From: a virus
IMG/VR virus record: IMGVR_UViG_3300017971_000175
Span: 1 to 31,768 of that record
Direction: 5' to 3' (one strand)
Length of the DNA stretch: 31,768 nt
Part shown: positions 1 to 31,768 of the stretch, one piece after another
How the letters are laid out: each line of letters starts with the position of its first letter
Numbering within the stretch: the stretch's first letter is position 1
Program-made: the position numbers and the translations under genes
The notes under the pieces: generated by a model
What the model was told of the DNA's origin: nothing
The model's database searches: none
The model's input: only the letters and a program-made list of their open reading frames with translations

Positions 1-123
1 CCCCCCCGCCGTGTACCTGCTAAAATGTGGCACAGTCCAATTAAGAATTAGAACATTGTAATGTCTTACTAGGTTTTCACAAGTCCACGCGACATCATCT
101 ATCAGTTGCGCGTTTGTGTCAAA
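1..123. repeat. Terminal direct repeat (circular overlap)
   Basis: Bases 1-123 are identical to 31646-31768. Genes read coherently across the joint, so this is best explained as an assembler overlap on a circular (or circularly permuted) genome, not a biological terminal repeat. The non-redundant unit is then 31,645 bp. Confidence 0.95.
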
Positions 124-654
124 TTTGTATGTTGATTTTTTAACAAGCCAAAAGCGCCCATCTGCTAAACCGCGATGACTAAATTTTTTTCGTAGGTTCA
201 TCGGGTTGTCGTGCAGGCCAAAACCAATCAAATGAATATTGTTGTGTTCTGCTAATTCAATCAGCTTAGGGAACATTTCGAACATTTCATTCAGATTCAT
301 AGCGGGTTGCTTGGTTAACCTGAATTGATTTTGGTTTTCAAACGTTACGTCTAAACTAAGTTTTTTAGATAAGATTTGTTGTTTAGGGTATGAAACAACC
401 TTCTTAAAATCGTCGCACATAAAAACAGCCCATTCGCCAACATCCATCATATTTAACGCGTGGTTGCGTTGATACGCAAGTCCTTTTTCAGCATTTGTAA
501 CTATGCCTTCGCCCCAAAGTGTTCCACCTTTTTTGAATAAATCATAGTCGGTTTCCTTATGTATTAGAACCCTATGTTTAATTCGATTTTCGTGCAACGC
601 TTTGCTAGTTGTCGCCGTATTAAACCGATTATAAAAAAACGTGAAAACCTTCAC
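1..654 (-). CDS. GT-A glycosyltransferase-like protein, N-terminal 218 codons (continues at 31644)
   Basis: Probable nucleotide-sugar transferase acting on oxidised DNA bases, like the TET/JBP-associated glycosyltransferases (TAGT); this role is inferred. The frame opens with GTG at 654 in a GTGA overlap with the stop of the ParB-like gene. Visible features are an N-terminal beta strand (KVFTFFYNRF), a GEGIVTNAEKGLAYQRN segment (about residues 48-64) typical of the GT-A sugar-nucleotide region, and an acidic FMCDD motif (78-82) in the place of a DxD metal site. The frame stays open to base 1, crosses the circular joint, and resumes at 31644 if the G-tract there has seven G. As written (eight G) it ends 22 codons later in an Arg/Lys-rich tail. 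GT fold fairly likely; TAGT subfamily less certain. Confidence 0.65.
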   Translation of the reverse strand, partial: MKVFTFFYNRFNTATTSKALHENRIKHRVLIHKETDYDLFKKGGTLWGEGIVTNAEKGLAYQRNHALNMMDVGEWAVFMCDDFKKVVSYPKQQILSKKLSLDVTFENQNQFRLTKQPAMNLNEMFEMFPKLIELAEHNNIHLIGFGLHDNPMNLRKKFSHRGLADGRFWLVKKSTYKFDTNAQLIDDVAWTCENLVRHYNVLILNWTVPHFSRYTAGG

Positions 655-1220
655 AGTTTGTTTTTTTCAGCCTTTAAAAAGTCTATAACCATCTTACCAA
701 CATACGCATCACGGTCGCGCCAAAATTTAACCAATTCGTACGCCTCGTCGTAGTGTTGTGGTTCAAACTCAATTTGTATTGCCTTCTTTACGCCGTCGGC
801 CATACCCTGCAATTCGCCGTCTACGTCTTCTTCGTCTAAAATACCGTAGTCTACTTCGTCTTCGGGTTGCCATACATCTAAACCCCATTCGGTAAGGCTT
901 ACAGCGTCCCAAGTATTAGCTAGGCTATCCCATTCCCATTGACCGAAACTAACGTTGTCTTTAATTATAAACTCGCGTTGTTTTTCTTCGGGCCAATCTA
1001 CAACCTCCACAGGCGCTTCTTTCCACCCTGCTTCCTGCATTGCCTTTAATCGCATATTGCCACCAAGTACAACCATATCCGTATTGACAACAATCGGTCG
1101 CACGTTTGCCATTTCGGGAAACTGCTTTAGGCTGTCAACTAGCTTTTTAAATTTATCGTCGCGAATGACGCGCGGGTTGTCTTCGTTTGGTTGTATGTTA
1201 GTTATTGCAGTAAGTTCCAT
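651..1220 (-). CDS. ParB/Srx-like domain protein
   Basis: 189 aa protein with an N-terminal ParB/sulfiredoxin-like domain. An IQPNEDNPR strand-turn starts the fold (about residues 9-17), followed by RPIVVN and the signature LGGNMRLKAMQEAGW (about 52-66), then a KDNVSFGQWEWD segment. This arrangement is the one commonly found next to or fused to phage DNA methyltransferases and other DNA-modifying enzymes; chromosome-partition ParB differs. The C-terminal third is acidic and has no recognised domain. Its stop overlaps the GTG start of the glycosyltransferase-like gene, and the TET/JBP-type oxygenase follows, so it probably belongs to the DNA-modification cassette. Whether it is a nuclease, NTPase or targeting factor cannot be told from sequence. 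Confidence 0.8.
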   Translation of the reverse strand: MELTAITNIQPNEDNPRVIRDDKFKKLVDSLKQFPEMANVRPIVVNTDMVVLGGNMRLKAMQEAGWKEAPVEVVDWPEEKQREFIIKDNVSFGQWEWDSLANTWDAVSLTEWGLDVWQPEDEVDYGILDEEDVDGELQGMADGVKKAIQIEFEPQHYDEAYELVKFWRDRDAYVGKMVIDFLKAEKNKL

Positions 1221-1389
1221 TTTTGTAGTTTTTTAGTGCTTCGTTACTTGTTGCGCCTTTTGCTTTTTTGCAGGGTTGGCCATTCCAATAAGCGTCTGCG
1301 TCTTCGCGGCTAAAACAATAGAACTGCATCGTATAGGTGTTTTGCGTAATATACAGCCCGTAATTTTCATGATTTTTATTCTGTTTCAT
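1198..1389 (-). CDS. Small protein of unknown function
   Basis: 63 aa, no recognised family. The start chosen is the ATG at 1389, one base after the TAA stop of the preceding gene. The longer open frame upstream (to 1539) only shadows that gene. The body contains an aromatic, strand-like stretch (YTMQFYCFSREDADAYW), consistent with a small sandwich fold of a kind often seen in phage accessory genes. The 3' end overlaps the start of the ParB-like gene by 23 bases, suggesting co-translation with it. Two cysteines are not arranged as an obvious metal site. Confidence 0.55.
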   Translation of the reverse strand: MKQNKNHENYGLYITQNTYTMQFYCFSREDADAYWNGQPCKKAKGATSNEALKNYKNGTYCNN

Positions 1390-1390
1390 C

Positions 1391-1600
1391 TTATTTGTTT
1401 TGGTTGAATGTTTCGTTGTAGTATTGTTCGCTTGATTTAAACTTTCCAAACCCTTTATCATAAGCCTCCTCAATCTGTTCGCGTTCCATTTCGAGTAGTT
1501 CGGTTGCTCGTTTGTAAACGTATGCAGATAATTCTTCAACGTCTAACCCTTGCTCCATTCGTTTAACGTCCTCAATCAATTCTTGCAATGGTGTTTTCAT
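1391..1600 (-). CDS. Small helical protein, unknown function
   Basis: 69 aa, charged and predominantly helical, beginning MKTPLQELIEDV. Small proteins with this N-terminal pattern, followed by a ReqIeeAYdkG-type helix (here EREQIEEAYDKG), are frequent in Bacteroidota phages, but no function is known to me. It sits one base before the next small gene and one base after the previous one in a run of tightly packed accessory genes between the sigma-like factor and the DNA-modification cassette. Confidence 0.65.
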   Translation of the reverse strand: MKTPLQELIEDVKRMEQGLDVEELSAYVYKRATELLEMEREQIEEAYDKGFGKFKSSEQYYNETFNQNK

Positions 1601-1601
1601 C

Positions 1602-1856
1602 TTATTTGTTTTTGATTTTCGCTTTGCGCTTCTTTGGCTTGGCTGTTTCGTAAAAATCTAGCATTGTGTTCGCCATTATTTGCGCGCTACGCCCACACGA
1701 AAAACATAACTGCGCCTTTGGGTCTACGTATTGGTACGCCTCCAAATATGCGCGCTGTTCTGCACGGCTTATTCTACCGTGCGCAAAGTTGTTTTTAAAC
1801 CGTTCTAACTGTTCGCGGTGTTCTTTTACAAACTTCAAAACTTGTTGCTTTGTCAT
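1602..1856 (-). CDS. Small basic protein with a CxxC pair
   Basis: 84 aa, unknown. Two charged helices at the N-terminus are followed by CFSCGRSAQIMANTMLDFY (about residues 51-69), a CxxC knuckle in front of a helix, and a Lys/Arg-rich tail (KPKKRKAKIKNK). The pattern could bind zinc with a partner or as a dimer, and the basic tail could contact nucleic acid, but neither is shown. Its ATG overlaps the stop of the membrane-protein gene upstream (ATGA). Confidence 0.65.
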   Translation of the reverse strand: MTKQQVLKFVKEHREQLERFKNNFAHGRISRAEQRAYLEAYQYVDPKAQLCFSCGRSAQIMANTMLDFYETAKPKKRKAKIKNK

Positions 1857-2119
1857 ATTATTTCATTTCTGTAGATTATACGCTCAAACAATAGTGCCAT
1901 TGCGCCCGTATAAAGGGCCATCATAAAGCCACCACAAGCAAAACCAATAAACAGGCCTAGCCACCAACTAAGGCACATCGGGCAATCTAACGGCTTTAGC
2001 CCTACGCTTTCGGGTATGTTTAACAGGGCTTTAATACGTAAATCAATCATCAATATTTCCACGAATATCAATGATAGTACAGCCGCCAACATTGCGTTTA
2101 ATATAATCGTCGTAATCAT
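1853..2119 (-). CDS. Small membrane protein with CPMC motif
   Basis: 88 aa with two or three predicted membrane segments: residues 3-24 (ITTIILNAMLAAVLSLIF...), about 51-67, and about 66-80. Between the first two lies PLDCPMCLSWW, a CxxC-aromatic motif recurrent in small phage membrane proteins of Bacteroidota. The start at 2119 gives a full first membrane helix but overlaps the sigma-like gene by 77 bases. A shorter start at 2050 (ATGATTGA overlap) would remove that helix. I prefer 2119 because related small proteins keep the N-terminal helix. Function unknown. Confidence 0.6.
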   Translation of the reverse strand: MITTIILNAMLAAVLSLIFVEILMIDLRIKALLNIPESVGLKPLDCPMCLSWWLGLFIGFACGGFMMALYTGAMALLFERIIYRNEII

Positions 2120-2591
2120 CTTTTAAATTGTTTAGTGTTTTTTTAACTGTGTTTCCAACCGATTTGTACGGTATACCTGTAACCGCTTGCACCTTGCGGT
2201 AAGAGCCTTCTTGTATCCATAACTTTACTATTTCGCGGTCGTACCAATAGCAGTCTTCTAAAAGCGTTTCAACTATGGTTAGGTCTTGTTCTAACTGTTC
2301 GTCGTACGGTTCGGCCTGTTGCCCTTCGGGTATATCGGCAAACGTTTCAAATAACTTGTATTTAACTGCAAACGTACTTCGGGGGCTTGTCCCCATATTC
2401 ATAATCGTACGCACAACGTAATAACGCAAATACCCGCCTTCGTTTAGTTCATTCCACTTGTCCGTTGACATTTCTAACAGCATTAACGCAACTTCCTGTA
2501 TTAAGTCGTCTGCGTGTTTGTACGTTAGTTTTTTAGCCAACTCGTGCAGTTCCACGTCGGTAATTAGGTCTATTATAGCACGTTCACGCAA
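2043..2591 (-). CDS. RNA polymerase sigma-70-like factor
   Basis: 182 aa, resembling the compact sigma-like factors of Bacteroidota phages. The N-terminal region-2-like helix contains HADDLIQEVALMLLE (about residues 26-40), matching the core-binding DLxQEvfl pattern of group IV factors. A YLRYYVVRTIMN segment follows, and the C-terminal region-4-like HTH is SYRKVQAVTGIPYKSVGNTV (about 130-149). It starts at TTG 2591 and overlaps the upstream gene by 8 bases. It probably redirects host RNA polymerase to phage promoters; the GGCACA-N14-CTATTTA motifs in the head and tail region are candidate targets (inference). Confidence 0.75.
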   Translation of the reverse strand: MRERAIIDLITDVELHELAKKLTYKHADDLIQEVALMLLEMSTDKWNELNEGGYLRYYVVRTIMNMGTSPRSTFAVKYKLFETFADIPEGQQAEPYDEQLEQDLTIVETLLEDCYWYDREIVKLWIQEGSYRKVQAVTGIPYKSVGNTVKKTLNNLKDDYDDYIKRNVGGCTIIDIRGNIDD

Positions 2592-2826
2592 AGTGTTTAA
2601 AAACTAATATTATCAATGATATACCAAACAAAGTTGACGTTAAAAGTATCAATAATAAATTAACAATGCGTTCTATTTTTTTATCGTACTTCTTTGCCTG
2701 CACCTGTTGTTCTTCATATCCAAACATTTCTAGTCGTACTTTCTTTAAGGTTTGGCGTTCGGCTTGGTTCTTTGGCTTGTAACGCTTTAGCGCCTTCAAG
2801 ATTATTACCCTTTCCCGCTTAGTCAT
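2584..2826 (-). CDS. Small tail-anchored membrane protein
   Basis: 80 aa with a strongly basic, helical N-terminal half and one C-terminal membrane segment (about residues 54-76, VNLLLILLTSTLFGISLIILVF). The topology is that of a tail-anchored inner-membrane protein with a cytoplasmic basic domain. The ATG overlaps the stop of the replication gene, and its own stop overlaps the TTG start of the sigma-like gene, so all three are co-translated. No family is recognised. Possible roles such as membrane attachment of replication or an anti-host factor are guesses. Confidence 0.65.
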   Translation of the reverse strand: MTKRERVIILKALKRYKPKNQAERQTLKKVRLEMFGYEEQQVQAKKYDKKIERIVNLLLILLTSTLFGISLIILVFKHFA

Positions 2827-3481
2827 TCTTTAGTTTTTTGTGCAGGCCGCTAATTGCTTGCGCAACACTTGGCGGCGGCGTGTATGTTGGTTTCTGTTCT
2901 TGCTTTTTGTAGGTCTTTGGTTTTGCTTCGTAGATGTTAAGCCAACCGTTTTCTATTGCCTGTTCTACTTCTACAATATTTTGTTCTGTTGTTTTGTAAT
3001 TCATCTTCATGCAAATTGCGTCAATGCTTGTTTGCGGCCTTTGCTTGCCCCGTTCGTTGCACATCTTTAGCCAAGTATTAAAACGTTCGTTCAGTTTGTT
3101 GTTTTCAAAATAGCGCGCGCCCTGTTTTATATCATTTACACTTACACTATCATTAACACTTACACTTCCATTAACACTTACAGCTAGATTTGCTTGGCTT
3201 TGCTTGGCAATTGTAGCATTTGCTTGTTTTGCTTGCGCACCTTTACGCCCTGCACTTGCGCGCTTTTCTTTAATTGTTTCAAACTTTACCAAATCGCGTT
3301 TTAAGGCTTGTTTAATTGGTATAAAACACATCTTTGTTAAACGGTCGGGCGCTTCGGGTTGTTGGTCGTTAACGTACCTAAACAGGTGTTTAACTAACTT
3401 GCCCGCTTCTTCGTTGGTTAGTTCTTCAAACGCTTCTATCCAATCGCAATAAGCAACGAATGATTTTTTGTTTTTTGCCAT
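2819..3481 (-). CDS. Replication-initiation-type protein (DUF6291-like N-terminus)
   Basis: 220 aa. The N-terminal domain (about residues 1-85, from KKSFVAYCDWIEAFEEL) resembles the DUF6291-type domain at the front of many Bacteroidota phage replication proteins. The middle holds a Gln/Ala/Lys-rich linker and three SVSVND-type repeats (about 103-119), encoded by tandem 18-bp DNA repeats. The C-terminal part has a helical segment and a proline-rich tail. ATG 3481 was preferred over the GTG at 3511 because it follows the leader AACAGAACAGAAAATG. The DnaA-like gene lies just upstream. The layout recalls lambda O, whose gene contains the origin iterons. Initiator role inferred. Confidence 0.6.
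   Translation of the reverse strand: MAKNKKSFVAYCDWIEAFEELTNEEAGKLVKHLFRYVNDQQPEAPDRLTKMCFIPIKQALKRDLVKFETIKEKRASAGRKGAQAKQANATIAKQSQANLAVSVNGSVSVNDSVSVNDIKQGARYFENNKLNERFNTWLKMCNERGKQRPQTSIDAICMKMNYKTTEQNIVEVEQAIENGWLNIYEAKPKTYKKQEQKPTYTPPPSVAQAISGLHKKLKND
3130..3183 (-). repeat. Three tandem 18-bp iterons (candidate replication origin)
   Basis: Units 3130-3147, 3148-3165 and 3166-3183 share the pattern tatcattaacacttacac. Copy 2 differs from copy 1 at one position, and copy 3 differs from copy 2 at three. They lie inside the replication gene and encode its SVSVND repeats. Four CAAGCAAA-type short repeats follow at about 3190-3240. Unit length and intragenic position match the lambda O iterons; origin function is inferred. 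Confidence 0.5.
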
Positions 3482-3500
3482 TTTCTGTTCTGTTTTGTTG

Positions 3501-3572
3501 TTAGTCTTCACGTATGTAGCCGAATAGTGCCATTACTAGGTCAAGGGCCATTAGTTTAACTTTTTCTTTCAT
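3501..3572 (-). CDS. Micro-ORF between DnaA-like and replication genes
   Basis: A 23-codon open frame (MKEKVKLMALDL...YIRED) starts at ATG 3572 inside the end of the DnaA-like gene and stops at 3501. It is followed directly by the leader AACAACAAAACAGAACAGAAAATG of the replication gene. It may be a short leader peptide or translational coupler. It could equally be chance, since the amphipathic composition is the only hint of coding. Confidence 0.3.
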   Translation of the reverse strand: MKEKVKLMALDLVMALFGYIRED

Positions 3573-4020
3573 AGTGCTGTAGTTTAAACCTTTGTCCTTT
3601 TTTTACTACTTCAAAACCCATCGGGCGGATTATGTTGTTAACGTCTATTTTAAAACTGCGCTCGTACTCCATGTCTTCGTCAAACCTGCGCAACCCGTTC
3701 AATATTGTTGCGTGATTAAAACCACCCATCAATTCCCCTAACTTGTTAAGGCTGTAAGGCAGGTTCATCAATTCTTCACGCGTTAACCAATAAATAATCC
3801 GTCTTGCACGTACGTATTCGCTTAGCCTTGTTTCCCTGCTAAGTAGCTTTTCAACGTCTAGGCCGAAATAATCCGCTACGCGTTGCGCTATATTTCTAAA
3901 GCGTAAAGGCGCTGAGCCTTCTTCTGCGGCCATTTTGTGCATCATTTCGTGATTTGCTATTAGCCGTTCGCGAAACTCGCTTACAAGCGTTTCAATAGCT
4001 TCTTTTTCTTTTTCAGTCAT
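3556..4020 (-). CDS. DnaA domain IV-like DNA-binding protein
   Basis: 154 aa. The segment from about residue 43 to 118 follows the DnaA C-terminal domain: VADYFGLDVEKLLS, then ETRLSEYVRARRIIYWLTRE (basic helix), then LGELMGGFNHATILNGLRRF, which corresponds to the DnaA signature GGRDHSTVLHA. No AAA+ domain is present, so this is the DNA-binding module alone with a helical N-terminal extension. It probably recognises an origin or recruits host replication proteins; the neighbouring iteron-bearing gene supports this. The start overlaps the NinG-like gene by 8 bases. Confidence 0.75.
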   Translation of the reverse strand: MTEKEKEAIETLVSEFRERLIANHEMMHKMAAEEGSAPLRFRNIAQRVADYFGLDVEKLLSRETRLSEYVRARRIIYWLTREELMNLPYSLNKLGELMGGFNHATILNGLRRFDEDMEYERSFKIDVNNIIRPMGFEVVKKGQRFKLQHYERKS

Positions 4021-4399
4021 TCTGTTTTTGTTTATAGTGGTTAATCATGTCTATTAGTTCTGCGTTGCTGTACTTGGCTGTTTTGTTGCTTGCGTGCAAT
4101 ATTTCTTCGGCCTTGCCTGCGTAGAATTTTCGGTCAATAAATATGCTAAATTTATATTGTTCGCCCTGTTTGAACATATTACACCCCACGCATTGCGCGG
4201 CGCAATTGTCTTCATCCCAACGTGTAGCATATTTTGAACGTGTTATAAAGTGTCCGCATTGCATTTGCTTAATCGGTTTTTTTATGCCACACGTGCAACA
4301 GGTACAAATACCGTCAACGCTATCCCTTTGCCGTATGTATTGACTAAATACGGTGTCAAGTTTTGCAACTAGCTTTTTTCGCGATACTGTTTTTTTCAT
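4013..4399 (-). CDS. ninG: NinG-like recombination protein
   Basis: 128 aa. It matches the lambda NinG (Rap) pattern: a basic N-terminal helix KKLVAKLDTVFSQYIRQRDS, a zinc-ribbon CTCCTCG, then MQCGHFITRSKYATRWDEDNC and CVGCNMF. The Cys pairs plus the GHF-x-R core form the HNH/treble-clef-like nuclease domain of the family. NinG/Rap cleaves or resolves branched recombination intermediates. It lies within a recombination operon (ERF, YqaJ exonuclease, SSB-like) and its ATG overlaps the stop of the nuclease-like gene (ATGA). Confidence 0.85.
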   Translation of the reverse strand: MKKTVSRKKLVAKLDTVFSQYIRQRDSVDGICTCCTCGIKKPIKQMQCGHFITRSKYATRWDEDNCAAQCVGCNMFKQGEQYKFSIFIDRKFYAGKAEEILHASNKTAKYSNAELIDMINHYKQKQND

Positions 4400-4827
4400 A
4401 TTAAAGTAAATTGTTCTTTGCGAATTAGTAGAACCAACTCACGGTCGTACAACGAACCATCGCGGCGGCCGCGTTTTGTATAGCCGCAAAGCGCATCGTA
4501 CAGTTCGTGCAAAAAGAAATATCCAATGCAGTCTTTAAACCTAAACACAATACAACAGGGCACGCGTTGTTCTACGCTTCTTTTTTGCAAGCCGTATATT
4601 TTTTTCAGCGCAATGTATACCGCCTGTTTCGCGTCGTGATACGCTATTTTGTGCGTGGTTTTTACTTCTGCAATAGCAACCAATTTGCCGTCTTTATACA
4701 GGCTTGCGTCTACAATATTGTACTTATCGTTCAATTTGTACGTTAGGCCTTTTTCTTTACACAACAGGGCAAGAGTTTCGCTTTCCCTTGCCCTGTCTTG
4801 TTGTGTTTCAAACGTTGCGCCGTGCAT
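4396..4827 (-). CDS. PD-(D/E)XK-type nuclease-like protein
   Basis: 143 aa. The core reads DASLYKDGKLVAIAEVKTTHK (about residues 40-60): an acidic residue, a beta-hairpin, then AEVK, the D...ExK metal-binding signature of restriction-type nucleases. A YHDAKQAV helix follows, matching the alpha-helix after the active site. A strand pair (PCCIVFRFKDCIGYFFLHEL) completes the small fold. The partners around it suggest DNA processing in recombination or replication, such as a Holliday-junction or flap nuclease. Exact specificity unknown. TAATG overlap with the SSB-like gene. Confidence 0.6.
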   Translation of the reverse strand: MHGATFETQQDRARESETLALLCKEKGLTYKLNDKYNIVDASLYKDGKLVAIAEVKTTHKIAYHDAKQAVYIALKKIYGLQKRSVEQRVPCCIVFRFKDCIGYFFLHELYDALCGYTKRGRRDGSLYDRELVLLIRKEQFTLI

Positions 4828-5120
4828 TAGAACGGGTTATCGTTAAACTCATCGTTGAATTGGTTTGCCATGTCGCCATTCAACGGGCCTGCGTTATTAA
4901 CGGCCGCCTGTTGCGTTGGTTTCCACGTGTCTACTTCTATGTAGTGCGTTGGCTTGCCTTCCTGTGTGTTGCGTTTTTCTTTTACAACAGCATTGACCCA
5001 ACCGTTTTCTAGGTTTTTACTTAACACATCCAAGTCTTTACGGCTAAAACTAAGGGTCGTTAGTGGCCCGTATTGTGTTTCCTTTACTCTAGCGCTTCCG
5101 CAAAATTGTTTTTCTTCCAT
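4827..5120 (-). CDS. Single-stranded DNA-binding-like protein
   Basis: 97 aa, mainly beta (about residues 6-68), with a Gln/Asn-rich linker and an acidic tail ending FNDEFNDNPF. The tail resembles the DDDIPF-type C-terminal tip by which SSB recruits partner proteins. The protein is shorter than cellular SSB (about 150-180 aa), and I cannot assign an OB-fold from sequence alone. Its position between the exonuclease and nuclease genes, downstream of the ERF annealing protein, fits an SSB substitute for phage recombination and replication. Confidence 0.55.
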   Translation of the reverse strand: MEEKQFCGSARVKETQYGPLTTLSFSRKDLDVLSKNLENGWVNAVVKEKRNTQEGKPTHYIEVDTWKPTQQAAVNNAGPLNGDMANQFNDEFNDNPF

Positions 5121-5122
5121 TT

Positions 5123-5788
5123 TTAGTTATTTATTATTTGATTTTTAAAGTTATTACATTCTTTTACGCGTTCAATGATACGCTCTATAGCCTGTTCGTC
5201 GCGTTGTACTTCAAACGTTTTAATACGCATTTTTGCGTCAACGTCGGAATAGGTTAGTGCGTGGGTTATTGTGTCGCGCTGTTCGTCGGTTAATTCATCA
5301 ACGCCCTGTTTACGCGCCTCAATACGGTATTCGCTTTGCAACAGGTGCGTCGGCGTGTCCATTAGGCAGTAATCTATAAACGCTACAGGTTTGTCGGTTA
5401 ACCACATATAACCCTGCATTTGCCAATAATAGTCGCTATTCGGTAATTCTGTTTCGTAAATTGGAAACGTATCTAACGACCAACTACACTTGATGTCGCG
5501 TATTGCGTTGGGTGTAATAACGTCGGGCGTACCTGTTACGTATTCGTTTGCAAAGTGCGTTTCGTTCTTTTCAATAAACGGTAGGTCGTACGTTGCCGAC
5601 AATAGTTGTATTGCCTGTTCTTCCATCATATTACCTTTTACGGTTTGTTTACTTGAAAAGAATATGCGCTTGCCGTACTGTTGTTCCTTTAGGTACGTTT
5701 TAACGTACGACTGCGCTGTTTTGCTTAATTCGCCTTTCTTGCGGGCGTTGGTCATAACCTTGCCAAGTGCTGAACATCGTATTTTCAT
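5123..5788 (-). CDS. YqaJ-type viral recombinase exonuclease
   Basis: 221 aa. Motifs of the YqaJ/lambda-exonuclease PD-(D/E)XK family appear in order: a GNMMEEQAI helix (about residues 53-61), GTPDVI (metal Asp), DIKCSW with the D-x-K catalytic strand, and YYWQMQGYMWLT, the glutamine helix typical of this family. It would resect DNA ends 5' to 3' and load the ERF partner encoded immediately upstream. Start ATG 5788 was chosen because it forms an ATGA overlap with the ERF stop; the frame extends further (to 5818) without good reason. Confidence 0.85.
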   Translation of the reverse strand: MKIRCSALGKVMTNARKKGELSKTAQSYVKTYLKEQQYGKRIFFSSKQTVKGNMMEEQAIQLLSATYDLPFIEKNETHFANEYVTGTPDVITPNAIRDIKCSWSLDTFPIYETELPNSDYYWQMQGYMWLTDKPVAFIDYCLMDTPTHLLQSEYRIEARKQGVDELTDEQRDTITHALTYSDVDAKMRIKTFEVQRDEQAIERIIERVKECNNFKNQIINN

Positions 5789-6321
5789 GATTCTGCTTGT
5801 TTTAGTATTTCGGCCCACACGTTGTCGTTAACAACATAATACTTTTCTATCCTGTCGCGGTCGTAACCGTCTTGTATTGCGCGCACGGCTTTTTTAAACG
5901 CGTCGCTTCCAACAGTCATAACCTTTTTCGTGGCCTTTGTTTGTACTTGTTTGCCTTGCGCGTCTGTGTCCTTATCAGTGATTATTCCGAGCATAGACAA
6001 CGAATAACGTCTATAATATGTAATTGCCGAGCCCTGCGTTTGAAACGCGTTCATACCTGCTAATTCTACGTTTTGCGGTATTTCACATTCGCTAACAAGT
6101 TGTTCGCCGCTTTCTAAGTGCGTTAGTATGGTTTTAATGTTGTTACCGTGCAACGGTTGCGACAAAACCAAACCGTGCTTCCTTAGTAGTGGCGTTATAA
6201 CGCTCATAATACTTGGCAGGTCGGCGTATTTATATTTGAACGCCTGTGTGCTTTTCTCAATTACGGGGCAATCCTGTTGAAAGTCGCTAACCGCTTGCCA
6301 TAAATTACTTTGCTTTTTCAT
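5785..6321 (-). CDS. erf: ERF-type single-strand annealing protein
   Basis: 178 aa. It matches the ERF superfamily: an N-terminal LWQAVSDFQ helix, FKYKYADLPSIM (the KYAxL motif, about residues 28-39), a PLLRKHGLVLSQPL strand, and QTQGSAITYYRRYSLSMLGI followed by DKDTDAQG. ERF proteins anneal complementary single strands in phage recombination and genome circularisation. ATG 6321 was preferred over the in-frame TTG at 6327. It overlaps the small HTH gene upstream and is coupled to the exonuclease downstream. Confidence 0.9.
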   Translation of the reverse strand: MKKQSNLWQAVSDFQQDCPVIEKSTQAFKYKYADLPSIMSVITPLLRKHGLVLSQPLHGNNIKTILTHLESGEQLVSECEIPQNVELAGMNAFQTQGSAITYYRRYSLSMLGIITDKDTDAQGKQVQTKATKKVMTVGSDAFKKAVRAIQDGYDRDRIEKYYVVNDNVWAEILKQAES

Positions 6322-6553
6322 TTTCAATTATCTGTTTTAGTGGTTTGTTGTTTAGTTTTCTTAACTCTAGATAGTCGTAAGCCGCTTCGTACACCCTTAG
6401 CGCTTCAATACGCCTGTTGGGCCTGTAATTGCTTAGAACGTCTATTACGGTGCTTCTTGGGTAACCCGAACGTTCGCTTACTTCTTTAATACCGCCGTAT
6501 GGCAGGTTGTCAAAAATCTGTTTGACCTTTTCAATTGTTTTTTGTTCTGTCAT
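6305..6553 (-). CDS. Small HTH DNA-binding protein
   Basis: 82 aa. The central part reads GGIKEVSERSGYPRSTVIDVL (about residues 20-40), a clear helix-turn-helix with the recognition helix at SRSTV-like positions, followed by a PNRRIEALRVYEAAYDYL helix. Proteins of this size and pattern occur in Bacteroidota phages and phage islands as transcriptional regulators. It lies directly before the recombination genes (ATGA overlap upstream) and could regulate the early units. Its operator is unknown. Confidence 0.7.
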   Translation of the reverse strand: MTEQKTIEKVKQIFDNLPYGGIKEVSERSGYPRSTVIDVLSNYRPNRRIEALRVYEAAYDYLELRKLNNKPLKQIIENEKAK

Positions 6554-6795
6554 TTTGTTTGTGTTTGTATATATACTCGGTTGTTTTTGTTTTCAATTTT
6601 AACAGCGCTATGCACGCCGTATTTAATAACAGGCGCTTCGCTCCATTTTACTATTTGCCAAAACACAAAGGGCTCAACGCGTATAGTGCCGCCGTCTTGT
6701 TTTAGGTCGTTAAGTGCTTTAGAAGCCACTAGGCGCACAAATGCAGGTATTTTCTTGTCGTGCAATACCCGTTCTTGAAATTGTAGGTGGTTCAT
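6550..6795 (-). CDS. Small protein of unknown function
   Basis: 81 aa, unknown family. An N-terminal helix (LQFQERVLHDKKIPAFVRLVASK) is followed by a beta-rich half containing GGTIRVEPFVFWQIVKW. Start ATG 6795 is chosen because it overlaps the preceding stop as ATGA; a start at 6810 would add five residues. It is flanked by two DNA-binding-type small proteins in the same co-translated chain, so it may take part in early regulation or replication. Confidence 0.6.
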   Translation of the reverse strand: MNHLQFQERVLHDKKIPAFVRLVASKALNDLKQDGGTIRVEPFVFWQIVKWSEAPVIKYGVHSAVKIENKNNRVYIQTQTK

Positions 6796-7100
6796 AGCGC
6801 TTTTTTCCATAGGTTAATTTGCTTTCCAAAGTCGCCTGTTACGGTGTCGCCTGTTTTTACAATTAACCCGCGTTTTGCTAGGTTGCTAAATGAACGGCGT
6901 ATTGAAGTGATTGGCGTATTATGCCAACGGCTTTCAGTCAAAGGCTCCATTATTTTAAAGTGCCGCAATGTTCGCTCGGGTGTTACGCCTAGCTGTTCGT
7001 GGCTTTGTATAAATTCTAAAACGCTTTGGTCTTGGCTTTTGGCTTTGGCCTGTGAGTCCTGTAGCTGTTTGCCTGTTTCGTTGTTTGTGTTGTAATACAT
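6792..7100 (-). CDS. Winged-helix DNA-binding protein
   Basis: 102 aa. After a Gln/Ser-rich N-terminus come SVLEFIQSHEQLGVTPERTLRHF (helix, turn, helix), then TPITSIRRSFSNLAKRGLIV, a recognition helix running into the wing, and the wing residues KTGDTVTGDFGK. This is a typical phage winged-helix fold. The ATG follows the leader AAAAACAGAACAATG. It is encoded at the head of the recombination operon, after the third early promoter unit, and may act as an early regulator or replication accessory protein. Confidence 0.7.
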   Translation of the reverse strand: MYYNTNNETGKQLQDSQAKAKSQDQSVLEFIQSHEQLGVTPERTLRHFKIMEPLTESRWHNTPITSIRRSFSNLAKRGLIVKTGDTVTGDFGKQINLWKKAL

Positions 7101-7118
7101 TGTTCTGTTTTTATATGT

Positions 7119-7370
7119 TTAATCTAGGTATCCTCCTTGGTCTATTACTACGTATTTAGTTGGCTTAACTAATTCAAGTTTCCCACCTTCCAACTCAATA
7201 TCACCGCTTACAATGTCAATAAACAACCAAGCATCGTTTCGTCTGTATAACCCTGCTTCATCCCCGCTTGGCGGGTTGCCGTTTCCGCCTCGGTAGTAAT
7301 TAGCGGCACTTAATTTTCTTTGAGCCGCGTAATAATTTTCTTTGCTGTTAAAATGGTATCTTTTTTTCAT
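7119..7370 (-). CDS. Small protein of unknown function
   Basis: 83 aa, unknown. It begins KKRYHFNSKENYYAAQ, then a Gly/Asn-rich turn (RGGNGNPPSGDEAG) and a beta-strand-rich C-terminal half (AWLFIDIVSGDIELEGGKLEL). The ATG is preceded by AACAACAGAAAACATG, the recurrent leader of this phage, and 20 bases further upstream by the GGGGC/GCCCC hairpin that is repeated near 28584. Confidence 0.6.
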   Translation of the reverse strand: MKKRYHFNSKENYYAAQRKLSAANYYRGGNGNPPSGDEAGLYRRNDAWLFIDIVSGDIELEGGKLELVKPTKYVVIDQGGYLD

Positions 7371-7390
7371 GTTTTCTGTTGTTTTATTGT

Positions 7391-7412
7391 GGGGCGTTCT
7401 TATGGTTGCCCC
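7391..7412 (-). repeat. Repeated GGGGC-N12-GCCCC hairpin, copy 1
   Basis: On the minus strand GGGGCAACCATAAGAACGCCCC can form a 5-bp G/C stem. The same 24-base stretch (with GT on its flank) recurs exactly at 28582-28605. Both copies lie a few bases after the stop of the first gene of a unit driven by the early promoter/operator. It may be a weak terminator, an RNA-processing site or a 3'-end stabiliser. Confidence 0.75.
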
Positions 7413-7419
7413 CTTTGGT

Positions 7420-7740
7420 TTATACTACTGAGTAATCGTAAATTCTTTTGTATGATTTTTCAATCTTTTTGCAAGCATCATCAAAACTATCAGCTTTTAC
7501 AGTTTTATTGTAGTTTGTGATTTGGTCACCCCTCCAAGCGTCAACGTTAAATGTGTATTCTTTTTTGGTTGCTTGTTCTACTTTAGTCGATTGCTTTACG
7601 CTTTCAAGTTCTGCGTATTGCTTCTGTAAGTTTTCATTCAGAAAGTAAACCCCTAATTCGTCTTCGTACTTAGATACTAAAAATGTCATGCCTTCGTACT
7701 GAACTTTGATTGAGTTGGTGTTGATTTGTATTGTTTTCAT
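7420..7740 (-). CDS. Early small protein, unknown function
   Basis: 106 aa, unknown. It starts at ATG 7740 (MKTIQINTNSIKVQYEG), which follows the leader AACAACAGAAAACATG; the longer frame to 7776 runs through the promoter and is rejected. The N-terminal half looks beta-rich, then there is a charged helix and a second alpha/beta part ending DDACKKIEKSYKRIYDYSVV. It is the first gene after the early promoter/operator at 7764-7796, with a predicted 5' UTR under 20 bases. It is followed by the repeated GGGGC/GCCCC hairpin. Confidence 0.65.
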   Translation of the reverse strand: MKTIQINTNSIKVQYEGMTFLVSKYEDELGVYFLNENLQKQYAELESVKQSTKVEQATKKEYTFNVDAWRGDQITNYNKTVKADSFDDACKKIEKSYKRIYDYSVV

Positions 7741-7763
7741 GTTTTCTGTTGTTTTTGTTGACA

Positions 7764-7796
7764 CAAATATAATCATATTTTTGTTACCGCAACAAA
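7764..7796 (-). promoter_or_regulatory. Early promoter with overlapping operator, copy 1
   Basis: The minus strand reads TTTGTTGCGGTAACAAA (palindrome TTTGTT-N5-AACAAA at 7780-7796) and then TATATTTG (7764-7771), a match to the Bacteroidota -7 element TAnnTTTG. The TTG inside the palindrome is 18 bases upstream, suitable for the -33 element. The palindrome therefore covers the -33 region as an operator would. Confidence 0.75.
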
Positions 7797-7810
7797 TAAA
7801 TAGATTTTTC

Positions 7811-8161
7811 TTAGATTTTTTTTGCAGTTAACGTTTCTTTGACTGTGCCCTGCCTTATGTATTTATGGCAACTTCCCATTGACCAATGCGCCAAATATCT
7901 AAGGCGTGTCCGTATTAGGTGTTCTACTTCGTGTTTTTCCCACCTGTCGGGGTTGTACGTTATCTTCATGCAGTTTTTAACGTGTTCCGTACCCGTGTCT
8001 AGTATTCTAAACTTCGGGTTAGCATAGTTTGCAATACGGTTTAAATAAATTGCGTGCGTGCCGTACTGTGAAGGGTCTGTAATATACACGGTTTCCACCT
8101 TTAGGCCCATCGCGTCAAAGGTTTTTAACGCTTGTTTGTATGGTAATTGTTTCAGTCGCAT
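7811..8161 (-). CDS. Early protein of unknown function
   Basis: 116 aa, unknown. Start ATG 8161 follows AAAAAAACAGAACAAAATG, matching the phage's leader pattern; a start at 8188 (TAATG overlap) would add nine residues. The sequence is basic and mixed alpha/beta, with aromatic and His residues near the C-terminus (HWSMGSCHKYIRQGTV). No catalytic motif is recognised. It is the last gene of the unit that begins at promoter 8726-8761. Confidence 0.55.
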   Translation of the reverse strand: MRLKQLPYKQALKTFDAMGLKVETVYITDPSQYGTHAIYLNRIANYANPKFRILDTGTEHVKNCMKITYNPDRWEKHEVEHLIRTRLRYLAHWSMGSCHKYIRQGTVKETLTAKKI

Positions 8162-8187
8162 TTTGTTCTGTTTTTTTAGTGTTTTCA

Positions 8188-8412
8188 TTAGTGGTTATCC
8201 CATTGTGCGTTTCCTAACATAGCTTGTTCTAAGGTGCTTAGTTCAACGTGACAATGCTGAAAATGTGCTCTTACAAAATCTATAGCTTCGTCCATTGTAA
8301 AAAAGTTTTCGCCCTGTAGGTTAACCAACAATTTAAAATCAAGGTCAAAGCCTGTTCTTACAAAAATTGCATCTGTTAACCGTGATACCTGTTGTGCTGT
8401 TAAATTTTCCAT
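8188..8412 (-). CDS. Small early protein, unknown function
   Basis: 74 aa, acidic. It reads as two helices around a central FFTMDEAIDFVRAHF segment. The N-terminal MENLTAQQVSRLTDAIF resembles a compact helical bundle. The leader AAAAACAGAACAATG precedes the start. No family is recognised. Small acidic early proteins of this kind are often anti-host or anti-defence factors, but nothing in the sequence proves that. Confidence 0.6.
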   Translation of the reverse strand: MENLTAQQVSRLTDAIFVRTGFDLDFKLLVNLQGENFFTMDEAIDFVRAHFQHCHVELSTLEQAMLGNAQWDNH

Positions 8413-8436
8413 TGTTCTGTTTTTAGTTGTTTGTTT

Positions 8437-8700
8437 TTACCCTAGTGTCAATACGGCTTTGCCTGCCTTAAAGGCAAAACGGCCGTCTTTTAGCTGTTTC
8501 CAAAATTTGGCTTTGCCGCTTGTTTGTATTAGCCTGCCATTTTCTAAAAGGCCTACCGTGCCGTCAAAGCTGAATGATTTTTTGTTGCGCTTGGTTATGG
8601 TTACTCGCCCAACAGCGCCCGAAATAATAACACCAATACAGCGCGTGTCGTTAAACTTTGCTGTTTGTGCTGTTTGAATTGCGTTTTGTAGTGTTTCCAT
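8437..8700 (-). CDS. Small early protein, unknown function
   Basis: 87 aa. A short N-terminal helix (ETLQNAIQTAQTAKF) precedes a series of beta strands (IGVIISGAVGRVTITKRN, FSFDGTVGLL, RLIQTSGKAKFW, FAFKAGKAVLTL), suggesting a small barrel or sandwich. It is the first gene after promoter/operator 8726-8761 and its ATG follows AACAACAGAACAATG. Unknown function. Confidence 0.6.
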   Translation of the reverse strand: METLQNAIQTAQTAKFNDTRCIGVIISGAVGRVTITKRNKKSFSFDGTVGLLENGRLIQTSGKAKFWKQLKDGRFAFKAGKAVLTLG

Positions 8701-8725
8701 TGTTCTGTTGTTTTAAATGTTGACA

Positions 8726-8761
8726 CAAATGTATAAAACATTTTTGTTACCACAACAAAAA
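8726..8761 (-). promoter_or_regulatory. Early promoter with overlapping operator, copy 2
   Basis: On the minus strand a perfect 8-bp inverted repeat TTTTTGTT-GTGGT-AACAAAAA (8741-8761) is followed by TACATTTG (8726-8733), a TAnnTTTG -7 element. The -33 TTG lies 19 bases upstream of it. The T-run of the preceding terminator is shared with the left arm of the palindrome. Confidence 0.8.
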
Positions 8762-8785
8762 GGGGGATTATTTCTAACCCCCCCC
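8757..8785 (-). terminator. Rho-independent terminator after DUF932 gene
   Basis: On the minus strand a G-run (8778-8785) pairs with CCCCC (8762-8766) across an A/T-rich loop and is followed by TTTTTG. It directly abuts promoter copy 2. Confidence 0.75.
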
Positions 8786-8798
8786 TGTGCATTTGGTT

Positions 8799-9650
8799 TT
8801 AAGCGCCTACGGTTACGAGTTCTTTTTGTAGGATATTAAAGGCCTTTGCGTTCTTTTTGTAGCCTTGTCCATACATTAGGTGTCGCTCGTCTTTGTTGGC
8901 TGTTTCTAAATGGTTTGTGTAATACGTTACGCCGTTAAACAAACCCCAAAGGCTGTTTCCTTTTTCGGCTGTTTCGTGGCTTACAGCGTAATCAAATTTG
9001 TTTAGCAGGTTTTGTTTCCGCGTGCTAATTTCGTCGCCTGTTACGGCAAATATTGCATTACGTACGCGCTCGGTTACTTCGCTTGACAATTGTACGCCGT
9101 CAAATTTTGCGAACGTTTGCATTAACTGTTCGTCGCTTTGCATAGCCTGCTCAAACTGTTTTACAGCAATTGCAAGCCTGTCGCTAGCCGAAGCCGTGTG
9201 TCTAAAACGCTCTAGGTCGCGCATAGCTAGGTGGAACATATTTTGGCAACTTACAACCGTATTCGTAGAACCAAAGCCGATTGAACTGCTTCCGTCGTGG
9301 CTGTTTAGGCACGTGATATAACGCTTTAAAGTGTCGGGCCCTATTGTTTTGTCTGCTAGGCTTAGTTGATAATATACCTTTTTGCCTTGCTTTAGGTCGC
9401 CGCCCTTTAGGTTGCCGCCGAACCTGTTTTGTATGCCAACCATAATTTCGGCAAGTTCCGCGTTTTGTAAAATACTGTAACGGCCTTTTACTGTGCCTAA
9501 ATAACCGTCGTTGTCGTTGCGGTACATTCCAAAGGCGTTTGTTTCTAGTTCTTTTACGCCGTCTTCTGTAACCTTGTGCGCAACCAATGGCAGTTTTTCA
9601 ACTTCCCAATTTGTGCCTGTGCTGTTTAGTAATTCGTTGACTGTTTTCAT
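8799..9650 (-). CDS. DUF932 phage/plasmid-like protein
   Basis: 283 aa, matching the DUF932 (phage/plasmid-like) family. It has an N-terminal domain with LGTVKGRYSILQNAEL (about residues 51-66), the family's 'sv.s.rY.ivqn.e' segment, then a KVYYQLSL strand, YITCLNSHDGSSSIGFGSTNTVVSCQN (about 110-137), and a helical C-terminal half ending in a GLFNGVTYYTNH motif. Family members are common on phages and plasmids as early proteins, but the biochemical role is unknown. It is the largest early gene, transcribed from promoter 10069-10102 and followed by a terminator. Confidence 0.85.
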   Translation of the reverse strand: MKTVNELLNSTGTNWEVEKLPLVAHKVTEDGVKELETNAFGMYRNDNDGYLGTVKGRYSILQNAELAEIMVGIQNRFGGNLKGGDLKQGKKVYYQLSLADKTIGPDTLKRYITCLNSHDGSSSIGFGSTNTVVSCQNMFHLAMRDLERFRHTASASDRLAIAVKQFEQAMQSDEQLMQTFAKFDGVQLSSEVTERVRNAIFAVTGDEISTRKQNLLNKFDYAVSHETAEKGNSLWGLFNGVTYYTNHLETANKDERHLMYGQGYKKNAKAFNILQKELVTVGA

Positions 9651-9677
9651 GTTTTGTGTTGTTTTAATTGTTTGTTT

Positions 9678-9866
9678 TTAAAATTTTGTGATTTTTCCTG
9701 TAAAGTTGTTTTTCTTTCCAATTACGGGATAAGCCTGTATCGTGTAATGACCAAGAAATTTGTCATAACAGTGGATAGTTTGTTTTGGCCCTGCAATTGC
9801 GGTATGACTTTTATCAGCCTTGTTATAGCTATTTACAAGCCCTTTTGCACTTCTTGTGATATTCAT
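9678..9866 (-). CDS. Small early protein, unknown function
   Basis: 62 aa, basic (MNITRSAKGLVNSYNKADKS...). The predicted C-terminal half is beta-rich with several Tyr and Gly residues (YDKFLGHYTIQAYPVIGKK). Translation is supported by the perfect leader AACAACAGAAAACATG and by its place between two other early genes. No family is recognised. Confidence 0.6.
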   Translation of the reverse strand: MNITRSAKGLVNSYNKADKSHTAIAGPKQTIHCYDKFLGHYTIQAYPVIGKKNNFTGKITKF

Positions 9867-9900
9867 GTTTTCTGTTGTTTTAATTGTTTGTTTTTGTTGT

Positions 9901-10044
9901 TTACTTGTTTAATTGTTTTGCACACCAAGCATGAAGCGCAATTTGGCTACCGTGCTCGGCTATTAGTTCGCTATACTTTTCAGCAGGTATGTTTAAAAAC
10001 TGCATTGTTTGTAAAATTTCGTAGGCTAATTTGATTTTTGACAT
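9901..10044 (-). CDS. Very small early protein
   Basis: 47 aa, probably two helices: LAYEILQTMQFLNIPAEKY and ELIAEHGSQIALHAWCAKQL. It starts at ATG 10044 and stops at TAA 9901-9903. It is the first gene behind promoter/operator 10069-10102. Despite its size the composition is protein-like and in phase with the unit's organisation. Function unknown. Confidence 0.6.
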   Translation of the reverse strand: MSKIKLAYEILQTMQFLNIPAEKYSELIAEHGSQIALHAWCAKQLNK

Positions 10045-10068
10045 GACTGTTTGTTTTAATTGATGACA

Positions 10069-10102
10069 CAAACATAAGTATTATTTTGTTACCACAACAA
10101 AA
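10069..10102 (-). promoter_or_regulatory. Early promoter with overlapping operator, copy 3
   Basis: On the minus strand TTTTGTT-GTGGT-AACAAAA (10084-10102) is followed by TATGTTTG (10069-10076), with 18 bases between the -33 TTG and the -7 element. The T-run of a terminator begins seven bases upstream. It drives the first early unit. Confidence 0.8.
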
Positions 10103-10108
10103 CAAAGG

Positions 10109-10143
10109 AAAAAAAATTGAACTTTTTTTGGTTTTGAGTTCAA
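10109..10143 (-). terminator. Terminator ending the lysis/late operon
   Basis: On the minus strand TTGAACT (10137-10143) pairs with AGTTCAA (10117-10123) across a 13-base loop and is followed by eight T. It lies just after the stop of the phosphoesterase gene. Confidence 0.75.
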
Positions 10144-10144
10144 A

Positions 10145-10858
10145 TTAAAGTTGCATCAATTCATTTATTGCCGTGTGGCCGCCTAAAATTACAGCGCAAC
10201 CAATAGCAGGCTTCTTCCCGCGCTTGGCGTAACTAAACGCGTATCGGTCGTTGTCTATACCACACCCAACCTGACAACCAAATATTCTAAAATTTTGCCC
10301 GACAAACCATTCCGTGTAAGACTGTGTGTGTAAATGGCCTTGAACGGTGCTTTGCATGTCGGCGCGGCACTTGGTGCGCGCTGTGCCGCCTTCGCCGTGT
10401 ATGTATTGAACATTATCGTAAACAACACGGTCAGCAAAATTCCAAGTCGGCGCGCCTAACACTTCGTTAAACGTTTTTATCCACGCTTTAGGTATACCGC
10501 CCGTGAACGCTTTTCGGCTTATTATACGGTCATGATTCCCAACCACAACGTCGGCAACAGGGAACGCGTCAATCCAACGCTTTAAACGCTTTATTGCTAG
10601 TTCTAATTCTTGGCCGCCGCCCATACCGTCGGGGTCTGTTTCGTGATACGAACTGTAATGCGAATCAATGCAGTCGCCGATGAATATTACTTGGTTACAA
10701 TTGTGTTTCCTGTAGGTGTGTTTACAGAAGTCTAAATATTCATCTAGGCAAAACGGTTCGTGCAGGTCGCCAATAACTAAAATTCGGCGTTCTTTACGCG
10801 TTAGGTTGTGCCACGCGTCTAACGCTTGGCCCTTTATACGTGGGCGAAAATCACTCAT
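10145..10858 (-). CDS. Calcineurin-like metallophosphoesterase
   Basis: 237 aa. All canonical motifs are present in order: GDLHEP (D31, H33), GDCIDSH (about 60), GNHDR (about 108), a histidine in YIHGEGG, and QGHLHTQ (about 175). The fold binds two metals and hydrolyses phosphoesters. Phage members act on nucleic-acid ends, nucleotides or protein phosphates; the substrate here is unknown. It is the last gene of the late operon, its ATG overlaps the previous stop (ATGA), and a terminator follows. Confidence 0.9.
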   Translation of the reverse strand: MSDFRPRIKGQALDAWHNLTRKERRILVIGDLHEPFCLDEYLDFCKHTYRKHNCNQVIFIGDCIDSHYSSYHETDPDGMGGGQELELAIKRLKRWIDAFPVADVVVGNHDRIISRKAFTGGIPKAWIKTFNEVLGAPTWNFADRVVYDNVQYIHGEGGTARTKCRADMQSTVQGHLHTQSYTEWFVGQNFRIFGCQVGCGIDNDRYAFSYAKRGKKPAIGCAVILGGHTAINELMQL

Positions 10859-11049
10859 TGAGGTTGTACCACGTCTGCAAATTCGGGGTCTATTGAACGT
10901 ATCTTACGCAACAGGTCGGCCCAATCTATTTTCGCTTGGAAACGTTCTAATTCTGTTGAATCTACACCTAAGTTAGATTGAATCTTTGCGTTCTTTTTCA
11001 AGAGCTTGTCTATTGCTTCGCGTGCTATAGGGTTTTCGTTGTATATCAT
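10855..11049 (-). CDS. Small helical protein, unknown function
   Basis: 64 aa, almost entirely helical and charged (REAIDKLLKKNAKIQSNLG, ELERFQAKIDWADLLRKIRS). No recognised domain. It overlaps both neighbours by 4 bases, linking the spanin-like gene to the phosphoesterase. Possibly an accessory subunit of one of them; no direct evidence. Confidence 0.6.
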   Translation of the reverse strand: MIYNENPIAREAIDKLLKKNAKIQSNLGVDSTELERFQAKIDWADLLRKIRSIDPEFADVVQPQ

Positions 11050-11645
11050 CTGTTTATTATGTTTCGGCCTACGCCAACGCCTACAAAGTGTTGACCGTTG
11101 TAACCGTAGTTTAGCCCAAAATAAGTCTTTTTAACTGTTGCCTGCAGGCCAACGGCTAACAAAGGCGTGTAATTTTCGCTGAAATCACTTTGCAGGCCGA
11201 CTAAACCGTGAACACCTAACGCCCAACGTAACGGCTGTTTCTTGGGTTGGAAACTTACAGTTAGGTTTTCCGTACGGTTTTGGTAATTGTCCCAAGCAAT
11301 ACGCGCATAATAGCAGGTTTCGTCTATAGCTGTGTCGTATTTAGCTACTTCCGTCAACCACGCTTCTACAATCCTTACCGTATCAATCAATAACAGCGTG
11401 TCTAAGCGATTAACTACCTTTTCGCGGTATATTGTGTCAACCGTTGTAATAACTTGCCGTTTAACGAATCTAACGGTGTCTGTTCGCCAACGGTCTACGT
11501 ATTCAATTGTCGGCACGGGGCGTTCAATTGTTTTTATTACAGGCGCGGTCTTGCAACCCTTAGCGGCCACAATAACACCTAGTAGAAAGGCCATAAGGTA
11601 CGGCCCGAACGTTTTTATTAAATAAATTCTGAATTGCCCGTCCAA
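11046..11645 (-). CDS. Membrane-anchored protein in lysis cassette, spanin-like
   Basis: 199 aa. One N-terminal membrane segment (about residues 8-30, including AFLLGVIVAAKG) precedes an extended region rich in V-D-T repeats (DTVRFVKRQ, TTVDTIYREKV, LLIDTVRIVEAW) that would lie in the periplasm. The C-terminal part is rich in alternating Gly/aromatic strands, like a small outer-membrane beta structure. Following holin and endolysin genes, a spanin-type role is plausible. TTG 11645 is the likely start because it keeps the whole membrane helix; it overlaps the endolysin by 28 bases. ATG 11594 would cut the helix. Confidence 0.5.
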   Translation of the reverse strand: MDGQFRIYLIKTFGPYLMAFLLGVIVAAKGCKTAPVIKTIERPVPTIEYVDRWRTDTVRFVKRQVITTVDTIYREKVVNRLDTLLLIDTVRIVEAWLTEVAKYDTAIDETCYYARIAWDNYQNRTENLTVSFQPKKQPLRWALGVHGLVGLQSDFSENYTPLLAVGLQATVKKTYFGLNYGYNGQHFVGVGVGRNIINR

Positions 11646-12103
11646 AGCCCTATTTCATCTTCACGCCTAGCAACTAAACCATTTAGAATCCTGCCTTTGG
11701 CTTTGTTCCAACGCCTAAATTCATCGGGTATTAAATCCCAATCGGGTTTTGTGTTAATCCAAGAAAGTAAAGTTGATTTTGACAGGTTGCCGATGCCTAC
11801 GTTATACGTGAAAGAAATAAGCGCGGCTAATTGGTTGTCCGTCAACTTTGCTTCTAATACGCCTTCCACCTGTTTTTTAACGCTTGCCGCAAAGTGTGCT
11901 AGTATTTGTTCGCCCTTTTTTTTGTCAATTTTAGGGTCTTCTATTGTAACGCGTTCGCCTGTTGGATACATTGTGTTTCCGTAACCTATTGTCGGCACAC
12001 CTGCAGGGCACAAATAAGGTTCGGCGCTAAACCCTTCCCATTTTTTAATGACCTGCACGGCTAATTCAATAGACTTGTCTTTTGCTTGTTTCTTTTTTGC
12101 CAT
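11618..12103 (-). CDS. GH24 endolysin (T4-type lysozyme)
   Basis: 161 aa, the usual length for the family. The catalytic Glu is in KKWEGF (E23) and the Thr in GVPTIGYGNT (T38). The position normally held by the catalytic Asp is Cys (C32, in PYLCPAG), as in a known subset of phage lysozymes. The C-terminal lobe has ALISFTYNVG and RRWNKAKGRILNGLVARRE, the conserved substrate-cleft helices. The Lys-rich N-terminus lacks a signal peptide, so release depends on the holin encoded just upstream. Cleaves peptidoglycan beta-1,4 bonds. Confidence 0.9.
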   Translation of the reverse strand: MAKKKQAKDKSIELAVQVIKKWEGFSAEPYLCPAGVPTIGYGNTMYPTGERVTIEDPKIDKKKGEQILAHFAASVKKQVEGVLEAKLTDNQLAALISFTYNVGIGNLSKSTLLSWINTKPDWDLIPDEFRRWNKAKGRILNGLVARREDEIGLWTGNSEFI

Positions 12104-12107
12104 TGTT

Positions 12108-12335
12108 CTACATTTTGCAACGGTTTTCTTTTAGTTCTGAACGCATTTCTACCAACGCTTTGGTGTTGTCGCTTATTACGTCGCTAAACTTTTCCACGTG
12201 CTTGTCGTTAGCGTCTTGCCAATCCTTCCGTTCTTCTCGGTGTATATCGGTCAGCTTGTTTAAATAGTAAACCAACACGGCAAGAAATATTCCCGCTATT
12301 CCGTAACTCGCTAAAGCCTCAAGTATTGCGTCCAT
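12108..12335 (-). CDS. Holin-like membrane protein
   Basis: 75 aa with one N-terminal membrane helix (SYGIAGIFLAVLVYYL, about residues 9-25), then a highly charged helix REERKDWQDANDKHVEKF. This is the layout of BhlA/class III-type holins: one membrane segment and a soluble coiled tail. It lies four bases before the endolysin, which supports a role in timed membrane permeabilisation. TAATG overlap with the upstream gene. Confidence 0.7.
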   Translation of the reverse strand: MDAILEALASYGIAGIFLAVLVYYLNKLTDIHREERKDWQDANDKHVEKFSDVISDNTKALVEMRSELKENRCKM

Positions 12336-12553
12336 TATAACACTAAGTTTCCTTGTTCATCAATATCGGGAACTATTCCGAACTCCGCTAACTTCGCTAA
12401 CCATTCAGCTTCGTCTGTTGTAATGTGCCACGAAAAAGGACACGTAGTAACTTCCGTTGGGTCTGTCCATCCGTAGCCTTGAACTGCTTCTTCTGTTTCG
12501 TCAGTCCACGCAATCCAATACGTGCGCTGTGAAGGGTATTTAATTTCGTTCAT
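12335..12553 (-). CDS. Small protein of unknown function
   Basis: 72 aa, acidic and aromatic-rich (RTYWIAWTDETEEAVQGYGW). The pattern suggests a small beta-rich domain followed by a helix (DEAEWLAKLAEFG). It is placed between the adhesin-like protein and the holin, so it may be a structural or chaperone partner of the former. Not recognised. Confidence 0.6.
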   Translation of the reverse strand: MNEIKYPSQRTYWIAWTDETEEAVQGYGWTDPTEVTTCPFSWHITTDEAEWLAKLAEFGIVPDIDEQGNLVL

Positions 12554-12562
12554 CGCTTGAGT

Positions 12563-13423
12563 TTATACGCTTCCGCCATCTGTTATTATCCACGAGTAAG
12601 TTGTTTGCAAAGTTGTCTTTGCCGCTTCTGCCGCTCCACCCGATGTAAATTGACTGCCACCAAAATGAATTGTCACACCTGTTTGAACAGATTGTGCCGC
12701 CCAACCAATTAGCAATGCGTCATAATTAGCAGTTGACAAACCAGACGAGCCTTCCATAAAGTTCAATGCATCCGTTACACTTGTGATATCCCATCCACTC
12801 AAATCTTGGTCAAGTATTCCATAACGGAACATATTGCGAATGTTTGTTGCACTTGACATATCATAATTTGAAACGTTTACATTGTCGAATTGAGACCTTG
12901 CTCCAGCACTTCCGCCACGAGAATAACCTTGAAAATTAGTTACGCTTGAGTATTCAATTCCCGTAAACAATGGGTTAGCATTTAACGCTACCATGAACAT
13001 TCTATAAACCGAAGTAGTTGTGATGCTTGGCGCATCTGTTGCGCTTATAAATAAATTGGCGCATCCGTAAAATGCTTGATTTGTTGTGATGGTCAGATTT
13101 CCGAAGTTTGAAATGTCGGTAATCTTTAACTTGTCTCCACCATTAGCGAACCTAAAACCTTGAATATCCGAACCCGAAATGGTTATCGTGTAAGTTCCCG
13201 CAGTTGCGTACACGTGCGCTCTGTTCGCATAACTTAACGAAGAAGTTGCTCCACCGTCTCCCCAATCAATCGTACCCGAATAAACGCCACCCGATAGTAA
13301 CGGCAAGGTTACCGTTTCGCCATCACTTGCAACGTTCCAAGTAGATACGAAGTCGGGGTTAACAGGTGCGGCCGCGCCACTTCCGCGTCTTGCCGAAACT
13401 CCTATTTTGGCTACGCCTATCAT
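12563..13423 (-). CDS. BspA/DUF285-type adhesin-like protein (candidate receptor-binding)
   Basis: 286 aa. Residues about 24-92 look like a PKD/Ig-type beta sandwich (FVSTWNVASDGETVTLPL... TIDWGDGG... HVYATAGTYTITISG, the WGDG and YATAGTYT motifs). Residues about 95-245 match BspA/DUF285 surface-protein repeats, with phrases such as DMSSATNIRNMFRYG and DLSGWDITSVTDALNFM. A short C-terminal segment follows. This composition is typical of bacterial surface adhesins, and on a phage it suggests host recognition. Its base usage looks different from neighbouring genes (fewer GC-rich codons), hinting at acquisition from a host. Could also be a decoration protein. Confidence 0.7.
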   Translation of the reverse strand: MIGVAKIGVSARRGSGAAAPVNPDFVSTWNVASDGETVTLPLLSGGVYSGTIDWGDGGATSSLSYANRAHVYATAGTYTITISGSDIQGFRFANGGDKLKITDISNFGNLTITTNQAFYGCANLFISATDAPSITTTSVYRMFMVALNANPLFTGIEYSSVTNFQGYSRGGSAGARSQFDNVNVSNYDMSSATNIRNMFRYGILDQDLSGWDITSVTDALNFMEGSSGLSTANYDALLIGWAAQSVQTGVTIHFGGSQFTSGGAAEAAKTTLQTTYSWIITDGGSV

Positions 13424-13689
13424 CCGTTATATACAATCACTGAACCACTTGTCAAAGTGATTTTAGTAATTACGTCTCCCGAAGGAACAACAATATACGC
13501 GCCTGCTTTTAACGTTGGGTCTGTGTCCAAACCGTAAGCCGCTTTCGCGTCCGAGCCGTCTACTTCGTACGTTCCAATAACCGTATCTTCTTGCACGATT
13601 ATCGCGTAACCTGTTAGGCCTGTGTGTTCGCCTGTGCCGACTAATACTTTAGAGCCGCGCGCACCGACTAATTTTTGTGATTCTGTCAT
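13420..13689 (-). CDS. Small virion-type protein
   Basis: 89 aa, beta-rich and Gly/Val/Thr-rich (GSKVLVGTGEHTGLTGYAIIV, VITKITLTSGSVIVYNG). Such short all-beta proteins in head-tail gene runs are often decoration or fibre-associated proteins. It overlaps the adhesin-like gene as ATGA, suggesting paired expression. Specific function unknown. Confidence 0.6.
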   Translation of the reverse strand: MTESQKLVGARGSKVLVGTGEHTGLTGYAIIVQEDTVIGTYEVDGSDAKAAYGLDTDPTLKAGAYIVVPSGDVITKITLTSGSVIVYNG

Positions 13690-13690
13690 C

Positions 13691-14119
13691 TTATGTTGGT
13701 ATTTGACATTTATTGTAGCTGTATGGTTGTGTTATTGCAAGAACGCAAGAATGGCCGCTAACTTTGTCGTCAAACCGTTCTGTAAAAGGTTCTATTGATA
13801 CGCTGTTTTGTATGCTTACGTCTTCGGTATGTAGCTGTCTAAAATATGCCACAAAATCTAAGATTATTTGCAACGTATCGCTTAACACTTCTTCTTCGTT
13901 TTCTTCGCCTGTTGTTACCCTGTCCATCGCGATTAACCTTATGTTATACGTTAAGGTTCTTTCGTTTAGCGCAACGCTTTCCTCAATCGCCCATAAAACC
14001 AAATAGTCAAGTTCCTTCGGGTTTATTTCCCAAAGGTCGCCCTGACCGTACTCGTTCACCTGCAGGTGCGCCGTTGCTTGGTTCTTTATCAGCGTGAATA
14101 TTTCGTTTAGAGTATACAT
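13691..14119 (-). CDS. Head-tail connector/tail completion-type protein
   Basis: 142 aa: an N-terminal helix (YTLNEIFTLIKNQATAH), the short conserved-looking segment YLVLWAIEES, then a strand TLTYNIRLIAMDRV, an acidic linker and a long helix SDTLQIILDFVAYFRQL. Size and helical/strand pattern fit the small neck proteins encoded after connector genes in Bacteroidota phages. No direct family name is assigned. Confidence 0.5.
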   Translation of the reverse strand: MYTLNEIFTLIKNQATAHLQVNEYGQGDLWEINPKELDYLVLWAIEESVALNERTLTYNIRLIAMDRVTTGEENEEEVLSDTLQIILDFVAYFRQLHTEDVSIQNSVSIEPFTERFDDKVSGHSCVLAITQPYSYNKCQIPT

Positions 14120-14142
14120 AATTCTTCAACCGTAGTTGGTTT

Positions 14143-14706
14143 TTAATATTTGCGCCTCGTTTCATATTTATCTTCAAGTGAAATAACCTTTGGCGTCCTG
14201 CCTAAATACATTCCCGTCGTATAGGTACGCGTATCAGGCTGTATTACGTCCAAACCACTTTCGGGCGATTGGTATGCAGGGAACAGCGTGCTGTTTTCTA
14301 GCAGGTAACTAACTAGCCGTTCGGTATACCATTCGGCTTTGTCCTTGTATTTTTTAGAAATAAAGTTTATTTCATCCAAACTAGCAACCGAACTGTTTTC
14401 GCTAGACTGTTGCATAAGCCCTTTATTCAAAAACTTGTAACTAATAGCGGCGGGCGCTTCGGCCTGCACCCAATACAGCAACATCGGCTGAATATAATCG
14501 TTCAATAATGTTGTGTTATCCGTTGTAAGGGTTGACGCTGTAATTTGTGTTTTTAGTTCGTTGTAAAGGGTTGTTCCAATTTTGGGTTGCAGGTGTATGT
14601 CTTGGCACAAAATAATCACAGGGCGCAAGAACTTAAAGTCTATATTTTCGTGAAGAAGGGTGTTGTCCTTGACGAATGTTTCCGATATGAATAAAACGTT
14701 GGCCAT
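14143..14706 (-). CDS. Head-tail connector-like protein
   Basis: 187 aa, mostly helical. An N-terminal FISETFVKDNTLLHENIDFKFL segment leads to VIILCQDIHLQPKIGTTLYNEL, then IQPMLLYWVQAEAP and KKYKDKAEWYTERLVSYL helices. This resembles the DUF6712-type connector proteins that follow portals in Bacteroidota phages. It lies directly after the portal gene, the normal position of an adaptor. Assignment by pattern and position. Confidence 0.55.
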   Translation of the reverse strand: MANVLFISETFVKDNTLLHENIDFKFLRPVIILCQDIHLQPKIGTTLYNELKTQITASTLTTDNTTLLNDYIQPMLLYWVQAEAPAAISYKFLNKGLMQQSSENSSVASLDEINFISKKYKDKAEWYTERLVSYLLENSTLFPAYQSPESGLDVIQPDTRTYTTGMYLGRTPKVISLEDKYETRRKY

Positions 14707-16608
14707 TTATTTCTTTTTTCTTTTCATCAACACTTGCACCCACTCATGACGACAATGGAACGACTTGCCCCACCAACCGCCGCCGCGTTGCCATACGTTA
14801 CGGTCTTCCGCTACACCTATTTTTTCAATATCGGTTAACGACCACGTAAGCGAATCCGACCTGTCTTGGCTAACATCGCGGTCGGTTGCTTCGTCTACGG
14901 TTGCGCTCATGGCAATCATATCGCGGCAAAAATCGCGCGTTGTTGGTATTATAGGTTCTTGGCCTTCGCGGGCCGCGTACACGTACCTAATAACAAATTC
15001 TTCTTCTACAGGCGGTATTTCCTTAATTAGTTCTTTGCCCTTTTCGGTTACTTCAACGACCCGTTGCGTTGCGTCTTCTACGTTTTCAATTAGTATAGTA
15101 ATAGCGCCAAGCGAAGACAAAGACTGCACGCCACTCATAAGCCGTTCCGTGTCTATTTCTAGGGCCTGCGCAATGTCCAAAAACGGCGTGCTAGGTTCTT
15201 CTTCTAATATTGCTAGTATAGCCGTATCAATTGGGTCTATGTCTGCGAACCAATATTTACGCAAAAAATCTTCGCGCTTTTGCTTGTTAGTTACGCCTGT
15301 AAAGTCTACGCCTTTGCGGTGTTTTGTAACAAACTCGTAATCGCTAGAACCTGTTTCGCGGAAGTGCTTTAAAATGCTTTGTTCAACATCGCTGTTAAAC
15401 CCGTGTTTGCAGGCCGCTACTTCTGTAGGTTCTTCTAGTGGGGCTAGGCCCATCTTTTCGCGTATTTCGTTCTGCGTCATAACGCTAACAACAGTCGTTT
15501 CAGAAAACTGCACACTAATCGGCTCGGTATCCTGTATGTATAGCCTGTTTTCAAAACCCTGTAGCGCCGCTAATTGGTTAAATACGCGTTCAATTATTTG
15601 TTGCCTGTTGTTTACGTAGGTATTCTGAAACAACTCAAACGAATCTACCAACTGCGCACGGCTTGTAAATATCCCGTCTTCTTTAATACCAAACAATGCA
15701 GGGTCTACAACTTGGTGTCCTGCGTATATTTCCTTCTGTACGGTGTTGTTTAGTATTTCAAAACGCTTGTCAAAGTCGTTGCCGTTTAACTGTTGTATTT
15801 CAGCGCCGCGTTCTTTGCTGTCTGAAAAGTTTAGAACGATACTGTTAGCGTTGTCGGTGTTGGTAAATTTGTCTTTTATTTGGCGCTCAATAGCTTCCTG
15901 TTCTTCGGCTGTAGGTTCGCCGTTGTAGAAGTTAATAAGCGTCCCGCCCATGAACCCGTTCTTAATTGAATTAAGGTGGAAATTTGCTATTTCTACGTCT
16001 AGTTCAATATATGCTGTAGAACCTAAGTAGGTCGGCAATGGGTAATATTTGCAGTCGGGATGATAAACCTTAACGTATAACAATTGTTTTCCGCAAGGGT
16101 TTTTCCAATCAAACGCTTCAATTTTTTCTACTTCGGGCCTAAACTTAGACCAATCCTCCGAATAATAATAGCACGACCCGTCTTCGTTGCTTCTGTAACG
16201 TGCAAAGTCAGCATGATATACGGCCGCAATTTTGTCGTTCAGTTGGTTGTATACAATTTCCAACGCGAACCCGTTATACAGTTCCATGTCTAACGCAACC
16301 TTTTCAAGTATTGCGTTCATATCTTCGTAGGCGTTTGGCCTTTTTAAGAACTGCTCTAATTCGGCTGTTCGCTCTGTGTTAAGGGCCTTATTGTCTACGG
16401 CCCAACCCTTACCGACAACGTAGTCTTTTTTCGCGTTTATAATCGCGTTATGCTTTGCGCTTCTACGGTACAGGTCTAGCAGGTATTCGGGATAGCGGTT
16501 TTTGTATTCGCCTTCCGTGCCAAACATAACCCAATCTTTGCCGCGTTCTTCTTTAAAGTCGGGCACTTTTTGGGCCGCAAAATTTAGTATGCTTATGTTA
16601 TTCTCCAT
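14707..16608 (-). CDS. Portal protein fused to winged-helix and MuF-like C-terminal domain
   Basis: 633 aa, longer than a plain portal (about 400-450). Residues 1 to about 420 are portal-like: YLLDLYRRSAKHNAIINAKKDYVVGKGW near the start, FHLNSIKNGFMGG, and the family's NTVQKEIYAGHQVVDPALFG segment. Residues about 465-510 form a winged-helix module (TAILAILEEEP... IAQALEIDTERLMSGVQSL). The C-terminus (about 545-633: REGQEPIIPTTRDFCRDM..., WQRGGGWWG, CRHEWVQVLMKRK) matches the C-terminal end of MuF/head-morphogenesis proteins. The gene therefore joins DNA channel and minor capsid functions. It starts at ATG 16608, overlapping the upstream gene. Confidence 0.8.
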   Translation of the reverse strand: MENNISILNFAAQKVPDFKEERGKDWVMFGTEGEYKNRYPEYLLDLYRRSAKHNAIINAKKDYVVGKGWAVDNKALNTERTAELEQFLKRPNAYEDMNAILEKVALDMELYNGFALEIVYNQLNDKIAAVYHADFARYRSNEDGSCYYYSEDWSKFRPEVEKIEAFDWKNPCGKQLLYVKVYHPDCKYYPLPTYLGSTAYIELDVEIANFHLNSIKNGFMGGTLINFYNGEPTAEEQEAIERQIKDKFTNTDNANSIVLNFSDSKERGAEIQQLNGNDFDKRFEILNNTVQKEIYAGHQVVDPALFGIKEDGIFTSRAQLVDSFELFQNTYVNNRQQIIERVFNQLAALQGFENRLYIQDTEPISVQFSETTVVSVMTQNEIREKMGLAPLEEPTEVAACKHGFNSDVEQSILKHFRETGSSDYEFVTKHRKGVDFTGVTNKQKREDFLRKYWFADIDPIDTAILAILEEEPSTPFLDIAQALEIDTERLMSGVQSLSSLGAITILIENVEDATQRVVEVTEKGKELIKEIPPVEEEFVIRYVYAAREGQEPIIPTTRDFCRDMIAMSATVDEATDRDVSQDRSDSLTWSLTDIEKIGVAEDRNVWQRGGGWWGKSFHCRHEWVQVLMKRKKK

Positions 16609-16990
16609 AGACTACGTAAGATGAATTTCCGCCCGTGTAGGTTGTGGTCGTTGGGGTTGTGCCTGTTACTTTTACAAGGCCCTGTTCTAGCATTGTCAAA
16701 CCTGTTGGGTCTATATTAGAACTAGACGAATTTGCGTAAACAAAATATTTCCATTGCCCTTCGTTTCCTAGCTTAATTTCGGCGTTTGTTGGTGTGGGTG
16801 TTGCCGCACCTACTTCGGTCAACGTGAATTTGTTGTAACGGTTAGGGTATGCGCTTGCGTCTTGCGCAACTGCGTAAACTACATTTTCCGTCGTGTCGCT
16901 AACGAATTGGAATAGGTAATACGTTGCACTACCTTTTTCGGTTAACGTTAACGCTAAGGTGTTGGCGCTATCTTGTGCAATGTTTATCAC
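16598..16990 (-). CDS. Virion structural-type protein
   Basis: 130 aa, beta-rich, low in charge and rich in Thr/Ser/Gly, particularly at the C-terminus (TGTTPTTTTYTGGNSSYVVY). Strands such as SATYYLFQFVSDTTENVVYAV and GQWKYFVYANSSSS suggest an Ig-like or beta-sandwich decoration protein. It starts at GTG 16990 overlapping the stop of the previous gene and ends inside the portal start. Probably capsid decoration or neck; not proven. Confidence 0.55.
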   Translation of the reverse strand: MINIAQDSANTLALTLTEKGSATYYLFQFVSDTTENVVYAVAQDASAYPNRYNKFTLTEVGAATPTPTNAEIKLGNEGQWKYFVYANSSSSNIDPTGLTMLEQGLVKVTGTTPTTTTYTGGNSSYVVYGE

Positions 16991-17439
16991 ACCGCAAAAA
17001 CTACGTATTCAATATCCACGTTAGCCGTGTCAGCTTGTGCGCTAATATTGTCAATGTCAACGTAGGCACTAAAAGCCCCCGCCGACGTGTCTGCGTCCAT
17101 TGAACCCGTTGAAAGCATAAACGTAGCGCCTGCGTCTACTTTTACGTCTGCAGTTTCCGCGCCGCTTTTTTTAAACCTTACTCTAAGATGGTTAGTGTTG
17201 TCAAGGTTTGTAATACGTATGTAACGAACAGAAGCCCGTACGAACTTGCCCTGCCCGTTGTTTGTGTTTAGTTCAATAATATCTGTTTCGCCCGAAGATG
17301 AAACAGTCATAACCCTACGGTCGGCCTCGGCCACGTTACTAATCGTTCTTGTATGCGAACCGCCCCTGTCTACGCCCGCAAGCGTTAGCGATTCTGTGAT
17401 TTGTACTGTTGCCGAAGCGGGTGTTACTGTGGTCGCCAT
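16987..17439 (-). CDS. Virion structural-type protein
   Basis: 150 aa, all-beta in appearance (SATVQITESLTLAG, RYIRITNLDNTNHLRVRF, GATFMLSTGSMDADTSAG, ADTANVDIEYVVFAV). Proteins with this make-up near capsid genes are typical decoration or tail-tube-like proteins. It is the first gene behind late-promoter copy 17455-17481, which follows a terminator, so it opens a separate transcription unit with the portal. Confidence 0.55.
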   Translation of the reverse strand: MATTVTPASATVQITESLTLAGVDRGGSHTRTISNVAEADRRVMTVSSSGETDIIELNTNNGQGKFVRASVRYIRITNLDNTNHLRVRFKKSGAETADVKVDAGATFMLSTGSMDADTSAGAFSAYVDIDNISAQADTANVDIEYVVFAV

Positions 17440-17454
17440 TAGTGTCTTTTTGTA

Positions 17455-17481
17455 TAAATAGAAAAACTATGTTTTTGTGCC
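17455..17481 (-). promoter_or_regulatory. Candidate late promoter, copy 1
   Basis: The minus strand reads GGCACA-N9-TTTTTCTATTTA, with CTATTTA ending 15 bases before the ATG of the gene at 17439. The same two blocks with the same spacing occur at 19809-19835 and 22898-22924, and a looser copy at 28507-28533. It begins immediately after the T-run of the terminator at 17482. Confidence 0.6.
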
Positions 17482-17512
17482 AAAAAAAGAAAACCCCCGC
17501 AAGATGCGAGGG
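17482..17512 (-). terminator. Terminator between structural units
   Basis: On the minus strand CCCTCGC (17506-17512) pairs with GCGGGGG (17494-17500) across ATCTT and is followed by TTTTCTTTTTTT. It separates the structural gene at 17569-18087 from the unit that starts at 17439. A second perfect inverted repeat (ACTCAT-TTCT-ATGAGT, 17537-17552) lies upstream of it. Confidence 0.85.
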
Positions 17513-17568
17513 CTTTCCAACAGAACATGAAAACAACTCATAGAAATGAGTAGAGCAAAGATACAAAT

Positions 17569-18087
17569 TTAGTTCGTCATACCGTCCGCGTCTGCGGCGC
17601 TAATACTGAACATAGATGCAGGCTCCATTCCCGAAAGGGTAATAGAATAACCTTGCAGGTCGGCGTATGCCGTCCCTGTTGCGGAAGTACCTGCAGAAAC
17701 TTCTAAACCTGTTGTGCAACCGACAACCCAATACGTAGGCGTTTCGTCGTTGGTTTCTATAATCGCAACCAATCTATTTTTTGCCAACAATTGTATTTCG
17801 TTACGTTTTGCCGCAAGTAATTTAGACAATACGATAACAACTTCGGGCGTATAGTATACTGTGCCGTTTTGGGCGCTACTGTTAATCGTTTCGGTCAGGC
17901 TTGAAGTTTCCTTCAATTGCTCGTACTTCCAAAACGCGTTTCCAACAGGCGTAACAGTTACAGCCCCCGAAGCATATACAGGTGTTTGCGCTTCCCAATC
18001 TGCAAGGGACGCAAGTCTAACCGACTTAATTCCCCCAACAGCATCCTTACAATCTAGGACAAAACCTTGTGATAATGGACAACTCAT
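17569..18087 (-). CDS. Virion structural protein
   Basis: 172 aa. The N-terminus MSCPLSQGFVLDCKDAVGGIKSV and the following RLASLADW match a protein commonly encoded near major capsid genes of Bacteroidota phages. The rest is beta-rich (VVIVLSKLLAAKRNEIQLLAKNRLVAIIETNDETPTYWVVG has both helix and strand character) and ends with a GYSITLSGMEPA strand-loop. It could be a tail tube or capsid-associated protein. It follows the major capsid gene after a stable hairpin. Confidence 0.6.
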   Translation of the reverse strand: MSCPLSQGFVLDCKDAVGGIKSVRLASLADWEAQTPVYASGAVTVTPVGNAFWKYEQLKETSSLTETINSSAQNGTVYYTPEVVIVLSKLLAAKRNEIQLLAKNRLVAIIETNDETPTYWVVGCTTGLEVSAGTSATGTAYADLQGYSITLSGMEPASMFSISAADADGMTN

Positions 18088-18111
18088 AATTTTTGTTTTT
18101 TTTGGGTGAAA

Positions 18112-18133
18112 GCAAAGGGCCGAAGCCCCTTGC
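18112..18133 (-). other. UUCG-loop hairpin after major capsid gene
   Basis: On the minus strand GCAAGGGGC-TTCG-GCCCTTTGC forms a 9-bp stem (one G-T pair) with a TTCG tetraloop. Only TTT follows, so it may be a weak terminator, or a structure that protects the capsid mRNA 3' end. Confidence 0.65.
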
Positions 18134-18149
18134 GTTAAATCAGTTTATA

Positions 18150-19115
18150 TTAGATAGCTACCTTCCCAACTTGATCAGGAAATGCAATTTGTGTTCCCAT
18201 CGTGAACTCCATTGCAACACGGAATTTTCTGTCGTCTTGCGAATACCAAGATTCCAAACGTGTAGAATCAGCTTCTAAGTCCATACCTAAGTAAGCGTTC
18301 TTCATAGACATACCGTAAGCCGCGTTGAATGTTTCAAGTCCACCAACACCAACAATTTCAATATTTGTGCCCGGAAAGATAAGTCTTAGCGGGTCAAAAT
18401 CTGAACTGTAGTTGTTCAATTGGCCACCTACAGAAGAAAGGCCTTCGCCGTTCATTAGGGCCGCCGCAAGGACACGGAATTTATCTGTTCCTAGGAAGAT
18501 TTTAAAATCATCCTGCATAACAGCCGCCGAAGGTGTGTTAACGTAGATTCTTTCAATCACTTCTAGGATATTAGCAACGCTAACAGAGCCCGTCAACTGC
18601 GCGCCAAAGTTAGGGTCAGTTCCCGAAGGGTTACAATCTGTGAAAGAAGCGGTTGGAATTAGCAAACCGTCAAATCTTCTTAGGTTTCCAACACCTGTTG
18701 TCGCGTTACCGCCCCAAATTACTTTTTCAATTTCGTCCTGTACCTTAGCAACAAGGTAGTTCGCGAACTGCTCTTCAAAAGGAATAGCCTCTTGGTGTGT
18801 GCCTGCAGGTAGCTGTGTTCTTAGGTAATACCCGTTCAATTCTTTAGGGCAAAACTCCATTTGAATTTTTACCTGCTTTGCGTCAATTTCGCGTTGCGTG
18901 TAGGTAATGTCGCCGTCCTCGTTCCAAGCGCAACCGCTTCCGTCTTGCATAACGACGTCAACGTCCATTAGGTTAATCTTAGTCGGGCCCTTAACGCCTA
19001 GCTGTGGCGTCATCATAGAAGCCGTACGGCCGCCGATTAAACTTTTTGTGATTAGTGGAAACGCCTGTTCTTCAATATAGGCTGAAAGGTTTCCCGATAG
19101 GTTATTAAATCCCAT
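18150..19115 (-). CDS. Major capsid protein
   Basis: 321 aa, HK97-fold size. It follows a scaffold-like and a protease gene. The sequence has an N-terminal arm (MGFNNLSGNLSAYIEEQAFPL), a LGVKGPTKINLMDVDV strand, an EFCPKELNGYYLRTQL segment, a helix VAKVQDEIEKVIWGG, and the C-terminal strands LRLIFPGTNIEIVGVGGL and KFRVAMEFTMGTQIAFPDQVG. These agree with capsid proteins of Bacteroidota siphophages. The low basic content and clean end of the gene, with a stable hairpin behind it, fit a highly expressed structural gene. Assignment mainly by order and pattern. Confidence 0.75.
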   Translation of the reverse strand: MGFNNLSGNLSAYIEEQAFPLITKSLIGGRTASMMTPQLGVKGPTKINLMDVDVVMQDGSGCAWNEDGDITYTQREIDAKQVKIQMEFCPKELNGYYLRTQLPAGTHQEAIPFEEQFANYLVAKVQDEIEKVIWGGNATTGVGNLRRFDGLLIPTASFTDCNPSGTDPNFGAQLTGSVSVANILEVIERIYVNTPSAAVMQDDFKIFLGTDKFRVLAAALMNGEGLSSVGGQLNNYSSDFDPLRLIFPGTNIEIVGVGGLETFNAAYGMSMKNAYLGMDLEADSTRLESWYSQDDRKFRVAMEFTMGTQIAFPDQVGKVAI

Positions 19116-19136
19116 TTTTTAGTTTTTTATAGTGTT

Positions 19137-19790
19137 TTACTTATTGGCTTTCATAACGGCGCTAATCTTAGCGGCCATGTCTACATAGTCCGTTCCTTTA
19201 TTAAACGGGTTGTGTACGCTTTTGGTTGGCGCTTCTTTTGGTGTTGCGGCCATACGCTCAATGATGTCTGTAACAAGGCTAACGGCTTCGGTTACTTCTT
19301 CAACGTTTTTTTGGCTTGCAAAACCTGCAGCGTCTATTTCAGATTTTACAATGTTTGAAACTGCGCTTAGAATATCTTCTTTAAATGCGTCGGCGTCAAA
19401 CTTTGGTTCAGCTGAATATTCTTCGTCTTCCTTGTCTTTACCTGCTTCTTCTTCTACTTCTTCTTCGGCTTCTTCTTCTACTTCGGCTTCCATTACTTCT
19501 ACAATAACACCGCCTTCGGTTCTAACTACTTCGCCGCTTTCTAATTCGTGTTCGCCGTCGGGTGCTTCCAACAGGCTACCGTCTTCTGAAATTACCTGCA
19601 CGGTTGCACCAACTTCTAAGGCAGGTTCAACGCGGACAATTGTGCCGTCAACTAATTTAGCGTCAGCAAAATTTTCTTTTGTGTCTTCTGTTGTTTCGGT
19701 TGCTTCGGTAGCCGCTTCAACAGTTTCGTCAGCAAACAACAATTTTTTAATCTCAGGCAATTTAGACCCGACCAATTCTGTAATATTCAT
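19137..19790 (-). CDS. Scaffolding-like acidic protein
   Basis: 217 aa, very acidic. Residues about 100-125 form an almost pure Glu/Val/Ala coil (VMEAEVEEEAEEEVEEEAG). The C-terminal third is helical (EVTEAVSLVTDIIERMAATP) and ends with a short basic segment, as capsid scaffolds do. It lies immediately before the major capsid gene and after the protease, which supports a scaffold removed during maturation. Late-promoter copy 19809-19835 precedes its ATG. Confidence 0.65.
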   Translation of the reverse strand: MNITELVGSKLPEIKKLLFADETVEAATEATETTEDTKENFADAKLVDGTIVRVEPALEVGATVQVISEDGSLLEAPDGEHELESGEVVRTEGGVIVEVMEAEVEEEAEEEVEEEAGKDKEDEEYSAEPKFDADAFKEDILSAVSNIVKSEIDAAGFASQKNVEEVTEAVSLVTDIIERMAATPKEAPTKSVHNPFNKGTDYVDMAAKISAVMKANK

Positions 19791-19808
19791 TTTGTAGGTG
19801 CTTTCTTG

Positions 19809-19835
19809 TAAATAGAAAAAAAATAATACTGTGCC
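19809..19835 (-). promoter_or_regulatory. Candidate late promoter, copy 2
   Basis: GGCACA-N9-TTTTTCTATTTA on the minus strand, identical in both blocks and spacing to copy 1. CTATTTA ends 18 bases before ATG 19790 of the scaffold gene. It would drive scaffold and major capsid expression. Confidence 0.6.
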
Positions 19836-19837
19836 AT

Positions 19838-20410
19838 TTAACCATTCATAGACGAAACAACCGCCTCAATAATTTCCTTGTCTATTGCCATTTGTCGGTC
19901 TTCCGAAAACAGGCCTTCCACGGAAAAACCTTTAAAGTCGCCGTCCTTTATTTGTTGCCACACTTCGTCGTTTTCCACCCTAAAAGAACCAAACCAAGAA
20001 CCGATAGGAAGTTGCTCGTAGCCTTTGGGTGTTGGCTTGGTTTCGTCAATAATAAAAGATTCAAACATAAATACACCGTCAACGAATGTTTCGTGCATTT
20101 CGTTAACCGAGTTTGTACGCCCTTCCTTCATGTACTTGTATACAATCTTGCGAATGGTTTCGGCGTTAAAAACAACGTAATATTCGTATCCCTCAGAATC
20201 GCGCCTGTAGATAGGGAAATCGGCTACCATTAGCGGGCCCGATACGATACGTTTTTCTTCGCTTGTTATTGCAAAGGTGTACGGCTTTGGTTTTTTATTA
20301 AAGGCCATCCAATTGCGTTCTATTGCAGGTTGGTCAACAAGTGCAATAGAATCAACGCCCGATTCTTCTGTGTCTTCTATAGTTAGGTATATAACAGGTA
20401 GCTTTTCCAT
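19838..20410 (-). CDS. XkdF-like prohead protease
   Basis: 190 aa from ATG 20410 (MEKLPVIYLTIEDTEESGVD...); the frame extends to 20443 but the extra codons lie inside the tape measure gene. Residues about 10-30 (GVDSIALVDQPAIERNWMAF) and SGPLMVADFPIYRRD, then FNAETIRKIVYKYMKEG, VFMFESFIIDE, GSWFGSFRVENDEVWQQIKDG and GFSVEGLF follow the XkdF-type serine protease pattern; candidate catalytic residues include the His in NEMHETFVDG and the Ser in GFSVEG. It would process scaffold and capsid. Confidence 0.7.
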   Translation of the reverse strand: MEKLPVIYLTIEDTEESGVDSIALVDQPAIERNWMAFNKKPKPYTFAITSEEKRIVSGPLMVADFPIYRRDSEGYEYYVVFNAETIRKIVYKYMKEGRTNSVNEMHETFVDGVFMFESFIIDETKPTPKGYEQLPIGSWFGSFRVENDEVWQQIKDGDFKGFSVEGLFSEDRQMAIDKEIIEAVVSSMNG

Positions 20411-20414
20411 TTTA

Positions 20415-22301
20415 TTATCCTCCGAATGTTGCTTGTGATTCAATTTGGTTTATGTTGTTTTGGTTGCCCGTAACTTCTGTTTCTACGACAAAAGCCTGTA
20501 TCGGTGCAAGTTGCGCCTGTTGCGCGCCTGCTAGCTCCGTGGTGCTTGTTGATACCTGTGCAACGCTTGGCGCTTGCGCCGAAGCAATTGCGGCGTTTGC
20601 GTCTTTTGGGGCGGGTGCTGTTGCGCCGCCTATAGGTGCAGAATTTAAAGTTGTTACGGCCGAAGCAATGCCACCAATAACAGCCGCGACCCCTGTAGCT
20701 ATTGCGACAAGGTTTGCAGGGTAAGGCACGCTTTGCGCCTGTGCTATTGCGCCCGAAACTGCCTTAGCCGTGTCAATTGCTATTTGTGCAACGGCTATCG
20801 CTTTCTGCAATACAACGGCTTCTTTAGATTGTTCGCCGCTTGCCGCAACTAAATCGCCAATCGCACCCAACACGCCCGAAGCCGCATCAAATTTTGACTG
20901 TTGTATTTTGGCTTCTTCGTCGGCTGTTTTTTTGGCGGCGTCTAGTTCTTGTTGGTTGTACTTGTCTCGTATCCCCTGTACTGTTAAACCGCTTTCATCT
21001 TCTAAGGCCTTGCGTAGTTCTTTTTCTTTTTCTGAATCGCCCTGTATACGCGCAAGTTTCCGTTCTAGCTTTAATTCTTCGGCCGCTATTTCGCGTTCTT
21101 CTTCGTCTTGTATTAACGCAATTTTTGCGTCGGCTAGTTGTTTAAGTATTTCTAACTCGTGCTTTGCCGCTTCATCACGCTTTTTGTTTAGTTCGTCAAT
21201 ACGTGCTTTTTCTTCGGCGGCTATTTGGTTGTTAACGGTGTTCAACTCCCGTTGCATCATACGCTGTGCGTTCTGACGCGCTGTTTGTTGCCTAAATACT
21301 TTCGCCCTTAATTCTGCTTCTTTGTCTAGGTTTTCTTTATTGCTACGCGCAAAACTGTTTTCTAAAATTTGGGCGTCGCGCCTTAGTTCTAAAACTTTTG
21401 TTTCTTGTACGAGTAACCCTTCCTGTAACTGTGTGGCCTCTGTTATTGCGGCCTTACGTTCTTCTGCACTAAATTTATCTTCTTGCCTTGCCTTTAAACG
21501 TAGTTCAGCAATACGTGCCTCCTGTTGTGCGCGTTTAACTAACAGTTCGCGTTCTAATTTATCGGCCCTTGCGCGCATATCGGCCATTCGGGCGGCGGCT
21601 TCGCCTTCTTCTATATTAACCTCAATAAACTCTTTTGTCGCTTCTATTGCGGCTTTGGTTTTTTCGGTAATGTTTTCAACGCCTAATCCTACCTTCGCGG
21701 TCGCATCAATTGCAACCTTGCCCGCTTCTGCAAATTGCCCTTCAAATAACAGTTCAACCGCTTTGCCTAGCTGTGGTATTAACTCAAAAAGCCCTTCAAG
21801 CCTGTTAGATAGGTTTTCTTTAATTAGGTTTCCAAATGTTTTTAGCGATTCAACAGGGTTTTCAACTGCGTGTATTATTTTTTCGCCTAAGTCTGCAAAC
21901 AGGTCGCGCACGTTGCCCGTAATAGCGCCTAGAACGGCCATTAGTTTGTTGAACTTGTTTTGGCCTTCTTCTGAATCTTTGAACGCCGCCGCAACAGCGC
22001 CCAAAGCCACTAAGAAAGCGCCTAACCCTGTGGCTAATAACGCAACCTTTAAAGACTTTAGGGCAAGAATTGAAGATGTTACGGACGCCTTGAAACCATT
22101 CATAGCGGTTGCCGCCGCGCCTATAGGGCCGCCAACGGTGCTCAACGAAGCGCCCGCCGCCGTAAAACCCGCCGAAACTTCTTTACCTGCCTTTTTGCCT
22201 TTTTCGCCTATGTCGCCAAGACGGCCCTCAACTTTTTTTAACCGCGCGTCTAAGTCGCCAATATTAACATCAACTTCTAACGCTATTTTGTTGTCGGCCA
22301 T
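20415..22301 (-). CDS. Tail tape measure protein
   Basis: 628 aa. It begins with EVDVNIGDLDARLKKVEGRL, then a hydrophobic segment (about residues 78-105, LKVALLATGLGAFLVALGAVAAAF), long charged coiled-coil regions (about 220-440, full of EERKAAITEATQLQ-type heptads), and a second hydrophobic Ala/Gly-rich region (about 505-560). This is typical of tape measure proteins, which set tail length. By the common 0.15 nm per residue rule, a tail near 90 nm would be expected (rough inference). It indicates a siphovirus-like tail. Confidence 0.85.
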   Translation of the reverse strand: MADNKIALEVDVNIGDLDARLKKVEGRLGDIGEKGKKAGKEVSAGFTAAGASLSTVGGPIGAAATAMNGFKASVTSSILALKSLKVALLATGLGAFLVALGAVAAAFKDSEEGQNKFNKLMAVLGAITGNVRDLFADLGEKIIHAVENPVESLKTFGNLIKENLSNRLEGLFELIPQLGKAVELLFEGQFAEAGKVAIDATAKVGLGVENITEKTKAAIEATKEFIEVNIEEGEAAARMADMRARADKLERELLVKRAQQEARIAELRLKARQEDKFSAEERKAAITEATQLQEGLLVQETKVLELRRDAQILENSFARSNKENLDKEAELRAKVFRQQTARQNAQRMMQRELNTVNNQIAAEEKARIDELNKKRDEAAKHELEILKQLADAKIALIQDEEEREIAAEELKLERKLARIQGDSEKEKELRKALEDESGLTVQGIRDKYNQQELDAAKKTADEEAKIQQSKFDAASGVLGAIGDLVAASGEQSKEAVVLQKAIAVAQIAIDTAKAVSGAIAQAQSVPYPANLVAIATGVAAVIGGIASAVTTLNSAPIGGATAPAPKDANAAIASAQAPSVAQVSTSTTELAGAQQAQLAPIQAFVVETEVTGNQNNINQIESQATFGG

Positions 22302-22873
22302 TAGGCAGGTATTAGTCTATAGTTAACGTAAACGGTTACGGTTGAATCGCCCGTTGTTGGGTTACTCGCAGAAACATCAACTTGAAGTGCTGCATTGTCT
22401 AACATTTGGGTGTTTAGCGTAGTTGGCGAAACGTGTTCGTTAAATATCATCTTGTTCGTTATTGTGCTACCTAAAGCATCCGAACGCAATATTGCTAAGT
22501 CTGCACCATCGTGTCGGAGTTGTAGAATAGTTCCCCCTAAGTATGCCGTTGTATTGTAGTCAAGTTTAACACTTGCAGAAACTACCTCAATAGCGTAACC
22601 GCTAACCGCTCCGACAATTGTTATCGGTGTGCTGTTTAGCGTTTTAACCTGTGCAGGTGTTAGCGTAACAGAAGCCGAACCGCCTATGCAAACAACGCCC
22701 GCGTCGCCCCTTGACCACAATACGTCGTCGGCTTGGTTGTAAAATAACTCGCCTTTGTAAATATCCGTCGCAACCCAACTTCCGTCGGTATGGTCGTTAC
22801 TACTTGGCACGGTTGGCACGGTAGCCGTAACCGTTGACCGTTTTAGTTTGATTCGTGAGTTTTGTGTTGCCAT
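22301..22873 (-). CDS. Tail/fibre-type protein
   Basis: 190 aa. The N-terminus (SRIKLKRSTVTATVPTVPSS... YKGELFYNQADDVLWSRG) is the 'k.krst...p....l..GElayn' pattern seen at the start of many phage fibre or tip proteins. The remainder is beta-rich (YAIEVVSASVKLDYNTTAYLGGTILQLRHDG). It lies between a large tail protein and the tape measure gene, overlaps the former as TAATG, and has late-promoter copy 22898-22924 upstream. Likely virion surface; exact role unknown. Confidence 0.6.
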   Translation of the reverse strand: MATQNSRIKLKRSTVTATVPTVPSSNDHTDGSWVATDIYKGELFYNQADDVLWSRGDAGVVCIGGSASVTLTPAQVKTLNSTPITIVGAVSGYAIEVVSASVKLDYNTTAYLGGTILQLRHDGADLAILRSDALGSTITNKMIFNEHVSPTTLNTQMLDNAALQVDVSASNPTTGDSTVTVYVNYRLIPA

Positions 22874-25587
22874 TAGTTTTCTCCGCCTTCTATAGTATAA
22901 ATAGATATTTCTGAAAATTGTGCCTGTACGATATCTTCGCCGCCTTCTATAGTAAACACGTTTGTTCCCGCGTTTAGTTCGCGCACGGTGTTTAAACCGC
23001 CTTCAATTACTTCTACGTTGCTTTCTTCTTTGCCGTTCACAAACGTTACATTGGATTCGGTTACAGTTACCCCGTTCGTGTTAATTAGTTGCACGTTGTG
23101 CAGGCCGCCCGCTACTTGGTTGTCGTTGCCGAGTATGGTAATGTTTTTAGAACCGCCGCCGACTTGGTTATTGTCGCCCTGTATCATAAATTTTGCGGCA
23201 CTTTCGCCGACCCTGTTGTTTGCACCTTTTACAGTTCCCATAAAATCGGGGAACACGTTATTAGAACGCTTTTGCTGTTTTGTGTTTGGTGCTTTTACCT
23301 GTGTTAGAACGTCGCTAATATTTGCCGACTTGCCTAGTTGGTAACTGTTTTTGTTAAACGTAATAGGTTCTTTTATTTTAATCAACTCAACCCTTGTTAG
23401 CCCTTCTTTGAACGGGTTGTAATTCATAACCTTGTTGAGCCTCCAATAGCTGTTGTCTATTACAATTTGGTCGCGGAAATCTAGGTTATTTATATCCGTC
23501 GGTTGCAGGTAAAATTCGCCCGTCATAACCTTACTGTCTTTGTCGGTTATTTCTAGGAAATAATTCCTGTGATATACGTTAAACAGGTTTGCGTTAGTTA
23601 CCTGCATAACACCCGTATACGCGTTTGACGAATAACGTAGTTCACGCGTAACGCCAAAATTTATATCGGCTGTTGGTGTTATTGGATTGTCCCAATGGCC
23701 CGCGTACGGGTAAAAATCTTGTAACACGTCAACAGCGATTGACGGTTGGTTTTGCCCCTGTTGCTGTATGTATCTAAAATTCCATTGCGGGCTACTAGGC
23801 AACAGCCCACCGTAATACAGCACGCGAATATTGTGTTCCGTCTGTTTTATTCCGTCTTCTATGTCTTCGGCGTATATCCTTCCAACAATACGGTTTGAAT
23901 TACGGTCGTTGACTAACACGGTAGGCGAAAAGTCAATTTCTAGTTTTTTGCTAGAACTTAAAAAGTCGTTGTCAACTTCTATTTGTGCGTCGCCGTAAAC
24001 CCTGTCGTATTTGCCTTGATATTTTGCGTTGTCGTGGTCTTTGTCTTCTTGGTAGGTGTATGTATACGCTTTGTCGGTTAACACGCCTAAAGGCTCTATT
24101 TGTATGTTTCTGTCGCGTGCTAATTTTTTAGTCCAATCCTGTGTTGTACCGCTTGCGTAAAACGTGTCGCGCGTTTCAATTAGCAGGTTGCGTTCGTTGT
24201 TTGGGTCAACCTCCACGTACAAATTGAACATTTTAAAAACCGAAAGAAGCAAATCTTTCATCTTAATGTTAGGCACTAACGCGTTCATCGGTATGGTTTG
24301 CCCCTGCACTATTGTTTCGTCGGCTATTTGCGCCTCAAAAACACCCGCCGTGATGTCGGCTTGCCATTCAACCACGTAACTAATATTCGGCGCGTAGGCG
24401 TTAACCTCCATCCAAATAATGTCGCCCGAATTTAGTTCTATGGCAGGGCACGAAAAGGCTAACGTTTCACTAAACACTTCGCCGATAACAGGTGTACCGC
24501 TTCCGCGTACGTTGGCAAGCGTGTCCGATATTATGGTTGTTTGCCCGTTTTGCGTGTTGTAACGTTTATATCGTACGTTTATGTAAACAACATTAACAGG
24601 CGTTTGCGAAATATTGGGAAACGTAACGCTAATCCGTTCTGTTCTAAAGCTCAATTGTGTTGCAAATTGGTAGAACCCGTCTTGCGGCACGGTGTATTCG
24701 TCGTTCGCATTAGACCAATTATTGAACGGGTCGCTAAGTTGGTCAAAGTCTATACGCCAATCTGTGATAGTGGTGTTGCCTATTGGATAATCGGGAGCAA
24801 ATTGCTCGTTCATATCAATTGCAGTTTGTACGCTTGCGGTTGTTTCGCGCCTTGCCCGTTCTGAATCTGTTACTGTAAACCCTTCGTTATTAAACGGCAC
24901 AATTAACCGCTTAAAAAATGCCGAATCAAAAAACGTGCTTGTATACGTTGCGCCTGCAAAGTCAAAAACCCTGTCTATGATATTGTATAGAAAAACGGCG
25001 GGCCTAAACTGTTCAACACGCCATGAAGGCACGTTATTTATTTCAAACGGTTCATTAACGCCATAATCTAATAAAGGATATACGTAGCCCGTTGTATTGT
25101 TCCAACTGCCTGTAATTTGGCCATAATCCCAAGCGTGGTCTAGGTCGCTAAAGTCTACGTAAGGGAAACCGTTTGCGTCAAGGCCGTTTAGTTCTTTGTC
25201 GCCAAGTGTAGAAAACACGTTTAGCAACTTACCAACGAAAACCACTTCGTACGTATAGGCGTGTTCCTTTTGTATAACCTTGCGCAATTGCATCACGCCT
25301 GCCATAACTTCAACGCCGTCGGCTATTACCCGCGCATCCGCTTTTTTATTAGGGTTAAAATTGACGCTAATATTAGCAATGTTAGCATTGTAATTGTTTG
25401 CAATGTTTACGTCGTAAATGTGGCCAAACAGTTCATCGTTATTTTGTGTCGCAGGACACTTTATTGTTTTGCTGTATTCTGTTGACCGCTTTTCGGGGTT
25501 ACGTATGTCCGCAATACCGTAGTTGAATGAAAAGTCAAACCCTTCAAATACGTCTAAGCGCCGCCCCTCTATTCTAACTTCAACCAC
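22873..25587 (-). CDS. Large tail protein (baseplate/tip hub-like) with repeat C-terminus
   Basis: 904 aa. The first 700 residues resemble the large tail-tip proteins of Bacteroidota phages (FSFNYGIADIRNPEKRSTEYSKTI near the start, long beta-rich modules, NMKDLLLSVFKMFNLYVEVDP-type helix). Residues about 790-860 hold GDNNQVGGGSKNITILGNDNQVAGG-type repeats, like a beta-helix, and the last 35 residues repeat TIEGGEN-type units. It probably forms part of the tail tip. The gene starts at GTG 25587 overlapping the upstream stop. The DNA at its end carries a late-promoter copy. Confidence 0.7.
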   Translation of the reverse strand: MVEVRIEGRRLDVFEGFDFSFNYGIADIRNPEKRSTEYSKTIKCPATQNNDELFGHIYDVNIANNYNANIANISVNFNPNKKADARVIADGVEVMAGVMQLRKVIQKEHAYTYEVVFVGKLLNVFSTLGDKELNGLDANGFPYVDFSDLDHAWDYGQITGSWNNTTGYVYPLLDYGVNEPFEINNVPSWRVEQFRPAVFLYNIIDRVFDFAGATYTSTFFDSAFFKRLIVPFNNEGFTVTDSERARRETTASVQTAIDMNEQFAPDYPIGNTTITDWRIDFDQLSDPFNNWSNANDEYTVPQDGFYQFATQLSFRTERISVTFPNISQTPVNVVYINVRYKRYNTQNGQTTIISDTLANVRGSGTPVIGEVFSETLAFSCPAIELNSGDIIWMEVNAYAPNISYVVEWQADITAGVFEAQIADETIVQGQTIPMNALVPNIKMKDLLLSVFKMFNLYVEVDPNNERNLLIETRDTFYASGTTQDWTKKLARDRNIQIEPLGVLTDKAYTYTYQEDKDHDNAKYQGKYDRVYGDAQIEVDNDFLSSSKKLEIDFSPTVLVNDRNSNRIVGRIYAEDIEDGIKQTEHNIRVLYYGGLLPSSPQWNFRYIQQQGQNQPSIAVDVLQDFYPYAGHWDNPITPTADINFGVTRELRYSSNAYTGVMQVTNANLFNVYHRNYFLEITDKDSKVMTGEFYLQPTDINNLDFRDQIVIDNSYWRLNKVMNYNPFKEGLTRVELIKIKEPITFNKNSYQLGKSANISDVLTQVKAPNTKQQKRSNNVFPDFMGTVKGANNRVGESAAKFMIQGDNNQVGGGSKNITILGNDNQVAGGLHNVQLINTNGVTVTESNVTFVNGKEESNVEVIEGGLNTVRELNAGTNVFTIEGGEDIVQAQFSEISIYTIEGGEN
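22898..22924 (-). promoter_or_regulatory. Candidate late promoter, copy 3
   Basis: On the minus strand GGCACA-N9-N4-TCTATTTATA, with the same spacing as copies 1 and 2 but AATA in place of the T-run. It lies inside the 3' end of the 904-aa gene, 24 bases before ATG 22873. Confidence 0.5.
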
Positions 25588-26875
25588 GTTGTCGCCTGTT
25601 TTTGATTGAGTAATTTATTTGAAACGTGTATTGCATTAACTTGTCGTTTAGTGTTGTTTTCTTTGTAACACTACGTTCGTCAATATTAACCGCAATTAGT
25701 TCGTTGTTTTCTTCTATGTAAAGGCTTGGACTTGTTACCAAATCTTCTAGCCAAATACTTTCGGCCTCACTTAAATAATCCGTGTTAACCGTTAGCCGCT
25801 TGTTTAAACCTACGTTGTAATCCGTTTTACCGCGTGCCGCTTTGGTATACGTGTACCTGTTGCCCGTCCAATCGTGTTTTTCTTGGTCGTAGCTGTCTTT
25901 TTTTATTTCTGTGGTATGTATAGACTTTAGATAAAAGTTAAACGCGTCATATCCCCCTAAACGGTTTAGGAAGTGTATTCTAACGGTGTTGTATTTGGTG
26001 CAGGTTTCGCCAACGTTAAACGTAAACCGTTCGCTCGTCTGCGTGTTGGTGTTGTCTTCTAGGTGTATGGTATAGCTTTTTGCGTTGTTTAGCGCTGTTG
26101 ACGGTGTTGAACCTAGTAGCGAATCGGTGTAAAGGCTTGGGTCTATGTTACCAATATCGTAAGGCCCTACAGGTATTCTAAAATAGATTTTATCCCACGA
26201 ATCGGCTGTTGCAATATTGTTAGAAACAACCCCGTCGGCTAACAGCGAACCCGAAGCGTTTAGGCCCGAATACGCCTTTATATTGTATTGGTAAGCGCCG
26301 AACCGTTCGTTAGCAATAAAGTATAGATGATAGCTTTGGGCGCTGTCTATGCGCACGGTACGCGGCGAATCCGTTAAGAATTTTTTTGTGTTGCTTGCGC
26401 TGTTGTTTATGATATAGTCTAGGTAATTAAAATCTAGCCAATCTATTTCGTTTCGCACACCGTTCCACACGCTTTTTAGTTTGGTAAATATTAGGTCGCC
26501 GCCTTGATACACACCGTTCGCGTCTTTTTCTTCTTCTTGTATTACAAGTCTATATTCTTTATGTATTTGGTTGGCCACAAAGAACCCGTTATGGTTAGCG
26601 CCTTGAATATCTACTTGGCCCTTAACGTACGGTTGTAAGAACCTGCTAGGGTCAAAAAAAGCGCGGTCAAGATACACCGTGCCGCCGTCTTCGGCGCGTG
26701 TTGGGTATACGCGAACCTGTCCTATACCTGCTTCTATAGGGTAATTTTCGGGAAGGATAGCAATACGGAAACGCACCGTTGGCGTGTAGTTGGTTGTTTT
26801 AATCACGTACGCGTTGTCGTTGTATGCTAGTCCATACGCATCAGGTTCGCCGTTTTGGGTTAGGAAAATGGCCAT
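25580..26875 (-). CDS. Tail protein (distal/minor tail-type)
   Basis: 431 aa, beta-rich with many aromatic residues (MAIFLTQNGEPDAYGLAYND...). The N-terminal NYTPTVRFRIAILPENYPIE and VYLDRAFFDPSRFLQPYV segments and the C-terminal EAESIWLEDLVTSPSLYIEE are typical of a protein regularly paired with the large tail-tip protein in Bacteroidota siphophages. It lies between the HK97 gp10-like protein and the 904-aa protein. Likely virion tail; the exact part is not determined. Confidence 0.6.
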   Translation of the reverse strand: MAIFLTQNGEPDAYGLAYNDNAYVIKTTNYTPTVRFRIAILPENYPIEAGIGQVRVYPTRAEDGGTVYLDRAFFDPSRFLQPYVKGQVDIQGANHNGFFVANQIHKEYRLVIQEEEKDANGVYQGGDLIFTKLKSVWNGVRNEIDWLDFNYLDYIINNSASNTKKFLTDSPRTVRIDSAQSYHLYFIANERFGAYQYNIKAYSGLNASGSLLADGVVSNNIATADSWDKIYFRIPVGPYDIGNIDPSLYTDSLLGSTPSTALNNAKSYTIHLEDNTNTQTSERFTFNVGETCTKYNTVRIHFLNRLGGYDAFNFYLKSIHTTEIKKDSYDQEKHDWTGNRYTYTKAARGKTDYNVGLNKRLTVNTDYLSEAESIWLEDLVTSPSLYIEENNELIAVNIDERSVTKKTTLNDKLMQYTFQINYSIKNRRQRG

Positions 26876-27411
26876 TACTTTTTCTTTAGTCTTTTGTTTA
26901 TATCGTCTATCCTTAGTACGGTATCTTCTTTTATTGCTTTGGTTATGTCTTGTTCTATGCCTGTGCTTACTTCGTTAACCGCGTTCGTTAAGAATTTGCG
27001 CGGCTTAATACCAAACAGTTTTTTATTGCGCGCTATGCCAAAGGCCAAACCGTCTATTTCGCTTTCGGTCATATCTTGGTCAAGGCCTGTTAGCTTCATT
27101 GCCACGTTTCTACGGCTTAGCCAACGTTTTATCGCTGATACGGGCGGCTGTTTAGTAAAGGTAAAAGGCGTGTCATATTTAACCTTCGTACCGCTTACAC
27201 CTTTGTCTATATAGCTACCGTATTCGGCCATCGTTATGGCCATTTTGTAAACCTTGCCGAACAGTTTTATTTTCGGTTGTTTGTCTATGGTTAGGCTGTC
27301 GCCCAAATTACCCGAAGCGACAATATCCTGCTTCTGTATGTTGCGCTGTATGGCCTTAATATATTCGGCCCTGTAGCGGTTTAGCGTTTGCACTAATTTC
27401 TCATGAGCCAT
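26875..27411 (-). CDS. HK97 gp10-like neck/tail completion protein
   Basis: 178 aa. YRAEYIKAIQRNIQKQDIVASGNLGDSL (about residues 13-40), a long helix then a short loop, then MAEYGSYIDKGVSGTKV (about 80-96), typical of the HK97 gp10/minor tail family in which a YG-xYvdfGt-like segment is conserved. The C-terminal part ends in a charged coil (EDTVLRIDDINKRLKKK). It follows the tail-assembly chaperones. Confidence 0.6.
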   Translation of the reverse strand: MAHEKLVQTLNRYRAEYIKAIQRNIQKQDIVASGNLGDSLTIDKQPKIKLFGKVYKMAITMAEYGSYIDKGVSGTKVKYDTPFTFTKQPPVSAIKRWLSRRNVAMKLTGLDQDMTESEIDGLAFGIARNKKLFGIKPRKFLTNAVNEVSTGIEQDITKAIKEDTVLRIDDINKRLKKK

Positions 27412-28170
27412 TTTGTTTCATCTTATGGTATTCGTTAGCCTGTTTAGCCTTTTGGAACGCAACTATGTTTAAAAATTCTTTCAGTTTTAATTCAAAAAAA
27501 TAGTTCCACTTTGTAGCGTCATCGTTGCTTAGGTTATTAACCACGTTTAACCATCCGTATCTTGATTCAAACGTGCTAACTCTTTTTCCGCCTGTGTCTT
27601 GGCTTTCTGCAATTGGTTCACCGAATACGCCAACGTAGTCTCTACGGACTTTAGGTATTTGGCCAAAAAAAAAGCGCTTAAAGGGTTCACAATGTCCATC
27701 GTCGCACGCTTCATTTCCTGTGCGATTGCTTCGTGTTGCTGTGCGTTGTATTTGCCCTTGCGCCACCCGTACCACTTTTTTTCGTACGGTATACAAAACA
27801 GCGCGACAATATTGTGCAGGTTCTTTAGAATAGTTTCTTCGTCTTTTACAAAGTGCATCAGGCTAATATATTGCCCGCTAGTTAGGTCGTAGATATCAGA
27901 AACAACCCTGTATTTAACGCCGTTTAGTTTAAAGTGCTTTTTTACCTTGCCCGTTATTGGTTCGCTGATAAAGGTTAACACCGAAAGAATCTTTTTGTAA
28001 GACTTTACAGAAAGCGCCTCAACCTGTTCTATAGGCCAACCCGAAAGAACGCTAATAATAGCAACGTTTAACAGGTTCTTGTCTTCACACCCTTCTTTTA
28101 TTAAATCCTGTATTTCTTGGAACTGTTGTATTGTTACACCGCCCCAATCTTTAGGAATGTTAATCTTCAT
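27401..28170 (-). CDS. Tail assembly chaperone -1 frameshift fusion (G/GT-like)
   Basis: Predicted product of -1 slippage. The zero frame (28170) reads GCT TTT TTT TTG at codons 166-169, a perfect X XXY YYZ heptamer (T TTT TTT, bases 27673-27667). A -1 shift continues FGQIPKVRRDYVGVFGE... for 88 more residues to 27401 (256 aa in all) instead of stopping at 27547. The extension is long, charged and open, and it ends in an overlap with the next gene. This matches the lambda G/GT tail-chaperone arrangement. A simple homopolymer error is the alternative. Confidence 0.65.
27547..28170 (-). CDS. Tail assembly chaperone, zero-frame product
   Basis: 207 aa, mainly helical (KDWGGVTIQQFQEIQDLIKEG near the start; ILKNLHNIVALFCIPYEKK; SAFFLAKYLKSVETTLAYSVNQLQKAKTQAEKEL at the end). 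It corresponds to the unshifted G-type chaperone and shares its first 168 residues with the -1 fusion. The name rests on gene position, the helical make-up and the slippery site. Lambda-like chaperones prevent tape-measure aggregation and are not found in the mature virion. Confidence 0.65.
   Translation of the reverse strand: MKINIPKDWGGVTIQQFQEIQDLIKEGCEDKNLLNVAIISVLSGWPIEQVEALSVKSYKKILSVLTFISEPITGKVKKHFKLNGVKYRVVSDIYDLTSGQYISLMHFVKDEETILKNLHNIVALFCIPYEKKWYGWRKGKYNAQQHEAIAQEMKRATMDIVNPLSAFFLAKYLKSVETTLAYSVNQLQKAKTQAEKELARLNQDTDG
27665..27673 (-). promoter_or_regulatory. -1 ribosomal slippery site (T9)
   Basis: Nine T on the minus strand place T TTT TTT in phase with the zero frame of the chaperone gene. 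The -1 frame remains open for 89 codons. No strong pseudoknot was found by eye. Confidence 0.65.
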
Positions 28171-28501
28171 TTTCTATTTGCTTTACCTTTCTTCTAGCCC
28201 AATTTATACCCGCATCGCCGCCCCACGCTAACCACATCAAACGGCCGCAACCTTGCCCCAAAGGCCTTTTTGAATTTTGTTTATGCCTAATAAACGCGGC
28301 CATACGCCTAACTGTGTCTTCGCTAATTGGTTCGCCCTTTGCTAATTGGTTGGCGCGTGCCTTGCCTACGCCTGTACCGCAAGAACCCCAACCGTTTTTT
28401 TCAGCCCACCGTAACGCGCGTTTTGCGTTTTCTGTTGCCGCCTTTGGGTAATCGGTGTACGCCTGTTGCATACGCCAAATCTTTTGAAGCCTGTCTATCA
28501 T
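28160..28501 (-). CDS. Conserved phage protein of unknown function
   Basis: 113 aa from ATG 28501 (an in-frame TTG at 28516 is the alternative). It contains YPKAATENAKRALRWAEKNG, then WGSCGTGVGKARANQLAKGE, then EDTVRRMAAFIRHKQ and LMWLAWGGDAGINWARRKV. This pattern is a familiar domain in Bacteroidota phage virion genes, often beside or fused to maturation proteins, but its activity is unknown to me. It is the first gene of the tail operon, behind a terminator and a late-promoter-like motif. Confidence 0.6.
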   Translation of the reverse strand: MIDRLQKIWRMQQAYTDYPKAATENAKRALRWAEKNGWGSCGTGVGKARANQLAKGEPISEDTVRRMAAFIRHKQNSKRPLGQGCGRLMWLAWGGDAGINWARRKVKQIENED

Positions 28502-28506
28502 ATCTA

Positions 28507-28533
28507 TAAATAGCAAAATACGAATTATGTTTC
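28507..28533 (-). promoter_or_regulatory. Candidate late promoter, copy 4 (divergent)
   Basis: On the minus strand GAAACA-N9-TTTTGCTATTTA. The second block matches the other copies at 11 of 12 positions and the first at 4 of 6. It lies between the moron terminator and ATG 28501; CTATTTA ends only 5 bases before that ATG, so the transcript could be leaderless. Confidence 0.4.
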
Positions 28534-28540
28534 AGCGCAT

Positions 28541-28565
28541 AAAAAAAGCCCCCTAGTTGGAGGCT
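28541..28565 (-). terminator. Terminator of the single-gene moron
   Basis: On the minus strand AGCCTCC-AACTA-GGGGGCT (7-bp stem with one T-G pair) is followed by TTTTTT. It ends transcription of the gene at 28615-28866 before the tail operon starts. Confidence 0.85.
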
Positions 28566-28583
28566 CTTGTTCTGTTGTTTAGT

Positions 28584-28605
28584 GGGGCGTTCTTATGGTT
28601 GCCCC
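28584..28605 (-). repeat. Repeated GGGGC-N12-GCCCC hairpin, copy 2
   Basis: Identical to copy 1 at 7391-7412. It is followed by AAACAACAGAACAAG, a leader-like sequence that lacks an ATG, and then by the moron terminator. Confidence 0.75.
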
Positions 28606-28614
28606 TTTGGATTA

Positions 28615-28866
28615 TCATTTGTTGTAAAGAATCACCCATTCGCCACAACCTTCCATGTATTCATCTACATAAGCTACGCATTTCTGAACAAGCGAAGAAA
28701 TAACTCCTCTTAATTGGCTCATTGGTATCTCTGTGATAATTGACACCTCTTTAGGGTGGTTACAAAAACAGTCTTCCATAGCTGACCATTCTTTAAGAGA
28801 ATTGTAAACTTTTGCTTCCATTGCAGTTAACATTACCTTCTCATTTCTCAAATTCAATACTTCCAT
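28615..28866 (-). CDS. Small winged-helix-like protein (moron)
   Basis: 83 aa. LTAMEAKVYNSLKEWSAMED, then SIITEIPMSQLRGVISSLVQKCVAYVDEY (about residues 42-70) resembles the MarR-like helix-turn-helix plus wing pattern. Two Cys in DCFCNHP precede it. The gene has its own promoter/operator (28907-28941) and terminator (28541-28565) between terminase and tail genes, the definition of a moron. As a small DNA-binding-type protein behind one copy of the palindromic operator, it is a candidate autoregulator of that operator family (inference). Confidence 0.6.
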   Translation of the reverse strand: MEVLNLRNEKVMLTAMEAKVYNSLKEWSAMEDCFCNHPKEVSIITEIPMSQLRGVISSLVQKCVAYVDEYMEGCGEWVILYNK

Positions 28867-28906
28867 TTTTCTGTTTTTTTAGTGGGTTACCCCGTTAATG
28901 ATGAAA

Positions 28907-28941
28907 CAAATATAGTAATAGTTTTTGTTACCACAACAAAA
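28907..28941 (-). promoter_or_regulatory. Early promoter with overlapping operator, copy 4
   Basis: On the minus strand TTTTGTT-GTGGT-AACAAAA (28923-28941) is followed by TATATTTG (28907-28914), with 19 bases between the -33 TTG and the -7 element. It is the only copy of the early family inside the late region and drives the moron. Confidence 0.8.
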
Positions 28942-28968
28942 CAACAAGAAAAAAAGAGAATATTTTTT

Positions 28969-30207
28969 TTAGCGTATAGCGTAGCGGCCTGCGTTGGTGT
29001 TTAGTTTTTCCATCGCCACGTACCTAAGCGCGTCCATAGCGTGGTTATTTGCGTCTTCGGGAACGTTGGTTGCTTGGTTTGTTTTAAAGTCGCGTTTCCA
29101 CGCGTACGCCTTTAATTCACGTATAACATTTATTGAATCTTGGTGTACCATTATTTGCACGCTTTTCAATTTGTCTATGCCTGCACGTACCGAATCCGTG
29201 CCCTTTTTTACGCCCCTAATCCTAAACCCGTGCCGCCGTATTTCTTCAATCGACTTAGGTTCTGCGCTGTCGGCAATTATTTCGTCATTCGGTTTTAGTT
29301 TGCACCTGTTGGCAATATCGGCGTTCATTAAACCTGTTTCGTATAACAGTTCCCTAACCCACAGTTTGCCGTCGTTATACCAAACTTCCACAAGCGCGGT
29401 CGGGTCATGCGTAAACCCAAAGTCAAGGCCATAGGCTTTCCACTTGTAACCCGTTGGCCAATCCTTCGTTTCGTTCCAATTGGTGTAAATAGCCCCTTCC
29501 CTGCGCGCGCGTTGGCCTAAGCCGTACACCTTCCATTTATAGTCGTCAGCCGTGCCCCTTACAATGTTGTCGGGCGTTGGTTCGTATGACAGTATTTTGT
29601 TGCGTATATGGTCGTCTAGAAAGGTGTTGTCTAGCATTGTTGAATGTATGTAAACAACGTCGGGCCTTTTTAGCACACTATCATAAATCCAATGGTCGTC
29701 GGTGCTTGGGTTGTAGTCTATTATCCATTTGCCCCTGCAACGCTGTTCTAATTGGTCAAAAGAATCTTTGCTTGTTTCTATTGCTTCGTTAAGCCAAAAA
29801 AAATCGGTTTCAATACCGTGCAACTTTTGCGAATCGTCTAGGCCGTAAAACTCAAAAGAAGAACCGTAGTGCTTGTAAGTTAGTTCGCTTTTATTAAAGT
29901 CTTCGTCTTGCCATTGGTCAAGGCTGTTAAACACTTTTTTAAAGGTGTCTAGTACGGTTGGTTTTATCCACGTACGGCGTAGGCGGGCAATTGCAAAACG
30001 TTTCGGGCTGTTTATGCCTAGCAGGTAAATCGCTTGACAGATTGACCAAGTTTTAGAACTACGCGAACCGCCTTCTAGCACAACGCCGCGAACCTTGTCG
30101 TGGTTTAGTGCAGTCCACAATTCCCTAAAAACCCGTGTCGCTTCAATAGTCAACTTCTTTAGCCCTTTGCCCTTTGTAGTGGTAATCTTTGCGCTGTGGG
30201 TATGCAA
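28969..30207 (-). CDS. terL: Terminase large subunit
   Basis: 412 aa. ATPase motifs: Walker A GGSRSSKT (residues 46-53) and Walker B DFFWLNEA. Nuclease motifs: GLDFGFTHDP (first Asp), IADSAEPKSIEEI (second) and NHAMDALRY (third), as in the Terminase_3/XtmB type. It pumps DNA into proheads and cuts it. It starts at TTG 30207, 26 bases after the small subunit's stop; I see no in-frame ATG near it. The family usually uses headful packaging, which agrees with the circular assembly. After its stop lies the moron promoter. Confidence 0.95.
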   Translation of the reverse strand: MHTHSAKITTTKGKGLKKLTIEATRVFRELWTALNHDKVRGVVLEGGSRSSKTWSICQAIYLLGINSPKRFAIARLRRTWIKPTVLDTFKKVFNSLDQWQDEDFNKSELTYKHYGSSFEFYGLDDSQKLHGIETDFFWLNEAIETSKDSFDQLEQRCRGKWIIDYNPSTDDHWIYDSVLKRPDVVYIHSTMLDNTFLDDHIRNKILSYEPTPDNIVRGTADDYKWKVYGLGQRARREGAIYTNWNETKDWPTGYKWKAYGLDFGFTHDPTALVEVWYNDGKLWVRELLYETGLMNADIANRCKLKPNDEIIADSAEPKSIEEIRRHGFRIRGVKKGTDSVRAGIDKLKSVQIMVHQDSINVIRELKAYAWKRDFKTNQATNVPEDANNHAMDALRYVAMEKLNTNAGRYAIR

Positions 30208-30233
30208 TACGCAACAGCCTTTTTACAATGCGT

Positions 30234-30668
30234 TTATTTCTTTCGCTTCGGCTTACCCTGTTGTTCATTTGGTTCTTTTATTATAATTTCCACCGTGTCG
30301 GGCTTGCCACCGTTAACGGTTTGGTCTATTTCTTCTTTTGGCTTGCCGTACACCCTGTCAAACAACACGTCCAAAATATGTATTGAACCCCTGCTAAAAT
30401 CGCGTTGTGCCTTGTTTGCTATTAGCGCTATCCAAAAAGGCAGTTCTTCGTTTTTGGCTAATTCTATCAACTCGTTTCGGTTCTTGCCTAGTATGTTCTT
30501 AATAATATCTTGAACCTGCGTTTTGCTCAACTTTAGGTTGTGTTCTTCTAGGAAATGTTCCTTTAGTAGCGTTTCAATATTCTTTGGCCGCCCTGCAGGG
30601 TTACCGCTTTCGCCTTTTTCAAACCTATTTACAGCGCCGCCGTGCGCTTGTTTTACCTTCTTGCTCAC
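30234..30668 (-). CDS. terS: Terminase small subunit-like protein
   Basis: 144 aa. The N-terminus has FEKGESGNPAGRPKN (about residues 16-30), the DUF5681-type motif typical of this group of phage DNA-packaging proteins. It is followed by a helical core (LSKTQVQDIIKNILGKNRNELIELAKN) and a basic C-terminal tail (KPKRKK). It precedes the large terminase, the standard position of terS, and follows the TET/JBP-type gene by five bases. It recognises phage DNA and starts packaging. Confidence 0.75.
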   Translation of the reverse strand: MSKKVKQAHGGAVNRFEKGESGNPAGRPKNIETLLKEHFLEEHNLKLSKTQVQDIIKNILGKNRNELIELAKNEELPFWIALIANKAQRDFSRGSIHILDVLFDRVYGKPKEEIDQTVNGGKPDTVEIIIKEPNEQQGKPKRKK

Positions 30669-30673
30669 CTTTG

Positions 30674-31471
30674 TTAGTCCTTTGTTAGAAATGCTTTTAG
30701 CGGGTAGAATATTAGGCTGTTTCTATAGCCGCCTTCGTATGTTGGTTCTATTGGTGTTACACCGTGAACGTTTTTCCACGCGGGGTATACTAAAATAGAA
30801 TTGTCGCATTGGTCAACGGTTGCGTTATATTCGGGAACGTGCAGGTTGCCGCCTTTACTATTGCGTCGCTTTGTGATAATTACGTTAACAGCCCCTTGTA
30901 TGTTACCCGTATCCCTATGGAACGGCGCGCTGATATTGTAGTTGCTTATTGAACTAGTGAACAGGTTAGCAAAGCGCCATTCTTTAGGTACGTTTTCAAA
31001 TAGCTTTTTTTGCTGTTGGTATTGTTCGGGCAATATTTCGGCTATTAGTTTTTCGCTTTCTTTGGCAAGCAATAACATAGCCTTTATGAACGTTTGCGCT
31101 GTTTTGACTTGGTGCACGCTACTCATTGAAGGGTAAGGCCGTTTCATGTGTGGTTTTGGCGGTATGCCACCAAGTATCGCGCTCATCTGTGTTACCAACT
31201 CAACGCCGTCTTTTTTTCGCTGTGCCTTTTGTTGCTTGTTCCCTTGCGGGCCTCGGCTCATTTCTGTTTTTGGCACGTTTTGGCTGTTAAATTCTGCGTT
31301 GGCTACGTCTGCAATTTTACAAGCCTTAGCAGGTAGCTTTCGCATATAAAAACCTATCGGCTTTCCGTCGTCGTAGAATATGCAGTCTTCCGTAATGTTT
31401 GGTTTGTATGCTTTGCACTTGTCGCCAATCTTTACGCTGTGTTCGGTTTGTATCAATTCTAGCTTTTTCAA
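30674..31471 (-). CDS. TET/JBP-type 2-oxoglutarate/Fe(II) DNA dioxygenase
   Basis: 265 aa. The C-terminal half carries the double-stranded beta-helix with the iron-binding triad H185-x-D187 (in PFHRDTGN) and H236 (in KNVHGV), and the 2-oxoglutarate-binding R250 (in GGYRNSLIF). The surrounding segments GAVNVIITKRR, GGNLHVPEYNATV and SILVYPAWKNVHGVTPI are those of phage TET/JBP proteins. These oxidise the methyl group of 5-methylcytosine or thymine in DNA. It starts at TTG 31471, with a TTGA overlap to the glycosyltransferase-like gene, so the two products are probably used together. No recognisable DNA methyltransferase is present in this genome. Confidence 0.85.
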   Translation of the reverse strand: MKKLELIQTEHSVKIGDKCKAYKPNITEDCIFYDDGKPIGFYMRKLPAKACKIADVANAEFNSQNVPKTEMSRGPQGNKQQKAQRKKDGVELVTQMSAILGGIPPKPHMKRPYPSMSSVHQVKTAQTFIKAMLLLAKESEKLIAEILPEQYQQQKKLFENVPKEWRFANLFTSSISNYNISAPFHRDTGNIQGAVNVIITKRRNSKGGNLHVPEYNATVDQCDNSILVYPAWKNVHGVTPIEPTYEGGYRNSLIFYPLKAFLTKD

Positions 31472-31644
31472 CCAAAAATTCTTTTGCGTGCTTTAATTAT
31501 GTTTTTGCTGTTGCCGAATATTCTAATGTGCGTACCGTAATCCCAATTCGGTTTCTTAGCTATTTTAACCAACGGGTCAAACTTTGCGCACAGATAGGCG
31601 CACTCTTTTTTTCGCAGTTCTTTTCTTTCCTCTGTTGAACCAAA
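31468..31644 (-). CDS. GT-A glycosyltransferase-like protein, C-terminal 58 codons
   Basis: Continuation of the gene starting at 654. This frame reads FGSTEERKELRKKECAYLCA, then FDPLVKIAKKPNWDYGTHIRI and a basic end, and stops at TGA 31468, overlapping the TTG of the TET/JBP gene. In the reconstructed protein (276 aa) it supplies the RYTAGGFGS and W-x-YG-x-H-I-R-I segments expected at the end of TAGT-like glycosyltransferases. It joins the N-terminal part only if the adjacent C-run on the plus strand has seven C; eight are present as written. Possible causes are an assembly error, a mixed population, or frameshifting at G GGG GGG. Confidence 0.6.
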   Translation of the reverse strand, partial: FGSTEERKELRKKECAYLCAKFDPLVKIAKKPNWDYGTHIRIFGNSKNIIKARKRIFG

Positions 31645-31652
31645 CCCCCCCC
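31645..31652 (-). repeat. Homopolymeric G8 tract in glycosyltransferase gene
   Basis: Eight C on the plus strand (31645-31652). The window also begins inside this run (bases 1-7). A run of seven restores one continuous 276-codon frame; eight truncates the product. Confidence 0.8.
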
Positions 31653-31768
31653 GCCGTGTACCTGCTAAAATGTGGCACAGTCCAATTAAGAATTAGAACA
31701 TTGTAATGTCTTACTAGGTTTTCACAAGTCCACGCGACATCATCTATCAGTTGCGCGTTTGTGTCAAA
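31646..31768. repeat. Terminal direct repeat, second copy
   Basis: Identical to 1-123. It duplicates codons of the glycosyltransferase gene and adds no new content. Confidence 0.95.

Follow-up and report, generated by a model that had tools for sequence, protein, structure and literature searches.

A ParB and TET/JBP cassette with an exchangeable decorating gene, predicted to hypermodify thymine in phage DNA

The window, by which is meant the whole 31,768-nucleotide stretch of DNA analysed, carries an identical 123-bp repeat at its two ends; the ends can therefore be joined, and the genome closes into a circular phage genome of 31,645 bp. When read across the joint, a ParB-like gene is followed by a glycosyltransferase (GT) gene and a gene for a TET/JBP-family dioxygenase, after which come a small DUF5681 gene and the large terminase gene (Table 1), in agreement with the initial annotation, which had described three overlapping genes in front of the terminase. 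The ParB-like gene and the GT gene overlap in the sequence GTGA, the GTG of which is the start codon of the latter at 654, and the dioxygenase gene starts within the sequence TTGA (31471-31468), so that both the proposed GTGA joint and the proposed use of non-ATG starts by the two enzymes of the window (GTG and TTG) could be recovered. In the relatives the corresponding joint to the dioxygenase is ATGA in 101 out of 110 cases. The large terminase is most similar to its counterparts in Bacteroides phages, at ~36% identity, which is consistent with, without proving, the earlier proposal of a Bacteroidota phage, and on this sequence similarity the host probably belongs to the Bacteroidota. The major capsid candidate of the window gave no match among the records searched. 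A further small protein of the phage, encoded at 3556-4020, contains the C-terminal DNA-binding domain of DnaA (PF08299).

Table 1. Positions of the cassette genes, the terminase genes and the repeats in the window.
Feature	Position	Strand	Characteristics
GT, residues 1-218	1..654	-	GTG start; GTGA overlap with the ParB-like gene; phrog_842 E 8.7e-5
End repeat, copy 1	1..123	.	Identical to 31646-31768
ParB-like gene, first gene of the cassette	651..1220	-	189 aa, ATG start; PF02195 ParB_N E 1.6e-6, above cut-off
Large terminase	28969..30207	-	PF04466 E 1.8e-20, PF17288 E 3.2e-18
DUF5681 small gene, probable small terminase	30234..30668	-	PF18932 E 5.4e-9; immediately precedes the large terminase gene
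TET/JBP-family Fe(II)/2-oxoglutarate dioxygenase	30674..31471	-	265 aa, TTG start; PF12851, active site, fold
GT, C-terminal part in the frame of the relatives	31468..31645	-	TGA overlaps the TTG of the dioxygenase (TTGA)
C8 run (G8 on the coding strand)	31645..31652	-	At the contig joint; shifts the GT frame
End repeat, copy 2	31646..31768	.	Identical to 1..123

The GT gene is intact and in one frame in about 30 relatives, where it encodes 274-278 aa, while as assembled in the window it runs out of frame at the C8 run. The copy of the repeat at the start of the contig (1-7) has seven C at this place. The N-terminal part is 62-77% identical to the relatives, and the other frame of the window matches their contiguous C-terminal tails at 52-77% identity. 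The TTGA joint between the GT and the dioxygenase, claimed from the first inspection, is thus found in the shifted frame used by the relatives and is lost in the assembly, where the broken GT frame meets a stop at 31577. A conserved slippery or phase-variable tract was considered and rejected, since the relatives have mixed codons at this position, contain no such run and keep the frame; an assembly or sequencing length error and a local mutation are both possible causes of the break.

A Pfam profile search of the dioxygenase, of the kind that had been proposed for it, gave a match to Tet_JBP (PF12851; E 4.4e-11, 42.7 bits) above the curated cut-off of 34.9, and the iron site H-x-D...H together with the 2-oxoglutarate arginine could be assigned to H185/D187, H236 and R250. 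All four residues are invariant across 52 aligned dioxygenases, including one from a cyanophage and three from actinophages, confirming the complete active site in a TET/JBP context that had been noted. The structure model (pLDDT 91.7) shows a TET-type double-stranded beta-helix fold with human TET2 as the top fold match (Z 19.1, rmsd 3.6, 244 aligned), followed by NgTET1 (Z 18.7) and then CcTet and CMD1, compared with Z ≤14.6 for FTO and AlkB; the TET fold, for which a structure test had been set beforehand, is hence what the model indicates.

The same kind of structure test had been set for the partner, and here the full-length GT of the relative L002 (77% identical) was modelled (pLDDT 92.8), giving a GT-A fold of the GT2 type, as expected, near TarP, AvpGT, GalNAc-T2 and other nucleotide-sugar enzymes. 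The residues D81-D82 and D187, forming the metal/nucleotide-sugar Asp motif, are invariant even across divergent GTs found at the same place in other genomes. The profile search of the partner against the TAGT family (PF20691) had a different outcome, as the L002 protein reached 14.2 bits (E 0.042) against a cut-off of 27.5 and the N-terminal part of the window GT gave no PF20691 match in the Pfam search. When profiles were compared, the GT family showed a weak link to true TAGTs (hhalign 75%, E 2.5e-5 over 107 columns) and joined firmly with a family of 234-aa GTs occupying the same place in relatives. TAGTs are GT-A enzymes, many of them solitary in phages (PMC13216743). Like the TAGTs of PF20691 (T2/T6 beta-glucosyl-HMC-alpha-glucosyltransferase; PMC13216743) the window GT has a GT-A fold, adjoins a TET/JBP gene and shows a weak phrog_842 link, but it differs in falling below the Pfam cut-off, in an extra C-terminal part and in its separate branch; judged by these profiles it is best described as TAGT-like on a branch of its own, and it is not filed as a TAGT. 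Among the phage records searched no match to the GT was found.

The viral contigs scanned yielded dioxygenase relatives, of which the best 80 of 162 were taken, and 33 GT relatives, and the order ParB, an intervening slot and dioxygenase recurs in dozens of divergent contigs, for which reason it can not be due to chance. Among the relatives listed, ParB lies upstream of the dioxygenase in all 61 that extend more than 3.2 kb in that direction, and a relative of the window's large terminase is detectable downstream in 35 of 55 loci; a terminase downstream of the cassette is also present in a Prochlorococcus phage and in actinophages. In L003 and L011 ParB is followed straight by the dioxygenase and then by the terminase genes, leaving the slot empty, and ParB and the dioxygenase are therefore regarded as the core, the constancy of ParB suggesting a function in support of the dioxygenase. 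Proteins with a ParB domain are likewise found alongside another system of phage hypermodification (PMC12783734).

A census of the slot in 115 loci, whose counts are not frequencies since the sample favours close relatives and includes near-duplicates, gave the window-type GT in 32, the 234-aa GT in 20, an FkbM methyltransferase in 15, a Pfam TAGT in 11 (a true TAGT, PF20691 E 3.8e-16, being among the alternatives), sets of kinase and transferase in seven (in L050 the kinase alone was seen), a GT with a sulfotransferase in five, a GT with a nucleotidyltransferase in one and other GTs in smaller numbers, while the slot was empty in three and cut off or unseen in six. In a further three loci it holds a 301-aa protein with no family match, which at a guess is a GT-B enzyme. 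Pairs of phages were found that differ in the slot although their flanking sequences match at 93-98% (ParB side) and 89-98% (dioxygenase side). The DNA of L075 and L076 agrees at 96-98% through ParB, then gives way to unrelated genes, and the match resumes at that level where the dioxygenase begins. For L007 and L012 the identities of the two flanks are 93-97% and 89%, the slot of the former holding an amidotransferase, an acetyltransferase, an amino-acid:DNA transferase and a P-loop kinase (a weak match) and that of the latter an FkbM methyltransferase. On the dioxygenase tree of the relatives listed the slot type has changed at least 26 times.

Several of the slot proteins are of unfamiliar kinds. 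The FkbM-type methyltransferase (PF05050), which replaces the GT in L008, L009, L012, L013, L113 and others, might O-methylate a hydroxymethyl base; to our knowledge no such base has been described from any phage. In L027, L051, L054, L056 and L070 a sulfotransferase (PF03567) follows the GT, suggesting sulfated glycosyl bases, and in L075 a 598-aa protein with a nucleotidyltransferase domain (4127-5923) perhaps supplies the sugar donor to the neighbouring GT. In the Mycobacterium phage LilMcDreamy (L114) the dioxygenase and an amino-acid:DNA transferase are followed by a protein with an aspartyl/asparaginyl beta-hydroxylase domain (2656-3759), which may act on the base-attached amino acid.

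The substrate of TET enzymes is a 5-methyl pyrimidine, and to address which base is concerned the genomes were searched for enzymes acting on either pyrimidine. The closed genome of the window lacks a C5-cytosine methyltransferase (PF00145), as do 29 of the 33 records searched and 15 records with more distant TET/JBP proteins, and in the four records that have one it lies outside the cassette. A thymidylate-synthase-type hydroxymethylase was found neither in the window nor in any of the 33 records. The amino-acid:DNA transferase is absent from the window genome; together with a kinase it is present in the slot of L007, whose dioxygenase is 67% identical, and the dioxygenase operons of the actinophages LilMcDreamy, Tonitrus of Rhodococcus and Margaery contain this transferase, a transferase with a kinase, and a kinase, respectively. 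Both enzymes belong to thymidine hypermodification, in which the 5hmdU of the DNA is first phosphorylated, substitution being the next step (PMC6449724). The lack of a C5-methyltransferase in the window makes thymine likelier than methylcytosine, and together with the lack of a hydroxymethylase and the thymidine (5hmU) pathway in the slot relatives it points to thymine as the most likely substrate, with glycosylated 5-hydroxymethyluracil as the predicted product; on this gene content we hold thymine to be quite probable.

If instead the cassette were directed at cytosine, the dioxygenase would oxidise 5-methylcytosine made by host or phage and the GT would glycosylate the resulting 5-hydroxymethylcytosine, and the phage TET systems published do combine a TET enzyme with glycosyltransferases and a C5-methyltransferase (PMC12730594, citing Burke et al. 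2021). The methyl group could come from a methyltransferase of the host, four of the 33 records do have a C5-methyltransferase, and the residue aligned with N1387 of TET2 is kept (N190), but the enzyme is missing from the window, from the other 29 records and from the 15 further ones, it lies outside the cassette where present, and the thymidine-pathway enzymes of the slot variants speak for the other pyrimidine. In addition, the position of His1904 in TET2, a contact to 5-methylcytosine, is occupied by an invariant leucine (L258), both here and in the kinase-linked actinophage enzymes. TETs linked to C5-methyltransferases were sought in the P12024L family and none were found, so the His/Leu argument stands without that comparison group; P12024L and its relatives form a separate TET-TAGT branch with arginine at the His1904 position, and in P12024L an N6/N4 methyltransferase adjoins the TAGT. 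Taken together a cytosine substrate is considered unlikely.

A dioxygenase acting on DNA might also be merely co-located with a GT directed at host surface glycans or protein, as the GT2-like family, the fold neighbours acting on teichoic acid and proteins, and the TAGT match below the Pfam cut-off could suggest. This is highly improbable when it is considered that the GT is always flanked by ParB and the dioxygenase, overlapping its neighbours at the ends, and that the alternatives in its slot include the true TAGT and the amino-acid:DNA transferase. Even harder to credit is an AlkB-like demethylase or repair enzyme that strips methyl marks of the host and has nothing to do with its neighbouring genes; the double-stranded beta-helix is indeed common to FTO and AlkB, but the model is clearly closer to TET2 and NgTET1 (Z 19), the Pfam assignment is Tet_JBP and the slot is occupied by decoration enzymes.

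The preferred reading, to which we assign a probability of about 0.7, is that the cassette hypermodifies phage DNA by converting thymine to 5-hydroxymethyluracil and further to a sugar-bearing base. On phage DNA that has been replicated the dioxygenase, probably loaded or guided there by the ParB-like protein, would hydroxylate thymine at its 5-methyl group, and the GT would add a presumed sugar to the hydroxyl group, giving a base-J-like base that may protect the genome against host nucleases. The position in front of the terminase suggests that the modification takes place ahead of packaging, perhaps shortly before it. Slot swapping in related phages would make the hydroxymethyl base a common handle for different decorations. 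The broader proposal, that a widespread ParB and TET/JBP core makes thymine-derived 5-hydroxymethyluracil which the slot gene diversifies, leaving near-identical phages with chemically different DNA and some undescribed bases (methoxymethyl, sulfated glycosyl), is put at even odds.

If true, these phages could alter the chemical coat of their DNA by the exchange of one gene, in the way capsule genes are exchanged among bacteria, and this would account for their staying one step ahead of host defences that depend on modification. In that case the dioxygenases would be DNA thymine hydroxylases, a useful type of enzyme and the phage counterpart of the base J enzymes, and the slot genes offer a ready list of candidate DNA-modifying enzymes. 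The core is carried by isolated phages of Prochlorococcus, Mycobacterium, Rhodococcus and Microbacterium and is directly testable there.

TET/JBP enzymes were reportedly connected by Iyer et al. in 2013 with glycosyltransferases working on phage DNA. A phage hypermodification system of this kind has been published and concerns cytosine (PMC12730594, citing Burke et al. 2021 PNAS). The window resembles that system in coupling a phage TET/JBP enzyme to a glycosyltransferase with a predicted glycosylated hydroxymethyl pyrimidine as product, but differs in the lack of a C5-methyltransferase, the ParB gene, the single exchangeable slot and the place beside the terminase. The new part is the methyltransferase-free form with a swappable slot; in the limited literature accessible no description was found of a methyltransferase-free ParB/TET core by the terminase with demonstrated exchange of decorating genes. 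The predicted chemistry, from thymine through 5-hydroxymethyluracil to a glycosylated base, equals that of kinetoplastid base J (JBP1/2 with a glycosyltransferase), from which the window differs in having phage enzymes, a ParB protein instead of a fused J-binding domain and another glycosyltransferase. The phages M6, ViI and phiW-14 (PMC6449724) share the amino-acid:DNA transferase and P-loop kinase with the slot variants and actinophage relatives, but there 5hmdU arises at the nucleotide level, ahead of replication, whereas formation by TET/JBP within DNA is predicted here, and the window itself carries the GT variant.

The same order of ParB, slot, dioxygenase (51% identical), small gene and large terminase was found in Prochlorococcus phage MED4-184 / P-HS2 and cyanophage MED4-117, in which, unlike in the window, the slot contains an FkbM methyltransferase. 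Here the genes carry the labels 'DNA methylase' and 'queuine tRNA-ribosyltransferase', as in L113 (NC_020847.1; 13662-15786), where the former label is given to the ParB-like gene and the latter to the dioxygenase; the latter is also used for the dioxygenase family in PHROGs (phrog_6059) and several phage records. A Pfam search of the relatives so labelled revealed no queuine tRNA-ribosyltransferase domain but Tet_JBP, below cut-off, and no other family, so the label was rejected and looks like a propagated error, and 'DNA methylase' was likewise rejected as the ParB-like gene of these relatives matches ParB_N with 23.4 bits, slightly under the cut-off of 26.3 bits. Both public labels look wrong and appear to mask a TET/JBP clade in cyanobacterial and actinobacterial phages.
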